From a virus, in the IMG/VR virus record IMGVR_UViG_3300035670_000574, positions 1-39,083 of that record: 39,083 nucleotides of DNA. One strand, given 5' to 3'. A model generated the notes under the pieces. It worked only from the letters and a program-made list of their open reading frames with translations, ran no database searches and was not told the DNA's origin. This document shows positions 1 through 39,083 of this stretch, piece by piece. A program made the position numbers and the translations under genes. Each line of letters opens with the position of its first letter. Position 1 is the first letter of the stretch.

Positions 1-97
1 GTAGCCCATCGTGCATGAAGCACACGGGCGGTGAAGTGAATCCCGCTTTGAGACCTATCTCCAACCACTGTTCGACAGTCAGTTTGGAGATGTCCAC
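1..97 (-). CDS. Partial small phage protein, N-terminus only
   Basis: This reading frame starts at a GTG (97-95) that overlaps the TAG stop of the SSB gene as TAGTG, and it runs open off the left edge of the window. The visible N-terminus reads MDISKLTVEQWLEIG, then a segment with Pro-Pro and a Cys/His pair (VCFMHDG). It looks like a small phage protein translated together with SSB. I do not recognise a function. The start is supported by the stop-start overlap and by the protein-like translation; the rest of the gene lies outside the window. Confidence 0.6.
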   Translation of the reverse strand, partial: MDISKLTVEQWLEIGLKAGFTSPPVCFMHDGL

Positions 98-498
98 TAG
101 AACGCTTCTTCTTCGAGGAACTTTGGTGTCCCGAACGCCTTGGCAATCTGACCCACAACTTGCTCGGTCTTGTCTGCGATAACAGGACGGAACCTGCACG
201 ACAGACCCACCTCGTCAGCGAGAATCTTGGTCGTCCACTTCTTCTCACCCGTCTTCTTGTCCTCGTATGAGGAGATGTCCAACTTGCCGACAACCATGAC
301 ATGAGACCCTTTCTCAATGGATGAGGCGGCGTGTTCGGCTACCTGCCCGAAGACAGTGACGTTGTGCCACACGGTCTGCTTCTTGTCGTCTTTGCCTGAG
401 GTGGTGGCGAGGGTGAATGTTCCCATTGCCAGCCCTCCTGCTGTGTACTTCAACTCGACGGGCTTGCCCGCGTTGCCGATAACTGTGATGGTGTTCAT
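97..498 (-). CDS. ssb: Single-stranded DNA-binding protein
   Basis: This 133-residue protein has the bacterial SSB OB-fold pattern: it begins MNTITVIGNAG, has the core WHNVTVFGQVAEHA, then KGSHVMVVGKLD and a KTGEKKWTTKILADEV strand. It would coat single-stranded DNA during phage replication and recombination. The C-terminus ends EEEAF, a short acidic tail as SSB uses to recruit partners, though the usual DDDIPF tip is only approximated. The ATG overlaps the TGA of the zinc-ribbon gene upstream (ATGA), so it is probably translationally coupled. It closes a block with exonuclease, annealing protein and resolvase. At 133 residues it is shorter than host SSBs (about 160-180) but normal for phage versions. 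Confidence 0.95.
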   Translation of the reverse strand: MNTITVIGNAGKPVELKYTAGGLAMGTFTLATTSGKDDKKQTVWHNVTVFGQVAEHAASSIEKGSHVMVVGKLDISSYEDKKTGEKKWTTKILADEVGLSCRFRPVIADKTEQVVGQIAKAFGTPKFLEEEAF

Positions 499-656
499 CG
501 TTTCCTTCTTTCTTGTAGAGGCACTCGATTGTTCGAGTTGCTGTTCTTATCACGCCCAGTGCAGTAATGCTCTGGAGGTTCTAAGAGTCTGATATGGGTC
601 GTGAGGCGCATGGCGCAACGGTCGCACTCCCATTCGATTCGTGTACGTCCCTTCAT
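495..656 (-). CDS. Small Cys/His zinc-ribbon-like protein
   Basis: This 53-residue frame begins ATG AAG GGA CGT at 656 and ends in a TGA overlapping the SSB start. It carries a CDRC pair near residue 12 followed by a His, then a PPEHYC segment near residue 30, giving a C-x2-C ... H-x-C arrangement that could hold a zinc ion. The tail is basic (QERRKR). Similar one-finger proteins are common in actinophages, usually without known function. It may bind nucleic acid together with SSB, but that is inference from position and charge. Confidence 0.72.
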   Translation of the reverse strand: MKGRTRIEWECDRCAMRLTTHIRLLEPPEHYCTGRDKNSNSNNRVPLQERRKR

Positions 657-670
657 AAGGCAAGGTTATC

Positions 671-1144
671 TTACGGGTAGATTGCCCAGGGTCCCCAGCC
701 CCAACCGTAACGGTCGACACCATAACGGTGGATGGCTAGCCCTGCGATGAGGCAAGTTTTTGGTTCGTACAATTCTGATGCCCTTTTGATAACTCCACTT
801 TGGCGTAGGTATTTCACCCAAAAGAGGTTGATTTGGAGGAGGCATACGCTTCCACCGTTCGGGTCGTCTGGGTTGAAAGCGTCAGCCTTTCCGCGTGACT
901 CGCGCCAGATGACACGGTCAAGGATGGGTAGGTCTTTCTCTGCCCAACCAACTTCTCTTGCCAGCGCCCACCATTGTGCGACTTTGGCTGATGCTGGGAT
1001 GGGTAATGGTTCTTCTCTGACGTGACGGATATTCATGCGACTTGCTGGCGACCCTTCTGTTTCTGCGGTTGGCATTGCCATTGCCATCGCGCCCCCCAAA
1101 ATTACTGCGGTTACTACTGCGGTACTTACGATTCGTTTTATCAT
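671..1144 (-). CDS. Secreted lytic-transglycosylase/lysozyme-like protein
   Basis: This 157-residue protein has a signal peptide (MIKRIVSTAVV then a hydrophobic run to about residue 24) and a short SLT/lysozyme-like domain. The motif IWRESRGKADAFNP places the likely catalytic Glu at residue 82. It is followed by GGSVCLLQIN, matching the G-x-x-QIN part of the SLT fold, and a C-terminal GWGWGPWAIYP. It probably cleaves peptidoglycan glycan strands outside the membrane. It sits between a nuclease-like gene and a zinc-ribbon/SSB pair rather than in the lysis cassette at 4.4-5.6 kb. An AGAGGACC sequence precedes the ATG at 1144. Superinfection or spore/cell-wall roles are alternatives. Confidence 0.82.
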   Translation of the reverse strand: MIKRIVSTAVVTAVILGGAMAMAMPTAETEGSPASRMNIRHVREEPLPIPASAKVAQWWALAREVGWAEKDLPILDRVIWRESRGKADAFNPDDPNGGSVCLLQINLFWVKYLRQSGVIKRASELYEPKTCLIAGLAIHRYGVDRYGWGWGPWAIYP

Positions 1145-1151
1145 TGGTCCT

Positions 1152-1592
1152 CTAGTCGTAGGCGGATACTGTCATCAACTCCCTTACTTGGTCTGGGTAT
1201 AGCAAAAATCCTTTCGCTGGATTGTCGGAGTCTGGCGCTGCTACCAACTGTCTGATGTTGGCGACGTTATGTTTCAGGTAGCGTTTCAGTCTGGGTACTT
1301 CAATTATAGCGAACGCCGTAGGAGCAAACAAATACACCCACCATCGGGCTTCTGTCACAGCAATACCTGACGGTTTCCATCCAGTATTGCGTGGGTTTTG
1401 TTCGAACTCTACGAAGATACGTCCGTTGCGGAAACGGTCATACTTCACTTCGAACGACCCTTGGCTCAAGTCTTGGAGGAATTGTGTGACAAGTTCTTCG
1501 CCTTCATGTCCGAACGCTAAGTCTTTAGTGAAATCGAACTGTTTGATGTCGTGTGTTGGTTCGTATCCGTGTGTACGGATGTCACCATCCAC
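1152..1592 (-). CDS. PD-(D/E)XK nuclease-like protein
   Basis: I chose the GTG at 1592 because the upstream frame overlaps another real gene; this gives 146 residues. The core holds FEVKYDRFRNGRIFVEFEQ, i.e. a Glu-x-Lys strand, an Asp, and a second Val-Glu-Phe-Glu strand, followed by WKPSGIAVTEARWWVYL. This is the layout of small phage PD-(D/E)XK-fold proteins that recur next to recombination genes. The gene lies just after an Hjc-like resolvase. Nuclease activity is inferred; the classical PD motif is not clear, so it could be a non-catalytic member. Confidence 0.6.
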   Translation of the reverse strand: MDGDIRTHGYEPTHDIKQFDFTKDLAFGHEGEELVTQFLQDLSQGSFEVKYDRFRNGRIFVEFEQNPRNTGWKPSGIAVTEARWWVYLFAPTAFAIIEVPRLKRYLKHNVANIRQLVAAPDSDNPAKGFLLYPDQVRELMTVSAYD

Positions 1593-1740
1593 GACACTCC
1601 TCCTCGTAGTGTTGCTTCGCGCCCTTGCAATCTCCTTCTTGGATGAACTCGTGCATGATGCCCGCAATGTTCTTCCACTTCTTGAGTTCTTCTTCGAGTC
1701 GCTTGATGTGCTCGGTCATTACCGATAGCGGGTCTTGCAT
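1582..1740 (-). CDS. Small coiled-coil protein
   Basis: This 52-residue frame begins at the ATG at 1740, overlapping the TGA of the resolvase gene (TGATG), and ends TGA at 1582. It starts MQDPLSVMTEHIKRLEEELK; the next stretch is a charged amphipathic helix likely to form a short coiled coil, ending in an acidic EEEC patch. The overlaps on both sides and the good translation argue that it is real. Function unknown. Confidence 0.65.
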   Translation of the reverse strand: MQDPLSVMTEHIKRLEEELKKWKNIAGIMHEFIQEGDCKGAKQHYEEECRGW

Positions 1741-2090
1741 CACGCCACCTCCCCGTATCCTGCCTTATGTAAGAGACGCACCATGTCCTCAAGACGCATG
1801 ACCGCGTACTGTTCCTCACCCGTGTTGTGTCCATTGCGTTTCACGACAAGGATGCCGTAGTCTGCGCCAGCGTTGCGGGTCTCCGAAACAGTCTCCTCAA
1901 TCCATGAGGACAGTTCGTGACGCTTCGCCGCTTTACATTCAAACACGAGTGGTCCGCATCCGCCGATGTCGCCCTTGTCGAGTGCGCCTTGGAGTGCGCG
2001 ACGCTCAGCATGGGGGAAGCCTGCGGTTTGTAGGTAGCGGGCGATGAGGGTTTCGAATCGTGTGCCAATGATTTTGCTTCGGTTAGCCAC
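1740..2090 (-). CDS. Hjc/VRR-type Holliday junction resolvase-like nuclease
   Basis: This 116-residue protein (GTG start at 2090) fits a small PD-(D/E)XK resolvase. GTRFETLIARYLQTAGF near the N-terminus supplies the conserved early Glu, RRALQGALDKGDIGG supplies the metal-binding Asp, and LVFECKAAK supplies the Glu-x-Lys pair. The segment ADYGILVVKRNGH resembles the later strand of Hjc-like enzymes. It would cut four-way or branched DNA made by the exonuclease/annealing pair upstream, for example before packaging. The start overlaps the TAA of the ribbon-helix-helix gene, and its own stop overlaps the next ATG. Confidence in the fold is good; exact substrate is inferred. Confidence 0.8.
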   Translation of the reverse strand: MANRSKIIGTRFETLIARYLQTAGFPHAERRALQGALDKGDIGGCGPLVFECKAAKRHELSSWIEETVSETRNAGADYGILVVKRNGHNTGEEQYAVMRLEDMVRLLHKAGYGEVA

Positions 2091-2256
2091 GGCTCATCTC
2101 GTTCTGTAGCAGTTCGCGGATGAGCGCAGACCTGGATACGCCGCGTTCTTGGCAGAGACGTTGCATGGTGTCAGCCTGTGCAGTGGTAATGCGCAAGGCA
2201 ATCATCTTGGTTGAACGGTCTTTGCCTGTGGGGTCAACGGTTCGTTTTGCTGGCAT
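2083..2256 (-). CDS. Ribbon-helix-helix-like small DNA-binding protein
   Basis: This 57-residue frame runs from ATG 2256 to TAA 2083. The pattern STKMIALRITTAQADTMQ gives a short beta strand plus helix, and ERGVSRSALIRELLQ gives the second helix, as in Arc/CopG-type ribbon-helix-helix repressors, which bind DNA as dimers. It lies between the annealing protein and the resolvase, with overlaps on both sides (TGATG upstream, GTGGCTAA downstream), so it is probably co-expressed and may autoregulate the recombination block. No operator was identified. Confidence 0.75.
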   Translation of the reverse strand: MPAKRTVDPTGKDRSTKMIALRITTAQADTMQRLCQERGVSRSALIRELLQNEMSRG

Positions 2257-2924
2257 CACTCACCATCCTTGAACGCTTTGAGTTCGTTGAAGGCTTCGCG
2301 CAATTTGGCGAGGTCTTCAGCGGTGGCTTTATCAAGGTCGACGTTCGCGTTCTTTGCGACAGTCAATGGTTGGATGGATGCTTTCGCGCAGGCGGCGAAG
2401 AACTGGTCTAACTGTTCTTTGCTGAGTGCGGTGTTTGCGGTCACGGGTGAAGGCGTAGGTACTTGTGCTTTACCAGTTGTGCGCAAGCCCGAGGACGGGA
2501 TAACTCCCTGCGCCTTCCCCGCTACTTCTTGTCCTTCCCATTCTTGTTTCGTCCACAGCGACAGGCAGATACCGAATCGCATTGCGGCATTACGAAGAAA
2601 GTCTCCGACGAGTTCTTTGTCAAGGTCAGGCTTGTCGTGTTTGACTGTGCCGACACCAAGCAACTGCTTGCCATGCACATAGAGGTGACCCCACATGACT
2701 GCCATGCCGTTGACGACATGAATAGCGGGGCGTCCGTTGTCCCAGCCTGCTGGTTCCCACCACCACATCGGGTCTATCTCGATGAGGATTTTGGTGATGT
2801 CTGCGTGACCGACAAAGTCAAGTTGGGTTCCTCCGCGTGGGAGTTTGCCAACAATCTTCGGGTCGGGTACACCGTAGTTGTCGAGGATGGCGCGTAGCGC
2901 TGTATTCGCTTCTGTGTTTTCCAT
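2256..2924 (-). CDS. Rad52/ERF-like single-strand annealing protein
   Basis: This 222-residue protein has the N-terminal signature of the phage Rad52-like annealing family: LDFVGHADITKILIEIDPMW (about residues 35-54), a central WGHLYVHGKQLLGVGTV and the helix KELVGDFLRNAAMRFGICLSLW (about 103-124). A linker follows (about 130-165), then a helical C-terminal domain (SKEQLDQFFAACAKASI...). Such proteins anneal complementary single strands and pair with a 5'-3' exonuclease; here that exonuclease is the gene directly upstream, with start and stop overlapping. The pair forms a Red-like recombination module. Confidence 0.82.
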   Translation of the reverse strand: MENTEANTALRAILDNYGVPDPKIVGKLPRGGTQLDFVGHADITKILIEIDPMWWWEPAGWDNGRPAIHVVNGMAVMWGHLYVHGKQLLGVGTVKHDKPDLDKELVGDFLRNAAMRFGICLSLWTKQEWEGQEVAGKAQGVIPSSGLRTTGKAQVPTPSPVTANTALSKEQLDQFFAACAKASIQPLTVAKNANVDLDKATAEDLAKLREAFNELKAFKDGE

Positions 2925-3877
2925 TACTTTTCCCCCTTGAGCAATAGCGTGCGTGTGGTTACTGATTTACTATATTTGTTGGCGAGGTCTGGCTCCATCG
3001 CCTTCAGTGTCTTGATGTCGAGGGACTGCCAGGTTCGTCCCTTCCATGTGGCGATGATGGTTCCGTTGACGGTGGCATACTCGTTCTGCCCCATCAGTTC
3101 ACACAGTTCCGCTTTCAGTTTGTCCTCAAGTTCGGTGAGACCCTTGAGTTCCCGTTTCACATGCTTCAGTTGTGCAACCAAATCCTCAGCCGTAGCAGGT
3201 AGTTCGACAGTCGTAGGCTCAGGCTCCGAATAGCGTGTGCTGATGGTTTCATAAGACCAGTTGACTCCTTCTGGTGTGATACCTAGGTCGATGCAGGTCA
3301 ACCATTTGGATACGGCTTCAACATGCTCTGCTTTCTCATCGGCAGACACATCCTGTCTTACGATATGGAACGCCATCGTGGAGTCAAAGATTCCCCAAGT
3401 GACGTGGTCTACATCCGCGCAGATTGCCTGCTGGACTCCCTGGATGCGCCAGTAGTCGAACAGTTCTCCGTCGAACGGCTGGGACAAGGTCTTGATTTCT
3501 AGGACGTGACGGGTGTCGCCGTCCTCATAGAAACCATCCAGTGTGGCAATCATGCGGGCTGAACCGTCATCGGATTCGGCTACGAACATTTCCTCGGGGG
3601 TGGTGTAGTTGATTCCTGTGCGGTCGATAGCCCACTTGATGCACAACGGTTCGAGGTCGTTGCCTCGGGTCATTGCCCAGGTTGGTGCGATAGGTGCGGG
3701 GGGTATGTCACCTAACAGTTCTGCGGCGTATTGGTCGGTGGGTACGAATCGGTGTAGCCCGTAGATTGCGGCGACCGCTGAGGCAGAGACACGCTTGCGT
3801 TTCTGTTCGTCCCAGAATCGGACGGCTAACCAATCTGATTCGCCGTGTGTTGGTTTGGATATGCGGTAACGCTTCAT
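2924..3877 (-). CDS. YqaJ/lambda-exonuclease-family recombinase exonuclease
   Basis: The ATG at 3877 (MKRYRISKP) is chosen, giving 317 residues. It has AGGGAG 8 nt upstream and lies just downstream of the promoter at 3910-3939, whose predicted transcript would exclude the upstream in-frame start at 3907. Domain features: SASAVAAIYG (YqaJ N-terminal helix), RGNDLEPLCIKWA, ARMIATLDGFYED with the metal-binding Asp, then HVLEIKTLSQ with Glu-x-Lys, and YWRIQGVQQAICADVDHV as the following QxxxY-like helix. It would resect 5' ends to expose strands for the annealing protein. The C-terminal third (about 210-317) is a coiled-coil-like extension common in phage relatives. Confidence 0.87.
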   Translation of the reverse strand: MKRYRISKPTHGESDWLAVRFWDEQKRKRVSASAVAAIYGLHRFVPTDQYAAELLGDIPPAPIAPTWAMTRGNDLEPLCIKWAIDRTGINYTTPEEMFVAESDDGSARMIATLDGFYEDGDTRHVLEIKTLSQPFDGELFDYWRIQGVQQAICADVDHVTWGIFDSTMAFHIVRQDVSADEKAEHVEAVSKWLTCIDLGITPEGVNWSYETISTRYSEPEPTTVELPATAEDLVAQLKHVKRELKGLTELEDKLKAELCELMGQNEYATVNGTIIATWKGRTWQSLDIKTLKAMEPDLANKYSKSVTTRTLLLKGEK

Positions 3878-3909
3878 GCGTTGCTCCCTTCGTTTGTTGT
3901 TCACCAACC

Positions 3910-3939
3910 ACCCTACACGAGGGTGATACCGTATGTCAA
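3910..3939 (-). promoter_or_regulatory. Sigma70-type promoter for the recombination operon
   Basis: On the minus strand TTGACA (3939-3934) is followed after 18 nt by TAGGGT (3915-3910). The -35 box overlaps the TGA stop of the upstream 89-residue gene. The predicted start near 3903 leaves a leader of about 26 nt with an AGGGAG ribosome site before the ATG at 3877. The GTG-TANNNT form with an 18-nt spacer recurs at 31563-31592 and 38646-38675. Confidence 0.6.
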
Positions 3940-4205
3940 CTGAAATCTTGGAGAATTTTCAGGTCACGCACCATGCCAACAGGGATATGGATTGCGTGGA
4001 TTCCTTCACCTTTGCACAGGGTCTGCCAGAGTGTGACGTGCTGGTCTTTCGAGCCTGGTTCACCGACAGGGATGTGGAAGCCGACTGAGTTGACGATGCA
4101 CTCGCCGTCGTCGTCGTAGTCTTTGAGTTCGAGCCATCCGCCGTCAGACATGTGGGTGTCTGCCCATGTGACCATGACGATGGGGTAGCGGTTCCCTTGC
4201 TCCAT
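3936..4205 (-). CDS. Conserved phage hypothetical protein
   Basis: This 89-residue protein begins MEQGNRYPIVMVTWADTHM and contains GGWLELKDYDDDG and a C-terminal stretch with VTLWQTLCKGEGIHAIHIPVG. The pattern (YP-x-V-x-V-x-W-x-D, short acidic turn, then a Val-Gly-x-x-I-P segment) is seen in small proteins of many phages, with no established role. It is the last gene before the recombination promoter. Function unknown. Confidence 0.75.
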   Translation of the reverse strand: MEQGNRYPIVMVTWADTHMSDGGWLELKDYDDDGECIVNSVGFHIPVGEPGSKDQHVTLWQTLCKGEGIHAIHIPVGMVRDLKILQDFS

Positions 4206-4209
4206 GTGG

Positions 4210-4362
4210 TTAGGCTACCAGTTGGGTGCGACGCTGTTTCGATTCGATGATTGCGCGGTCCAGTTCCTGTAAGGCTCTGAAAAATTCGTCTTCTTCGGTG
4301 TGTCCTGCGACTCTGGCTCGGACCAAATATTTCCGTATTGCGTATAGCGTTTCGGATGTCAT
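4210..4362 (-). CDS. Small helical hypothetical protein
   Basis: This 50-residue frame begins at ATG 4362 (MTSETLYAIRKYLVRARVAG) and ends TAA at 4210, just before the start of the 89-residue gene. It is predicted to be two helices with an acidic turn (HTEEDEFF) and a basic end (ESKQRRTQ). It fills an otherwise empty gap on the coding strand. Function unknown. Confidence 0.6.
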   Translation of the reverse strand: MTSETLYAIRKYLVRARVAGHTEEDEFFRALQELDRAIIESKQRRTQLVA

Positions 4363-4406
4363 AGGGACTGCGACGATAGCAGCCCATCAAACTGTTTTGC
4401 GATTCG

Positions 4407-4622
4407 TCAGTGATGCGTTTCGATGTGTCTATCCAACTTGGAATCGACACGGTCAATCTTGTCCTCGACGTTGCCCTGCTTCTTGTACACCATCTTCAAC
4501 ATGCCCATCACGACCTCATGGTCGGACGCATTATCTTTCTTGAACTTCTGGATGATGGTGACTAGGACAGAAAAAGCACCAGCGACAACAGCACTAAGAA
4601 AGACAGACCAGCCAGCATCCAC
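4407..4622 (-). CDS. Membrane-anchored coiled-coil protein, probable lysis accessory
   Basis: This 71-residue protein has one N-terminal membrane segment (VFLSAVVAGAFSVLVTII, about residues 7-24), a basic QKFKKD stop-transfer patch, and a charged helix ending KIDRVDSKLDRHIETHH that should form a coiled coil. It begins 1 nt after the stop of the M15 peptidase. The arrangement is like small phage membrane proteins next to holins (DUF2746-like), whose role is not settled. Holin regulator or spanin-like partner are possible. Confidence 0.7.
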   Translation of the reverse strand: MDAGWSVFLSAVVAGAFSVLVTIIQKFKKDNASDHEVVMGMLKMVYKKQGNVEDKIDRVDSKLDRHIETHH

Positions 4623-4623
4623 A

Positions 4624-5184
4624 TCAGGCTCCCTTTGATTCCTTCCAAGCCTTCACACGCTCAGGCACATCATCGCCCGCAACGTAACGCAGATGCCACG
4701 GCTCTGACGGGAGAACTTCCCACGAGAAACCGAACGAGACAGCGTTCTTGGCAAGCCACTCAAGTCGTGCACCCGAAGCGTTAGCAATGTCGATTGCGAT
4801 GCCGTAGTTGTGCTGGCTGGTGCCAGGGACCGCGAGTTGCGCCATCCCCTTCTTCAGATACCAAGCCTTGCCCTTGTAGATGCGCGGCTTCTGCTTCATC
4901 AAGGCTGGCTTCGGGTTGTCGGTGTATCGTTGGAAGAACCCGTACTCCTGAACCGCAAGTGAGCGATATGTGTCCGCTGGGCTAGTCGGGCTGAGGTCAA
5001 TTCCTTCTGCGTTAGCGGCAGCGTCCATCGCCTCATATGCGTCAGCCGCACAATGATGCAACTGACCCTTGCCTTCAATCTTGCGAAGAAGACTTGGGTC
5101 GAGTTCACCTGGCTCCACGTTCTTGAGGTGGGAGCACAACTTCACCTTGATGATGGGAAGTTTGGCGATGTCCACCTTCGCCAT
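4624..5184 (-). CDS. Endolysin: M15-family (VanY-like) peptidase
   Basis: This 186-residue protein carries the zinc-peptidase signature SQHNYGIAIDIA (zinc ligands His125 and Asp132) and EPWHLRYV (catalytic Glu161, ligand His164), as in VanY/D-Ala-D-Ala and L-Ala-D-Glu peptidases. The upstream TYRSLAVQEYGFF matches the conserved Ser-x-x-x-Q part of the fold. It would cut peptide cross-links in host peptidoglycan. There is no signal peptide, so release would depend on the neighbouring holin-like proteins. The ATG overlaps the stop of the 84-residue membrane protein upstream. No separate cell-wall-binding domain is obvious apart from the short N-terminal 40 residues. Confidence 0.9.
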   Translation of the reverse strand: MAKVDIAKLPIIKVKLCSHLKNVEPGELDPSLLRKIEGKGQLHHCAADAYEAMDAAANAEGIDLSPTSPADTYRSLAVQEYGFFQRYTDNPKPALMKQKPRIYKGKAWYLKKGMAQLAVPGTSQHNYGIAIDIANASGARLEWLAKNAVSFGFSWEVLPSEPWHLRYVAGDDVPERVKAWKESKGA

Positions 5185-5438
5185 TATGCGGTCGCCTCAT
5201 CCTTCTTCTTCGGTGCGCCAGCACCAGCGAACGCGGCTTCGATTTCTTCCTTGGTGAGAGTGCCATCCACGCTGTAGCGGAGCAACTTCTCGATGACCTG
5301 GGCGCATGCCATGACGCCTGCGAGGGCGGCTGACTTCCAGAGTTCGACTCCGATGATGGCACCACCTGCGACTGCGGCGAGAGCCGAGGAGCCGAACAGG
5401 GCGAAGATGCGGAAGATGATGTTCTTCAACTTTTCCAT
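5184..5438 (-). CDS. Holin-like membrane protein
   Basis: This 84-residue protein has a basic-amphipathic start (MEKLKNIIFRIFALFG), then a glycine/alanine-rich hydrophobic stretch (ALAAVAGGAIIGVELWKSAALAGVMA, here read in two parts: residues about 19-31 and 36-46), followed by a charged tail with KEEIEAA and PKKKDEATA. Size, two hydrophobic patches, charged C-terminus and position directly before the endolysin fit a holin. It overlaps the neighbours on both sides. Holin assignment is inferred from context. Confidence 0.7.
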   Translation of the reverse strand: MEKLKNIIFRIFALFGSSALAAVAGGAIIGVELWKSAALAGVMACAQVIEKLLRYSVDGTLTKEEIEAAFAGAGAPKKKDEATA

Positions 5439-5605
5439 TAGTCAGAGTCTTTCTGTGCGAGAGTGATTACCGAATGTAGCAGAATAGTGAACCCTGTAAT
5501 CAGGGTTGCCTGCCGTAAGGTAGGACCCGAGAGGGTGATGAGGACCATGCCTGTACCTGCCCAGGTCCATGCGTTATCGACGAGGTAGGTAAGTACTTTC
5601 TTCAT
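5438..5605 (-). CDS. Second small holin-like protein (two membrane segments)
   Basis: This 55-residue frame starts at ATG 5605 and ends TAA 5438, overlapping the next ATG as TAATG. It begins MKKVLTYLVDNAWTWAGTGM and has two hydrophobic segments (AGTGMVLITLSG and ATLITGFTILLHSVITL) joined by a short polar PTLRQ turn, ending AQKDSD. This is a compact two-pass holin layout. Together with the 84-residue protein it may be a holin/antiholin or two-component holin pair; which is which cannot be told from sequence. Confidence 0.72.
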   Translation of the reverse strand: MKKVLTYLVDNAWTWAGTGMVLITLSGPTLRQATLITGFTILLHSVITLAQKDSD

Positions 5606-7017
5606 CAAGGTCGTATTCTAGTAGGTGGTGGGAGCATGGTCAGAACGGCTCCGATAGCGACCAAGGTACGGCGTGTCCCGACAGGGATGTTGGAGCCGAC
5701 AGGGACATAGGTGTCTAAGCCTGTCTTGAAGATGTCAACGTTTTCCTCGAAGGTTTCACGGATTTCTTGGGGTGCGTCTTGGACGGCTTCAATGAGGGCA
5801 GCGACTTGGGTGTCGTCAAGTTCGGTGACGTCGAGCGCCTCAAAGATTTCTTCGGCTTGGGTGGTGCTAACTACAGCAAGCACTTGTGCGTTTGTGGCTA
5901 GATAGGCGGCTTGGTCAGGGCTGGGCGCGGTCTGGAGGATGGCGTCGACCGCCTTGGCAACCTGCTCGGGGGACGCGATAGGAGCCTCTAGGACGTTTTC
6001 GGGGGTGTCGGGTACGGTTTCGGGGGTTGCGCTCACGGGAGGGGCTGTGGACGCGACTGGTGCCATTGTGGTGGCAGCCGCTAGGGTGGTGGTTGTCCGT
6101 ACCGTGGAGGGGGGAGCGAGTGATGTGGTTGGAATTTCTGGCAGCGTTGTTGGGGGTGGTGGTTCTGCCGTTGTGGATACTTCAGGAACGGTCGTGGCGG
6201 GTGCAGTCGTGGCTGATGTTGGTGGAGGTACCCATTCTTGTGTGGTTGACGTGGCAGGTGGCAACGTACTCGTCGTAGTGGTCGTTGCAACCTGAGTGGT
6301 AGTGGTGGTACTTTCCTCAGTGGTTGTCGTGGAAGGAGGAAGCGATGAAGTGGTTGACGTTGGTGTTTCTGTTGTCGATGTACTGGGCGCTTCGGTCGTC
6401 GAGGTCGTAGTTTCCTGAACTGTCGTAGAAGTAGTGGTCGTGGCAGGGACAGTCGTTTCTAGGACAGTAGAAGTAGAGGTCGTCGTCGGTGGGGTGGATG
6501 CTGTTGTATATGCCCATTCGGGGACTATCTCCCAACCGATGCCGTCAATGTTCCATGCGAGCATATAGCACGTTCCGCCTCCAGCCTCAAAGAACCAGCC
6601 GTCAAGAGGGTTGGGTCCTGGGTCTAGTTCGAGTGTGACGATAGGGGACCATGAGCAGCCTTTGAGATTCCAGGTACCAAACTCGTTGCCGTCAATACTG
6701 ACCGTGCCGCCATCATCTGCGGCAACCATGAATTGAATCGTGTCGTGCTCGGGGATGTCGATGAATCCGCTGTAGTGGACCATGAAGAAGTCCCAGCCAC
6801 AGTCCTGGAATGGTTCGCCGTTGAAGTTGCGGTTGATGTTGTTCTCTACCTCGGACCCACAGGTGGGGTAAACGTCATCTGACCTGACGGGCGGTATCTG
6901 GTCAATCGTGTAGCCGATTGCGTTCAACCCTGGTTCGGGTTCAGCGCTGGCTTGTCGTGGCAGTAATGCGAAGAAGGCGACTGGAAGAAAAACTATCCAG
7001 CGACTACCGCGTTTCAC
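5605..7017 (-). CDS. Secreted PA14-like protein with mucin-like Thr/Ser/Pro stalk
   Basis: This 470-residue protein has a signal peptide (MKRGSRWIVFLPVAFFALLP, cleavage near ASA at 24-26). Residues about 30-165 resemble a PA14-type beta domain, with DFFMVHYSGFIDIPEHDTIQ and VAADDGGTVSIDGNEFGTW. Residues about 167-340 are almost entirely Thr, Ser, Pro, Ala and Val (many TTTT and STT runs). A helical domain follows (about 345-435), then VPVGSNIPVGTRRTLVAIGAV, here read as a short conserved motif plus a weak hydrophobic end. PA14 domains often bind glycans. It lies between fibres and holins. It could be an envelope-displayed or released protein, or a virion spike; unresolved. Confidence 0.72.
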   Translation of the reverse strand: MKRGSRWIVFLPVAFFALLPRQASAEPEPGLNAIGYTIDQIPPVRSDDVYPTCGSEVENNINRNFNGEPFQDCGWDFFMVHYSGFIDIPEHDTIQFMVAADDGGTVSIDGNEFGTWNLKGCSWSPIVTLELDPGPNPLDGWFFEAGGGTCYMLAWNIDGIGWEIVPEWAYTTASTPPTTTSTSTVLETTVPATTTTSTTVQETTTSTTEAPSTSTTETPTSTTSSLPPSTTTTEESTTTTTQVATTTTTSTLPPATSTTQEWVPPPTSATTAPATTVPEVSTTAEPPPPTTLPEIPTTSLAPPSTVRTTTTLAAATTMAPVASTAPPVSATPETVPDTPENVLEAPIASPEQVAKAVDAILQTAPSPDQAAYLATNAQVLAVVSTTQAEEIFEALDVTELDDTQVAALIEAVQDAPQEIRETFEENVDIFKTGLDTYVPVGSNIPVGTRRTLVAIGAVLTMLPPPTRIRP

Positions 7018-7241
7018 TCAGGGTCGGTTGGAAGTTCGGGCACGACAGGTGCCTCAAAGTCCTCGGTGCCCTCGTTGTAGGTGAAACCGACACCCGCATA
7101 GGTCTTGCCTGCGGTATCAAAGAATGTTTCAACCCAGCGACCTGGATAGCGGTCTGGGTTTTCTGCCATGAAGTCTGCTGTTACGACAGCAACATGGGTG
7201 ACGACATTGTTTTCATCAAGTTGTGCGAAGTATTGCGACAT
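7014..7241 (-). CDS. Small tail/fibre-associated protein
   Basis: This 75-residue protein begins MSQYFAQLDENNVVTHVAVV and contains PGRWVETFFDTAGKTYAGVG then an acidic, proline-rich end. The opening (YFAQLDENN-V-x-V) followed by GRW-x-E-T is typical of short proteins encoded beside tail fibres in many phages, with roles in fibre capping or assembly suggested but unproven. Its stop overlaps the start of the secreted PA14-like protein (ATGA). Confidence 0.7.
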   Translation of the reverse strand: MSQYFAQLDENNVVTHVAVVTADFMAENPDRYPGRWVETFFDTAGKTYAGVGFTYNEGTEDFEAPVVPELPTDPE

Positions 7242-7250
7242 TGTTATTCC

Positions 7251-8123
7251 TTATGCGTTGTTGCGGTAACGAACATAGATGATGCCAGAGCCACCAGAGT
7301 TGGCGGATTGGGTGCCCGCGCCATCACGACGACCACCACCGCCACCGCCACCAGAGTTTGCTGTTCCAGCAGTAGCAGAACCGCTGTATGCGCCAGCGCC
7401 ACCGCCACCAGTTCCCCCAGAACCAGCAGCGCTGCCTAGGTTCCCAGAACCACCACCGCCACCGCCACTCTTGTAAGTCGTTCCAGCGGATTGACCAAGC
7501 CAGGTCGAAATGTCTTTGCCTGCTCCACCGTTTGCACCGTTGGCGGTAGTAGCCGCTGTTCCGCTTGCGTTTCCACCACCACCTCCGCCGCCACCTTGCG
7601 AGCCAGATGCCCCAGCACCACCAGAGTTGCCTTGATTCGGGACGGCAATTCCACCAGCACCACTGCTACTTCCACCGCCTCCAGACCCACCCATGTGCCC
7701 AGCAGGACCATCGGCGGAACCGCCGCCGCCACCGCAACCAGCGTAGGTGTTGATTACGGATGCGTAGCCACCGCCACCCTGCCCAGTGTTCCCACCAGAA
7801 GCACCTCCAGCACCGATGTCAACCGTGTAGGAACCAGCAGCAAGATAAACGGTGTCTTGGAAGATGCCTCCTCCACCACCACCGCCACCACCTGCGTCTG
7901 AGCCACCACCGCGACCACCACCGCCGCCGCCACCACCGACGAGAAGCAGGTCAAACAAACCTGAACGGTTCACTGTCAACGTGCCATCACTCGTGAACTC
8001 CAACAAAGTGTACGACTGACCAGATGAGGTAATCGTCGAAGACGACCCACCAGAAGCGTTCCCATACGGTGTGTATGCAATCTGTTGAACCTGATTACCG
8101 CTTACGTATCCACCTGGTCTCAT
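7251..8123 (-). CDS. Glycine-rich tail fibre protein, copy 1
   Basis: The ATG at 8123 overlaps the TGA of copy 2 (ATGA); an in-frame start 15 nt upstream is less likely. The 290-residue protein has a polar N-terminus, then LFDLLLVGGGGGGGGRGG, a long region of glycine clusters separated by small polar turns, GTTYKSGGGGGGS, and the ending SGIIYVRYRNNA. This is the 'glycine-rich domain' found in phage receptor-binding fibres, where poly-Gly helices pack as sandwiches. It probably contacts the host. It is a clear paralogue of the next gene. Confidence 0.82.
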   Translation of the reverse strand: MRPGGYVSGNQVQQIAYTPYGNASGGSSSTITSSGQSYTLLEFTSDGTLTVNRSGLFDLLLVGGGGGGGGRGGGSDAGGGGGGGGGIFQDTVYLAAGSYTVDIGAGGASGGNTGQGGGGYASVINTYAGCGGGGGSADGPAGHMGGSGGGGSSSGAGGIAVPNQGNSGGAGASGSQGGGGGGGGNASGTAATTANGANGGAGKDISTWLGQSAGTTYKSGGGGGGSGNLGSAAGSGGTGGGGAGAYSGSATAGTANSGGGGGGGRRDGAGTQSANSGGSGIIYVRYRNNA

Positions 8124-9004
8124 GCGTTCACCGCCCATCGAACATAAACAATTCCTGAACCACCAGCGTAAGCGGTCGTGTTCCAGGAACCGCCACCACC
8201 ACCGCCAGAGTTTGCGGTACCAGCAGTTCCAGCGGCACCGTTGCGTCCCGCGTTACCACCACCACCAGAACCACCAGAACCACCACTTGTGGTTCCAGAA
8301 CCTCCACCACCTCCACCCTTGTAGGTAGTCCCAGCGCTTTCTCCCAAGAAACTTGAGATGTCCTTCCCTGCGCCACCAGCACCACCGTTGGTTGTGTTGG
8401 ACGCGTTGCCACCTACCGCGCCCGCACCACCACCACCGCCAGCAGCAAGCCATGAAGCATCTTGCTGACCAGTTCCACCGTCATAACCCTGATACGAGTT
8501 CACGGTCTTTGCTGATGTGCCACCAGTCGAACCACCAGCCGATGCGCCAGAAGAACCAAGCGAGCCACCACCGTTTCCAAAACCGCCACCAGCAACACTT
8601 ATGACGTTTGCAATAGCGGACGCTGCACCACTCGTTCCAGCAGCCGCAGAAGCGCCACCAGAACCACCAGCACCAACGTCGACTGTGTACGTTCCAGCAG
8701 CCATGTAAACAGTGAACTGCTGTACACCACCCGCGCCACCGCCCGCACCACCAAAGTTGGGGTTGGATGAAGTTGCGCCACCACCACCGCCTCCGCCACC
8801 ACCAACTAGAAGAACGTCAAACAATCCTCCAGTGGTAACGGTCAGTGTTGAGTCGGAGTTGAAATAGATTCCGTTGTAGGTGATTCCAGCCGTGGTGAAC
8901 GCCGACATCGAACCAGTAGCGCCAGTGGTGGAAGCGGTACCGTACCTAGTGTTCGATTGCGCTAGAAGCGAACTGACGTAGCCCAGTGTGCGGCGAGCGG
9001 TCAT
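8120..9004 (-). CDS. Glycine-rich tail fibre protein, copy 2
   Basis: This 294-residue protein shares its plan with copy 1: a variable N-terminus (MTARRTLGYVSSLLAQSNTR), GLFDVLLVGGGGGGGGGA, TVYMAAGTYTVDVGAGGSGG, GTTYKGGGGGGSG, TANSGGGGGGSW and the ending SGIVYVRWAVNA. The repeated C-terminal anchor IVYVR suggests a shared trimerisation or capping strand. The N-termini differ, so the two copies may attach at different places or alternate. Function as receptor-binding fibre is inferred from family and position. Confidence 0.82.
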   Translation of the reverse strand: MTARRTLGYVSSLLAQSNTRYGTASTTGATGSMSAFTTAGITYNGIYFNSDSTLTVTTGGLFDVLLVGGGGGGGGGATSSNPNFGGAGGGAGGVQQFTVYMAAGTYTVDVGAGGSGGASAAAGTSGAASAIANVISVAGGGFGNGGGSLGSSGASAGGSTGGTSAKTVNSYQGYDGGTGQQDASWLAAGGGGGAGAVGGNASNTTNGGAGGAGKDISSFLGESAGTTYKGGGGGGSGTTSGGSGGSGGGGNAGRNGAAGTAGTANSGGGGGGSWNTTAYAGGSGIVYVRWAVNA

Positions 9005-9007
9005 CGC

Positions 9008-9370
9008 TTACGCCGTAATCTGATTGACGAACCCGTGAATCGTAATGACGTTCGTTGTAGCCGCAAACGCACGAACAATCAACGCCGTAGCGTTACCTTT
9101 CAACAATAAACCAGGAGCCACAAGAACCAAACCAGACTCAGGCTGAACCGTCAACTCAATGTCATCATCTGGAGAAGTAGTGCCACCCCACTGAATGTCC
9201 AGAGCCACAGCAGAAGTGCTCGTATTCATCGCGTACAACCAAATCTCGTCATACGTAGTAGCGGTCGTTGAACCCGTATGAATCGTAGTGCCAGGGCTAG
9301 CAGTCGCCGCGACCTTGATGCCTCGACCGTCCGTCGAGCCACTCAACTTGACCTTCGTGTATGTTGCCAC
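9008..9370 (-). CDS. Virion-associated beta-rich protein
   Basis: This 120-residue protein begins MATYTKVKLSGSTDGRGIKV and contains TYDEIWLYAMNTSTSAVALD, IQWGGTTSPDDDIELTVQPE and ends TIHGFVNQITA. It is composed of alternating short strands and polar turns with no membrane segment. Similar sequences occur in fibre/tail regions of many phages and are thought to be structural. It lies 3 nt upstream of the glycine-rich copy 2. Exact place in the virion unknown. Confidence 0.72.
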   Translation of the reverse strand: MATYTKVKLSGSTDGRGIKVAATASPGTTIHTGSTTATTYDEIWLYAMNTSTSAVALDIQWGGTTSPDDDIELTVQPESGLVLVAPGLLLKGNATALIVRAFAATTNVITIHGFVNQITA

Positions 9371-9378
9371 CGATGCTC

Positions 9379-9936
9379 CTAACTAAAGACCTGGACCTGA
9401 AGAACGTCTGCTCCCGCAGGTAACGCCGTCCATGTTACAGCATTGCCAGCCCCGTTCGCGGTGAGAACATAACCAGCGGTTCCAGCGGTAAGCCAGTTCA
9501 CACCATTGGTCGCAGTTGAGTCAGCAACAAAGATGGTTCCGTTCCCGCCGACAGCGAGACGGTTCAAGACCGTGCCATCGGTAGCAAGCAAATCGCCCTT
9601 CGTGGTCAGAACAGATGCGACTCGGTTCGCCTGGTCTGCATCGACAGCGGTGAACACTGGGTAGCAGGTTGCACCAGCCGAGTGCGATGATGCTGTCGTG
9701 CCATCGACGCCACGGGTGATGGAGGAAAGCGATGAACCCGAACGGGTTGCAACCAGTACCTTTTCTTCGGTTGAAAGACCTGGGTCGATGACCATGTAGA
9801 ACGGTCCGTTAGTGGTGTTGTTCCAGTTGGTGACATCACCAGTGAGAAGCGCCGACGTGTCAGACGAGTTGATGGCGTTCGTCAAGGTGCAAGCGGGAGC
9901 CGCACCTGCATATGACCGTCGTGTTGCGTATGGCAT
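9379..9936 (-). CDS. Fibre/tail protein with 'RGxxGTTA-SHS' module
   Basis: This 185-residue protein begins MPYATRRSYAGAAPACTLTN. Residues about 20-95 form a beta module with FYMVIDPGLSTEEKVLVATR and SSITRGVDGTTASSHSAGA, which closely matches a module in the head-tail adaptor gene at 11796-12683. The second half has TTKGDLLATDGTVLNRLAVG, NGTIFVADSTATNGVNWLT and GTAGYVLTANGAG, a repeat type found in phage fibres. It is probably a fibre or fibre-base component. Confidence 0.72.
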   Translation of the reverse strand: MPYATRRSYAGAAPACTLTNAINSSDTSALLTGDVTNWNNTTNGPFYMVIDPGLSTEEKVLVATRSGSSLSSITRGVDGTTASSHSAGATCYPVFTAVDADQANRVASVLTTKGDLLATDGTVLNRLAVGGNGTIFVADSTATNGVNWLTAGTAGYVLTANGAGNAVTWTALPAGADVLQVQVFS

Positions 9937-9944
9937 CTAAACTC

Positions 9945-11792
9945 CTAATCCGTTACCGAACGCATTGTAACAGTACAGGTTCCCTCTAGGTCCCAGTTGG
10001 TTTGATAGCCGTCTATCACCTGGAATTCGAGGTCCTCTACCACTACGGAGAATACTTCGGTATTTTCTTGGTAGTTTATCACGCGGGGGTTGGTGACCAG
10101 TTCGCGTAGGGTTTGGAGTTCGCGCTCGACATCAAAATAGTATTCGGAGTCGCGGACCCTGATGCGATGGTGCATGAGGATGGGGACTCGGAATACTTGG
10201 CTTCTGGCTGGGGAGGCGTAGGCTCTCGCCATCCAGCGGGTAAGGGTGGGTCCCTGGGTTGCTGATGCCCGTGCCAGTTCCAGTTTGAATTTTGCTTCAA
10301 TGAATTTGGCTTGCGGACCCGTTGATACGGATTCCGTGGTAAGTGGTTTGTCGTGTGCGGTGAGCGAGGCGTATGTCCCTGAATCGCTGGAGATGTACGG
10401 GGTGATTGTTCCGTACAGGGGGGTGGTTCGGATGTCGAATTTTGCTACGAACTTGCGGTCAGGGATTCCCCAACGGTAGGTGCCTGTGACAATTTCGCCT
10501 GTCTCAACGAGGTTGTCTGAGTCTTCCGCGATGATGCCGACGCCGCTGACCCAGAAGCAGCGTTTGTTGTTGAATGTGACGAGACCGTTGATTGTTGCGG
10601 TGGAATCGTACATGAGGTCTGTTGCGTGGGCGGGGGTATTGGTGGCGATGAATGTGCTGAGGTCAAGTCGACCGAGTCCGCCTGATACCCCGTCGTAGTT
10701 CGTCCAAGTGAAATAACTGAAACGACCTTCGCTGGTGAACTTGGTTACTGCACTGGAGGTGGGGATGATTTGTCCTGCGACGAGGTTGCTGTTGCTGTCG
10801 GTGGACGCGAAACGTACACCCTTGTCGGTGCCGATGAGGACGAATCCGAGGTAGCCAGAGATGGCGGATACGACTTCTCCTGTGGGGAGTTCAAGTGCGA
10901 CGACGCCTGCGTCGAGGGTGCCGTCTGTTTTGATGGTGATTTTATAGATGAGGGACTTTTTGCCTGCGTATCCTGCGGCATAGACGGCGTTTTGTCCTGT
11001 GGCTACACCAATCCATCGGAACTGCTGGTCGTCGGGGGTGATGATTGCGCTCTTGGAGCCGCCTGCGGCGATGGTGTGCAGAATGTGGTCGTATGCGCCG
11101 AACATGTAGTTCTTGGCGAAACCGAGCATGTAGTAACTGTCGGTTGAGTTGACGAATTTGCTAGTTGAAATAACTGAAACTGAGGTTGCTGGGTCGATGA
11201 CACGGATACCATCAGAAGGGAACGCAAGATAGATGCGTGAGCCGTCGGTTGCCATTGCTGCACAGGTTCCGCCTGGTTCCCCTGTCGCATCGGACCAGGT
11301 TGGGGATGATGCGTACGGGTCGGTGGTGTATTTGACATCTGCGCCAAGTGCAGCATAGACGCGCCCGTCCTGTACCACGACATGGGCGGTAGTGGCGGCA
11401 TTAGCAAGAGACACCTTCGTTTTTGGGAGAAGCGTCAACTGTCCCTTGGTCCAAGGGTCAACACCTTTGGACGTGTGGAATCTGTAGTCCTGTGCTTCTG
11501 CGGTGTCCGCATATTTTTGTCCCGCACCGTAATGCCATGACACTTCTCCTCGACGCCACAAACCTTGCGGGTTGATAGCGGCTTCACCAGGGGCGGTGGA
11601 CTGGTCAACAGAGTCACGGACACGCGGCTCGAACCCTCTAGCAAACGTGCCTGCTTTCTGGTCGATGAGATAGGGGCGACCGTCAATGGCGATAGGGAAA
11701 ACGTCTGGTACGAGTTGGCTGGTTGTTCCACCTGAAAAGAATTTTGGTGCAGGTTTGAAAGCGTCCGTGAACCTGTACAGGATGTCAGACAC
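9945..11792 (-). CDS. Large tail protein, candidate tail nozzle
   Basis: This 615-residue protein has no signal peptide. It opens MSDILYRFTDAFKPAPKFF, and has repeated beta blades (VVQDGRVYAALGADVKYT, MATDGSRIYLAFPSDGIRV, IGVATGQNAVYAAGYAGKKS) resembling a beta-propeller, then a C-terminal part (about 520-615) with FRVPILMHHRIRVRDSEYYF and ENTEVFSVVVEDLEFQVIDG. It directly follows the adaptor gene in transcription order, as nozzle genes follow adaptors in podoviruses. The nozzle role is inferred from order and size; no recognised signature was found. Confidence 0.7.
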   Translation of the reverse strand: MSDILYRFTDAFKPAPKFFSGGTTSQLVPDVFPIAIDGRPYLIDQKAGTFARGFEPRVRDSVDQSTAPGEAAINPQGLWRRGEVSWHYGAGQKYADTAEAQDYRFHTSKGVDPWTKGQLTLLPKTKVSLANAATTAHVVVQDGRVYAALGADVKYTTDPYASSPTWSDATGEPGGTCAAMATDGSRIYLAFPSDGIRVIDPATSVSVISTSKFVNSTDSYYMLGFAKNYMFGAYDHILHTIAAGGSKSAIITPDDQQFRWIGVATGQNAVYAAGYAGKKSLIYKITIKTDGTLDAGVVALELPTGEVVSAISGYLGFVLIGTDKGVRFASTDSNSNLVAGQIIPTSSAVTKFTSEGRFSYFTWTNYDGVSGGLGRLDLSTFIATNTPAHATDLMYDSTATINGLVTFNNKRCFWVSGVGIIAEDSDNLVETGEIVTGTYRWGIPDRKFVAKFDIRTTPLYGTITPYISSDSGTYASLTAHDKPLTTESVSTGPQAKFIEAKFKLELARASATQGPTLTRWMARAYASPARSQVFRVPILMHHRIRVRDSEYYFDVERELQTLRELVTNPRVINYQENTEVFSVVVEDLEFQVIDGYQTNWDLEGTCTVTMRSVTD

Positions 11793-11795
11793 GGC

Positions 11796-12683
11796 TTAGT
11801 CCTTGTTGAGGAAGGTGGGGTATGCCCTTGCGAGTCGTGCGGCTTCAGCCTGGATGCGGTCACGGCGCAAACGAAGAAGATTCGAAACAGACCCAGCGAC
11901 AGCGCCAGCAGTAACTTCATCGGCGCGACGGGTATCGCCTTGAGATTCGGTGAAGTTGCGCTTGATTTCCCGTGGCGACATCAAACGAATCTGCGCACCC
12001 AACGTCACAATATCCGTGACCGAATCCTGGACACCGCAAGTGCTGTTGATGTCGGTGGCTTCGGTGGAGGCGCTGCTGTATGGTGCCTTGTAGACGATGC
12101 GGAGGCGCCCTGGGAACACGCCCTGGTCAAAGCGGAGAGCGAATCCTGATGGAAAGTCGTCGGTTGGGACGTCGCGGACAAGGCGAACCTTGCGGGCGAC
12201 AGGGTAATCATCGGTCATGTAACGCACAGAAACCTGGAGAATGTCGATGATGCTGGTGACGCCTGTCAGGTCAATCATGCTGTCGGAGCCGTTGTAGTCC
12301 AGGTTCATGCTCGTGACTTTGAATAGTCCGTGCATGGGGGATGAGAGGTCTGCGAGTTCGTCGTTGATTGCTTCAAGTACCTGTGCGCGTGGGAAGCGCG
12401 GGGAGACGGTGACGATTGCGTTGGCGCTATGGCTGGCTGCGGTCGTACCGTTGAACCCGCGCTGAACAGTCAGGGTCTTGGTGTTGGGGTCGGTTTCCCA
12501 GATGTACATGACTTCTGAGTCGATTTCGCATACTTGTCCTGGGCGCAACCCTTCCAGGTTGTATGACACAGTTACGCTCGTCGTGGACGAGTCGACACTA
12601 GAAGCCAGTTTGTTGCGAGCCTCTACTGTTCCTGAGAGCAGTTGGCGCAACGTCCTGTCAATGACGGTTGCGGCTGTGGTCAC
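11796..12683 (-). CDS. Head-tail adaptor-like protein
   Basis: The GTG at 12683 overlaps the stop of a lysine-rich peptide (GTGA). The 295-residue product begins MTTAATVIDRTLRQLLSG, has a beta module with LRPGQVCEIDSEVMYI and TVQRGFNGTTAASHSANA, then helices with RAQVLEAINDELADL and a C-terminal helical part (about 225-295: LGAQIRLMSPREIKRNF, SNLLRLRRDRIQAEAARLA). The INDEL/helix arrangement and C-terminal long helices fit podoviral adaptor (gp11-like) proteins that sit under the portal. The inserted module is shared with the fibre gene at 9379-9936. Confidence 0.72.
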   Translation of the reverse strand: MTTAATVIDRTLRQLLSGTVEARNKLASSVDSSTTSVTVSYNLEGLRPGQVCEIDSEVMYIWETDPNTKTLTVQRGFNGTTAASHSANAIVTVSPRFPRAQVLEAINDELADLSSPMHGLFKVTSMNLDYNGSDSMIDLTGVTSIIDILQVSVRYMTDDYPVARKVRLVRDVPTDDFPSGFALRFDQGVFPGRLRIVYKAPYSSASTEATDINSTCGVQDSVTDIVTLGAQIRLMSPREIKRNFTESQGDTRRADEVTAGAVAGSVSNLLRLRRDRIQAEAARLARAYPTFLNKD

Positions 12684-12799
12684 TTCTTCTTCTTCTTAGG
12701 CTTCTTGCCGTACTCCATCATGCGTTCCTTCTTGCCCTCAGACTTCTCGTGCTTCATCTTGGCAGCCTTGGACTTGTACTTCTCAGACTTCATCGACAT
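12680..12799 (-). CDS. Lysine-rich mini-protein (39 aa)
   Basis: The start is set at ATG 12799 because AAAGGA lies 8 nt upstream. The product begins MSMKSEKYKSKAAKMKHE and ends in GKKPKKKKK, with about 18 lysines in 39 residues. It overlaps the adaptor start. Small highly basic peptides like this occur in structural regions of phages and may neutralise packaged DNA or bind RNA or scaffold; that is inference. Confidence 0.7.
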   Translation of the reverse strand: MSMKSEKYKSKAAKMKHEKSEGKKERMMEYGKKPKKKKK

Positions 12800-12824
12800 G
12801 GGGGTTCCTTTCAGTGGATGGAGT

Positions 12825-13082
12825 TTACCACGCCTTACAAGACCAGTAACGCGCCTTTGTCTTAGGACCTGGATTGTCGCAGTTATGGCGGGCACGGAAG
12901 TTCTTGCGGCGACCAGGCTGCTCTTTCTTGATGGTCATGTTCGGGTCGCCAAACATCACACGCTTCACCTGCTCGCCAGCCGATACATACACCACAGACT
13001 TCTTGCGACCGTAGCCTGGCTCACCCTTCTTGATAGGGCGCGGACTGTTCAGCGAGACGTTCTTGCCCTGATACTTAGCCAT
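12825..13082 (-). CDS. Basic Cys-containing phage structural-region protein (85 aa)
   Basis: The ATG at 13082 (MAKYQGKNVSLNSPRPIKKG) overlaps the TAA of the preceding small gene. The C-terminal half, with VKRVMFGDPNMTIKKEQPG, RRKNFRARHNCDNPGPKT and KARYWSCKAW, is a strongly conserved-looking block with two cysteines and many arginines/lysines. I have the impression of similar C-termini in other phages' virion regions but cannot confirm. Likely a basic structural or DNA-binding protein. Confidence 0.75.
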   Translation of the reverse strand: MAKYQGKNVSLNSPRPIKKGEPGYGRKKSVVYVSAGEQVKRVMFGDPNMTIKKEQPGRRKNFRARHNCDNPGPKTKARYWSCKAW

Positions 13083-13233
13083 TGCGTTTCGCCCATGCGT
13101 TGTCAACAAGGTTCGGGTAAGGACGCCCAGCCTTCTTTGCCCGTGCTTTTGCCGCAGACTTCTGCGACGCGGTCAACGGGGTTGACTTCTTGTTGGGATT
13201 CTTTTTATCCCAGAAAGCCTTTTTACTTGCCAC
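13075..13233 (-). CDS. Lysine-rich mini-protein (52 aa)
   Basis: A GTG at 13233 starts a 52-residue frame that begins MASKKAFWDKKNPNKKSTP, continues TASQKSAAKARAKKAGRPYP and ends NAWAKRNG. It overlaps the TAA of the DUF6496-like gene at one end and the next ATG at the other (ATGGCTAA). The sequence is lysine/alanine-rich, like the ends of histone-like proteins. The overlaps and consistent composition support it being translated. Confidence 0.68.
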   Translation of the reverse strand: MASKKAFWDKKNPNKKSTPLTASQKSAAKARAKKAGRPYPNLVDNAWAKRNG

Positions 13234-13390
13234 GCTTCTTCTTCGACTTTCCAGCGCTAGACAACGCGATAGCGACAGCCTGCTTACGGGACTTGACGAC
13301 AGGACCACCCTTGCCAGAGTGCAGCGTCCCACCCTTGTACTCGCGCATCACCTTGGTGATTTTCTTCTGTGCTTTAGTTGGCTTCTTCAC
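13223..13390 (-). CDS. DUF6496-like small basic protein (55 aa)
   Basis: GTG at 13390 overlaps the TGA of the glycosyltransferase gene (GTGA). The product begins MKKPTKAQKKITKVMREYKG, then has TLHSGKGGPVVKSRKQAVAI and ends SAGKSKKKRGK. The 'LHSGKGGPVVKSRKQAVAIAL' pattern (seen here at residues about 23-43) is characteristic of the small DUF6496 family found in phages and bacteria, of unknown role. It is the first of four consecutive lysine-rich proteins. Confidence 0.82.
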   Translation of the reverse strand: MKKPTKAQKKITKVMREYKGGTLHSGKGGPVVKSRKQAVAIALSSAGKSKKKRGK

Positions 13391-14523
13391 TGGTCCTCCA
13401 GCAGATACCCTGATTCTTTCAGAACATCTCTAACGTTCAACACTACATGATAGGTCTGCCCAGGGGCAAGGTCTATGTGGTGGGCACCGATGTCGGCTTT
13501 GATTCGGCGGTTGACCCTGACGGCGGTGGTGACGTCCCCTGCCCGTACCCAGTTGGAGTCGACGGTGTTGCTGGTGGGTTTGACGATTTGGAGGAGTTGG
13601 TTGGCTGAGGTTTCCCAGTTGAACGCGGCGGTTTCTGGGGCGGTGTCGATTGCTTGCTGGGTGTAGCGGTCACGGTTGTTGTACATGTCCCAGAGCGCTT
13701 CGGCTAGTTCTTCTCGGTTGGGTTCTTCCCAGTTGCCGATGTCCGACCATTTGCCGATGGTCGCTTTTTGTGGAGTGGTGGAGATGCGATGGGTGGCGAG
13801 GTCTGAGAATTCGCGGTGACCGTGGGCGTCGGTGAGGATGGTGGGTATCCCTGCGGACATTGCTTGGAGTGGCATGAGTCCGAAGCCTTCGCCACGGGAA
13901 ACAGACACGAAGCAGTCCATCGTGTGCATGAGGGCGGCTTCTTCTTCTAGGGTCATCCAGTCCCGATGCACCACCACGTTGGGGTAGTCGATGCGTTCTG
14001 GGGCAGACCTGTACGGGGGGACTATCTTGATGTGCAGTTCACTGTTAGGCATACCTAACATGTTGAAGACTTCTAGGACAACATCGAGTCCTTTGCGATG
14101 CCATTCGGACCCGCCGCATAGAATCTTGAATCGGTCCGTTTTGGGTTGCGGGTTTGGGTGCCAGATGGTGCGGTCTACGCCGAGGGGTATGACGTGGACG
14201 TTGTCGTGGTATTGGGAGAACAGGTCAAAGTTGTGGAGGCAGGGAACGATGACGGTTTGGAATTGGGGGAGGTACTCGAAAAATTTGGGTGGGAGTTTGT
14301 CTGATTCCCACATGGTGAGGATGGTGGCTTTCTGCCCGTGATACCAGCCTTTGACCATGTCTGGTTGCATCGCATACACCACATGCTCGGCACGGTCATT
14401 CAGCGTGACTTTGGTGGCGAGGGTGTCTCTCAGTGAGACGAACATTCGACCGTACCCAACATGGGGTAGGTCTGGTCCGATGAACGCTAAATGTTTGGCA
14501 GTATCCCCGTTTCTACCTGCCAT
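13387..14523 (-). CDS. GT-B glycosyltransferase (family 4-like)
   Basis: This 378-residue protein has a GT-B glycosyltransferase layout: an N-terminal domain (about 1-135, HLAFIGPDLPHVGYGRMF), then FKILCGGSEWHRKGLDVVLE (start of the nucleotide-sugar domain), VVHRDWMTLEEEAALMHTMD, and SRGEGFGLMPLQAMSAGIPT. In the usual E-x7-E signature the second acid is Gln here (E-GFGLMPL-Q). A C-terminal extra domain (about 320-378) follows. It sits in the structural genes, so it may glycosylate virion proteins or host surface sugars; DNA base glycosylation is less likely since no modified-base gene is visible. Confidence 0.86.
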   Translation of the reverse strand: MAGRNGDTAKHLAFIGPDLPHVGYGRMFVSLRDTLATKVTLNDRAEHVVYAMQPDMVKGWYHGQKATILTMWESDKLPPKFFEYLPQFQTVIVPCLHNFDLFSQYHDNVHVIPLGVDRTIWHPNPQPKTDRFKILCGGSEWHRKGLDVVLEVFNMLGMPNSELHIKIVPPYRSAPERIDYPNVVVHRDWMTLEEEAALMHTMDCFVSVSRGEGFGLMPLQAMSAGIPTILTDAHGHREFSDLATHRISTTPQKATIGKWSDIGNWEEPNREELAEALWDMYNNRDRYTQQAIDTAPETAAFNWETSANQLLQIVKPTSNTVDSNWVRAGDVTTAVRVNRRIKADIGAHHIDLAPGQTYHVVLNVRDVLKESGYLLEDQ

Positions 14524-14762
14524 GATTCCTGCGCTTTCTTCTCAACCTCGGCTGCACCGTCAATCTTCTTCGGCTGTAATCCGTTTGCACGGAGCCGTTT
14601 GTAGGCGGGCATATCCTTGTTCCAGTTTCGTTCCGTCTGATTTATTGACGCCACCTTAGCGCCCCGCGACGTGGTCGAGTTGGTACCCATTCGGATACCT
14701 GCGACCCTGCAACCGAAGCAGCCTTCGACATCCAGGTTGGGATGGGTTTCTCTGTGCTTCAC
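14487..14762 (-). CDS. Conserved CxxC phage protein
   Basis: A GTG at 14762 overlaps the stop of the next gene upstream (GTGA). The 91-residue product begins MKHRETHPNLDVEGCFGCRV, with a Cys-x-x-Cys and preceding histidines that could bind zinc, followed by MPAYKRLRANGLQPKKIDG, AAEVEKKAQESWQ. It overlaps the glycosyltransferase start by 37 nt. Similar 'GCFGC' proteins occur in actinophage structural regions, role unknown. Confidence 0.72.
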   Translation of the reverse strand: MKHRETHPNLDVEGCFGCRVAGIRMGTNSTTSRGAKVASINQTERNWNKDMPAYKRLRANGLQPKKIDGAAEVEKKAQESWQVETGILPNI

Positions 14763-15055
14763 GATATGTATGCTCCGTATCCAGCGGCGGTCAACGATGC
14801 GACCTCGGCTGCGTCCACTTCTGTACTGTGCCCACCATAGTAAACCTTTGAGATGAGCGTGTAGTCGGATGGTTGGCGTTCGGTGTAGGTTCCGTTGGTG
14901 AGCAGGAAGATGTTTCTGCCTCTGCCTGATGCCTCGATGTGGACGCCGAGTTTGTTGGCGAGGCGTTCTTCTTTGCTGATGGGCAGCATGGACATGACGT
15001 CTTGGATGATGGCTGGTACGACAAAGTTGTCTGAGGGTGGGGTGAAGGTTGCCAT
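14759..15055 (-). CDS. Small structural protein with shared 'TDGTYT-YYGGH' module
   Basis: This 98-residue protein begins MATFTPPSDNFVVPAIIQDV. Its C-terminal half has LLTNGTYTERQPSDYTLISK, VYYGGHSTEVDAAEVASLT and AAGYGAYIS, a near duplicate of the C-terminus of the 619-residue protein next to it (SDGTYTTTDPRRPELITRTY, GGHDIFLTDEEVTELTAAGY). The module is probably a binding or capping domain of the virion. I believe it is a recurring actinophage domain of unknown function, but could not check. Confidence 0.75.
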   Translation of the reverse strand: MATFTPPSDNFVVPAIIQDVMSMLPISKEERLANKLGVHIEASGRGRNIFLLTNGTYTERQPSDYTLISKVYYGGHSTEVDAAEVASLTAAGYGAYIS

Positions 15056-16914
15056 TAGGTGATGCTGGCTCCGTATCCTGCGGCAGTGAGTTCTGTTACT
15101 TCTTCGTCGGTCAAGAATATGTCATGCCCACCGTAGTAGGTGCGGGTGATGAGTTCTGGGCGGCGTGGGTCTGTGGTGGTGTAGGTGCCGTCGCTGAGAC
15201 GGTAAAGATTTTTGGCGCGGATTCCTTGTGGGGTGTGAGCAAATAGTCGGTCTGGTGCTTCTTCGGAGAGACGTTCCGCGAATGGGTAGGTGCGGGTGGT
15301 GGGGACTCGAAAAATATGGGATTTCACCCATTCAGACAAAGAGGTTCCAAGACCAGAACCAGAGCCAGTGAGTCTGACGACCCTTGCACCAATAACCGTT
15401 GCTGTGCCAGCGCCAGCAGACGTAGCGGTGCGAATAGCGATAAGGATTCTGCTAGCAGACGAGTTTCCGTTCCCCGACCCTGATGCGGTTCTGTATACGG
15501 AACGGATTGTTGTTGCGGAGTCAGACCCGATTCCAGAGCCAGATGCGGTGCGTAGCCTGGTAACAAGAATGGTGGTTGACGCAGACCCATTACCGCTGTT
15601 TGTTGCTGCTCGCTTGGCAGTCAGTTTTGGTGTTGCGTTGTCGCCAGTTGTTGCACCGCCAGAGCCGTAACCCGTGCGCAGTAACCCAAGTTTGATGGTG
15701 TTTGCTGATGTGCCCGTTCCGTTTCCTGATGCGGTGCGAAGTTTGATGATGACACGAACTGTGGTTTCTGTTCCGATACCAGAACCAGTTGCTTCACGTC
15801 GAGCGGTTGGGGTTGATGCGGCTGCCTGTGTCCCCGTTCCTGAGCCTGTGGCGGTACGGAATCGGCTGATAAGACGGTCCGCGGTCTGGGTACCTGTTCC
15901 TGTTGCGCTGGCGGTGCGGAAACGAGAAATGAGACGTGCAGCAGTTTGGGTGCCTGTTCCTGAACCTGTTGCTGTTCTGTATCTGGAGATGAGTCGGGAA
16001 GCGGTTTGGGTGCCTGTTCCTGAACCAGACGCGGTTCGTTGTCTGGTGATGGTTCTTGCAGCGGTTTGGGTTCCCGTCCCTGAACCTGTTGCGGTCGTTT
16101 TGATGGTTGCAAATCCGAGATAGAAGCGACCGCCACCGCCAGTAAACCCGAATGAGAAGTCGCTTAGTTGGGAAAGTCTGAGTTGTGTTGTTTTATTGGT
16201 GAGTTCAAATACTGCGGTGCTGGTTGATGCGTTGGCTGTGCCGTTCCATCCGTAGGATTGGATGGTTCGCCCGTCGTAGTCGAGGATTGTTGAACCATCA
16301 AAGTATGGAAGCAGGGTTGAGCCTGTCTCTACAAGCACCGCATCAACCAAATAGACAAAAGTTCCCGTATACGCCTGTTGCACTCCAATGTCAATACCCA
16401 TAAAAGCGGTATTTGCTGGTGTTGTGATACTCCGACTTATTCTTTGCCAACTTCCATTTAGCGCCGTGTTTGCGCCGTCAGAGGAACTAATCAACACATT
16501 GGAGGAGTCGTAATAGAATGTGTCAATATCCACGCCAATCGTCGTACCCGATGTTTGTTTGACGTACGCAGAAATGATGTAGGTTGAGTTTTCGGAAACT
16601 GGGATTCTAAGACCTGACGCAAAGTTCTGTAGACCCGAACCGTTGCCAGGGTTAGTAAGCGTGACTTGTACCGACGCTGTTCCAATGTATGCGTCGGTCG
16701 TGACCCTGCTAATTGTTGCCGCGCCAGTGCTACCCCAACCAGTCGAGTTCGTTTCAAAGTTCGGGTTCGTGATGAGGTTGGTGCGAGAAATTACCTCACT
16801 ACCAGCACCAGACCCAGACGCAGAACGCTGCAACTTAGCAACATAAGTCCCACGATAAAACGGGTCAGTATGAACAAAGGCTTCAGTGAAGCCAGTCACC
16901 GCTGTTTTCGCCAT
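15055..16914 (-). CDS. Repeat-array fibre protein with CBM-like domain
   Basis: This 619-residue protein starts at ATG 16914. Residues about 28-43 are a single repeat unit (QRSASGSGAGSEVISR). Residues about 45-205 resemble a CBM4/9-type carbohydrate-binding jelly roll (NLITNPNFETNSTGWGSTGA, STYIISAYVKQTSGT, NGSWQRISRSITTPANTAFM, YLVDAVLVETGS). Residues about 270-520 hold roughly twelve 20-residue repeats of the type RTASGSGTGTQTASRLISRY. The C-terminus (about 525-619) is the 'DGTYT-YYGGH' module. It is probably a long fibre or decoration protein that binds cell-surface sugars. The strand-turn repeats may form a beta-solenoid stalk. Confidence 0.78.
   Translation of the reverse strand: MAKTAVTGFTEAFVHTDPFYRGTYVAKLQRSASGSGAGSEVISRTNLITNPNFETNSTGWGSTGAATISRVTTDAYIGTASVQVTLTNPGNGSGLQNFASGLRIPVSENSTYIISAYVKQTSGTTIGVDIDTFYYDSSNVLISSSDGANTALNGSWQRISRSITTPANTAFMGIDIGVQQAYTGTFVYLVDAVLVETGSTLLPYFDGSTILDYDGRTIQSYGWNGTANASTSTAVFELTNKTTQLRLSQLSDFSFGFTGGGGRFYLGFATIKTTATGSGTGTQTAARTITRQRTASGSGTGTQTASRLISRYRTATGSGTGTQTAARLISRFRTASATGTGTQTADRLISRFRTATGSGTGTQAAASTPTARREATGSGIGTETTVRVIIKLRTASGNGTGTSANTIKLGLLRTGYGSGGATTGDNATPKLTAKRAATNSGNGSASTTILVTRLRTASGSGIGSDSATTIRSVYRTASGSGNGNSSASRILIAIRTATSAGAGTATVIGARVVRLTGSGSGLGTSLSEWVKSHIFRVPTTRTYPFAERLSEEAPDRLFAHTPQGIRAKNLYRLSDGTYTTTDPRRPELITRTYYGGHDIFLTDEEVTELTAAGYGASIT
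15345..16100 (-). repeat. Coding tandem repeat, about 60-bp period
   Basis: About twelve units of 60 bp (20 codons) encode the stalk of the 619-residue protein. Units differ at many third and second positions, and the later units (toward 15345) are the most diverged, including one unit of about 22 codons. The array could expand or contract by recombination. A thirteenth unit lies apart at about 16780-16832, on the far side of the CBM-like domain. Confidence 0.85.
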
Positions 16915-16916
16915 AA

Positions 16917-16928
16917 GGGGCTATCCCC
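16917..16928 (-). promoter_or_regulatory. Hairpin covering the ribosome site of the repeat-array gene
   Basis: On the minus-strand RNA, GGGG-AUAG-CCCC lies 2-3 nt before the AUG at 16914, and the best ribosome-binding sequence (AGGGGG) forms its 5' arm. Translation may therefore need ribosomes arriving from the 120-residue gene directly upstream (stop at 16935) to open it. This is an inference from the stem alone. Confidence 0.4.
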
Positions 16929-16934
16929 CTACGA

Positions 16935-17297
16935 CTAGTCGAGAGTCAGCGTAAGAGAAGTAATCTCGAACGTATCGCCAGCAGTAACAGAAGCAGAAGT
17001 GGCAAGAGAACCAGTCCACAAACAGTTACCAGTAGTCAAGTTATCCCACAACGACCAATGCGAGTACGTTTCAGTGTTCGGAACATTCGTCCACGAAAGA
17101 GTCGCAGACGAAGCCTTAGAACCAGAAGAAGCAGCCGACCACGACACCGACTTACGAGTCGTGTTTGCGGCAGCGTTAGAAGTTCCATCTTCGCCAGGGT
17201 CGCCTGTGTGCAACTTGACATAAGCAGTAGTGACAGCGAACGACGTGTTGCCCAGTGTGTCAAGCAACTTGTTTTCGGCGTAGTTGGAAATCGACAT
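16935..17297 (-). CDS. Small virion structural protein
   Basis: This 120-residue protein begins MSISNYAENKLLDTLGNTSF and contains TAYVKLHTGDPGEDGTSNAA, SVSWSAASSGSKASSATLSW and ends EITSLTLTLD. The pattern (SISNY-x-E-N-x-L-L-D, then YV-x-LHTGDP, then a beta-rich half) belongs to a widespread family of small phage structural proteins (sometimes called Gp80-like). AAAGG precedes the ATG. It is the first gene after the capsid terminator, so some read-through or a separate promoter must feed it; none is obvious. Confidence 0.8.
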   Translation of the reverse strand: MSISNYAENKLLDTLGNTSFAVTTAYVKLHTGDPGEDGTSNAAANTTRKSVSWSAASSGSKASSATLSWTNVPNTETYSHWSLWDNLTTGNCLWTGSLATSASVTAGDTFEITSLTLTLD

Positions 17298-17335
17298 CTA
17301 AAACCTTTCGACTGAATTCACTATAGCAAATAGAA

Positions 17336-17361
17336 AAGCCCCCCGCCGAAGCAGGGGGCTT
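17336..17361 (-). terminator. Rho-independent terminator after the capsid gene
   Basis: On the minus strand, AAGCCCCCUGC-UUCG-GCGGGGGGCUU forms an 11-bp stem with one U.G wobble and a UUCG tetraloop, followed by UUUUCUAUUU. It begins 22 nt after the stop of the major capsid gene. On the plus strand the stem is followed by no U-tract, so it acts leftward only. Confidence 0.92.
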
Positions 17362-17383
17362 CTCTGAACCAGACTGGGTCTAG

Positions 17384-18349
17384 TTAGTTCGTGCCGATGC
17401 TCGAAGACGATTCGATGCGACGGAGCGAAGCCTCGCGGAAGCGACCGTAGCCACCCAGCCAGTACCAGCCCAAAGGCTGCAAGCGCATGAGGTAGTCGGT
17501 GACGTTGCCGCGGACAATCTTCGGCACTGCGCCGTTTCCGTCCTGAACCGAGAACGCCTTGGCGAGAGCCTGACGTCCCATGATGTGCGTGCAGTACACG
17601 TCCACCGTTCCCGTTGAACCCGAGCCGTCCGAGGCGTTCGTGAACACCTTGGCGCGTGGCGTCTCAATGAAGCGAACCGACTCGAACTTGCCGATTTCGC
17701 CGTTGTAGATGCCCTCTGGGTTGACGTAGTTCGCTGGCGTGCGCCATGCGGCTGCGTCGGTTGCCGAACGGAAGTCGTACGACACGTCTGGGTGGATGAA
17801 GCCCATGTACGAGCCTTCGAACGTGGCGACGTTCGCGGCACGCAACTGTGCGACAACCTTGCGGACGTCGTCAGCGGCGATGATGTCCTCTGCGGCGACC
17901 GTGGTGCGGCTGGACGGGGTGCTTGCGCCACCCGTTGCGTACACGACGTTGGTGCCACCTGCGAGAACATCGCGGACGACCTGGTCCATCGAGTCGCCAG
18001 CGTTGTAGCCAATGATGTTGGCTGCTGCTGCATCGACATCGAGGAACGCGGTGCCACGCAACTTTGCGGTGGTGACGACTGCGTTGCCGTACTCGTTGAG
18101 GGTGACGGTCACCTGGCTGTCGGACAGCGCGGTCGGGGTGACGTCGGTAACCTCGTTGAGGGTCGACGTCGCGGCTGCGATGTCAGCGAAGATGGTGAAT
18201 GTGACGCCCGAGCCAGGCATTGCCTGCTGGGTTGGCTGAACGTCTGCTGCCTGGTCGAACAGGAGTTCCGAACGCAACGCGAAGTACGCGAGGCGGTCAA
18301 ATGCAACCTGGTCAACAGAGAGGGACGAGGTTGTGGTTTCGCCTGCCAT
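17384..18349 (-). CDS. Major capsid protein (N4-gp56 family, HK97 fold)
   Basis: This 321-residue protein fits the N4-gp56-type major capsid family: N-terminal VAFDRLAYFALRSELLFDQA, VTFTIFADIAAATSTLNEVT, the conserved VTVTLNEYGNAVVTTAKLRG segment, AAANIIGYNAGDSMDQVVRD (spine helix), then NVATFEGSYMGFIHPDVSYD, VRFIETPRAKVF and a C-terminal YWLGGYGRFREASLRRIESS. It follows the scaffold gene and is bracketed by its own promoter and a strong terminator, as fits the most abundant virion protein. The sequence also has the most GC-biased, optimised-looking codons of the region. No maturation protease gene is seen nearby. Confidence 0.93.
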   Translation of the reverse strand: MAGETTTSSLSVDQVAFDRLAYFALRSELLFDQAADVQPTQQAMPGSGVTFTIFADIAAATSTLNEVTDVTPTALSDSQVTVTLNEYGNAVVTTAKLRGTAFLDVDAAAANIIGYNAGDSMDQVVRDVLAGGTNVVYATGGASTPSSRTTVAAEDIIAADDVRKVVAQLRAANVATFEGSYMGFIHPDVSYDFRSATDAAAWRTPANYVNPEGIYNGEIGKFESVRFIETPRAKVFTNASDGSGSTGTVDVYCTHIMGRQALAKAFSVQDGNGAVPKIVRGNVTDYLMRLQPLGWYWLGGYGRFREASLRRIESSSSIGTN

Positions 18350-18373
18350 GTTGATTGTTTCCTTTGTTAGTTG

Positions 18374-18829
18374 TTACGGATTTTGAAGTGCTGCTCGTGC
18401 CTCGTCAAGAATCTGCTCAACTTCCCGTGGCGATGTTGCTTCCTGCAACCTTCTCGCCCAATCAACTGGCGGCTGTGCGGTTTGTGAACCCGCCGCAATT
18501 TTTGCGGTACGGTTCCACGCCCTCGCCTCATCCGTCTGGTCGGGTGATGGTGGTGTAGAAATCAACTGCGCCTCAACAGCGGCATCCCTGATGGCTTCTG
18601 GGGTGAGGTCACCGTCGTAGCCTTTGAGAAAGTACTTGAACTTCGGGTCATTCGGGTCGATGCCCGCCTTGACGAAGGTCAGTTCTCTCTTTGCGGCTTC
18701 GGCTTCCGCTACCTGCTTTCGCAGTGCTTCGGCTTCCTTTTCCAGTTGCTTCATCCTTGCCCGAACTGGGTTACGGGTTTCGGTTTCTTCCATCTGGTCT
18801 TCGCTGTCGTAGTTGTCAAACTGTGACAT
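18374..18829 (-). CDS. Capsid scaffolding protein
   Basis: This 151-residue protein is acidic at the N-terminus (MSQFDNYDSEDQMEETETRN), has a coiled coil (RMKQLEKEAEALRKQVAEAE), then the segment FVKAGIDPNDPKFKYFLKGY and a C-terminal helical region (RRLQEATSPREVEQILDEAR). That composition and its place directly before the major capsid gene are typical of scaffolds that guide shell assembly and then leave. AAAGGAGAG lies about 7 nt before the ATG. Confidence 0.85.
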   Translation of the reverse strand: MSQFDNYDSEDQMEETETRNPVRARMKQLEKEAEALRKQVAEAEAAKRELTFVKAGIDPNDPKFKYFLKGYDGDLTPEAIRDAAVEAQLISTPPSPDQTDEARAWNRTAKIAAGSQTAQPPVDWARRLQEATSPREVEQILDEARAALQNP

Positions 18830-18900
18830 TATGGCACTCTCCTTTTACCCACACCACGCTGGAGGGTCGTGGCGGCTGTTTGTTGATTAGTACACCCCAT
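18829..18900 (-). CDS. Possible 23-residue leader peptide before the scaffold
   Basis: Inside the leader of the capsid transcript an ATG at 18900 opens 23 codons (MGCTNQQTAATTLQRGVGKR, then three more) whose TAA overlaps the scaffold ATG as TAATG. There is no convincing ribosome site. The exact stop-start coupling may be chance, so this is only a candidate. Confidence 0.25.
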   Translation of the reverse strand: MGCTNQQTAATTLQRGVGKRRVP

Positions 18901-18959
18901 ATGCGCCGTGCGAGTCGGGGGGCGCCCGCACAGGTTCCTACTCGAAAGTATCGTTACTT

Positions 18960-18988
18960 ACTGTACACAGAATCAACTGTGTAGTCAA
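18960..18988 (-). promoter_or_regulatory. Capsid-operon promoter with internal dyad
   Basis: On the minus strand TTGACT (18988-18983) and TACAGT (18965-18960) are 17 nt apart. The spacer and its edges form a perfect inverted repeat, TACACAG-AATCAA-CTGTGTA (18964-18983). The -35 box starts 4 nt after the TAA of the upstream gene. A leader of about 125 nt follows. The dyad could be an operator for a repressor or activator of late capsid expression. Confidence 0.75.
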
Positions 18989-18991
18989 TGA

Positions 18992-20047
18992 TTACTGTCC
19001 GAGGGTGTTGAGCGCTGCGGCTCCACCTGATTCAAAAGATGCACGACGGCGACGTCGGGTGGTTGCTACTCGTTGTGCTGCTGGACCTGAGGTGCCGAGT
19101 ACGCCCTCAATGAGTTCTTGCTGGGTGAGGGTTTCTTCGCCTGGGAGGGTTCCGAGGAGTTCTTGTGATTCGCGGACAACACCGAATCCTTGGCGGGCTG
19201 CTGCTTCGCTGATGCCACCCATGACGAGTGATTCGGCTTGTCCTGCCGTAAGACCGATGCCTGCCTGTTGGCGGGCTTGGGCTGCTACTTCTGCGGCTCG
19301 GGCGGACCTGACGACTACGTCGCGGGCGCGGGTTGGGTCAATGAAGTATGCGGCGAGGGTGCTGTCGTCTAGACCGTAGAGGCTTTTGAGTTCGTTCACG
19401 ACGGCTGGGTCTGCTTCACGGACTGCTTGGTAGCCCTGCTGGACGCGGTATTGGATTTCGTCTGGGGAGATATCGTTGGAGATGAATCGTTGGAAGTCTT
19501 CTGGTGTGTCGTAGAAGTTTTCTGGCATGCCTGCGGAGCGGAGGGTGTTGCGGTATGAGGATTCCAACTGGAGGTATTGGCTGACGGAGTAGGCGGGTTT
19601 GCCTGCGGCGCGTCGTGCTTCGTTTGCGGCGAAGCGGCGTTGGAAGGCTGGGGTTTCTCGGAGTTGTACACCGATTTCGTCGACGGTTGAGGAGCCTGTG
19701 ATGATGCGGTTGGCGAGGGCGTCTTTGATGGAGGTGACGAGTTCAGGGTCATCCAAACCGTAATACTTGAGGGTGTTGGTGAGGATGGTGGTAGCAGTCT
19801 CTGCGTCGGACATGACACGAGGACCCGTGACGTTTGAACCTCCGCCTCCGCCGAGTGGGTCCTTGCCGTAATCAGGGTCGCCAGGTGCGCGTCCCCACTT
19901 GTCAAGTACTGGCGGGGCTGGTGTGCCAGAAGCAAGCAGGCTGTTACGGAATCCGTAGGTGGCGTCAAAGGCTTCCTGGCTGCGGATGGCTTGTGCCCGT
20001 GCGCCAGCATCCTCAGTGATTTCAGCGAACGGTGAAGTCATTGACAT
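18992..20047 (-). CDS. Internal virion/ejection-type protein (351 aa)
   Basis: This 351-residue, mostly helical protein begins MSMTSPFAEITEDAGARAQA. A glycine-rich linker (DPLGGGGGSNVTGPR) is followed by two similar helical units, YYGLDDPELVTSIKDALANR and LYGLDDSTLAAYFIDPTRAR, with VQQGYQAVREADPAVVNELK between them. The end is basic (RRRRRASF). It overlaps the stop of the 501-residue gene (TAATG). Its position among portal, giant protein and capsid suggests a virion-internal protein; no enzymatic motif is visible. Confidence 0.68.
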   Translation of the reverse strand: MSMTSPFAEITEDAGARAQAIRSQEAFDATYGFRNSLLASGTPAPPVLDKWGRAPGDPDYGKDPLGGGGGSNVTGPRVMSDAETATTILTNTLKYYGLDDPELVTSIKDALANRIITGSSTVDEIGVQLRETPAFQRRFAANEARRAAGKPAYSVSQYLQLESSYRNTLRSAGMPENFYDTPEDFQRFISNDISPDEIQYRVQQGYQAVREADPAVVNELKSLYGLDDSTLAAYFIDPTRARDVVVRSARAAEVAAQARQQAGIGLTAGQAESLVMGGISEAAARQGFGVVRESQELLGTLPGEETLTQQELIEGVLGTSGPAAQRVATTRRRRRASFESGGAAALNTLGQ

Positions 20048-21552
20048 TAGAGAATCCTTCCAAATGCCTGAGCGATATTAGTTGCAAGGGAACGTGCCTC
20101 GTCCTTGGCGTTCTCAGTCTTTTCCCAACCGTAACGAGAGTCGGTTCGAAGCAGACGCTCCCATTCACCTGTCGTCATGGTGCGCTTCTGACCGTTCTCC
20201 CCGCCATATGCAAGGGCTACCTCATATTGGGCTTGGGACATGTCAATCGTGTTCGGGTCAAGTTCAAGGAGTTTGGCGGCAGCCGACTTGTAACTAGCCG
20301 ACAAGTCCTCCAGGGTAACGCCCTGGTCAATCAGGTTCGATAGGTGACCGTAACGGGTCTTGGCGATTTCTCGCTGTTGACGGGCGAAGTCCTCGTTGGT
20401 GATGCTGCCCGTGAGTACGCTTTCGATTCCTGCGTCAGATGCGGTGTTGAAGTATGCCTTGGCGATGTTGCCGACGCTGAGATAATCCGCGCCCTTGGTC
20501 GTTCTAGCGACTGCGGTCGGGTTGGCGTACGTTCCGTCTGGGTTGCGGCGGAATACTTCCTTATAGGTTTCTTGCTTGAGTCGGTCCCCAGACCAACCGA
20601 AGTTGATTGCCTGGTTGACGAAACGACCGAAGTCTGTTGACTCGAACCCGAGGTCGCCGACGACGGCTTTGATGTCACGAACCTTGCCCGATACAGCAAG
20701 TTCCTTGTAATAATCAACGGCTTCAAGTTCTGCAAGGAAGCGTTGCTGTCCTTCTGGGGTGGTGTAGTACTTCTCGTCGTGGGCTTTCTTGAGAAGGGCG
20801 AACAACTGCGGGTATTTGGTGCGGTCTACCTCGTCGAGAATCCATGCGCGTGATGGGAATGTCTGTCGGAACGTGGCTTCCCAATCGGTTGCGGACTGAG
20901 CCGTGACAGGGGTTTTACTTTCAACGGTTTCTTTGACCGAGTTATCCGACCTGGTTTCAACCTTGACCTGGGAGCCGTTGCGGATAACGGTTTTTGTGTC
21001 AACAACACGGACGCTGTCAGGGTTTGTTTGCTGGATTTTGGCTGCCTGTTCCGCTCCGAGACGGTCGGCGGTGGTCATGATTGGGGCTGTAGATGCCTCT
21101 ATCCCGCCTTCACGGGCTGCGCCACCACGAGAAACAGTTGGCACAGAAACGCCTTCAAGCATCTTGTCCTGTGGATTCAACTGCTGAAGTTTGCGGAACG
21201 CTTCACCCAGAACCTTCTGCGCACCAGCAACATCGCCGCCTCTGTCAATGGCGATATTCAGGTTTCCTTGGGCTGCTTCAAGTTCGCCACGAGCCATCCG
21301 AATCTCACGATTCAGTTCATCCTGCGCCACTTTCGCAGTCTTGGCTTCTGCTGCGGCTTCACGGGCTGCGGTTGTACGAGCAGTTGTGGCAGCAGTTTCT
21401 TCTTGTTCGACCTGCTTGGCGACCTTTGCTCGTTCTGTTACGAGTTGTGCCAGGGTGTAGGACTTGTTCTTGTAGCGACCCTTCGAACCCGCGCGAACAT
21501 TGGGGTCCGCGATGAGTTCGTCAAGAGCCTTGAGGTCATCAACTGCTGCCAT
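20047..21552 (-). CDS. Internal virion/ejection-type protein (501 aa)
   Basis: This 501-residue protein has a charged coiled-coil N-terminal part (about 30-120: YTLAQLVTERAKVAKQVEQE, AREAAAEAKTAKVAQDELNR), a middle linker, and a conserved-looking C-terminal half (about 215-501: WEATFRQTFPSRAWILDEVD, FGRFVNQAINFGWSGDRLKQ, ASDAGIESVLTGSITNEDFA, EWERLLRTDSRYGWEKTENA). The C-terminal half resembles proteins of other actinophages that lie beside large lytic or tail proteins. Start overlaps the stop of the 269-residue gene. Structural role inferred from position. Confidence 0.68.
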   Translation of the reverse strand: MAAVDDLKALDELIADPNVRAGSKGRYKNKSYTLAQLVTERAKVAKQVEQEETAATTARTTAAREAAAEAKTAKVAQDELNREIRMARGELEAAQGNLNIAIDRGGDVAGAQKVLGEAFRKLQQLNPQDKMLEGVSVPTVSRGGAAREGGIEASTAPIMTTADRLGAEQAAKIQQTNPDSVRVVDTKTVIRNGSQVKVETRSDNSVKETVESKTPVTAQSATDWEATFRQTFPSRAWILDEVDRTKYPQLFALLKKAHDEKYYTTPEGQQRFLAELEAVDYYKELAVSGKVRDIKAVVGDLGFESTDFGRFVNQAINFGWSGDRLKQETYKEVFRRNPDGTYANPTAVARTTKGADYLSVGNIAKAYFNTASDAGIESVLTGSITNEDFARQQREIAKTRYGHLSNLIDQGVTLEDLSASYKSAAAKLLELDPNTIDMSQAQYEVALAYGGENGQKRTMTTGEWERLLRTDSRYGWEKTENAKDEARSLATNIAQAFGRIL

Positions 21553-22361
21553 TATGCAAGTCCTTTTATCTTCTCGTCCATCAAATCAAACAAAGAAAGC
21601 ATCCCGACAGCACCAGCCTCAGCACCATACTGGGTGTCAATCGTGGCTTGCGCGGCACTCTGAATACTCGGAGCCTTCACCCCGCCAGTTCCTTCGGTGA
21701 CTTCCATGCCTTCGTATGCTTTCACGAAGCGTTCAATCTGTGCTGGAGATAGGTCGCGTCCGAGGGTGTTGCGTGCGACGCTACGGAACGTGGCACGGAT
21801 GTCCTCTTTTGCGGTGGTGCGAATCTTTCGACCCGTACCTTGTGGCGCGAACTCGGTGAGGAGCATGTTGAGTGCGACATCTGCGGTGACGCCACGGGCG
21901 TTCGCGTAGCGGGCAAGGTCTTTCGCTACCGAGAGGTCTTGTGAATCGAAGCCTGTTGCACCGACCTTGGATGAGCCGTAAAGTCCACGGCTTTGCAGGG
22001 CACGGAGTTTTGTGAGGCGTTCGGTGGTGTCCCCGAAATTGACAAGGATGTCGTAGGCTTCGTTTTCTACGTCGTATTGACCGCGGACGATAGTGCCGTT
22101 GGCGTCAACAAGGTTTTGTCCGATGTATCCGAATGAGGTTGGTCCTGCGGATTCGCGTACACGGGCAGATGTTGCTTCTGTGGTGGATACGCCTGTGGTG
22201 TCGGCGATGTCTTCGGGGTTGATGGTGACACCTGAGACGGCTCCTGTTACGGTGCGGCGACCGAGTTTGGTGTCTGGTTTGAGGGCGCTTGAGGATGACG
22301 CGAAGACTGGCGGGGCGGCTGCTGGCTGTGCTGCGCCCTGCCCTGTGTCGTTTTCTGCCAT
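21552..22361 (-). CDS. Internal virion/ejection-type protein (269 aa)
   Basis: This 269-residue protein has a low-complexity Ala/Pro start (MAENDTGQGAAQPAAAPPVF) and a folded C-terminal part with LVDANGTIVRGQYDVENEAY, VAKDLARYANARGVTADVAL, RATFRSVARNTLGRDLSPAQ and a final helix LFDLMDEKIKGLA. It overlaps its neighbours on both sides. It is one of four consecutive large helical proteins that I read as a virion-internal set. Confidence 0.65.
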   Translation of the reverse strand: MAENDTGQGAAQPAAAPPVFASSSSALKPDTKLGRRTVTGAVSGVTINPEDIADTTGVSTTEATSARVRESAGPTSFGYIGQNLVDANGTIVRGQYDVENEAYDILVNFGDTTERLTKLRALQSRGLYGSSKVGATGFDSQDLSVAKDLARYANARGVTADVALNMLLTEFAPQGTGRKIRTTAKEDIRATFRSVARNTLGRDLSPAQIERFVKAYEGMEVTEGTGGVKAPSIQSAAQATIDTQYGAEAGAVGMLSLFDLMDEKIKGLA

Positions 22362-25300
22362 TAGTCTACCTCTGCTGCAAGTTTATCTTCGAAGATTCGT
22401 GAGAATTCTGGGGTTTGCTGAATAAGTGTATTCGCAATACTACTCAACCAGTCCCGAAGTGGCTGCGCCCTGTCGGAAGACAGGTCTGAAAGACCACCAA
22501 CCTTGGCTTGTGCGAACGCTTTGTCTCGTGCATCAAGATACTGGCGGATGGCTCCAGCAATATCGTTGTCTTTGAGTCGCTCATCACCAACGGCACGCTT
22601 CAGGTCGCCGACGAATTTGTCGAGTTCGCCTGGGTTGAACTGGGCTTTTGCTGGGAATCCTGGGTACTGCTGGTTCAGATAGGTGCGCCATTGGGCAAGC
22701 CAATCGCGCTGTTCTCGACTGATTTTGTCCCCTAGTTCTGCCCGCTTGGAACGGTAGATGGACATGCCGAGGCGGTATTGGGCGGCTTCGACGATTTCTG
22801 GGGCGGTCAGACGGCGACGCTGACCCTTCTTGATTTGACGGTTGAACACCTCAAAGGAGAAGTCGTCTCCGCTGGGGGCGAAATAGCCTGCAACGTCTTT
22901 GTATTCGTTGAACAGGTCACTATTTTCGCGTTGCCAGTCACCGAAAGCGTCGGATACTTCAAGCCCACCAGCGACAGATTCGGTTTTGGAGGACAGGTAG
23001 ATGAAGGCGTCTTCACCGAACTTTTTGATGAATTCCTGTACCGCTGTGTCGCGGTTGTTGGTTTGGAGTTTGTAGAACTCTTGGGAGATGGCGGATGCGA
23101 TGATGTCTCCGCCGTCTGTTTCCAAACGGAAGTCAATTTGTGGGCTAGTTGGACCTGCGAACTGGAATAGGGCGCGAAGTCCTGCGAGTACGCGAGCCTT
23201 GTTGCGGGCGTCTGCATACAGTTTTGATACTTCGTTGGGGTCTTTCATGTCGTATTCGCCTGATTGGACGAGATACTTGACGACGTCACCGTAGGTTTGT
23301 CCGTAGACGGTGGACATGTCGGTGGTGTTGGCGCGGATGGCTTCGATTCCTCGTCGTGCCCATTGTGGTGCGAGCGATGAGACGCCTTGTTCGCCGTATG
23401 GGAGGATGAGTTTGCGAACGAAGTCTAGGCGTGGGGTGTCTGGGAGTATTTCGCTGGCTGCGATTTGTGCGACTGGTCCAAGACCTGGCAGGTTTGCGAC
23501 CTGGAAAGCGCCTTTGACTGGGAATTGGAGGAGTGGTCCAATCCAGCCGCCAAGGGGCACGTTGAATGTGTGCTTGCCTGTGGCTTCGTCTTTTTGGAAC
23601 CATCCGTTTCCGATGTCGTCTGGGTTCTGGTTGTTGTTGTTGACTGCGTTGAACACCAGTTGGGTTTTACGGATTCTGGATGGGTCCTCGACAAGATACT
23701 GGGTGTATTTGCCGAGGGTTTCGCGGAAGGCTGTGGCGAACGGTGCGAGTACCCGCAGCATGTCTTCAAGGTTGTTCTTTTGGTGGGCATTGTAAAGGAT
23801 GCGCTGTACTTCTTTAGAGGCGATGCGACCACCGAATGATTCAAGTTGGGCGACTGTGGCGTCTCCGTTGGAGACTTGTCCGAAGATGCGGTTGTAGATG
23901 TCTTCGCCGCCCACATACTTTTGGACGGTGATGTTGTCAACCTTGCCGTCAGCAATAAGGTCGTCGTTGAGTTTTTGGACGTAGCGTTCAATGTTGCTCT
24001 TGAGGAGTGCCTGTTCTGATGGTGCGAGCAGGTTGGCGTTTTCGGAGACATGCTTGTAGAACGCTTGACGCCATAGTGGTGAGCGTTCCAGTTTTTGCTG
24101 TGCGACACCGACAAGATTTTCAAAGAACCATGACACACCCGTGTTGTATGCGTCGTAAATTCTGGACAGACCCTTTGATTTGTTGGGCAGGATTCGCTGG
24201 GCGACTGTGATGTTTTGGGCGAGTTTGTTTTGTGCGCCCTTCCAGTTGATGAACTCTCGATGAGCGTCAGTGCCGAGCAAAGCGGCATCATTCTGCTTTG
24301 AGGTAAAAGCGCGCCCCTTGGCAACTGGCTGTGCCGTAACGAATTCTCGGTCTACGGTCTGTCCTGGATTGAACGGGTCTGGGACTTGGCGTGTTTCCAC
24401 CTTCGTAATGATTGCTTCACGACCATCGTCAAGTGTGACCGCTGCGCCGACACCGCGCTGGTTTTCACCGACGGCGTATTTGACATCATCTATTGGCAGG
24501 TCGCTAACCTGGTCGGCTACACGAACGTCAATGACGACACCTCGCGGGTCACGCACTTCAACAAGAAGAGGCACACGGTCATGCGCAACGATGAATCGCA
24601 AATCGTTGTCGATTGCCCCAGCGCCGCCTTCTGCCCTCAGGGTTCTGGCTACCCGTGCGCTTGCGTTTTGGTCAATCCAGTTGGCAAGAGCGACATCGTC
24701 TGTTACATCAAATGTGGCGAATACTGAACGTCCGCTTACTGGGTCCTGGAGGCGTCGACCACGCTTGAAATGGTCCAACACGATTTTCTTGGTTGGTGCG
24801 CCTTCGTCGCTGTTGAGCCAGTTGACAAGATTTTGGCGTCGCTCAGATGCAGGCAAATCCCACCAGAGTGCGAGGCGTGATTCAATCGGGTCTGCGCGAA
24901 GTTGACCAAGATTGTCAACGTATCCAAGCGTGTGCGCGGATGGGTCTACGCCACGGTTGACTGCCATCCAGTTGTCGTTTCGCCATAATGCTTCATTTGC
25001 CGATAGCGGGTTTTGTAGCCATTGGTAGACGGTGGCGCTTGATGCTTGTTTGTGTTGCTCAACGATGTCGTCGCGGAATCGTGTGCCGAATTCTGGTCCG
25101 ATGTCTTCAAATGTGCGGACCTGTCCACCTTCTCCTGGGGTGAGGGCACCGATGAAGGTTTTGCCCATGACTGCCTGGAGATATTGGAATGGGTGCGAGA
25201 AGAAGCCTTGGTAGCCTGCGGCGGCGATACGGATATGGGAGTCAATCATGTTTCGCACGATGTAGCCACCCGTAGCAAGAATGACTGGTTTCCAGATTTC

Positions 25301-27301
25301 CTGTTGGAATTCTTCCGCGGCAGCAAGTAACTTGCGTTGGTCACCTTTTGCGTTTCGCACTACACCTTTCATCCATGCGCTTTCCGACAAGGCTCGGAAC
25401 TTGCGATAATCGGGCATGACGTACATGTTGTCGATGAGTTGAACGACTGATTGTGGGTCGGCGAATTGCAGTCGTTCTAGTTCGTCTGGGCTGAATCTTT
25501 GAAGGAGGTTGTCTATCTGGTCTTGTGGCAGATAGTCCATGAGCATTTTGAAAGCGCCACCATCGGTAAGGTTTCCTGCTTCGTCCACGGCATATGCGCG
25601 AAGTTCGGCGATTTTTGCTTTTCCAAGGTCATAAGCGAGTTTGCTGACGTCCCTATCCCCGCCTGTTGCGAGCGAAATTGCCTGAACGAATCGTTCGTGG
25701 AGTTGTTCCATGCCGATTCGTCGTTCCGCTGCATCGGTGCGTGACAGGGTGTTGATTGCGTCGGCAATGAAGTTGTCGTAGGAGAGATTGTCAATTTCGT
25801 CGCGAAGTTCGCCGAGTTCTTTGAGGGTGTACTTTTTGCCTTTATATGTGACGGTGTCGCTACCTGCGGATAGCGCGCCTTTTCTCAAATCTTCAATAAC
25901 GCCGATTTCGTCTTGGACGGTGGTGCTTTTGTCCCAGCCAAGTCCTTTGAGGAACTTGTCGTAGTTGGTTGCTCCGCGGGTACGGTCAATGGAGGTGCCG
26001 TCAAGGATGATGGAGTCTGTTGGGATTTCTGATGCCCAACGGCTGTTGCGCCAGGTGCGGTAGAGGGGGACTCGTTCGCGGAGTGCTTGGGTCGCACCAA
26101 GTCCACGAATTTCTCCGAGTTGGGTGAGCGCAGTTCCCGATTCGTCGACACCGCTTGCTGCTGCAAGTGTGGCTTTGACTTTTAGTGGGTCGTCGGCGTC
26201 GGCGAAACGGAGTGCTGTTTCAAGGTCGATGGAACCTTCTGGGAAGTCTTGGAGGATTTTTGCTGCGATGCGTGCGCGTTCGCGTTGTGCGGCTGGTCCT
26301 ACCAGTTTTTTGTCTGTGATATTGCGTGTTGCTTCAGCGGCATAGCCAGAGATGCGTTCCGCCATTCGTGCGGCTTTGCTGTTTGAATCAAACCATGAAA
26401 AAAACTTGGAACCTTGGAAGGTTGCCATTTCTGCGGAGTTGAGTCCTGCTTCGCCTGATGCGATTTTTCTGGCGGCGTCAGCGACTTCTGCGGTTACGCG
26501 CTCAATTTTGTCGCTGGTAACGATGCCGCGTTCGGTAAGTTCGGTTGCAAGTTTCTGGGACAATGTCTTGGTTCCGACAAGACCTTTGACCTGTTCACCA
26601 GTCTTGGCTGCTTTGAACGCTTGACCGACGTACATGGTTGGGTCTGCATAGATTTGGACGGCTGCGTCAAGGAAGCCTGAGAGGATGGAGTATTCGCGGG
26701 AGCCTGGGGTGAAGACGAGGTCGGCTGCGCCGCGTCCGATGGTCCATGCGTGTCCGTTGATGGCGCCACGGAACTGGCGGGCTTTCTCAGCCTGAGCATC
26801 TGCGGCTTCGCCACCGAGAAAAAATCCGCGTCCAGCGTCCTTGCCTGATGCAAGTGCCCCAAGTTGGGTGGAGGCAAACCATCCGTCGACGCCTGCTGGG
26901 TCATTGCCTGAGAAAACTTGTGAGGCTGCGTTTTGTACGAGGTCTGGTGCGAATTGGAGCGCAGCGAAAGACCAGCGTGATGCAGCCTTGGCTTTGCCGT
27001 ACACGTTGCGAGCAAACCATGATTCTTTTGGTTGCTGGTTCGGCTGATTGTTTTTGACGTACTGGTTGGCGGCAATCTTGGAGACTGCGTCAATGGTTTG
27101 TGGTGAAGGGTTGCTTTTTGCGAGGTCAAGGATGACGCGCGCAGGAATGTATGGGCTGTTCTTGTAGATTTGTGCAGCAGCCTGCGCTTGCTGTGGGGTG
27201 ACAGTCTTGGAGAACTTGGCTTGTTCTTGGATGTTGTTTTGTGCGTCCCTGTCGTTTTGGTCTTGGTTTACAGGGTCAAACGCGGAGAGTCCACCGACCA
27301 T
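22361..27301 (-). CDS. Giant internal virion/ejection-type protein (1646 aa)
   Basis: At 1646 residues this is the largest gene of the window, one eighth of it. It opens MVGGLSAFDPVNQDQNDRDA and is almost wholly helical. Recognisable blocks are WFARNVYGKAKAASRWSFAA, ILSGFLDAAVQIYADPTMYV, WKPVILATGGYIVRNMIDSH (about residue 690), SWFFENLVGVAQQKLERSPL (about 1050), LRVLAPFATAFRETLGKYTQ (about 1185) and FVRKLILPYGEQGVSSLAPQ. The last blocks recur in giant proteins of marine and freshwater podoviruses. No transglycosylase or polymerase signature was found. The likely role is a capsid-internal protein ejected with the DNA. Confidence 0.72.
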   Translation of the reverse strand: MVGGLSAFDPVNQDQNDRDAQNNIQEQAKFSKTVTPQQAQAAAQIYKNSPYIPARVILDLAKSNPSPQTIDAVSKIAANQYVKNNQPNQQPKESWFARNVYGKAKAASRWSFAALQFAPDLVQNAASQVFSGNDPAGVDGWFASTQLGALASGKDAGRGFFLGGEAADAQAEKARQFRGAINGHAWTIGRGAADLVFTPGSREYSILSGFLDAAVQIYADPTMYVGQAFKAAKTGEQVKGLVGTKTLSQKLATELTERGIVTSDKIERVTAEVADAARKIASGEAGLNSAEMATFQGSKFFSWFDSNSKAARMAERISGYAAEATRNITDKKLVGPAAQRERARIAAKILQDFPEGSIDLETALRFADADDPLKVKATLAAASGVDESGTALTQLGEIRGLGATQALRERVPLYRTWRNSRWASEIPTDSIILDGTSIDRTRGATNYDKFLKGLGWDKSTTVQDEIGVIEDLRKGALSAGSDTVTYKGKKYTLKELGELRDEIDNLSYDNFIADAINTLSRTDAAERRIGMEQLHERFVQAISLATGGDRDVSKLAYDLGKAKIAELRAYAVDEAGNLTDGGAFKMLMDYLPQDQIDNLLQRFSPDELERLQFADPQSVVQLIDNMYVMPDYRKFRALSESAWMKGVVRNAKGDQRKLLAAAEEFQQEIWKPVILATGGYIVRNMIDSHIRIAAAGYQGFFSHPFQYLQAVMGKTFIGALTPGEGGQVRTFEDIGPEFGTRFRDDIVEQHKQASSATVYQWLQNPLSANEALWRNDNWMAVNRGVDPSAHTLGYVDNLGQLRADPIESRLALWWDLPASERRQNLVNWLNSDEGAPTKKIVLDHFKRGRRLQDPVSGRSVFATFDVTDDVALANWIDQNASARVARTLRAEGGAGAIDNDLRFIVAHDRVPLLVEVRDPRGVVIDVRVADQVSDLPIDDVKYAVGENQRGVGAAVTLDDGREAIITKVETRQVPDPFNPGQTVDREFVTAQPVAKGRAFTSKQNDAALLGTDAHREFINWKGAQNKLAQNITVAQRILPNKSKGLSRIYDAYNTGVSWFFENLVGVAQQKLERSPLWRQAFYKHVSENANLLAPSEQALLKSNIERYVQKLNDDLIADGKVDNITVQKYVGGEDIYNRIFGQVSNGDATVAQLESFGGRIASKEVQRILYNAHQKNNLEDMLRVLAPFATAFRETLGKYTQYLVEDPSRIRKTQLVFNAVNNNNQNPDDIGNGWFQKDEATGKHTFNVPLGGWIGPLLQFPVKGAFQVANLPGLGPVAQIAASEILPDTPRLDFVRKLILPYGEQGVSSLAPQWARRGIEAIRANTTDMSTVYGQTYGDVVKYLVQSGEYDMKDPNEVSKLYADARNKARVLAGLRALFQFAGPTSPQIDFRLETDGGDIIASAISQEFYKLQTNNRDTAVQEFIKKFGEDAFIYLSSKTESVAGGLEVSDAFGDWQRENSDLFNEYKDVAGYFAPSGDDFSFEVFNRQIKKGQRRRLTAPEIVEAAQYRLGMSIYRSKRAELGDKISREQRDWLAQWRTYLNQQYPGFPAKAQFNPGELDKFVGDLKRAVGDERLKDNDIAGAIRQYLDARDKAFAQAKVGGLSDLSSDRAQPLRDWLSSIANTLIQQTPEFSRIFEDKLAAEVD

Positions 27302-27708
27302 CAGTATCCTTCTCGAACGTACGAGTCAATCATGTCTGCCAAATCTTCTGATGGGAACTGTGCGTACAATGCGCGAAGTTCATTCAGTACAGGGTCGTTG
27401 TTGCGTGGTGCGATGAATCCTGGGGTTGTTGGGGTGCGTCCTGGTCCGAATGGTGCGCCAGCGGTCAATGGTTCGTCGGGGCGTTCCGTTGGTCGGTCCA
27501 ATGGTCCCATCTGTCCTGGTGTTGGGCGTTGTACTGGTGCGGTTGGGGTGGTGTCTACTGCTGCGGTTGGGGACTGTGCCATTGGGACAGCCTGTTGTGC
27601 GCGACGTGACGCTGCCGCTTCACCGTACTGTGACGATGGGGCGGTTTGGACAGCAAGTTTCTTCGTTGGGTTCCGTAGGTCGGAACGGTTCGGATAATTT
27701 TTTGCCAT
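27301..27708 (-). CDS. Small Pro/Thr-rich virion-region protein (135 aa)
   Basis: This 135-residue protein is disordered for most of its length (Pro/Thr/Ala-rich, with TPTAPVQRPTPGQMGPLDRP) and ends in a compact conserved-looking helix, NELRALYAQFPSEDLADMID. It begins directly after the portal stop (TAAATG) and overlaps the giant gene. The disordered arm plus short C-terminal helix suggests a linker or chaperone binding the portal or giant protein. Confidence 0.65.
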   Translation of the reverse strand: MAKNYPNRSDLRNPTKKLAVQTAPSSQYGEAAASRRAQQAVPMAQSPTAAVDTTPTAPVQRPTPGQMGPLDRPTERPDEPLTAGAPFGPGRTPTTPGFIAPRNNDPVLNELRALYAQFPSEDLADMIDSYVREGY

Positions 27709-29532
27709 TTATCCCAGCCTTGATGCGAGTGAGAGAACGCTTCCTGGTGTTCCTGGTGCTTGTGCGGCTCCTGCTGGAGGTCCGCCGAGTTGTGCGAGAA
27801 GTCCGTCGATTCCTGGTGGTGGTCCCTGCATTGGTGCTTCTGCTCCCATTCCTGGCATAGCGAGTCCTGGCATTGCTTCTGGTGCGCCTGGCTCAACAGG
27901 GGTTGCCTGTCGCTTTTGGGCACGCTCATTGGTGCGACGCACCGCCTCATGCAACGGCACGTTTTCTTCTACCGTCAACTTGGTGAGGTAGGCGAGGTCG
28001 TCTGGCTGGTATGGTCCGTTCGGGTCGGCTGCCTGCGCCTGGATGGAGGACAGCAGTGCGGCTTCGACGGATTCAGCGGTGATGCGGTCCTTTTCAAGTT
28101 CTGGGTCGGTGATGAGCGGGTCGGCTTCACGCGCAGATTCCTTCGACATGAGTCCAGTGCCGAGACGCTGACCAAGACCGACGATAAGACCGTTGACGTC
28201 TGCACCCGATGACGGATAGTTGACGTAATGGAAATCGGTTTCCCACACCTTGTTCGGAACATAGTCAATCTTGCCGACCGATTGGCGTCCTGGCATGAAG
28301 AACGACTTGGAGGATGAACCCCAATATGCTTTCTCCATTGCGATAGCAATCTTGTCTTCTTCAAGAAGTGACTGAGCGAAAATGGATTGTGCTTCTTGTA
28401 CACGGAAGTCGACGGTTGCTGAGAGGATGGATTCTCCGCGGCGACCCGTACGAATGTTCGTGCCAGACTCACCACCGAACTCAGCAGGGATAGCACCCTC
28501 AAGGCGCTCTTGACGCTCAAGTCGGTCGAGTGCGACATCGGTTTTGTATCCAGGGTTGGACTGTAACTGTTGAATGTCGCCACCCTTGACGACACCCAAC
28601 TGTCCTGTCTTGCCGTCTGCAATCTGGATAATTTCTGGGTTCTCGCCAGGACGTGCGACAAGGTATTCGTCTGGGAAGATGCCGCGTTCAATCGCAATCT
28701 CGGTGAGTGCTTGCAGTCGTGCACGGGTGTAGTACATGCCCATGATTCCGTCGAACTGTCCACGAGGGAGGTCGAGGGAGATGCGTTGTGGGACGACAGC
28801 GAGCGGCATGTTGGTGCGGTTCGGCATGCGCTCAAGTTCGACGACTTCGAGTCCTGCTCGTTCTTCTGGTGAGAGTGTCTCGGTGTTTTCTGGTCCCATG
28901 ACGGCGCAAACGATTTCGTTGTCGTCGACGTATTCGAGAATCATGTATTGGGTGTCGTGTCGGATTTTGCCCATTCGCAAACGTCCGATGACTTGTGGTC
29001 CGTAGTATTGGACGAGCCATGATGCTGACTTCATGTAGGTGAAGATGCAGTCTTCTGGCACCATGTTGTCTGGGTCGTCTGATGGTGCAGGGTAGGTGTC
29101 GAGAGGGTTGCGGATTGCCCATTGTGGGGTGAGGGTTTTGAAGTTGGGGCGCAGCATGACTGGTGCGCTGGAGTAGGCGAGGAGGTGGCGTGCGCGTCGA
29201 CGGAGTTTCAAATCCATCTTGTTGCTATCCCAGATGGACAGCATTGCTTTGCGTCGTGTGCGTGCGAGTTCTTTGGAGCGTTCGTTTCCTTCTTTGACTG
29301 GTGGGAAGTATGGGAGTGGCATGGTTGATGCGACTCGCATAGAGGTCTGGTCAAGACCTTGGACTAGCAGGTTGGCTACTGAGGATTTGGCGTTGCGGTC
29401 AAGTTCGTTGAGTGGGACGATGATGTCGCCGTTGGCGAGGTCGCGGACTCGTCGCATTTGTGCGAGTACGGGTCCTTGTGCGTCGCGTCGTGCCTTGTAT
29501 AGCGCTACGATTTCTTCAACGGTTTTCGCCAC
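27709..29532 (-). CDS. Portal protein
   Basis: This 607-residue protein starts at GTG 29532 with GAGGA about 6 nt upstream. The N-terminal MAKTVEEIVALYKARRDAQG, the DIIVPLNELDRNAKSSVANL stretch, SSAPVMLRPNFKTLTPQWAI, RNPLDTYPAPSDDPDNMVPE, and the ARLQALTEIAIERGIFPDEY helix match phage portal proteins, which form the dodecameric DNA gate. The last 100 residues are proline/glycine/methionine-rich and probably disordered (PGLAMPGMGAEAPMQGPPPG). It directly follows the terminase, as usual. Confidence 0.88.
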   Translation of the reverse strand: MAKTVEEIVALYKARRDAQGPVLAQMRRVRDLANGDIIVPLNELDRNAKSSVANLLVQGLDQTSMRVASTMPLPYFPPVKEGNERSKELARTRRKAMLSIWDSNKMDLKLRRRARHLLAYSSAPVMLRPNFKTLTPQWAIRNPLDTYPAPSDDPDNMVPEDCIFTYMKSASWLVQYYGPQVIGRLRMGKIRHDTQYMILEYVDDNEIVCAVMGPENTETLSPEERAGLEVVELERMPNRTNMPLAVVPQRISLDLPRGQFDGIMGMYYTRARLQALTEIAIERGIFPDEYLVARPGENPEIIQIADGKTGQLGVVKGGDIQQLQSNPGYKTDVALDRLERQERLEGAIPAEFGGESGTNIRTGRRGESILSATVDFRVQEAQSIFAQSLLEEDKIAIAMEKAYWGSSSKSFFMPGRQSVGKIDYVPNKVWETDFHYVNYPSSGADVNGLIVGLGQRLGTGLMSKESAREADPLITDPELEKDRITAESVEAALLSSIQAQAADPNGPYQPDDLAYLTKLTVEENVPLHEAVRRTNERAQKRQATPVEPGAPEAMPGLAMPGMGAEAPMQGPPPGIDGLLAQLGGPPAGAAQAPGTPGSVLSLASRLG

Positions 29533-29561
29533 TCGTCATCCTCAAAATTTTTTGGTTGTGG

Positions 29562-29570
29562 CTTATAGCA
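29562..29570 (-). promoter_or_regulatory. Possible extended -10 promoter before the portal gene
   Basis: On the minus strand TGC-TATAAG is an extended -10 element 30 nt before the GTG of the portal gene. No good -35 is visible, so this is weak; it lies in the 48-nt gap between terminase and portal. Confidence 0.3.
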
Positions 29571-29580
29571 TACACAAGTG

Positions 29581-31551
29581 TCATATCCATGATGGTCGCC
29601 ATTGTCGTGGGGGACGTTTCACGGTGACGAGGTTTGGTGCGTGGAGGCAGGCGAACCAGAGTGCCATTGCGAGGTCGGTGCCGTTCTTTTTGTCTCGGGT
29701 CCATTTGCAGAGTTCGTCGACGAGGGCGAGGGTTTTCCAGTTGCCGCGCATGGATGGGAGTCGGAGCGCAGACGAGCGGACGAGGGGTGGGAGGATGGCT
29801 TCGATTCCGAGGTTTTGGTCGAGTTTGTTGCGGCTGGTGGTGTGGGGGAGGATGTTGAGTGACCACATGGTTTCCCATTTGCGGACGAAGTCGTGTTGGA
29901 GGAGGAAGCGTTGGGCGGCGTTGATTTCTACGATGATGTGGGTGACGGGGTAGTTGAGGTCATAGGCGCGGTTGCACCATTCTTCGAGGATGCCTGAGTA
30001 TTCTTGGGTGGTGGTGTTGTAGCCGAGGAGGTTTTCGGCGGTGAGTTTGGTGCGCTGAACATCCACAACGTGATACAGATTGTGTTGGGGCTGATACAGC
30101 ATCCAGATAAGTCCCCAGAATTGGGTGGGGGACGGGTCAATAGCGATGATGGAGATGACTGGTGGGGACAGGTTTGGTGGGATGTATTCGGGTTGACGTT
30201 CCTGGTCAATACACCCGTGATATAACACCCCGTCTTTTCCGATGCCGCCTGTTATCCAGGTGCGGTCTATGAGGTATGACTCGTCGGCAAGGTCTTCTTG
30301 TTGGTAGATGACACGGAACCGTTCATTGTTCGAATGACGGAGATACGACAAATCTTTCCAGGAAAGCCTTTTAGGGTCAAGTAGTGGACCATTCGGGTAA
30401 GGCGGCGCATCATGTCTTCGACTTTTAGGACCAGTATCCAACTCCTCGTAGTACGCCCGATAAACAATATGCTTATATTTCTGTTTTTTGGGTGGTTCTG
30501 GTTTGTCTTGCAACGTGGTTGCCGTGACATCTTCCCCATCGTAGTCGTCTTCATCGAACTCATAGGTGACTTTGGATAAAACATGTGCGTAAAGGTCGCC
30601 TGCTCCGAGTCTTTGTCCGACGACAGCAAGTACGCCGCCTGGGTCTACGCGGGCTTCTGCCATTGAGTCCCATCTTTCGAGCAGTTTGTCACGGGCGGTT
30701 GATTCTCGTGCGTTTTCTGTGGAGGCAACGTCATCAAAAAGGCATAAATCGGCGCGATGCCCGATGAATTCGGCGTCAATACCATAGGCACGGACCGTTG
30801 GTTCCTTGTTGTCTAGCCCGTTTCCGTCTAATTGTTCAACGATGAATTCTTCTGCTCGCCACAAAGCACCTTTGTCGGAGGGTTTGAAGCGACCGTAGTC
30901 GATGGAGAGGCATCCTTGGGCGTCTTTTGCTAAGCCTTTGCGGGCGAGTTCGGGGTCTGCGAGCATCGGGTTGGGGCGTTCTAGGGTTTCGCGGATGCGG
31001 CGGCTGTACATTTTGGCGAGGTTCTGGTTGGCGGAGCCGATGAGTACGCGGATGGCGCGGTTGCGTACGATTGCCCAGACTGCGACGTCGTGGAAGAGGG
31101 TGGATTTTCCTGCTCCTGGTGGGACGTTGAGGCACACGAATTCTTTTTCTTCGGATTCCAAGAGTTTGACTATTTCGAGGGCGGCTTCAACCTGCCACGG
31201 TGATTCAACACGCCCCAAGTAATACTCTCGGAAGAATTGGAAGTCTTCGAGACCACGTTTGGCTTCTTCAGTAAGACGGTCTAACGGTATGGCTGGGGGA
31301 AGGTCGCCTGCTTCCTGCAACTCCATAGCCGCTTGCCACTGCTGTCCACCCTTCCTACGCTCGAATTTGTGGAGTTCTTCGGCTGCGGCGTCTGCTTTCG
31401 CTTTCGCGGCTTTAGACCTTTTGACCCAGTTGTAGCCTGTGTTTTGGTGGACTCCTGCGATGCGGCAGGCGTCTTTGACGGTGTGCCCTGAGTGGATTGC
31501 TTGCCAGAATTTTGCTTTGTCGTTGGCTGGTATTTTGCGTATCCCTTGCAT
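29581..31551 (-). CDS. terL: Large terminase (packaging ATPase/nuclease) with N-terminal helix-turn-helix
   Basis: The ATG at 31551 gives 656 residues. Residues about 6-48 form a helix-turn-helix (HSGHTVKDACRIAGVHQNTG, YNWVKRSKA) like those of small terminases. The ATPase has Walker A VPPGAGKST (about 143-151) and Walker B LCLFDDVAS. The nuclease half has the three acidic positions in IIAIDPSPTQFW, HIIVEINAAQ and near KNGTDLAMALW. It translocates and cuts phage DNA at the portal. No ribosome site is visible and the predicted start of transcription is only about 5 nt upstream. No separate small terminase gene was recognised; the fused DNA-binding domain may replace it. Confidence 0.92.
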   Translation of the reverse strand: MQGIRKIPANDKAKFWQAIHSGHTVKDACRIAGVHQNTGYNWVKRSKAAKAKADAAAEELHKFERRKGGQQWQAAMELQEAGDLPPAIPLDRLTEEAKRGLEDFQFFREYYLGRVESPWQVEAALEIVKLLESEEKEFVCLNVPPGAGKSTLFHDVAVWAIVRNRAIRVLIGSANQNLAKMYSRRIRETLERPNPMLADPELARKGLAKDAQGCLSIDYGRFKPSDKGALWRAEEFIVEQLDGNGLDNKEPTVRAYGIDAEFIGHRADLCLFDDVASTENARESTARDKLLERWDSMAEARVDPGGVLAVVGQRLGAGDLYAHVLSKVTYEFDEDDYDGEDVTATTLQDKPEPPKKQKYKHIVYRAYYEELDTGPKSRRHDAPPYPNGPLLDPKRLSWKDLSYLRHSNNERFRVIYQQEDLADESYLIDRTWITGGIGKDGVLYHGCIDQERQPEYIPPNLSPPVISIIAIDPSPTQFWGLIWMLYQPQHNLYHVVDVQRTKLTAENLLGYNTTTQEYSGILEEWCNRAYDLNYPVTHIIVEINAAQRFLLQHDFVRKWETMWSLNILPHTTSRNKLDQNLGIEAILPPLVRSSALRLPSMRGNWKTLALVDELCKWTRDKKNGTDLAMALWFACLHAPNLVTVKRPPRQWRPSWI

Positions 31552-31562
31552 GAGCAAAAATA

Positions 31563-31592
31563 AGGTTACACGAATGGTTGTAAATCAGTCAA
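31563..31592 (-). promoter_or_regulatory. Promoter in front of the terminase, with near-leaderless start
   Basis: On the minus strand TTGACT (31592-31587) and TAACCT (31568-31563) are 18 nt apart, with GTG just before the -10, as at 3910-3939 and 38646-38675. The -35 box overlaps the stop of the small gene upstream. Predicted transcription start near 31556 leaves about 5 nt before ATG 31551. The -35 carries TGACTG, repeated at 32122-32148 and 38669-38674. Confidence 0.5.
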
Positions 31593-31846
31593 TGTGTTGT
31601 ATGCTGTCGGTCAACTTCATCAAGTCCCTCATGTCGGGAGACACAGGGCGCGCATGGTCGTTCCACGGTTGCATGTGGCGGGGCGTAAACAGGGAAACCT
31701 GGGTAGACCTCTCATCTTTGAGTGAGGGGAGCAGCGTGATGAACGTCTTATCATCGAACAAAGGTGTCGGCTAGAATTTGCCACGGCGACCTTCCGCGGG
31801 GGCGGGAACTGTGGGGGAGGCGCTTATCGGGTGTGTAGCGTTGCAT
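31585..31846 (-). pseudogene. Small gene upstream of terminase, split by a +1 frameshift
   Basis: Two short frames abut on the minus strand. The first runs ATG 31846 to TGA 31751 (31 residues, MQRYTPDKRLPHSSRPRGRS then PWQILADTFVR) with GAGGG about 8 nt before it. The second runs from about 31761 to TGA 31585 (58 codons, reading FDDKTFITLLPSLKDERSTQ, VSLFTPRHMQPWNDHARPVS, PDMRDLMKLTDSIQHID). They overlap around GTT-CGA-TGA, and joining them needs a +1 shift. Together they read as one protein of about 88 residues. It could be a sequencing error, a programmed shift, or a second gene starting at TTG 31761. The opposite strand is also open here but reads less like protein. Function unknown; a small-terminase role is possible only by position. 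Confidence 0.5.
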
Positions 31847-32016
31847 CACTCCCGCCCTCACATTCGTTCGGTTGGGCTGCCGCGCAAACTTCGTTTGCTT
31901 GCCCGCAAGGAGGGAGGAGTAGATGTTGTCGACGGGTTCGGGTCGCTGCGAGAGTTTTGTATCCGCTCACTTGAACCGTATAACAACCCCAACCCACACC
32001 ACCCCAAGAGCATGGT

Positions 32017-32047
32017 TTATCCCCACCCATCCACAACAATATCCACA
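32017..32047 (+). other. Three DnaA-box-like repeats, possible replication origin
   Basis: TTATCCCCA (32017), CCATCCACA (32027) and ATATCCACA (32039) lie in the same orientation, 10 and 12 nt apart. They differ from the bacterial DnaA box TTATCCACA at one, two and one positions. The spacing near one helical turn and the place between divergent operons fit an origin. No AT-rich unwinding tract is obvious beside them, so this stays a candidate. Confidence 0.45.
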
Positions 32048-32121
32048 GCCCCAAACACAAATGTGCATCTGTCTCGAAACGGTATATAGGTATCTAGGGT
32101 ACGCGCGCCTCGGCAGACCCC

Positions 32122-32148
32122 CAGTCAAAAAAACTGACTGACCAGTCA
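32122..32148. promoter_or_regulatory. TGACTG/CAGTCA repeat cluster, possible operator
   Basis: CAGTCA occurs at 32122 and 32143 and its complement TGACTG at 32135; the last two form the dyad TGACTG-AC-CAGTCA. The same hexamer overlaps the -35 boxes of the terminase promoter (31586-31591) and the whiB promoter (38669-38674). This suggests a shared regulator binding site. Confidence 0.4.
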
Positions 32149-32248
32149 ATTAGTAACCCCATACCGCTAACTCCTGCTACCAATGTGCTAGCAAGAGCAA
32201 GCAGTGGCAGAGTGTAAGGGTCGCCTAACAGGAAAAGATATCGGGGGG

Positions 32249-32285
32249 CGAACAGGTGTTTGGTTCAGGTGCGAACGGGTGTTCG
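32249..32285 (+). promoter_or_regulatory. Tandem LexA-type (SOS) boxes
   Basis: CGAACAGGTGTTTG (32249-32262) and CGAACGGGTGTTCG (32272-32285) both satisfy the Gram-positive/actinobacterial LexA consensus CGAAC-R-N-R-Y-GTTYG; the second is a perfect CGAAC-N4-GTTCG dyad. They are 23 bp apart (two helical turns) and lie 44 bp before the -35 box of the main rightward promoter. Host LexA, or a phage repressor of the same specificity, would link the early operon to DNA damage. Confidence 0.65.
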
Positions 32286-32328
32286 GGGAATGTGTTGGTG
32301 ATATATCAGAAGTATATGACGGATTGGC

Positions 32329-32357
32329 TTGACATTCTTCCCCCTGTCTGCTATAGT
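32329..32357 (+). promoter_or_regulatory. Main rightward promoter
   Basis: TTGACA (32329-32334) and TATAGT (32352-32357) are 17 nt apart, a near-consensus sigma70-type promoter and the best in the window. The leader of about 47 nt contains the small hairpin GGGGC-GAAAA-GCCCC (32376-32390) before the ATG at 32411. It is the first promoter of the plus-strand operon. Confidence 0.9.
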
Positions 32358-32410
32358 GGTGTTTGTAAGGGAAAAGGGGCGAAAAGCCCCCCAAGTGAAA
32401 GGGGCAAGGA

Positions 32411-32608
32411 ATGACACGCAAGGACTATCAAGCGATAGCGGAGGTTATCGCTTACAGTGTTCGACGATGGGACACTGAGACCGAGGGGAACACTCCCCGC
32501 GAGGTTCGTCAAACTATCGAAGAAATCGCGAACGGAATAGCGGAGGTCTTCGACTGGGATAACCCGAGGTTCGACGCCGACAAGTTCTATCGGGCTTGCG
32601 GACTGTAG
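32411..32608 (+). CDS. First early gene, small hypothetical protein (65 aa)
   Basis: This 65-residue protein begins MTRKDYQAIAEVIAYSVRRW and has DWDNPRFDADKFYRACGL at the end. The helix and the NPRFD-x-x-KF-x-R-A motif are shared by short proteins of many phages and plasmids; function unknown. An AGGGG lies about 9 nt before the ATG. It is followed 7 nt after its TAG by structured element A. Confidence 0.8.
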   Translation: MTRKDYQAIAEVIAYSVRRWDTETEGNTPREVRQTIEEIANGIAEVFDWDNPRFDADKFYRACGL

Positions 32609-32615
32609 ACCCCGC

Positions 32616-32655
32616 GCCTCGCGCCTTGGGCGTGCCGATTCGATTCGGACGAGGC
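32616..32655 (+). ncRNA. Structured element A (three-way junction, stop-proximal)
   Basis: Starting 7 nt after the TAG of the first gene: outer stem GCCTCG (32616-32621)/CGAGGC (32650-32655), inner hairpin CGCC-TTG-GGCG (32622-32632), second hairpin CCGA-TTCGAT-TCGG (32635-32648), then A and the outer strand. The second hairpin carries a TTCGA loop as in tRNA T-arms. Followed by a promoter at 32667-32695. Folding was done by eye only. Confidence 0.5.
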
Positions 32656-32666
32656 ACTAGCAAGGC

Positions 32667-32695
32667 TTGACAGTGTTCTAGTCTTGTGATACAGT
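32667..32695 (+). promoter_or_regulatory. Second rightward promoter
   Basis: TTGACA (32667-32672) and TACAGT (32690-32695) are 17 nt apart. The sequence from the -10 on (TACAGTAAGACATACCAAC) recurs with few changes at 33676. It follows element A and precedes two zinc-ribbon genes. Confidence 0.8.
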
Positions 32696-32728
32696 AAGAC
32701 ATACCAACAACAACAGCAAGGGGAAACA

Positions 32729-32875
32729 ATGACAGTAATGACGCAATACCGCGCCCACTTTACGGGGGCTTGGGTCGCCCAGTGTCCGAATTGCGGAATC
32801 GTGGTTCCGTATTTCGACGAGGATGACCTGAACGAAAACGGCGAATTGACCTGCTACTGCGAGGAGGAAAAATAA
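32729..32875 (+). CDS. Small zinc-ribbon-like protein (48 aa)
   Basis: ATG at 32729 follows AAGGGG by about 7 nt. The 48-residue product begins MTVMTQYRAHFTGAWVAQCP, has CPNC near residue 19 and CYC near the end, with an acidic stretch (FDEDDLNENGE) between. The cysteines could hold a zinc ion. Its TAA overlaps the next ATG (TAATG). Function unknown; typical of early phage host-takeover peptides. Confidence 0.72.
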   Translation: MTVMTQYRAHFTGAWVAQCPNCGIVVPYFDEDDLNENGELTCYCEEEK

Positions 32876-33087
32876 TGTTCACCGATACAGCGCAAAAATA
32901 CCGAGACAAGTTCACTATCGGATTCACCTATCACGCGGACTGCTACTGCTACGACTGCGGAGCAGACTTGCCAGAGATAGACCCCGAGGGTAACGAAAAG
33001 CACCCCGTAGCCACTTGGGACAGAGCAGAGTGCCCAGACTGGACTTGTGGCAAGTGTGACGCACCGATAGACAACTGGGGCTACTGA
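32875..33087 (+). CDS. Small zinc-ribbon-like protein (70 aa)
   Basis: This 70-residue protein begins MFTDTAQKYRDKFTIGFTYH and has CYCYDC (about 24-29), then ECPDWTCGKCDAP (about 52-64), i.e. two cysteine pairs suitable for a zinc ribbon. It is acidic overall. Coupled by TAATG to the 48-residue gene, so the two may work together. The stop is followed 8 nt later by structured element B. Confidence 0.75.
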   Translation: MFTDTAQKYRDKFTIGFTYHADCYCYDCGADLPEIDPEGNEKHPVATWDRAECPDWTCGKCDAPIDNWGY

Positions 33088-33105
33088 CCCCAATACCCCT
33101 AGCCC
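33083..33105 (+). repeat. 23-nt direct repeat around a stop codon, copy 1
   Basis: These 23 nt (starting ACTGACCCCAATACCCC) are identical to 33593-33615. In both places the repeat begins 2 nt before the TGA stop of a gene and ends inside the first stem of a structured element. Such exact identity across an end-of-gene boundary indicates a duplicated functional unit. Confidence 0.9.
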
Positions 33106-33139
33106 GTATCGACGGCGTAGGTTCGTGACCTACTAGGGG
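33096..33139 (+). ncRNA. Structured element B (tRNA-like three-way junction)
   Basis: Starting 8 nt after a TGA: outer stem CCCCTAG (33096-33102)/CTAGGGG (33133-33139), inner hairpin CCGT-ATCG-ACGG (33104-33115), and GTAGG-TTCGTGA-CCTAC (33117-33133) with a 7-nt T-loop-like loop directly abutting the 3' outer strand, as the T-arm abuts the acceptor in tRNA. A small hairpin CGGAC-ACAA-GTCCG (33144-33157) follows, then a CAA-rich leader. Confidence 0.55.
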
Positions 33140-33181
33140 ACGACGGACACAAGTCCGCAACAACAACAAGGAGGGCAAAAA

Positions 33182-33412
33182 ATGGACATAGTGAAGAGGG
33201 GCGACACTTATGTTGTCGTCGTGAATCAGGACGAAATCGAGGACATTCGGCGCGCACTGTCGGTAGAACTGGACAGGAGAGAGACGGATTTCTGGAATGT
33301 GAACGAAATCAGAAGCACCGATAGCGTGACCGTCGAACGAATCCGTGAGAGGTATCTCAGGGCGGAGCGTAACTATGTGACGGTGTCGCAATCCATCAGG
33401 GGGAACAAATGA
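33182..33412 (+). CDS. Small early protein (76 aa)
   Basis: This 76-residue protein begins MDIVKRGDTYVVVVNQDEIE, then DIRRALSVELDRRETDFWNV and a final basic/acidic helix (VERIRERYLRAERNY). AAGGAGGG lies about 6 nt before the ATG at 33182, preceded by a CAACAACAACAA leader. The product looks like a strand-helix-helix fold. The stop overlaps the next ATG. Function unknown. Confidence 0.75.
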   Translation: MDIVKRGDTYVVVVNQDEIEDIRRALSVELDRRETDFWNVNEIRSTDSVTVERIRERYLRAERNYVTVSQSIRGNK

Positions 33413-33597
33413 AAGAGGAACACATTACGACGGGAGGAAACTACAAAACCACCGTCGAAATCATGCGAGCACTATCGCAACTCTTTCGGAACCTAGGCGA
33501 CATAGCAACGGCGAACAACTGGGAGATAGAGGCACTTGCGGAGGAGTCCCGTGGACGGTGGAAAGAGGTTTACTTCGACGGGAAGGTCATCAACTGA
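33409..33597 (+). CDS. Small early protein (62 aa)
   Basis: This 62-residue protein begins MKEEHITTGGNYKTTVEIMR and is mostly helical (ALSQLFRNLGDIATANNWEI), ending YFDGKVIN. It overlaps the previous gene by 4 nt (ATGA). Its TGA lies in the 23-nt repeat and is followed 8-9 nt later by structured element C. Function unknown. Confidence 0.72.
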   Translation: MKEEHITTGGNYKTTVEIMRALSQLFRNLGDIATANNWEIEALAEESRGRWKEVYFDGKVIN

Positions 33598-33615
33598 CCC
33601 CAATACCCCTAGCCC
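33593..33615 (+). repeat. 23-nt direct repeat around a stop codon, copy 2
   Basis: Identical to 33083-33105. Beyond the repeat the two loci differ, but the differing sequence still folds into the same outer-stem-plus-two-hairpins plan, so the conserved part is the stop region and the 5' strand of the outer stem. Confidence 0.9.
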
Positions 33616-33652
33616 ACCGTAGGGTGGCACAAGCGTCAAGGCTTGACTAGGG
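33606..33652 (+). ncRNA. Structured element C (three-way junction)
   Basis: Outer stem CCCTAG (33607-33612)/CTAGGG (33647-33652), inner hairpin CCACC-GTAG-GGTGG (33614-33627), second hairpin CAAGC-GTCAAG-GCTTG (33630-33645) followed by one A. Same topology as element B but with different stem sequences that remain paired, i.e. compensating changes. The loop of the second hairpin is not TTCG here. A possible -35 (TTGACT, 33643) lies inside the structure. Confidence 0.55.
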
Positions 33653-33675
33653 ACGATACATACGCTAGTGTGTAT

Positions 33676-33699
33676 TACAGTTAGACATATCAACTACAA
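33676..33699 (+). promoter_or_regulatory. Partly conserved promoter block, third in the operon
   Basis: TACAGTTAGACATATCAAC here matches 32690 on at nearly every base, so a -10 element is likely. The best -35 (TTGACT at 33643-33648) is 27 nt away, too far; a weaker GATACA is 15 nt away. It may be a degenerate or activator-dependent promoter for the ArdA-like gene at 33712. Confidence 0.4.
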
Positions 33700-33711
33700 G
33701 AAGGGATAGCA

Positions 33712-34053
33712 ATGGAAACACAAGAGCAAGAGCAGACCTACACCTACGAGGGCTACCTACTGGAGCACTTCTACGGTGAGGGCGACCCTATGGAGGCGTT
33801 CGGGGTGTACCTCGACAACTTCCACAAGAAGGACGCACAACTCACCGAGGACGAATGGTCGGGACACTTCTCAGATTTCGAGGAGGCATACATCGGGGAG
33901 ATGACGGTCAAGGAATACGCCGAACAACTTGCCGAAGAGAACTATCCCGAGGCGGTCAAGTGTAAGTATTTCGACTACGACGCCTACGCGAACGACTTAG
34001 AGCGTGGTGGCGAGGTATGGGAAACCGACGGACACTTGTTCCGCAGTTACTAA
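33712..34053 (+). CDS. ArdA-like antirestriction protein
   Basis: This 113-residue, strongly acidic protein begins METQEQEQTYTYEGYLLEHF. The C-terminal half has DEWSGHFSDFEEAYIGEMTV, KEYAEQLAEENYPE and YFDYDAYANDLERGGEVWET followed by DGHLFRSY; the F-x-D-x-E-A-Y-x-G and YFDY-x-A-[YF]-A-x-D-L motifs are those of ArdA. ArdA mimics bent B-DNA and blocks type I restriction enzymes soon after DNA entry. It is shorter than the usual ArdA (about 165 residues): the N-terminal domain is mostly missing. AAGGGA precedes the ATG. Confidence 0.82.
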   Translation: METQEQEQTYTYEGYLLEHFYGEGDPMEAFGVYLDNFHKKDAQLTEDEWSGHFSDFEEAYIGEMTVKEYAEQLAEENYPEAVKCKYFDYDAYANDLERGGEVWETDGHLFRSY

Positions 34054-34084
34054 CAACAACACAACACAGAAGGGAAACAACAAC

Positions 34085-34393
34085 ATGAACACGCAAGAAC
34101 AAGAGCAGACAGTCTCAGTATGGGACTATCTCGAACGAGAGAACACGAAAGCACCGCAAGCCGAGGCACTCTATCGTTGGGGTCTCAACTGCGACCGATA
34201 CAACAACCCGTTTCTTCTCTATCTCGACCTCATTGGATGGAGTGACGACAACTACGGGGCGAACGTCGGACAGCACACGCGACAGGGATACATGGAGGCG
34301 GACTATCTCGCCGACGCCCTCAAAGAATGGGCAGTGAACCCTCACGCCGTGGAGAACTGGCTTGACGACCTCATGGAAACGGAAGGGGTCTAA
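34085..34393 (+). CDS. Acidic early protein (102 aa), possible DNA mimic
   Basis: This 102-residue protein begins MNTQEQEQTVSVWDYLEREN, so it shares its first residues (TQEQEQT) with the ArdA-like protein just upstream. Other parts are FLLYLDLIGWSDDNYGANVG, YMEADYLADALKEWAVNPHA and NWLDDLMETEGV. It is rich in Asp and Glu with few Lys. The shared start suggests duplication of the translation-start region or a common signal. Function unknown; partner antirestriction protein is a guess. Confidence 0.75.
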   Translation: MNTQEQEQTVSVWDYLERENTKAPQAEALYRWGLNCDRYNNPFLLYLDLIGWSDDNYGANVGQHTRQGYMEADYLADALKEWAVNPHAVENWLDDLMETEGV

Positions 34394-34395
34394 CC

Positions 34396-34650
34396 GTGAA
34401 CCTTGACACAATGGAACACGCCTATCTTCTCTACGGGCTACAAGAGGGCGACTACCTTGTCCTCGACTGTCTGCCCACAGGGTCGCACCTCACGGCAGGA
34501 GAATTAGAGAACACGCACGCCATATGCGATATCTCGCATTGGACACAGGACGACCTCGACGAGTTCGCAGAGATGGGGACGGGCAACCAGTACGCCATCG
34601 TCGAACAGTTAGAACTGGCAGTATTCGCACAAGAAATGAAAGGAAACTAA
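34396..34650 (+). CDS. Acidic early protein (84 aa)
   Basis: A GTG at 34396 (or ATG at 34411) starts an 84-residue acidic protein: MNLDTMEHAYLLYGLQEGDY, LVLDCLPTGSHLTAGELENT, DISHWTQDDLDEFAEMGTGN. It has no lysine until the last three residues (KGN). This fits the strongly acidic character of the block. It may be another DNA-mimic type inhibitor. Function unknown. Confidence 0.68.
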   Translation: MNLDTMEHAYLLYGLQEGDYLVLDCLPTGSHLTAGELENTHAICDISHWTQDDLDEFAEMGTGNQYAIVEQLELAVFAQEMKGN

Positions 34651-34652
34651 AC

Positions 34653-34895
34653 ATGAGATACGCAGTACGCGCCGACCTAATCGCACAAGACCTAGCAATC
34701 CCTGACGCAAGACGTGACGAGCACTACACCGACGACTACGTTCGAGGTCTCACGTTCATCGCATGGGTAGATGACAGCACCTATGAAGATGACGAGGACG
34801 GGACGGTCGCCAAATTCCACAACGCCGAAGGCGACGAGGTCTATCTGTACAGCATTGACCTTGACTACATCAACGAAGGAAAACAACAGCAATGA
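34653..34895 (+). CDS. Acidic early protein (80 aa)
   Basis: ATG at 34653 follows AAAGGAAA by about 6 nt. The 80-residue product begins MRYAVRADLIAQDLAIPDAR, then has FIAWVDDSTYEDDEDGTVAK and DEVYLYSIDLDYINEGKQQQ. About a quarter of the residues are Asp or Glu. Its stop overlaps the next ATG. Function unknown. Confidence 0.7.
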   Translation: MRYAVRADLIAQDLAIPDARRDEHYTDDYVRGLTFIAWVDDSTYEDDEDGTVAKFHNAEGDEVYLYSIDLDYINEGKQQQ

Positions 34896-35104
34896 CAACC
34901 ACAGCACAAGAACTGTCAGCCAACATCGGCAAGACCGCGACACTCAAAGTCGCAGGAACAAGCCTCGCGTTTGAGGTGACGGTCATGGACGCACGGAAAC
35001 GTTACGGCAACCTCGACTACAAGGTGAAGCCCGTGGCAGGTGAGGGTGAGGCGTGGCATCAGTCCACCGCACTCAGTTTTTCGCAGGTTGAGGAGACCCA
35101 ATGA
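34892..35104 (+). CDS. Small early protein (70 aa)
   Basis: This 70-residue protein begins MTTTAQELSANIGKTATLKV and reads AFEVTVMDARKRYGNLDYKV, then ALSFSQVEETQ. Alternating hydrophobic positions suggest a small beta-barrel, possibly SH3- or OB-like. It overlaps its neighbour by 4 nt (ATGA). Function unknown. Confidence 0.68.
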   Translation: MTTTAQELSANIGKTATLKVAGTSLAFEVTVMDARKRYGNLDYKVKPVAGEGEAWHQSTALSFSQVEETQ

Positions 35105-35115
35105 AATCGGGGTAC

Positions 35116-35144
35116 TTGACAAACGAACAAAAGTGTGATACACT
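35116..35144 (+). promoter_or_regulatory. Fourth rightward promoter
   Basis: TTGACA (35116-35121) and TACACT (35139-35144) are 17 nt apart, with AGTGTGA before the -10 as at 32667-32695. It lies just after the stop at 35104 and inside the alternative N-terminus of the next gene. Confidence 0.75.
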
Positions 35145-35184
35145 TGTATCTGTAGGCAACGAGAAGGGGAGAGGAGGTGAGGAG

Positions 35185-35370
35185 ATGGGAACTACCAAAA
35201 CATTTTGGGGCTGTCCAAAATGCAAGCGGGAGTTCACCGAGGGCATAACCCCACACCATGTGCGGACATTCATGGACCTGTCAAGTCCGAAGGTCTTTGA
35301 GAGTCCGTGCGATGGAAGCGGGGAAAAGACTGTCAGAATTGACAGGCAGACCCGAAGGCGACTCAAGTAA
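35185..35370 (+). CDS. Small zinc-ribbon-like protein (61 aa), possible dual start
   Basis: ATG at 35185 is chosen because AGGAGGTGA lies 4 nt before it and the promoter at 35116-35144 would start RNA near 35151. The product begins MGTTKTFWGCPKCKREFTEG, with CPKC and a later CDGSGEK. An in-frame ATG at 35101 (28 residues longer, overlapping the previous stop as ATGA and with GAGGAG upstream) is also plausible, giving an 89-residue form. The C-terminus is basic. Function unknown. Confidence 0.68.
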   Translation: MGTTKTFWGCPKCKREFTEGITPHHVRTFMDLSSPKVFESPCDGSGEKTVRIDRQTRRRLK

Positions 35371-35378
35371 CACAGGTC

Positions 35379-35418
35379 GGGTGACTGGCAGACATCGGGG
35401 TTCGAGTCCCCGACACCC
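35379..35418 (+). ncRNA. Structured element D: orphan tRNA T-arm/acceptor-like minihelix
   Basis: Eight nt after a TAA: outer stem GGGTG (35379-35383)/CACCC (35414-35418), an 11-nt stretch, then a perfect tRNA T-arm CGGGG-TTCGAGT-CCCCG (35396-35412) one nt from the 3' outer strand. No D-arm, anticodon arm or CCA is present, and no matching 7-nt acceptor 5' strand lies at tRNA distance. A GNRA-type hairpin GGTC-GCAA-GACC (35423-35434) follows. It could be a tRNA remnant, an att-like tRNA 3' end, or an RNase P/Z substrate. Confidence 0.6.
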
Positions 35419-35464
35419 ACAAGGTCGCAAGACCGACACACAACCAACCAGAAAGGGGACAGCA

Positions 35465-35668
35465 ATGAAAGTAACAGCAATACGGTCATTCACCTACGAC
35501 ACCGAAGAAATCAAAGACACCATACGGGAACTCAACAACGACCCGAACATGGAGGTCAGCGACGACGAAGCGATGGACTACATCAACGGTTACATCGAGG
35601 AAGATATGCGGTCGCCACTTTGTCGGCACGATGTCGTTGTGGTGGACGAAGACGGAAACGAAATCTAG
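35465..35668 (+). CDS. Acidic early protein (67 aa)
   Basis: ATG at 35465 follows AAAGGGGA by about 7 nt. The 67-residue product begins MKVTAIRSFTYDTEEIKDTI, then EVSDDEAMDYINGYIEEDMR and ends VVVDEDGNEI. It is a strand-helix-helix-strand acidic peptide. A related layout is seen in other phages' early peptides. Function unknown. Confidence 0.72.
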   Translation: MKVTAIRSFTYDTEEIKDTIRELNNDPNMEVSDDEAMDYINGYIEEDMRSPLCRHDVVVVDEDGNEI

Positions 35669-35676
35669 GAGGGACA

Positions 35677-35853
35677 ATGCAAAAGCAAGGGGTGACAATC
35701 GAGTTCACGTTTCCCGCGTACTGGGTCGCACAGGACTTCATCGAAGAACTGTTCGAAGCGTACCGAGAGATGGGGGGCGAGTCCGCAACCCAAGTGTCGG
35801 CTCAAGTCGTCGGCAGTTGGGTCTTTGACAAAACCAAGGAGGAACAGCAATGA
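35677..35853 (+). CDS. Small early protein (58 aa)
   Basis: ATG at 35677 follows AGGAGGGA by 4-5 nt, one of the strongest ribosome sites of the operon. The 58-residue product begins MQKQGVTIEFTFPAYWVAQD, then FIEELFEAYREMGGESATQV and a final strand. Its stop overlaps the next ATG by 4 nt. It resembles a strand-helix-strand fold. Function unknown. Confidence 0.72.
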   Translation: MQKQGVTIEFTFPAYWVAQDFIEELFEAYREMGGESATQVSAQVVGSWVFDKTKEEQQ

Positions 35854-36155
35854 AAACATACACACCGCAAGAGGTCGCCAGCCGACTCGACATCACCATC
35901 AACAAAGCCCAGTCACTCATGGCATGGGCGAAACGAAAAGCGATGAGCATGTCCATCCAGTCACACACCACCAAGACGTTCTATCTAGAACACGACGAGT
36001 GGGACAGCAAGTTTGGGGTGGACATCAACTACTACATCGGGGTCGATTCCGTCCTCAAAATCATCGCCTACCCCATCGACGAGACAGGGCAGGTCGATAC
36101 CGACACCAGCCGTGAGGTTGTCCTCACTCGCACCAAGGTCAAGGCAACAGCATGA
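35850..36155 (+). CDS. Excisionase/MerR-like helix-turn-helix protein (101 aa)
   Basis: This 101-residue protein begins MKTYTPQEVASRLDITINKA, followed by QSLMAWAKRKAMSM; TPQEVASRLDI-x-x-x-x-A is the winged helix-turn-helix start seen in excisionases and MerR-like regulators. The rest is beta-rich with acidic turns (FYLEHDEWDSKFGVDINYYI). It could regulate operon expression or bind DNA as an adaptor. No integrase is in view, so excision itself is unproven. Confidence 0.68.
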   Translation: MKTYTPQEVASRLDITINKAQSLMAWAKRKAMSMSIQSHTTKTFYLEHDEWDSKFGVDINYYIGVDSVLKIIAYPIDETGQVDTDTSREVVLTRTKVKATA

Positions 36156-36478
36156 CACGAACCGTCCTGACACTTGACGAATGGGAAACCATGTTCCAGC
36201 CAGTCATCAACCATCTCGACCCCGACGCCTCATGGAATGACAACGAGCGGGGCGGAATCATGTTTGAGACCTACGGCACGGAATATGAGTACGTCTCTCG
36301 AATCATGGAGACACAAGGCAGACATCATGTTTGGACTTGGGTCGACGGACATGACGGCTCATACATCGTGAACGGTATGAGATTCATCAACCGAATCGGA
36401 TACTTTCTTACCGCCGTACCGTGGAAAGTCAAAACCGAAATCAAGGTGGATACCTACGGCGATGGGGTCGCGCAATGA
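36152..36478 (+). CDS. Early protein (108 aa)
   Basis: This 108-residue protein begins MTRTVLTLDEWETMFQPVIN and contains DPDASWNDNERGGIMFETYG, YVSRIMETQGRHHVWTWVDG and SYIVNGMRFINRIGYFLTAV. It looks like a compact alpha/beta fold with many aromatics. Related sequences appear to occur in other phages. It overlaps neighbours by 4 nt on both sides. Function unknown. Confidence 0.75.
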   Translation: MTRTVLTLDEWETMFQPVINHLDPDASWNDNERGGIMFETYGTEYEYVSRIMETQGRHHVWTWVDGHDGSYIVNGMRFINRIGYFLTAVPWKVKTEIKVDTYGDGVAQ

Positions 36479-36654
36479 AGGTAGGAGACCTCGTCACCAT
36501 CACAGGCAAGCACCACCAGTACTACGGACGCACAGGCACAGTCCAAGGCGTAGTGCCTGACAAGTACGGTCTCGCCGTAACAGTTCTACTCAACAACGGT
36601 ATCGCCGTGTTGATAGATGAAAGCAACATCACACCAAACAAGAAAGGGAAATAG
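36475..36654 (+). CDS. KOW/SH3-like small protein (59 aa)
   Basis: ATG at 36475 overlaps the previous TGA. The 59-residue product, MKVGDLVTITGKHHQYYGRT then GTVQGVVPDKYGLAVTVLLN and a basic end, has the KOW/Tudor-like pattern G-D-x-V-x-I-x-G-x-x-x-x-x-G-x-x-G-x-V found in NusG, ribosomal and related SH3-like proteins. Such domains bind RNA or RNA polymerase. It could influence transcription, but the domain is too small to say more. Confidence 0.75.
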   Translation: MKVGDLVTITGKHHQYYGRTGTVQGVVPDKYGLAVTVLLNNGIAVLIDESNITPNKKGK

Positions 36655-36656
36655 CA

Positions 36657-36833
36657 ATGACAACCGAAACAATGCAGGTTGCCATCATCCGCCAGTTCGA
36701 GGACTTGCGCATGATGGTATCCACAGCAATCCGAGACAACATCATCCCCCCATTCCAAGGGGTTCGTATGTTGGAGCAACTCAACGCGACCCAGTATGCG
36801 TTCGAGCAGGCGATGGGAGCGATGGCACAATGA
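36657..36833 (+). CDS. Small helical protein (58 aa)
   Basis: This 58-residue frame begins MTTETMQVAIIRQFEDLRMM and ends MLEQLNATQYAFEQAMGAMA then Q. It is methionine-rich and mostly helical, with one proline break (NIIPPF). AAAGGGAA lies about 5 nt before the ATG. Its TGA overlaps the start of the following membrane protein. Function unknown. Confidence 0.65.
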   Translation: MTTETMQVAIIRQFEDLRMMVSTAIRDNIIPPFQGVRMLEQLNATQYAFEQAMGAMAQ

Positions 36834-36979
36834 GCGAAAACATCCGAGTACTCATCGTGTTCCTCTCTATGGTCGCCACGTTCTGTGGTGGGTTCATGTT
36901 CGGGCGAGACATCGAACGCTACGAGGAACGGAACCGTCGCCGTGAAATGTACCGTCACCCCGCAGGTAAGGGTCGTTGA
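36830..36979 (+). CDS. Small membrane protein (49 aa)
   Basis: This 49-residue frame begins MSENIRVLIVFLSMVATFCG, continuing GFMFGRDIERYEERNRRREM: one N-terminal membrane segment and a highly charged cytoplasmic helix, ending basic. Overlaps both neighbours by 1-4 nt. Early single-pass peptides can target host membrane processes; the role here is unknown. Confidence 0.68.
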   Translation: MSENIRVLIVFLSMVATFCGGFMFGRDIERYEERNRRREMYRHPAGKGR

Positions 36980-37155
36980 TGGAAACGATGATGGACAAAC
37001 TCGAAGAATGGGTACATCACAACATCCCATCGCAGGGCATGGCACGCGACGTCGTGGACATCCTCGTCCGTAGATGGGGGTGGACTATCACCATCGAAGA
37101 CATGGCACGGTTCGAGGAAGACCTCGACAAGGACATGATGAGAGGTGACCGATGA
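36979..37155 (+). CDS. Small helical protein (58 aa)
   Basis: This 58-residue frame (ATG overlapping TGA as TGATG) begins METMMDKLEEWVHHNIPSQG and continues ARDVVDILVRRWGWTITIED then FEEDLDKDMM. It is helical with an acidic C-terminus. Its stop overlaps the next ATG. Function unknown. Confidence 0.65.
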   Translation: METMMDKLEEWVHHNIPSQGMARDVVDILVRRWGWTITIEDMARFEEDLDKDMMRGDR

Positions 37156-37415
37156 GACGATTGCTTGCGAGCGTCAAGTTAGAGCGTTATCTGCGTGCCG
37201 TGCGCAAGCGACCCGTGTTCGTGGTTCGTCGTATCGTCGGTAGACGAGGCTACGGCTACTGGCTCGGGTCTCGATACCGTCACGGGCACAGTTTCACCCG
37301 AAACCCTGAACGCGCCATGCGTTTCATCAGTGAACAGCACGCCACTACGGAGGCTGACAACTCCATGCTGTACAAGCACGCAACCTACCGTGTCGAAAGG
37401 CTACAAAACTTGTAG
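37152..37415 (+). CDS. Basic early protein (87 aa), last gene of the operon
   Basis: This 87-residue protein begins MRRLLASVKLERYLRAVRKR and has VVRRIVGRRGYGYWLGSRYR, then HSFTRNPERAMRFISEQHAT. In contrast to its acidic neighbours it is strongly basic (many Arg). It may bind nucleic acid or a partner acidic protein. The N-P-E-x-A-x-RF segment resembles short phage proteins of unknown function. A terminator follows 26 nt later. Confidence 0.7.
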   Translation: MRRLLASVKLERYLRAVRKRPVFVVRRIVGRRGYGYWLGSRYRHGHSFTRNPERAMRFISEQHATTEADNSMLYKHATYRVERLQNL

Positions 37416-37440
37416 CATTTTGATAGGCTGGTTGTTTGAG

Positions 37441-37488
37441 TAGCCCTGCTCCCGAAGTCCCCCCTTCGCTTCGGTCGTAGCGGGGCTA
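37441..37488 (+). terminator. Terminator between convergent operons
   Basis: TAGCCCTGCT (37441-37450) pairs with AGCGGGGCTA (37479-37488) with one G.U, enclosing a second stem CCGAAG (37452-37457)/CTTCGG (37469-37474). Only a weak T-rich tail (TTCGCTTTC) follows on the plus strand and none on the minus. It separates the rightward operon from the leftward PAPS-reductase-like gene. Confidence 0.75.
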
Positions 37489-37507
37489 TTCGCTTTCTCG
37501 GGTTAGG

Positions 37508-38329
37508 TCAGACCCAACAAACACCCGAGTCGCACTCACCATCGTTGAATGGTTGGAACAAAGACGGGGTCGCTTCCATCACCGCTTCACGCAACGGGAT
37601 AAGTTTGCGTGTCATGTACGCCCGCTTGTGACCAAACTTGTCTGCCTTCTCATGCAGGATGTCTTCGAGTTGGGCTGACTTTTCGAACAGTTCAGGTTCG
37701 TCGCGTCGCATTTCAGACCACACCTGCATGGAGTGCCAAGGGCAGAAGAAACACGATGACTTGGGAGGAACAGGCAACCCTGCGTCGGCAATGATTTTCA
37801 CACAGTCGGTTCTGCTGAGACCCAACTCAAGTAACGGGAAGACGCGACGTTCAAACTTGGCGTCACTCTTGTTGTTTGCGCGGTGCATTTCGTCGGTGCT
37901 GATACCTACGGCTACGACTGCTGGGTCCTCGGCGGTTGCACCATTCTGCTTTATCCATTTCTGTAGCACCTTGATTTTGAAATCCACTGTGCAGTGGCGG
38001 GACGCTGGCGCACCGTTGGAGAGGCGCACAGGGATAGGGAGGGAGCGTTTCTCAGGGTGTGTTGCTCGACCCCACAGGGTTTCGATGTTGCCGTCTTTGG
38101 TGCGACGGTTCAGTTCGTGGATGGCGATACCTTTGTCTTGTGCCCACGGAACCATGATTTCTCGTACGAACTTGAGTGTTGCGGGGTGTTCGCTGTCGTC
38201 TCCTGTGTTGGCGAATAGTGCCGCGGTTAGTTCACCGCCCATGATTGGTTCGAGTTTGCCTTGGGTCGCGAGCACGATGAGTGCGGTTGATTGGACACCA
38301 CCGCCGTAACTGATTGTTCTAATGGGCAT
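37508..38329 (-). CDS. PAPS-reductase-like/PP-loop enzyme with extra cysteines
   Basis: This 273-residue protein begins MPIRTISYGGGVQSTALIVL: SYGGGVQS is the PP-loop of the adenine-nucleotide alpha-hydrolase family (PAPS reductase, DndC, thiouridine enzymes). Cys113 (RHCTVDFKIK), Cys193/Cys196 (SSCFFCPWH) and Cys266/Cys271 (CDSGVC at the end) could hold an iron-sulfur cluster. It could reduce PAPS, add sulfur to nucleic acid, or act on another adenylated substrate. No phosphorothioation partner genes are visible. It overlaps the WhiB gene by 11 nt and shares its promoter. Confidence 0.82.
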   Translation of the reverse strand: MPIRTISYGGGVQSTALIVLATQGKLEPIMGGELTAALFANTGDDSEHPATLKFVREIMVPWAQDKGIAIHELNRRTKDGNIETLWGRATHPEKRSLPIPVRLSNGAPASRHCTVDFKIKVLQKWIKQNGATAEDPAVVAVGISTDEMHRANNKSDAKFERRVFPLLELGLSRTDCVKIIADAGLPVPPKSSCFFCPWHSMQVWSEMRRDEPELFEKSAQLEDILHEKADKFGHKRAYMTRKLIPLREAVMEATPSLFQPFNDGECDSGVCWV

Positions 38330-38612
38330 TTCGGTTCCTTTGCAGTGTGTGGCGTTGGCGGGGTGTGAGACCGCCGAACATTCCGTAACGGTTGATTTCG
38401 TACAGTTCTGCCTCCATTGCTAGTTCGAGGCAGGGCTTTCGGTGTGGGCAGAACGCGCACACTTTTCGTGCTTCGGCGTATGGGTCTTCGGCTTGGTATC
38501 CGCGTGCGATGTCAGGGAAGAAAACCTTTTCGTCCATTCCTTTGCATGGGGTGTCCCCCCACCATTCAAGTTTCGTCATCTGTAAATCTTTGGGTATCGC
38601 TTCGACGCCCAT
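38319..38612 (-). CDS. whiB: WhiB-like transcriptional regulator
   Basis: This 97-residue protein has the WhiB cysteine pattern: Cys23, then VCAFC (Cys52, Cys55) and Cys61 (PCLELA), which would hold a [4Fe-4S] cluster. The turn motif is GMFGG (instead of GVWGG), followed by a basic LTPRQRHTLQRNR. WhiB proteins are restricted to Actinobacteria and their phages and act with the housekeeping sigma factor. The start at 38612 has AAGGGGAG 8 nt upstream. It could control phage promoters of the TTGACT type or interfere with host WhiB regulons. Confidence 0.9.
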   Translation of the reverse strand: MGVEAIPKDLQMTKLEWWGDTPCKGMDEKVFFPDIARGYQAEDPYAEARKVCAFCPHRKPCLELAMEAELYEINRYGMFGGLTPRQRHTLQRNRNAH

Positions 38613-38645
38613 ACTTTCTCCCCTTTCCTAGGTTGTGGAACAAAG

Positions 38646-38675
38646 ACCTTACACCGACGATTGAACGTCAGTCAA
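38646..38675 (-). promoter_or_regulatory. Promoter for whiB and the PAPS-reductase-like gene
   Basis: On the minus strand TTGACT (38675-38670) and TAAGGT (38651-38646) are 18 nt apart, with GTG before the -10 as in the terminase and exonuclease promoters. TGACTG overlaps the -35. A leader of about 27 nt with a good ribosome site leads to ATG 38612. Confidence 0.55.
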
Positions 38676-38679
38676 ATGG

Positions 38680-38979
38680 CTACAGGTTCCACTGTGCGTC
38701 ACGCACCATGTTCAAACAGCCGAGGTATCCGCACGCATCGACGAGGCTGTCGTGATGCCAGTTGCCCTCGCCCATTGCTGTCCTAAGACGGGACAGTTTG
38801 ACGGACACCATAAACAGGATGGCTTGTTCGACGGTGAGGTGTACGCCTGTCAAGGTTTCGAAGATGTCACGGGTCTGCGTGTAGTCCTCTAATGGATGGG
38901 AGTATTGCTTGTGTCGGTCACCCGTGATGAGGTCGTATGCCTCCATCAAGACTTCAGCACCATCAGTTCGCTCGTTCAT
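38680..38979 (-). CDS. DUF6378-like phage protein
   Basis: ATG at 38979 (MNERTDGAEVLMEAYDLITG) is chosen over a frame reaching 39048 because GGAGGA lies 10 nt upstream and the upstream stretch is coding in another frame. The 99-residue product has DRHKQYSHPLEDYTQTRDIF, VEQAILFMVSVKLSRLRTAM and HDSLVDACGYLGCLNMVRDA; the D-R-x-x-x-Y-G/S-x-P-x-x-x-x, K-x-x-R and D-x-x-x-D-x-x-G-Y pattern is that of DUF6378, distantly like MazG/dCTPase-type nucleotide hydrolases. Role unproven. Confidence 0.8.
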   Translation of the reverse strand: MNERTDGAEVLMEAYDLITGDRHKQYSHPLEDYTQTRDIFETLTGVHLTVEQAILFMVSVKLSRLRTAMGEGNWHHDSLVDACGYLGCLNMVRDAQWNL

Positions 38980-39083
38980 CGTATGGATTCCTCCATTTAG
39001 TTGCAGGGTTGTTTGCTTCGATTGCTTCCTTTTGTTCGCCTGATTCATACAAGCGCATCAGGAACACGCATGGGTCTGAGCCG
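38963..39083 (-). CDS. Partial phage protein, C-terminus only
   Basis: This frame enters from the right edge and ends TGA at 38963, overlapping the start of the DUF6378-like gene by 17 nt. The visible end reads GSDPCVFLMRLYESGEQKEA and then IEANNPATKWRNPYDERAN. The translation is protein-like and the overlap is typical of this phage, but the rest of the gene is outside the window, so it cannot be identified. Confidence 0.55.
   Translation of the reverse strand, partial: GSDPCVFLMRLYESGEQKEAIEANNPATKWRNPYDERAN

Follow-up and report, generated by a model that had tools for sequence, protein, structure and literature searches.

The window analyzed here (the whole 39,083-nt stretch of viral DNA) carries four structured elements, E1-E4, all on the plus strand and each starting 7-9 nt past the stop codon of a small gene on the same strand. 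The initial annotation had placed them there with coordinates that proved right to within 1 nt; only the start of E3 has been moved, from 33606, which adds an unpaired C, to 33607. E1 (32616-32655; 32616..32657 with the A-C that follows) lies 7 nt past the TAG of an open reading frame at 32411..32608, relatives of which occur in loci L117, L014, L084 and L104. It has an outer stem (GCCTCG/CGAGGC), an inner hairpin (CGCC-TTG-GGCG) and a T-loop-like arm (CCGA-TTCGAT-TCGG) followed by a single A. E2 (33096-33139; 33096..33141 with A-C) begins 8 nt past the TGA of the frame at 32875..33087 and combines the outer stem CCCCTAG/CTAGGGG with an inner hairpin (CCG-tatcga-CGG) and a 3' arm with the loop TTCGTGA; on its 3' side the sequence contains a further hairpin, CGGAC-ACAA-GTCCG (33144..33157). 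E3 (33607-33652; 33607..33654 with A-C) starts 9 nt past the TGA of the frame at 33409..33597 and is built from the outer stem CCCTAG/CTAGGG, the inner hairpin CCACC-GTAG-GGTGG and the 3' arm CAAGC-GTCAAG-GCTTG, again with an A after the arm.

E4 (35379-35418; 35379..35420 with its tail) is located 8 nt past the TAA of the frame at 35101..35370. Its outer stem (35379-35383/35414-35418) encloses a D-loop-like linker, ACTGGCAGACA (35384-35394), and a T-stem (35395-35400/35408-35413) capped by the T-loop TTCGAGT (35401-35407); the A-C tail (35419-35420) comes directly after the outer stem, and a second hairpin, GGTC-GCAA-GACC (35423..35434), is found in the sequence immediately 3' of the element. 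As the initial annotation had described, three of the four elements (E1-E3) possess an inner hairpin while E4 has none, and a TTCG loop is present in three (E1, E2 and E4), E4 alone forming a perfect T-arm. Support for these structures is comparative and does not come from single-sequence folding, where z scores were unimpressive (-0.28 for E1, -1.67 for E2, -2.62 for E3 and -0.92 for E4) and the predicted minimum for E4 folded alone differs from the conserved fold.

E1-E3 and the three-way-junction class

The four elements had been taken to share one form, and this is the part of the earlier interpretation that did not hold, tRNA-like structure and operon punctuation being the parts that did. 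A single family for E1-E4 was rejected when the E4 covariance model, R1, found only E4 in the window (E<10). E1-E3 are a separate, lineage-limited class (type II): three-way junctions that covary and carry a T-loop-like arm on the 3' side. E4, by contrast, is a mini-tRNA whose elbow is formed by D-loop and T-loop. The type II model, R2, gave matches restricted to the lineage of the window among the loci tested. For E1, 13 homologous sequences (alignment A2) revealed 8 pairs with double changes, compared with 0/500 shuffles. E2 has homologues in L129 and in L126, where the outer stem is altered to CCCCTCG/CGAGGGG, and E3 has homologues in L117 and L126-L132, with the outer stem CCCCAG/CTGGGG in L127 and L128. 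Since a homology-free scan for three-way junctions was not clearly above its random control, the case for E1-E3 rests on these homologues and their covariation.

The type I family and its tRNA elbow

E4 is a member of a large phage RNA family (type I) in which the tRNA elbow is kept and the anticodon arm is absent. E4 scores 69.8 bits with R1 and is 97.6% identical to a copy in phage Godpower over 42 nt. A structure-matched scan of 1.34 Mb of loci detected 372 distinct type I copies against 8 in a random (Markov) control; copies were picked by structure, loop letters forming no part of the selection, and the loops were nonetheless conserved. The layout, about 40 nt in size, is fixed: a 5-bp outer stem, an 11-nt D-loop-like linker (AnYGGCAnACA) in which the D-stem is a single pair, a 6-bp T-stem with the T-loop UUCRAGU, and an outer strand that closes without a gap and is followed by R-C. 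Both stems are strong, almost wholly Watson-Crick, and covary throughout, with compensatory changes at nearly every pair; the many copies within one genome have independent stem sequences. The first outer-stem pair is G-C in 338/357 copies and the last T-stem pair in 357/357.

The likeness to canonical tRNA (RF00005) is detailed: an acceptor/T-arm coaxial stack, a perfect T-arm with a 7-nt UUCRANY loop closed by G53-C61, a D-loop GG contacting the T-loop (G18-U55 and G19-C56), and a purine and then C after the acceptor stem. The pair G18-U55 (columns 9 and 24) itself covaries, being G-T in 342 copies and A-G (A18-G55) in 15, with no mixed combinations, and the outer elbow pair is near-invariant (G19, at position 10, in 361/372; C56, at position 25, in 364/372). 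T-loop conservation extends to U23 (366/372), U/G24 and C25 (364/372 each), R26 (368/372) and A27 (357/372). The stack measures 11 bp in most copies (315) and 12 bp in a further 38, and its length stays constant while the split between the stems varies (5+6, 6+6, 4+7, 7+5). R-C directly follows the stack in 313/315 of the 11-bp copies, the control giving zero matches.

The mini-tRNA differs from canonical tRNA in being 40 nt long with no anticodon arm, variable loop or CCA, in its one-pair D-stem and in a stack that is mostly 5+6 (11 bp), the tRNA arrangement of 7+5 (12 bp) occurring in two copies. Type I elements hold only the 11-nt linker where an anticodon arm or full cloverleaf would be, and ARAGORN reported 0 tRNA genes and no tmRNA. 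R-C is conserved and RCCA is not, the following base being mostly T or G. Set beside the pattern of an RNase P substrate (an elbow, a stack of about 12 bp and an RC(CA) 3' tail), the mini-tRNA shows the elbow and R-C, a stack of 11-12 bp and no CCA.

Placement in early operons and candidate roles

Type I copies lie 6-20 nt past stop codons in early operons (median 9 nt; 172/357 at 6-10 nt, against 10/357 random positions), with some 35-134 nt from a stop, and a median of 44.5 nt separates the element from the next start codon. In three annotated phages, 25 of the 30 early intergenic gaps of at least 70 nt carry one. The early operons concerned are those of Streptomyces, Mycobacterium and Gordonia phages; type I elements also occur in a Streptococcus phage and in Bacteroidota Mu-like prophages, where a copy sits immediately 5' of a MuA-like early gene. 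A search of plasmids for the pneumococcal phage variant of the element found none. The initial annotation had viewed the elements as tRNA-like structures, under selection for structure, that punctuate the early operon, an idea that it held would fall if relatives lacked covariation or stop-proximal structures; it is strongly supported, the covariation being massive and stop-proximal copies recurring in relatives at the frequency given above.

All annotated copies are in gene sense. A DNA-level feature (an attP remnant, a mobile repeat or an inverted-repeat operator) would account for repeated intergenic units of similar sequence, but to this we attach almost no probability; tRNA-gene remnants at attP and mobile repeats were rejected on orientation, compensatory changes at nearly every pair and loop-loop tertiary covariation, and the multiple copies in a genome, whose stem sequences are independent, argue the same way. 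Intrinsic terminators, which GC-rich stem-loops past stop codons would otherwise suggest, are highly improbable: no U-run follows the elements, a terminator scan picks up 0/4, and the conserved loops and tertiary pair would be unexplained. The terminator identity was rejected for want of a stem-loop joined to a U-run.

The type I element is conserved as an RNA with an acceptor/T-arm stack and a D-loop/T-loop elbow, repeated past stop codons in gene sense. Among a processing site, a 3'-end protector and a ribosome-linked signal, the roles offered by the initial annotation, we favor a putative processing role. Our working model, to which we give a little under an even chance, is that E4 belongs to a widespread class of cis-acting mini-tRNAs in early mRNA at which host RNase P, and perhaps RNase Z, would cut between genes. 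The element would fold within the mRNA after transcription and be treated as a precursor tRNA, RNase P contacting the elbow (G19-C56), measuring the stack and holding the R-C tail. Cleavage where the outer stem begins on its 5' side would leave the upstream message with roughly 9 nt beyond its stop codon and the downstream message with a structured 5' end, and a second cut by RNase Z after the discriminator purine could release an RNA of about 41 nt. The early operon would thereby be split into separately decaying units, as with mitochondrial tRNA punctuation. E1-E3 may play the same role through another architecture, in which the T-loop-like 3' arm and the A-C tail are retained and the stack is about as long.

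Our reasoning for RNase P draws on: (i) the stem covariation, the G18-U55/A18-G55 covariation and the near-invariant G19 and C56; (ii) the constant 11-12 bp stack, the R-C tail and the G-C first pair; and (iii) stop-proximal, gene-sense placement together with the precedent of host RNase P cleaving phage M3 RNA, the antisense phage C4 RNA and T4 gene 32 mRNA (PMC11143913). Counting against it are the usual 11-bp stack, one pair short of the 12 (7+5) of tRNA, the lack of a conserved RCCA, the non-canonical type II loops (GTCAAG in E3) and the base just 5' of the outer stem, which is mostly A and faces another A (A-A in 241/357 copies), so that the exact cut position is not obvious.

An uncleaved stability or decay element, its compact, elbow-locked fold stopping 3'-5' exonucleases a short way past each stop codon and/or RNases that scan from the 5' side and so protecting the message of each gene separately, is unlikely. 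The stop-proximal position and strong Watson-Crick stems would suit it, as would the second hairpin often found next (a stem of at least 5 bp downstream in 233/357 copies versus 76/357 shuffled). A plain hairpin would suffice for this purpose, however, and would give no reason for an unvarying T-loop and GG, a stack held at 11-12 bp or the R-C tail. Residues of the tRNA elbow serve in tRNA-ribosome contacts, and the element might act on the ribosome halted about 9 nt upstream, touching its L1 stalk, one of its tRNA sites or a recycling or termination factor, to favor recycling or a new start at the following gene, some 45 nt further on. The tightly set distances to the stop codon and the following start codon would fit, but we regard this as improbable given the copies 35-134 nt from a stop or just 5' of the MuA-like gene and the lack of any anticodon-like part.

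Type I elements are confined to early operons, with many copies per genome, as might be expected of an RNA binding site for a phage-encoded regulator (of antitermination, processive regulation or early-operon autoregulation). This seems quite improbable, as the fold spans phages of several bacterial phyla, among which no shared early gene was noticed short of a systematic search, and the bases kept constant match those at the elbow of host tRNA. Genuine elbow mimicry could also let the element titrate, as a decoy or sponge, host enzymes that bind tRNA or defense nucleases directed at it, a very improbable role in that strict gene-end placement would be needless and anticodon nucleases would find no anticodon arm.

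Known tRNA-like RNAs and significance

The tRNA-like domain of tmRNA has an acceptor stem, a D-loop with no true D-stem and a T-arm, and no anticodon, all of which it has in common with the mini-tRNA. The mini-tRNA differs in having neither a tag frame nor a long helix between D-loop and T-arm (ARAGORN and Rfam found no tag reading frame joined to a tRNA-like domain by such a helix) and in lying within mRNA past stop codons. In mitochondria, tRNA structures between genes direct the cutting of polycistronic RNA (tRNA punctuation); there the tRNAs are full and functional, while those of the phages are anticodon-less and their cutting is only predicted. The tRNA-like structures of plant RNA viruses, also a viral mimicry of tRNA, occur singly at the 3' ends of genomes, are in many cases aminoacylated and have pseudoknotted acceptors, in contrast to the many mini-tRNAs with an ordinary stem that lie internally in DNA-phage mRNA. 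That of TYMV is an RNase P substrate according to work cited in PMC11143913. M3 RNA, C4 antisense RNA and T4 gene 32 mRNA resemble the mini-tRNA as phage transcripts in the role of RNase P targets, cleavage of the mini-tRNA being only inferred, and differ in being isolated cases rather than a conserved, repeated tRNA-elbow element.

An Rfam 15 scan of the window returned no match at the gathering threshold; there was no relevant match at E<=10 for the window and locus L003, and none for the elements at E<=1 in L005, L143 and L155. Full-text literature searches, aimed almost wholly at tRNA-like or intergenic elements of phages and covering few subscription journals, found no description of the E4 family, though an older one may exist. 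We tentatively propose, at somewhat less than even probability, a novel RNA class: anticodon-less mini-tRNAs with a true elbow, in dsDNA phages of several bacterial phyla, that may punctuate mRNA for putative RNase P/RNase Z cutting.

Type I elements are present, apparently overlooked, in laboratory phages: Papyrus- and Konstantine-like mycobacteriophages (in Papyrus, locus L005, one copy spans 16704-16743) and Streptomyces Likavirus. If the model is true, phages have cut the tRNA down to elbow plus acceptor and turned the remainder into a general-purpose signal meaning cut-here or hold-here; RNase P, or some other factor that reads the elbow, would have in it a natural minimal substrate. This would bear on what tRNA-processing enzymes recognize in cells, on the minimum size of a working tRNA mimic and on how phages tune the expression of polycistronic early operons.

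E4 and the mini-tRNA family

A megablast search of the window's right 11 kb against all public phages returned a single match, 42 nt of the structured element E4 (plus strand, 35379-35418), in an intergenic, unannotated stretch of Streptomyces phage Godpower (97.6% identity). A sensitive search found 610 places in 154 phage records, chiefly Streptomyces and Mycobacterium phages with some Gordonia phages; among the matches listed in phages of these three hosts, all are intergenic except in phage LittleE. With variants counted, the annotated genomes of Papyrus, Konstantine and Godpower carry 15, 8 and 7 copies, respectively. Bacterial contigs with copies belong to Actinobacteria, Bacteroidota and one Gemmatimonadota MAG, those from Bacteroidota adjoining MuA/MuB-like prophage genes. 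Over a sample of 198 Bacteroidota genomes, the family's model (R1) matched a single one, the Mu-like prophage genome that had served as the centre, so the mini-tRNA is rare outside phages and the model is specific.

The mini-tRNA has a 5-bp outer stem and a 6-bp T-stem closed by a 7-nt T-loop (UUCRAGU), with an 11-nt linker (consensus AnYGGCAnACA) between the outer 5' strand and the T-stem; the outer 3' strand abuts the T-stem without a gap and R-C comes next. In an alignment of 25 copies, 264/264 cells were paired, and both-sided changes occurred at 10 of 11 pairs, a result matched in 0/500 shuffles. Because the rows of this alignment had been chosen with pairing in mind, two unbiased tests were made: (i) when copies were chosen on loop and linker sequence alone, in a pattern scan of IMG/VR, the outer stem was fully Watson-Crick in 190 of 206 distinct copies, with one G-U in 13 others; (ii) when copies were chosen on pairing alone with loops unconstrained, 372 distinct copies were found in 1.34 Mb versus 8 in a Markov control, and linker GG and loop UUCRA occurred together in 338 of the 372. 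The first pair is G-C in 338/357 copies. A flexible scan, which gave zero matches in the control, found 315 copies with an 11-bp coaxial stack and 38 with a 12-bp one, the stack's length being kept while the stem split moves (5+6, 6+6, 4+7, 7+5); R-C directly follows 313 of the 315 11-bp stacks.

In the tRNA elbow, U55 contacts G18 and C56 pairs with G19 (PMC7912444), and these four letters are conserved in the mini-tRNA too. The 18/55 contact is exchanged as a pair (G/U in 342 copies, A/G in 15, mixed in 0; n=357), and the A/G copies are spread over 13 loci with 7 distinct outer stems and 13 distinct T-stems. The outer elbow pair, G19-C56, is almost invariant. Linker positions 2 and 8 covary (C-G 191, G-C 76, A-U 64, U-A 3, 4 others), forming a one-pair D-stem that encloses YGGCA. 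The mini-tRNA thus contains the tRNA elbow, and we are highly confident of the family's structure and distribution as described here.

Variants occur in Konstantine (18354-18410, 15088-15128 and 15847-15887) and Godpower (12462-12509), with 4+8 bp stacks among them; a hairpin lies within the linker in Konstantine, while in Godpower the D-loop is enlarged and the T-loop has TGC. Others were found in one Riemerella phage and in Streptococcus phage EJ-1 (about 4001-4052), where the linker is 10 nt and the element overlaps an early gene's stop codon; about 30 streptococcal phages have similar matches.

Type II elements and other sites in the window

Minus-strand structural genes, with portal and terminase matches, fill the left three quarters of this 39,083-bp virus record, and the right end is a plus-strand early operon of small genes. 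The initial annotation placed four structured elements here, each 7-9 nt past a stop codon, and these positions were confirmed. Rfam 15 and ARAGORN gave no match at any of the four sites. Because predicted folds of single sequences gave weak evidence, the case for the elements was made by comparison.

E1 (32616-32655), E2 (33096-33139) and E3 (33607-33652) form a second class, type II, separate from the E4 family. In this class a 6-7 bp outer stem encloses an inner hairpin and a 3' arm whose loop resembles a T-loop. The outer strand comes next, usually after a single unpaired A, and in most cases A-C follows it. Homologues occupy the same location in relatives of the window phage (loci L117, L126-L131, L014, L016, L034, L046, L078, L084 and L120). 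In an alignment of E1-like homologues, 95.5% of cells were paired with double changes at 8 pairs, the covariation score was reached in 0/500 shuffles, and the loop was UUCRAU in 12 of 13 rows and UUCGAA in the remaining one. The E2/E3-like outer stem showed double changes at 3/6 pairs and 0 broken cells. Across 45 loci tested, matches to the type II model (R2) were confined to the window's lineage; R2 detects E3 weakly (17 bits). Both types occur within one operon in the window, L117 and L084. Long second hairpins lie downstream of type II elements on the minus strand of L084 (about 11600-11570 and 11260-11220), where the frame ACAAGGT...GACCGA is kept and the stem sequence is not.

Sigma-70-like promoter motifs (TTGACA, 17 nt, then TATAGT, TACAGT or TACACT) were noted at 32329-32357, 32667-32695 and 35116-35144, the overall number of such sites being not clearly higher than in shuffled sequence. 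Since the site at 32667-32695 is immediately downstream of E1, certain early gene blocks may have their own promoters. Downstream of the last plus-strand gene, a structured element (GAGTAGCC...GGCTATTC, 37438-37490), also kept in L117 and L126-L131, resembles a terminator separating convergent genes.

Placement and a proposed role in transcript processing

In Godpower, Konstantine and Papyrus, the median distance is 9 nt from stop codon to mini-tRNA and 44.5 nt from mini-tRNA to next gene, and of the 30 early-region spaces between genes that are 70 nt or longer, 25 contain a mini-tRNA. Among 357 copies, 172 begin 6-10 nt past a same-sense reading-frame stop (versus 10 random positions) and 78 begin 11-20 nt past one (versus 16); a second hairpin lies downstream in 233, versus 76 in shuffles. 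Papyrus also has a full-length GOLLD RNA (25838-26297; Rfam RF02032, 190 bits), within the 1.2 kb that separate gene 68 from gene 69.

No such element was found in Rfam 15 or in the annotations of the examined phage regions, nor was a description found in the full-text literature, coverage of which was incomplete. It is possible that the mini-tRNA is a protective element, a ribosome-linked element or a protein-binding site. Our evidence points to transcript processing, because the fold retains what tRNA-processing enzymes read (the elbow, a near-tRNA-length stack and the R-C tail), lacks the decoding parts and sits between operon genes. Host RNase P is the prime candidate enzyme; phage M3 RNA, phage C4 RNA and T4 gene 32 mRNA are known substrates (PMC11143913). 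That it cuts mini-tRNAs is a tentative reading, slightly on the doubtful side. The stack is usually 11 bp versus 12 in tRNA and CCA is absent, both of which count against it. A cut at the mini-tRNA would leave the upstream message ending shortly past its own stop codon, and the downstream message would gain a structured 5' end.
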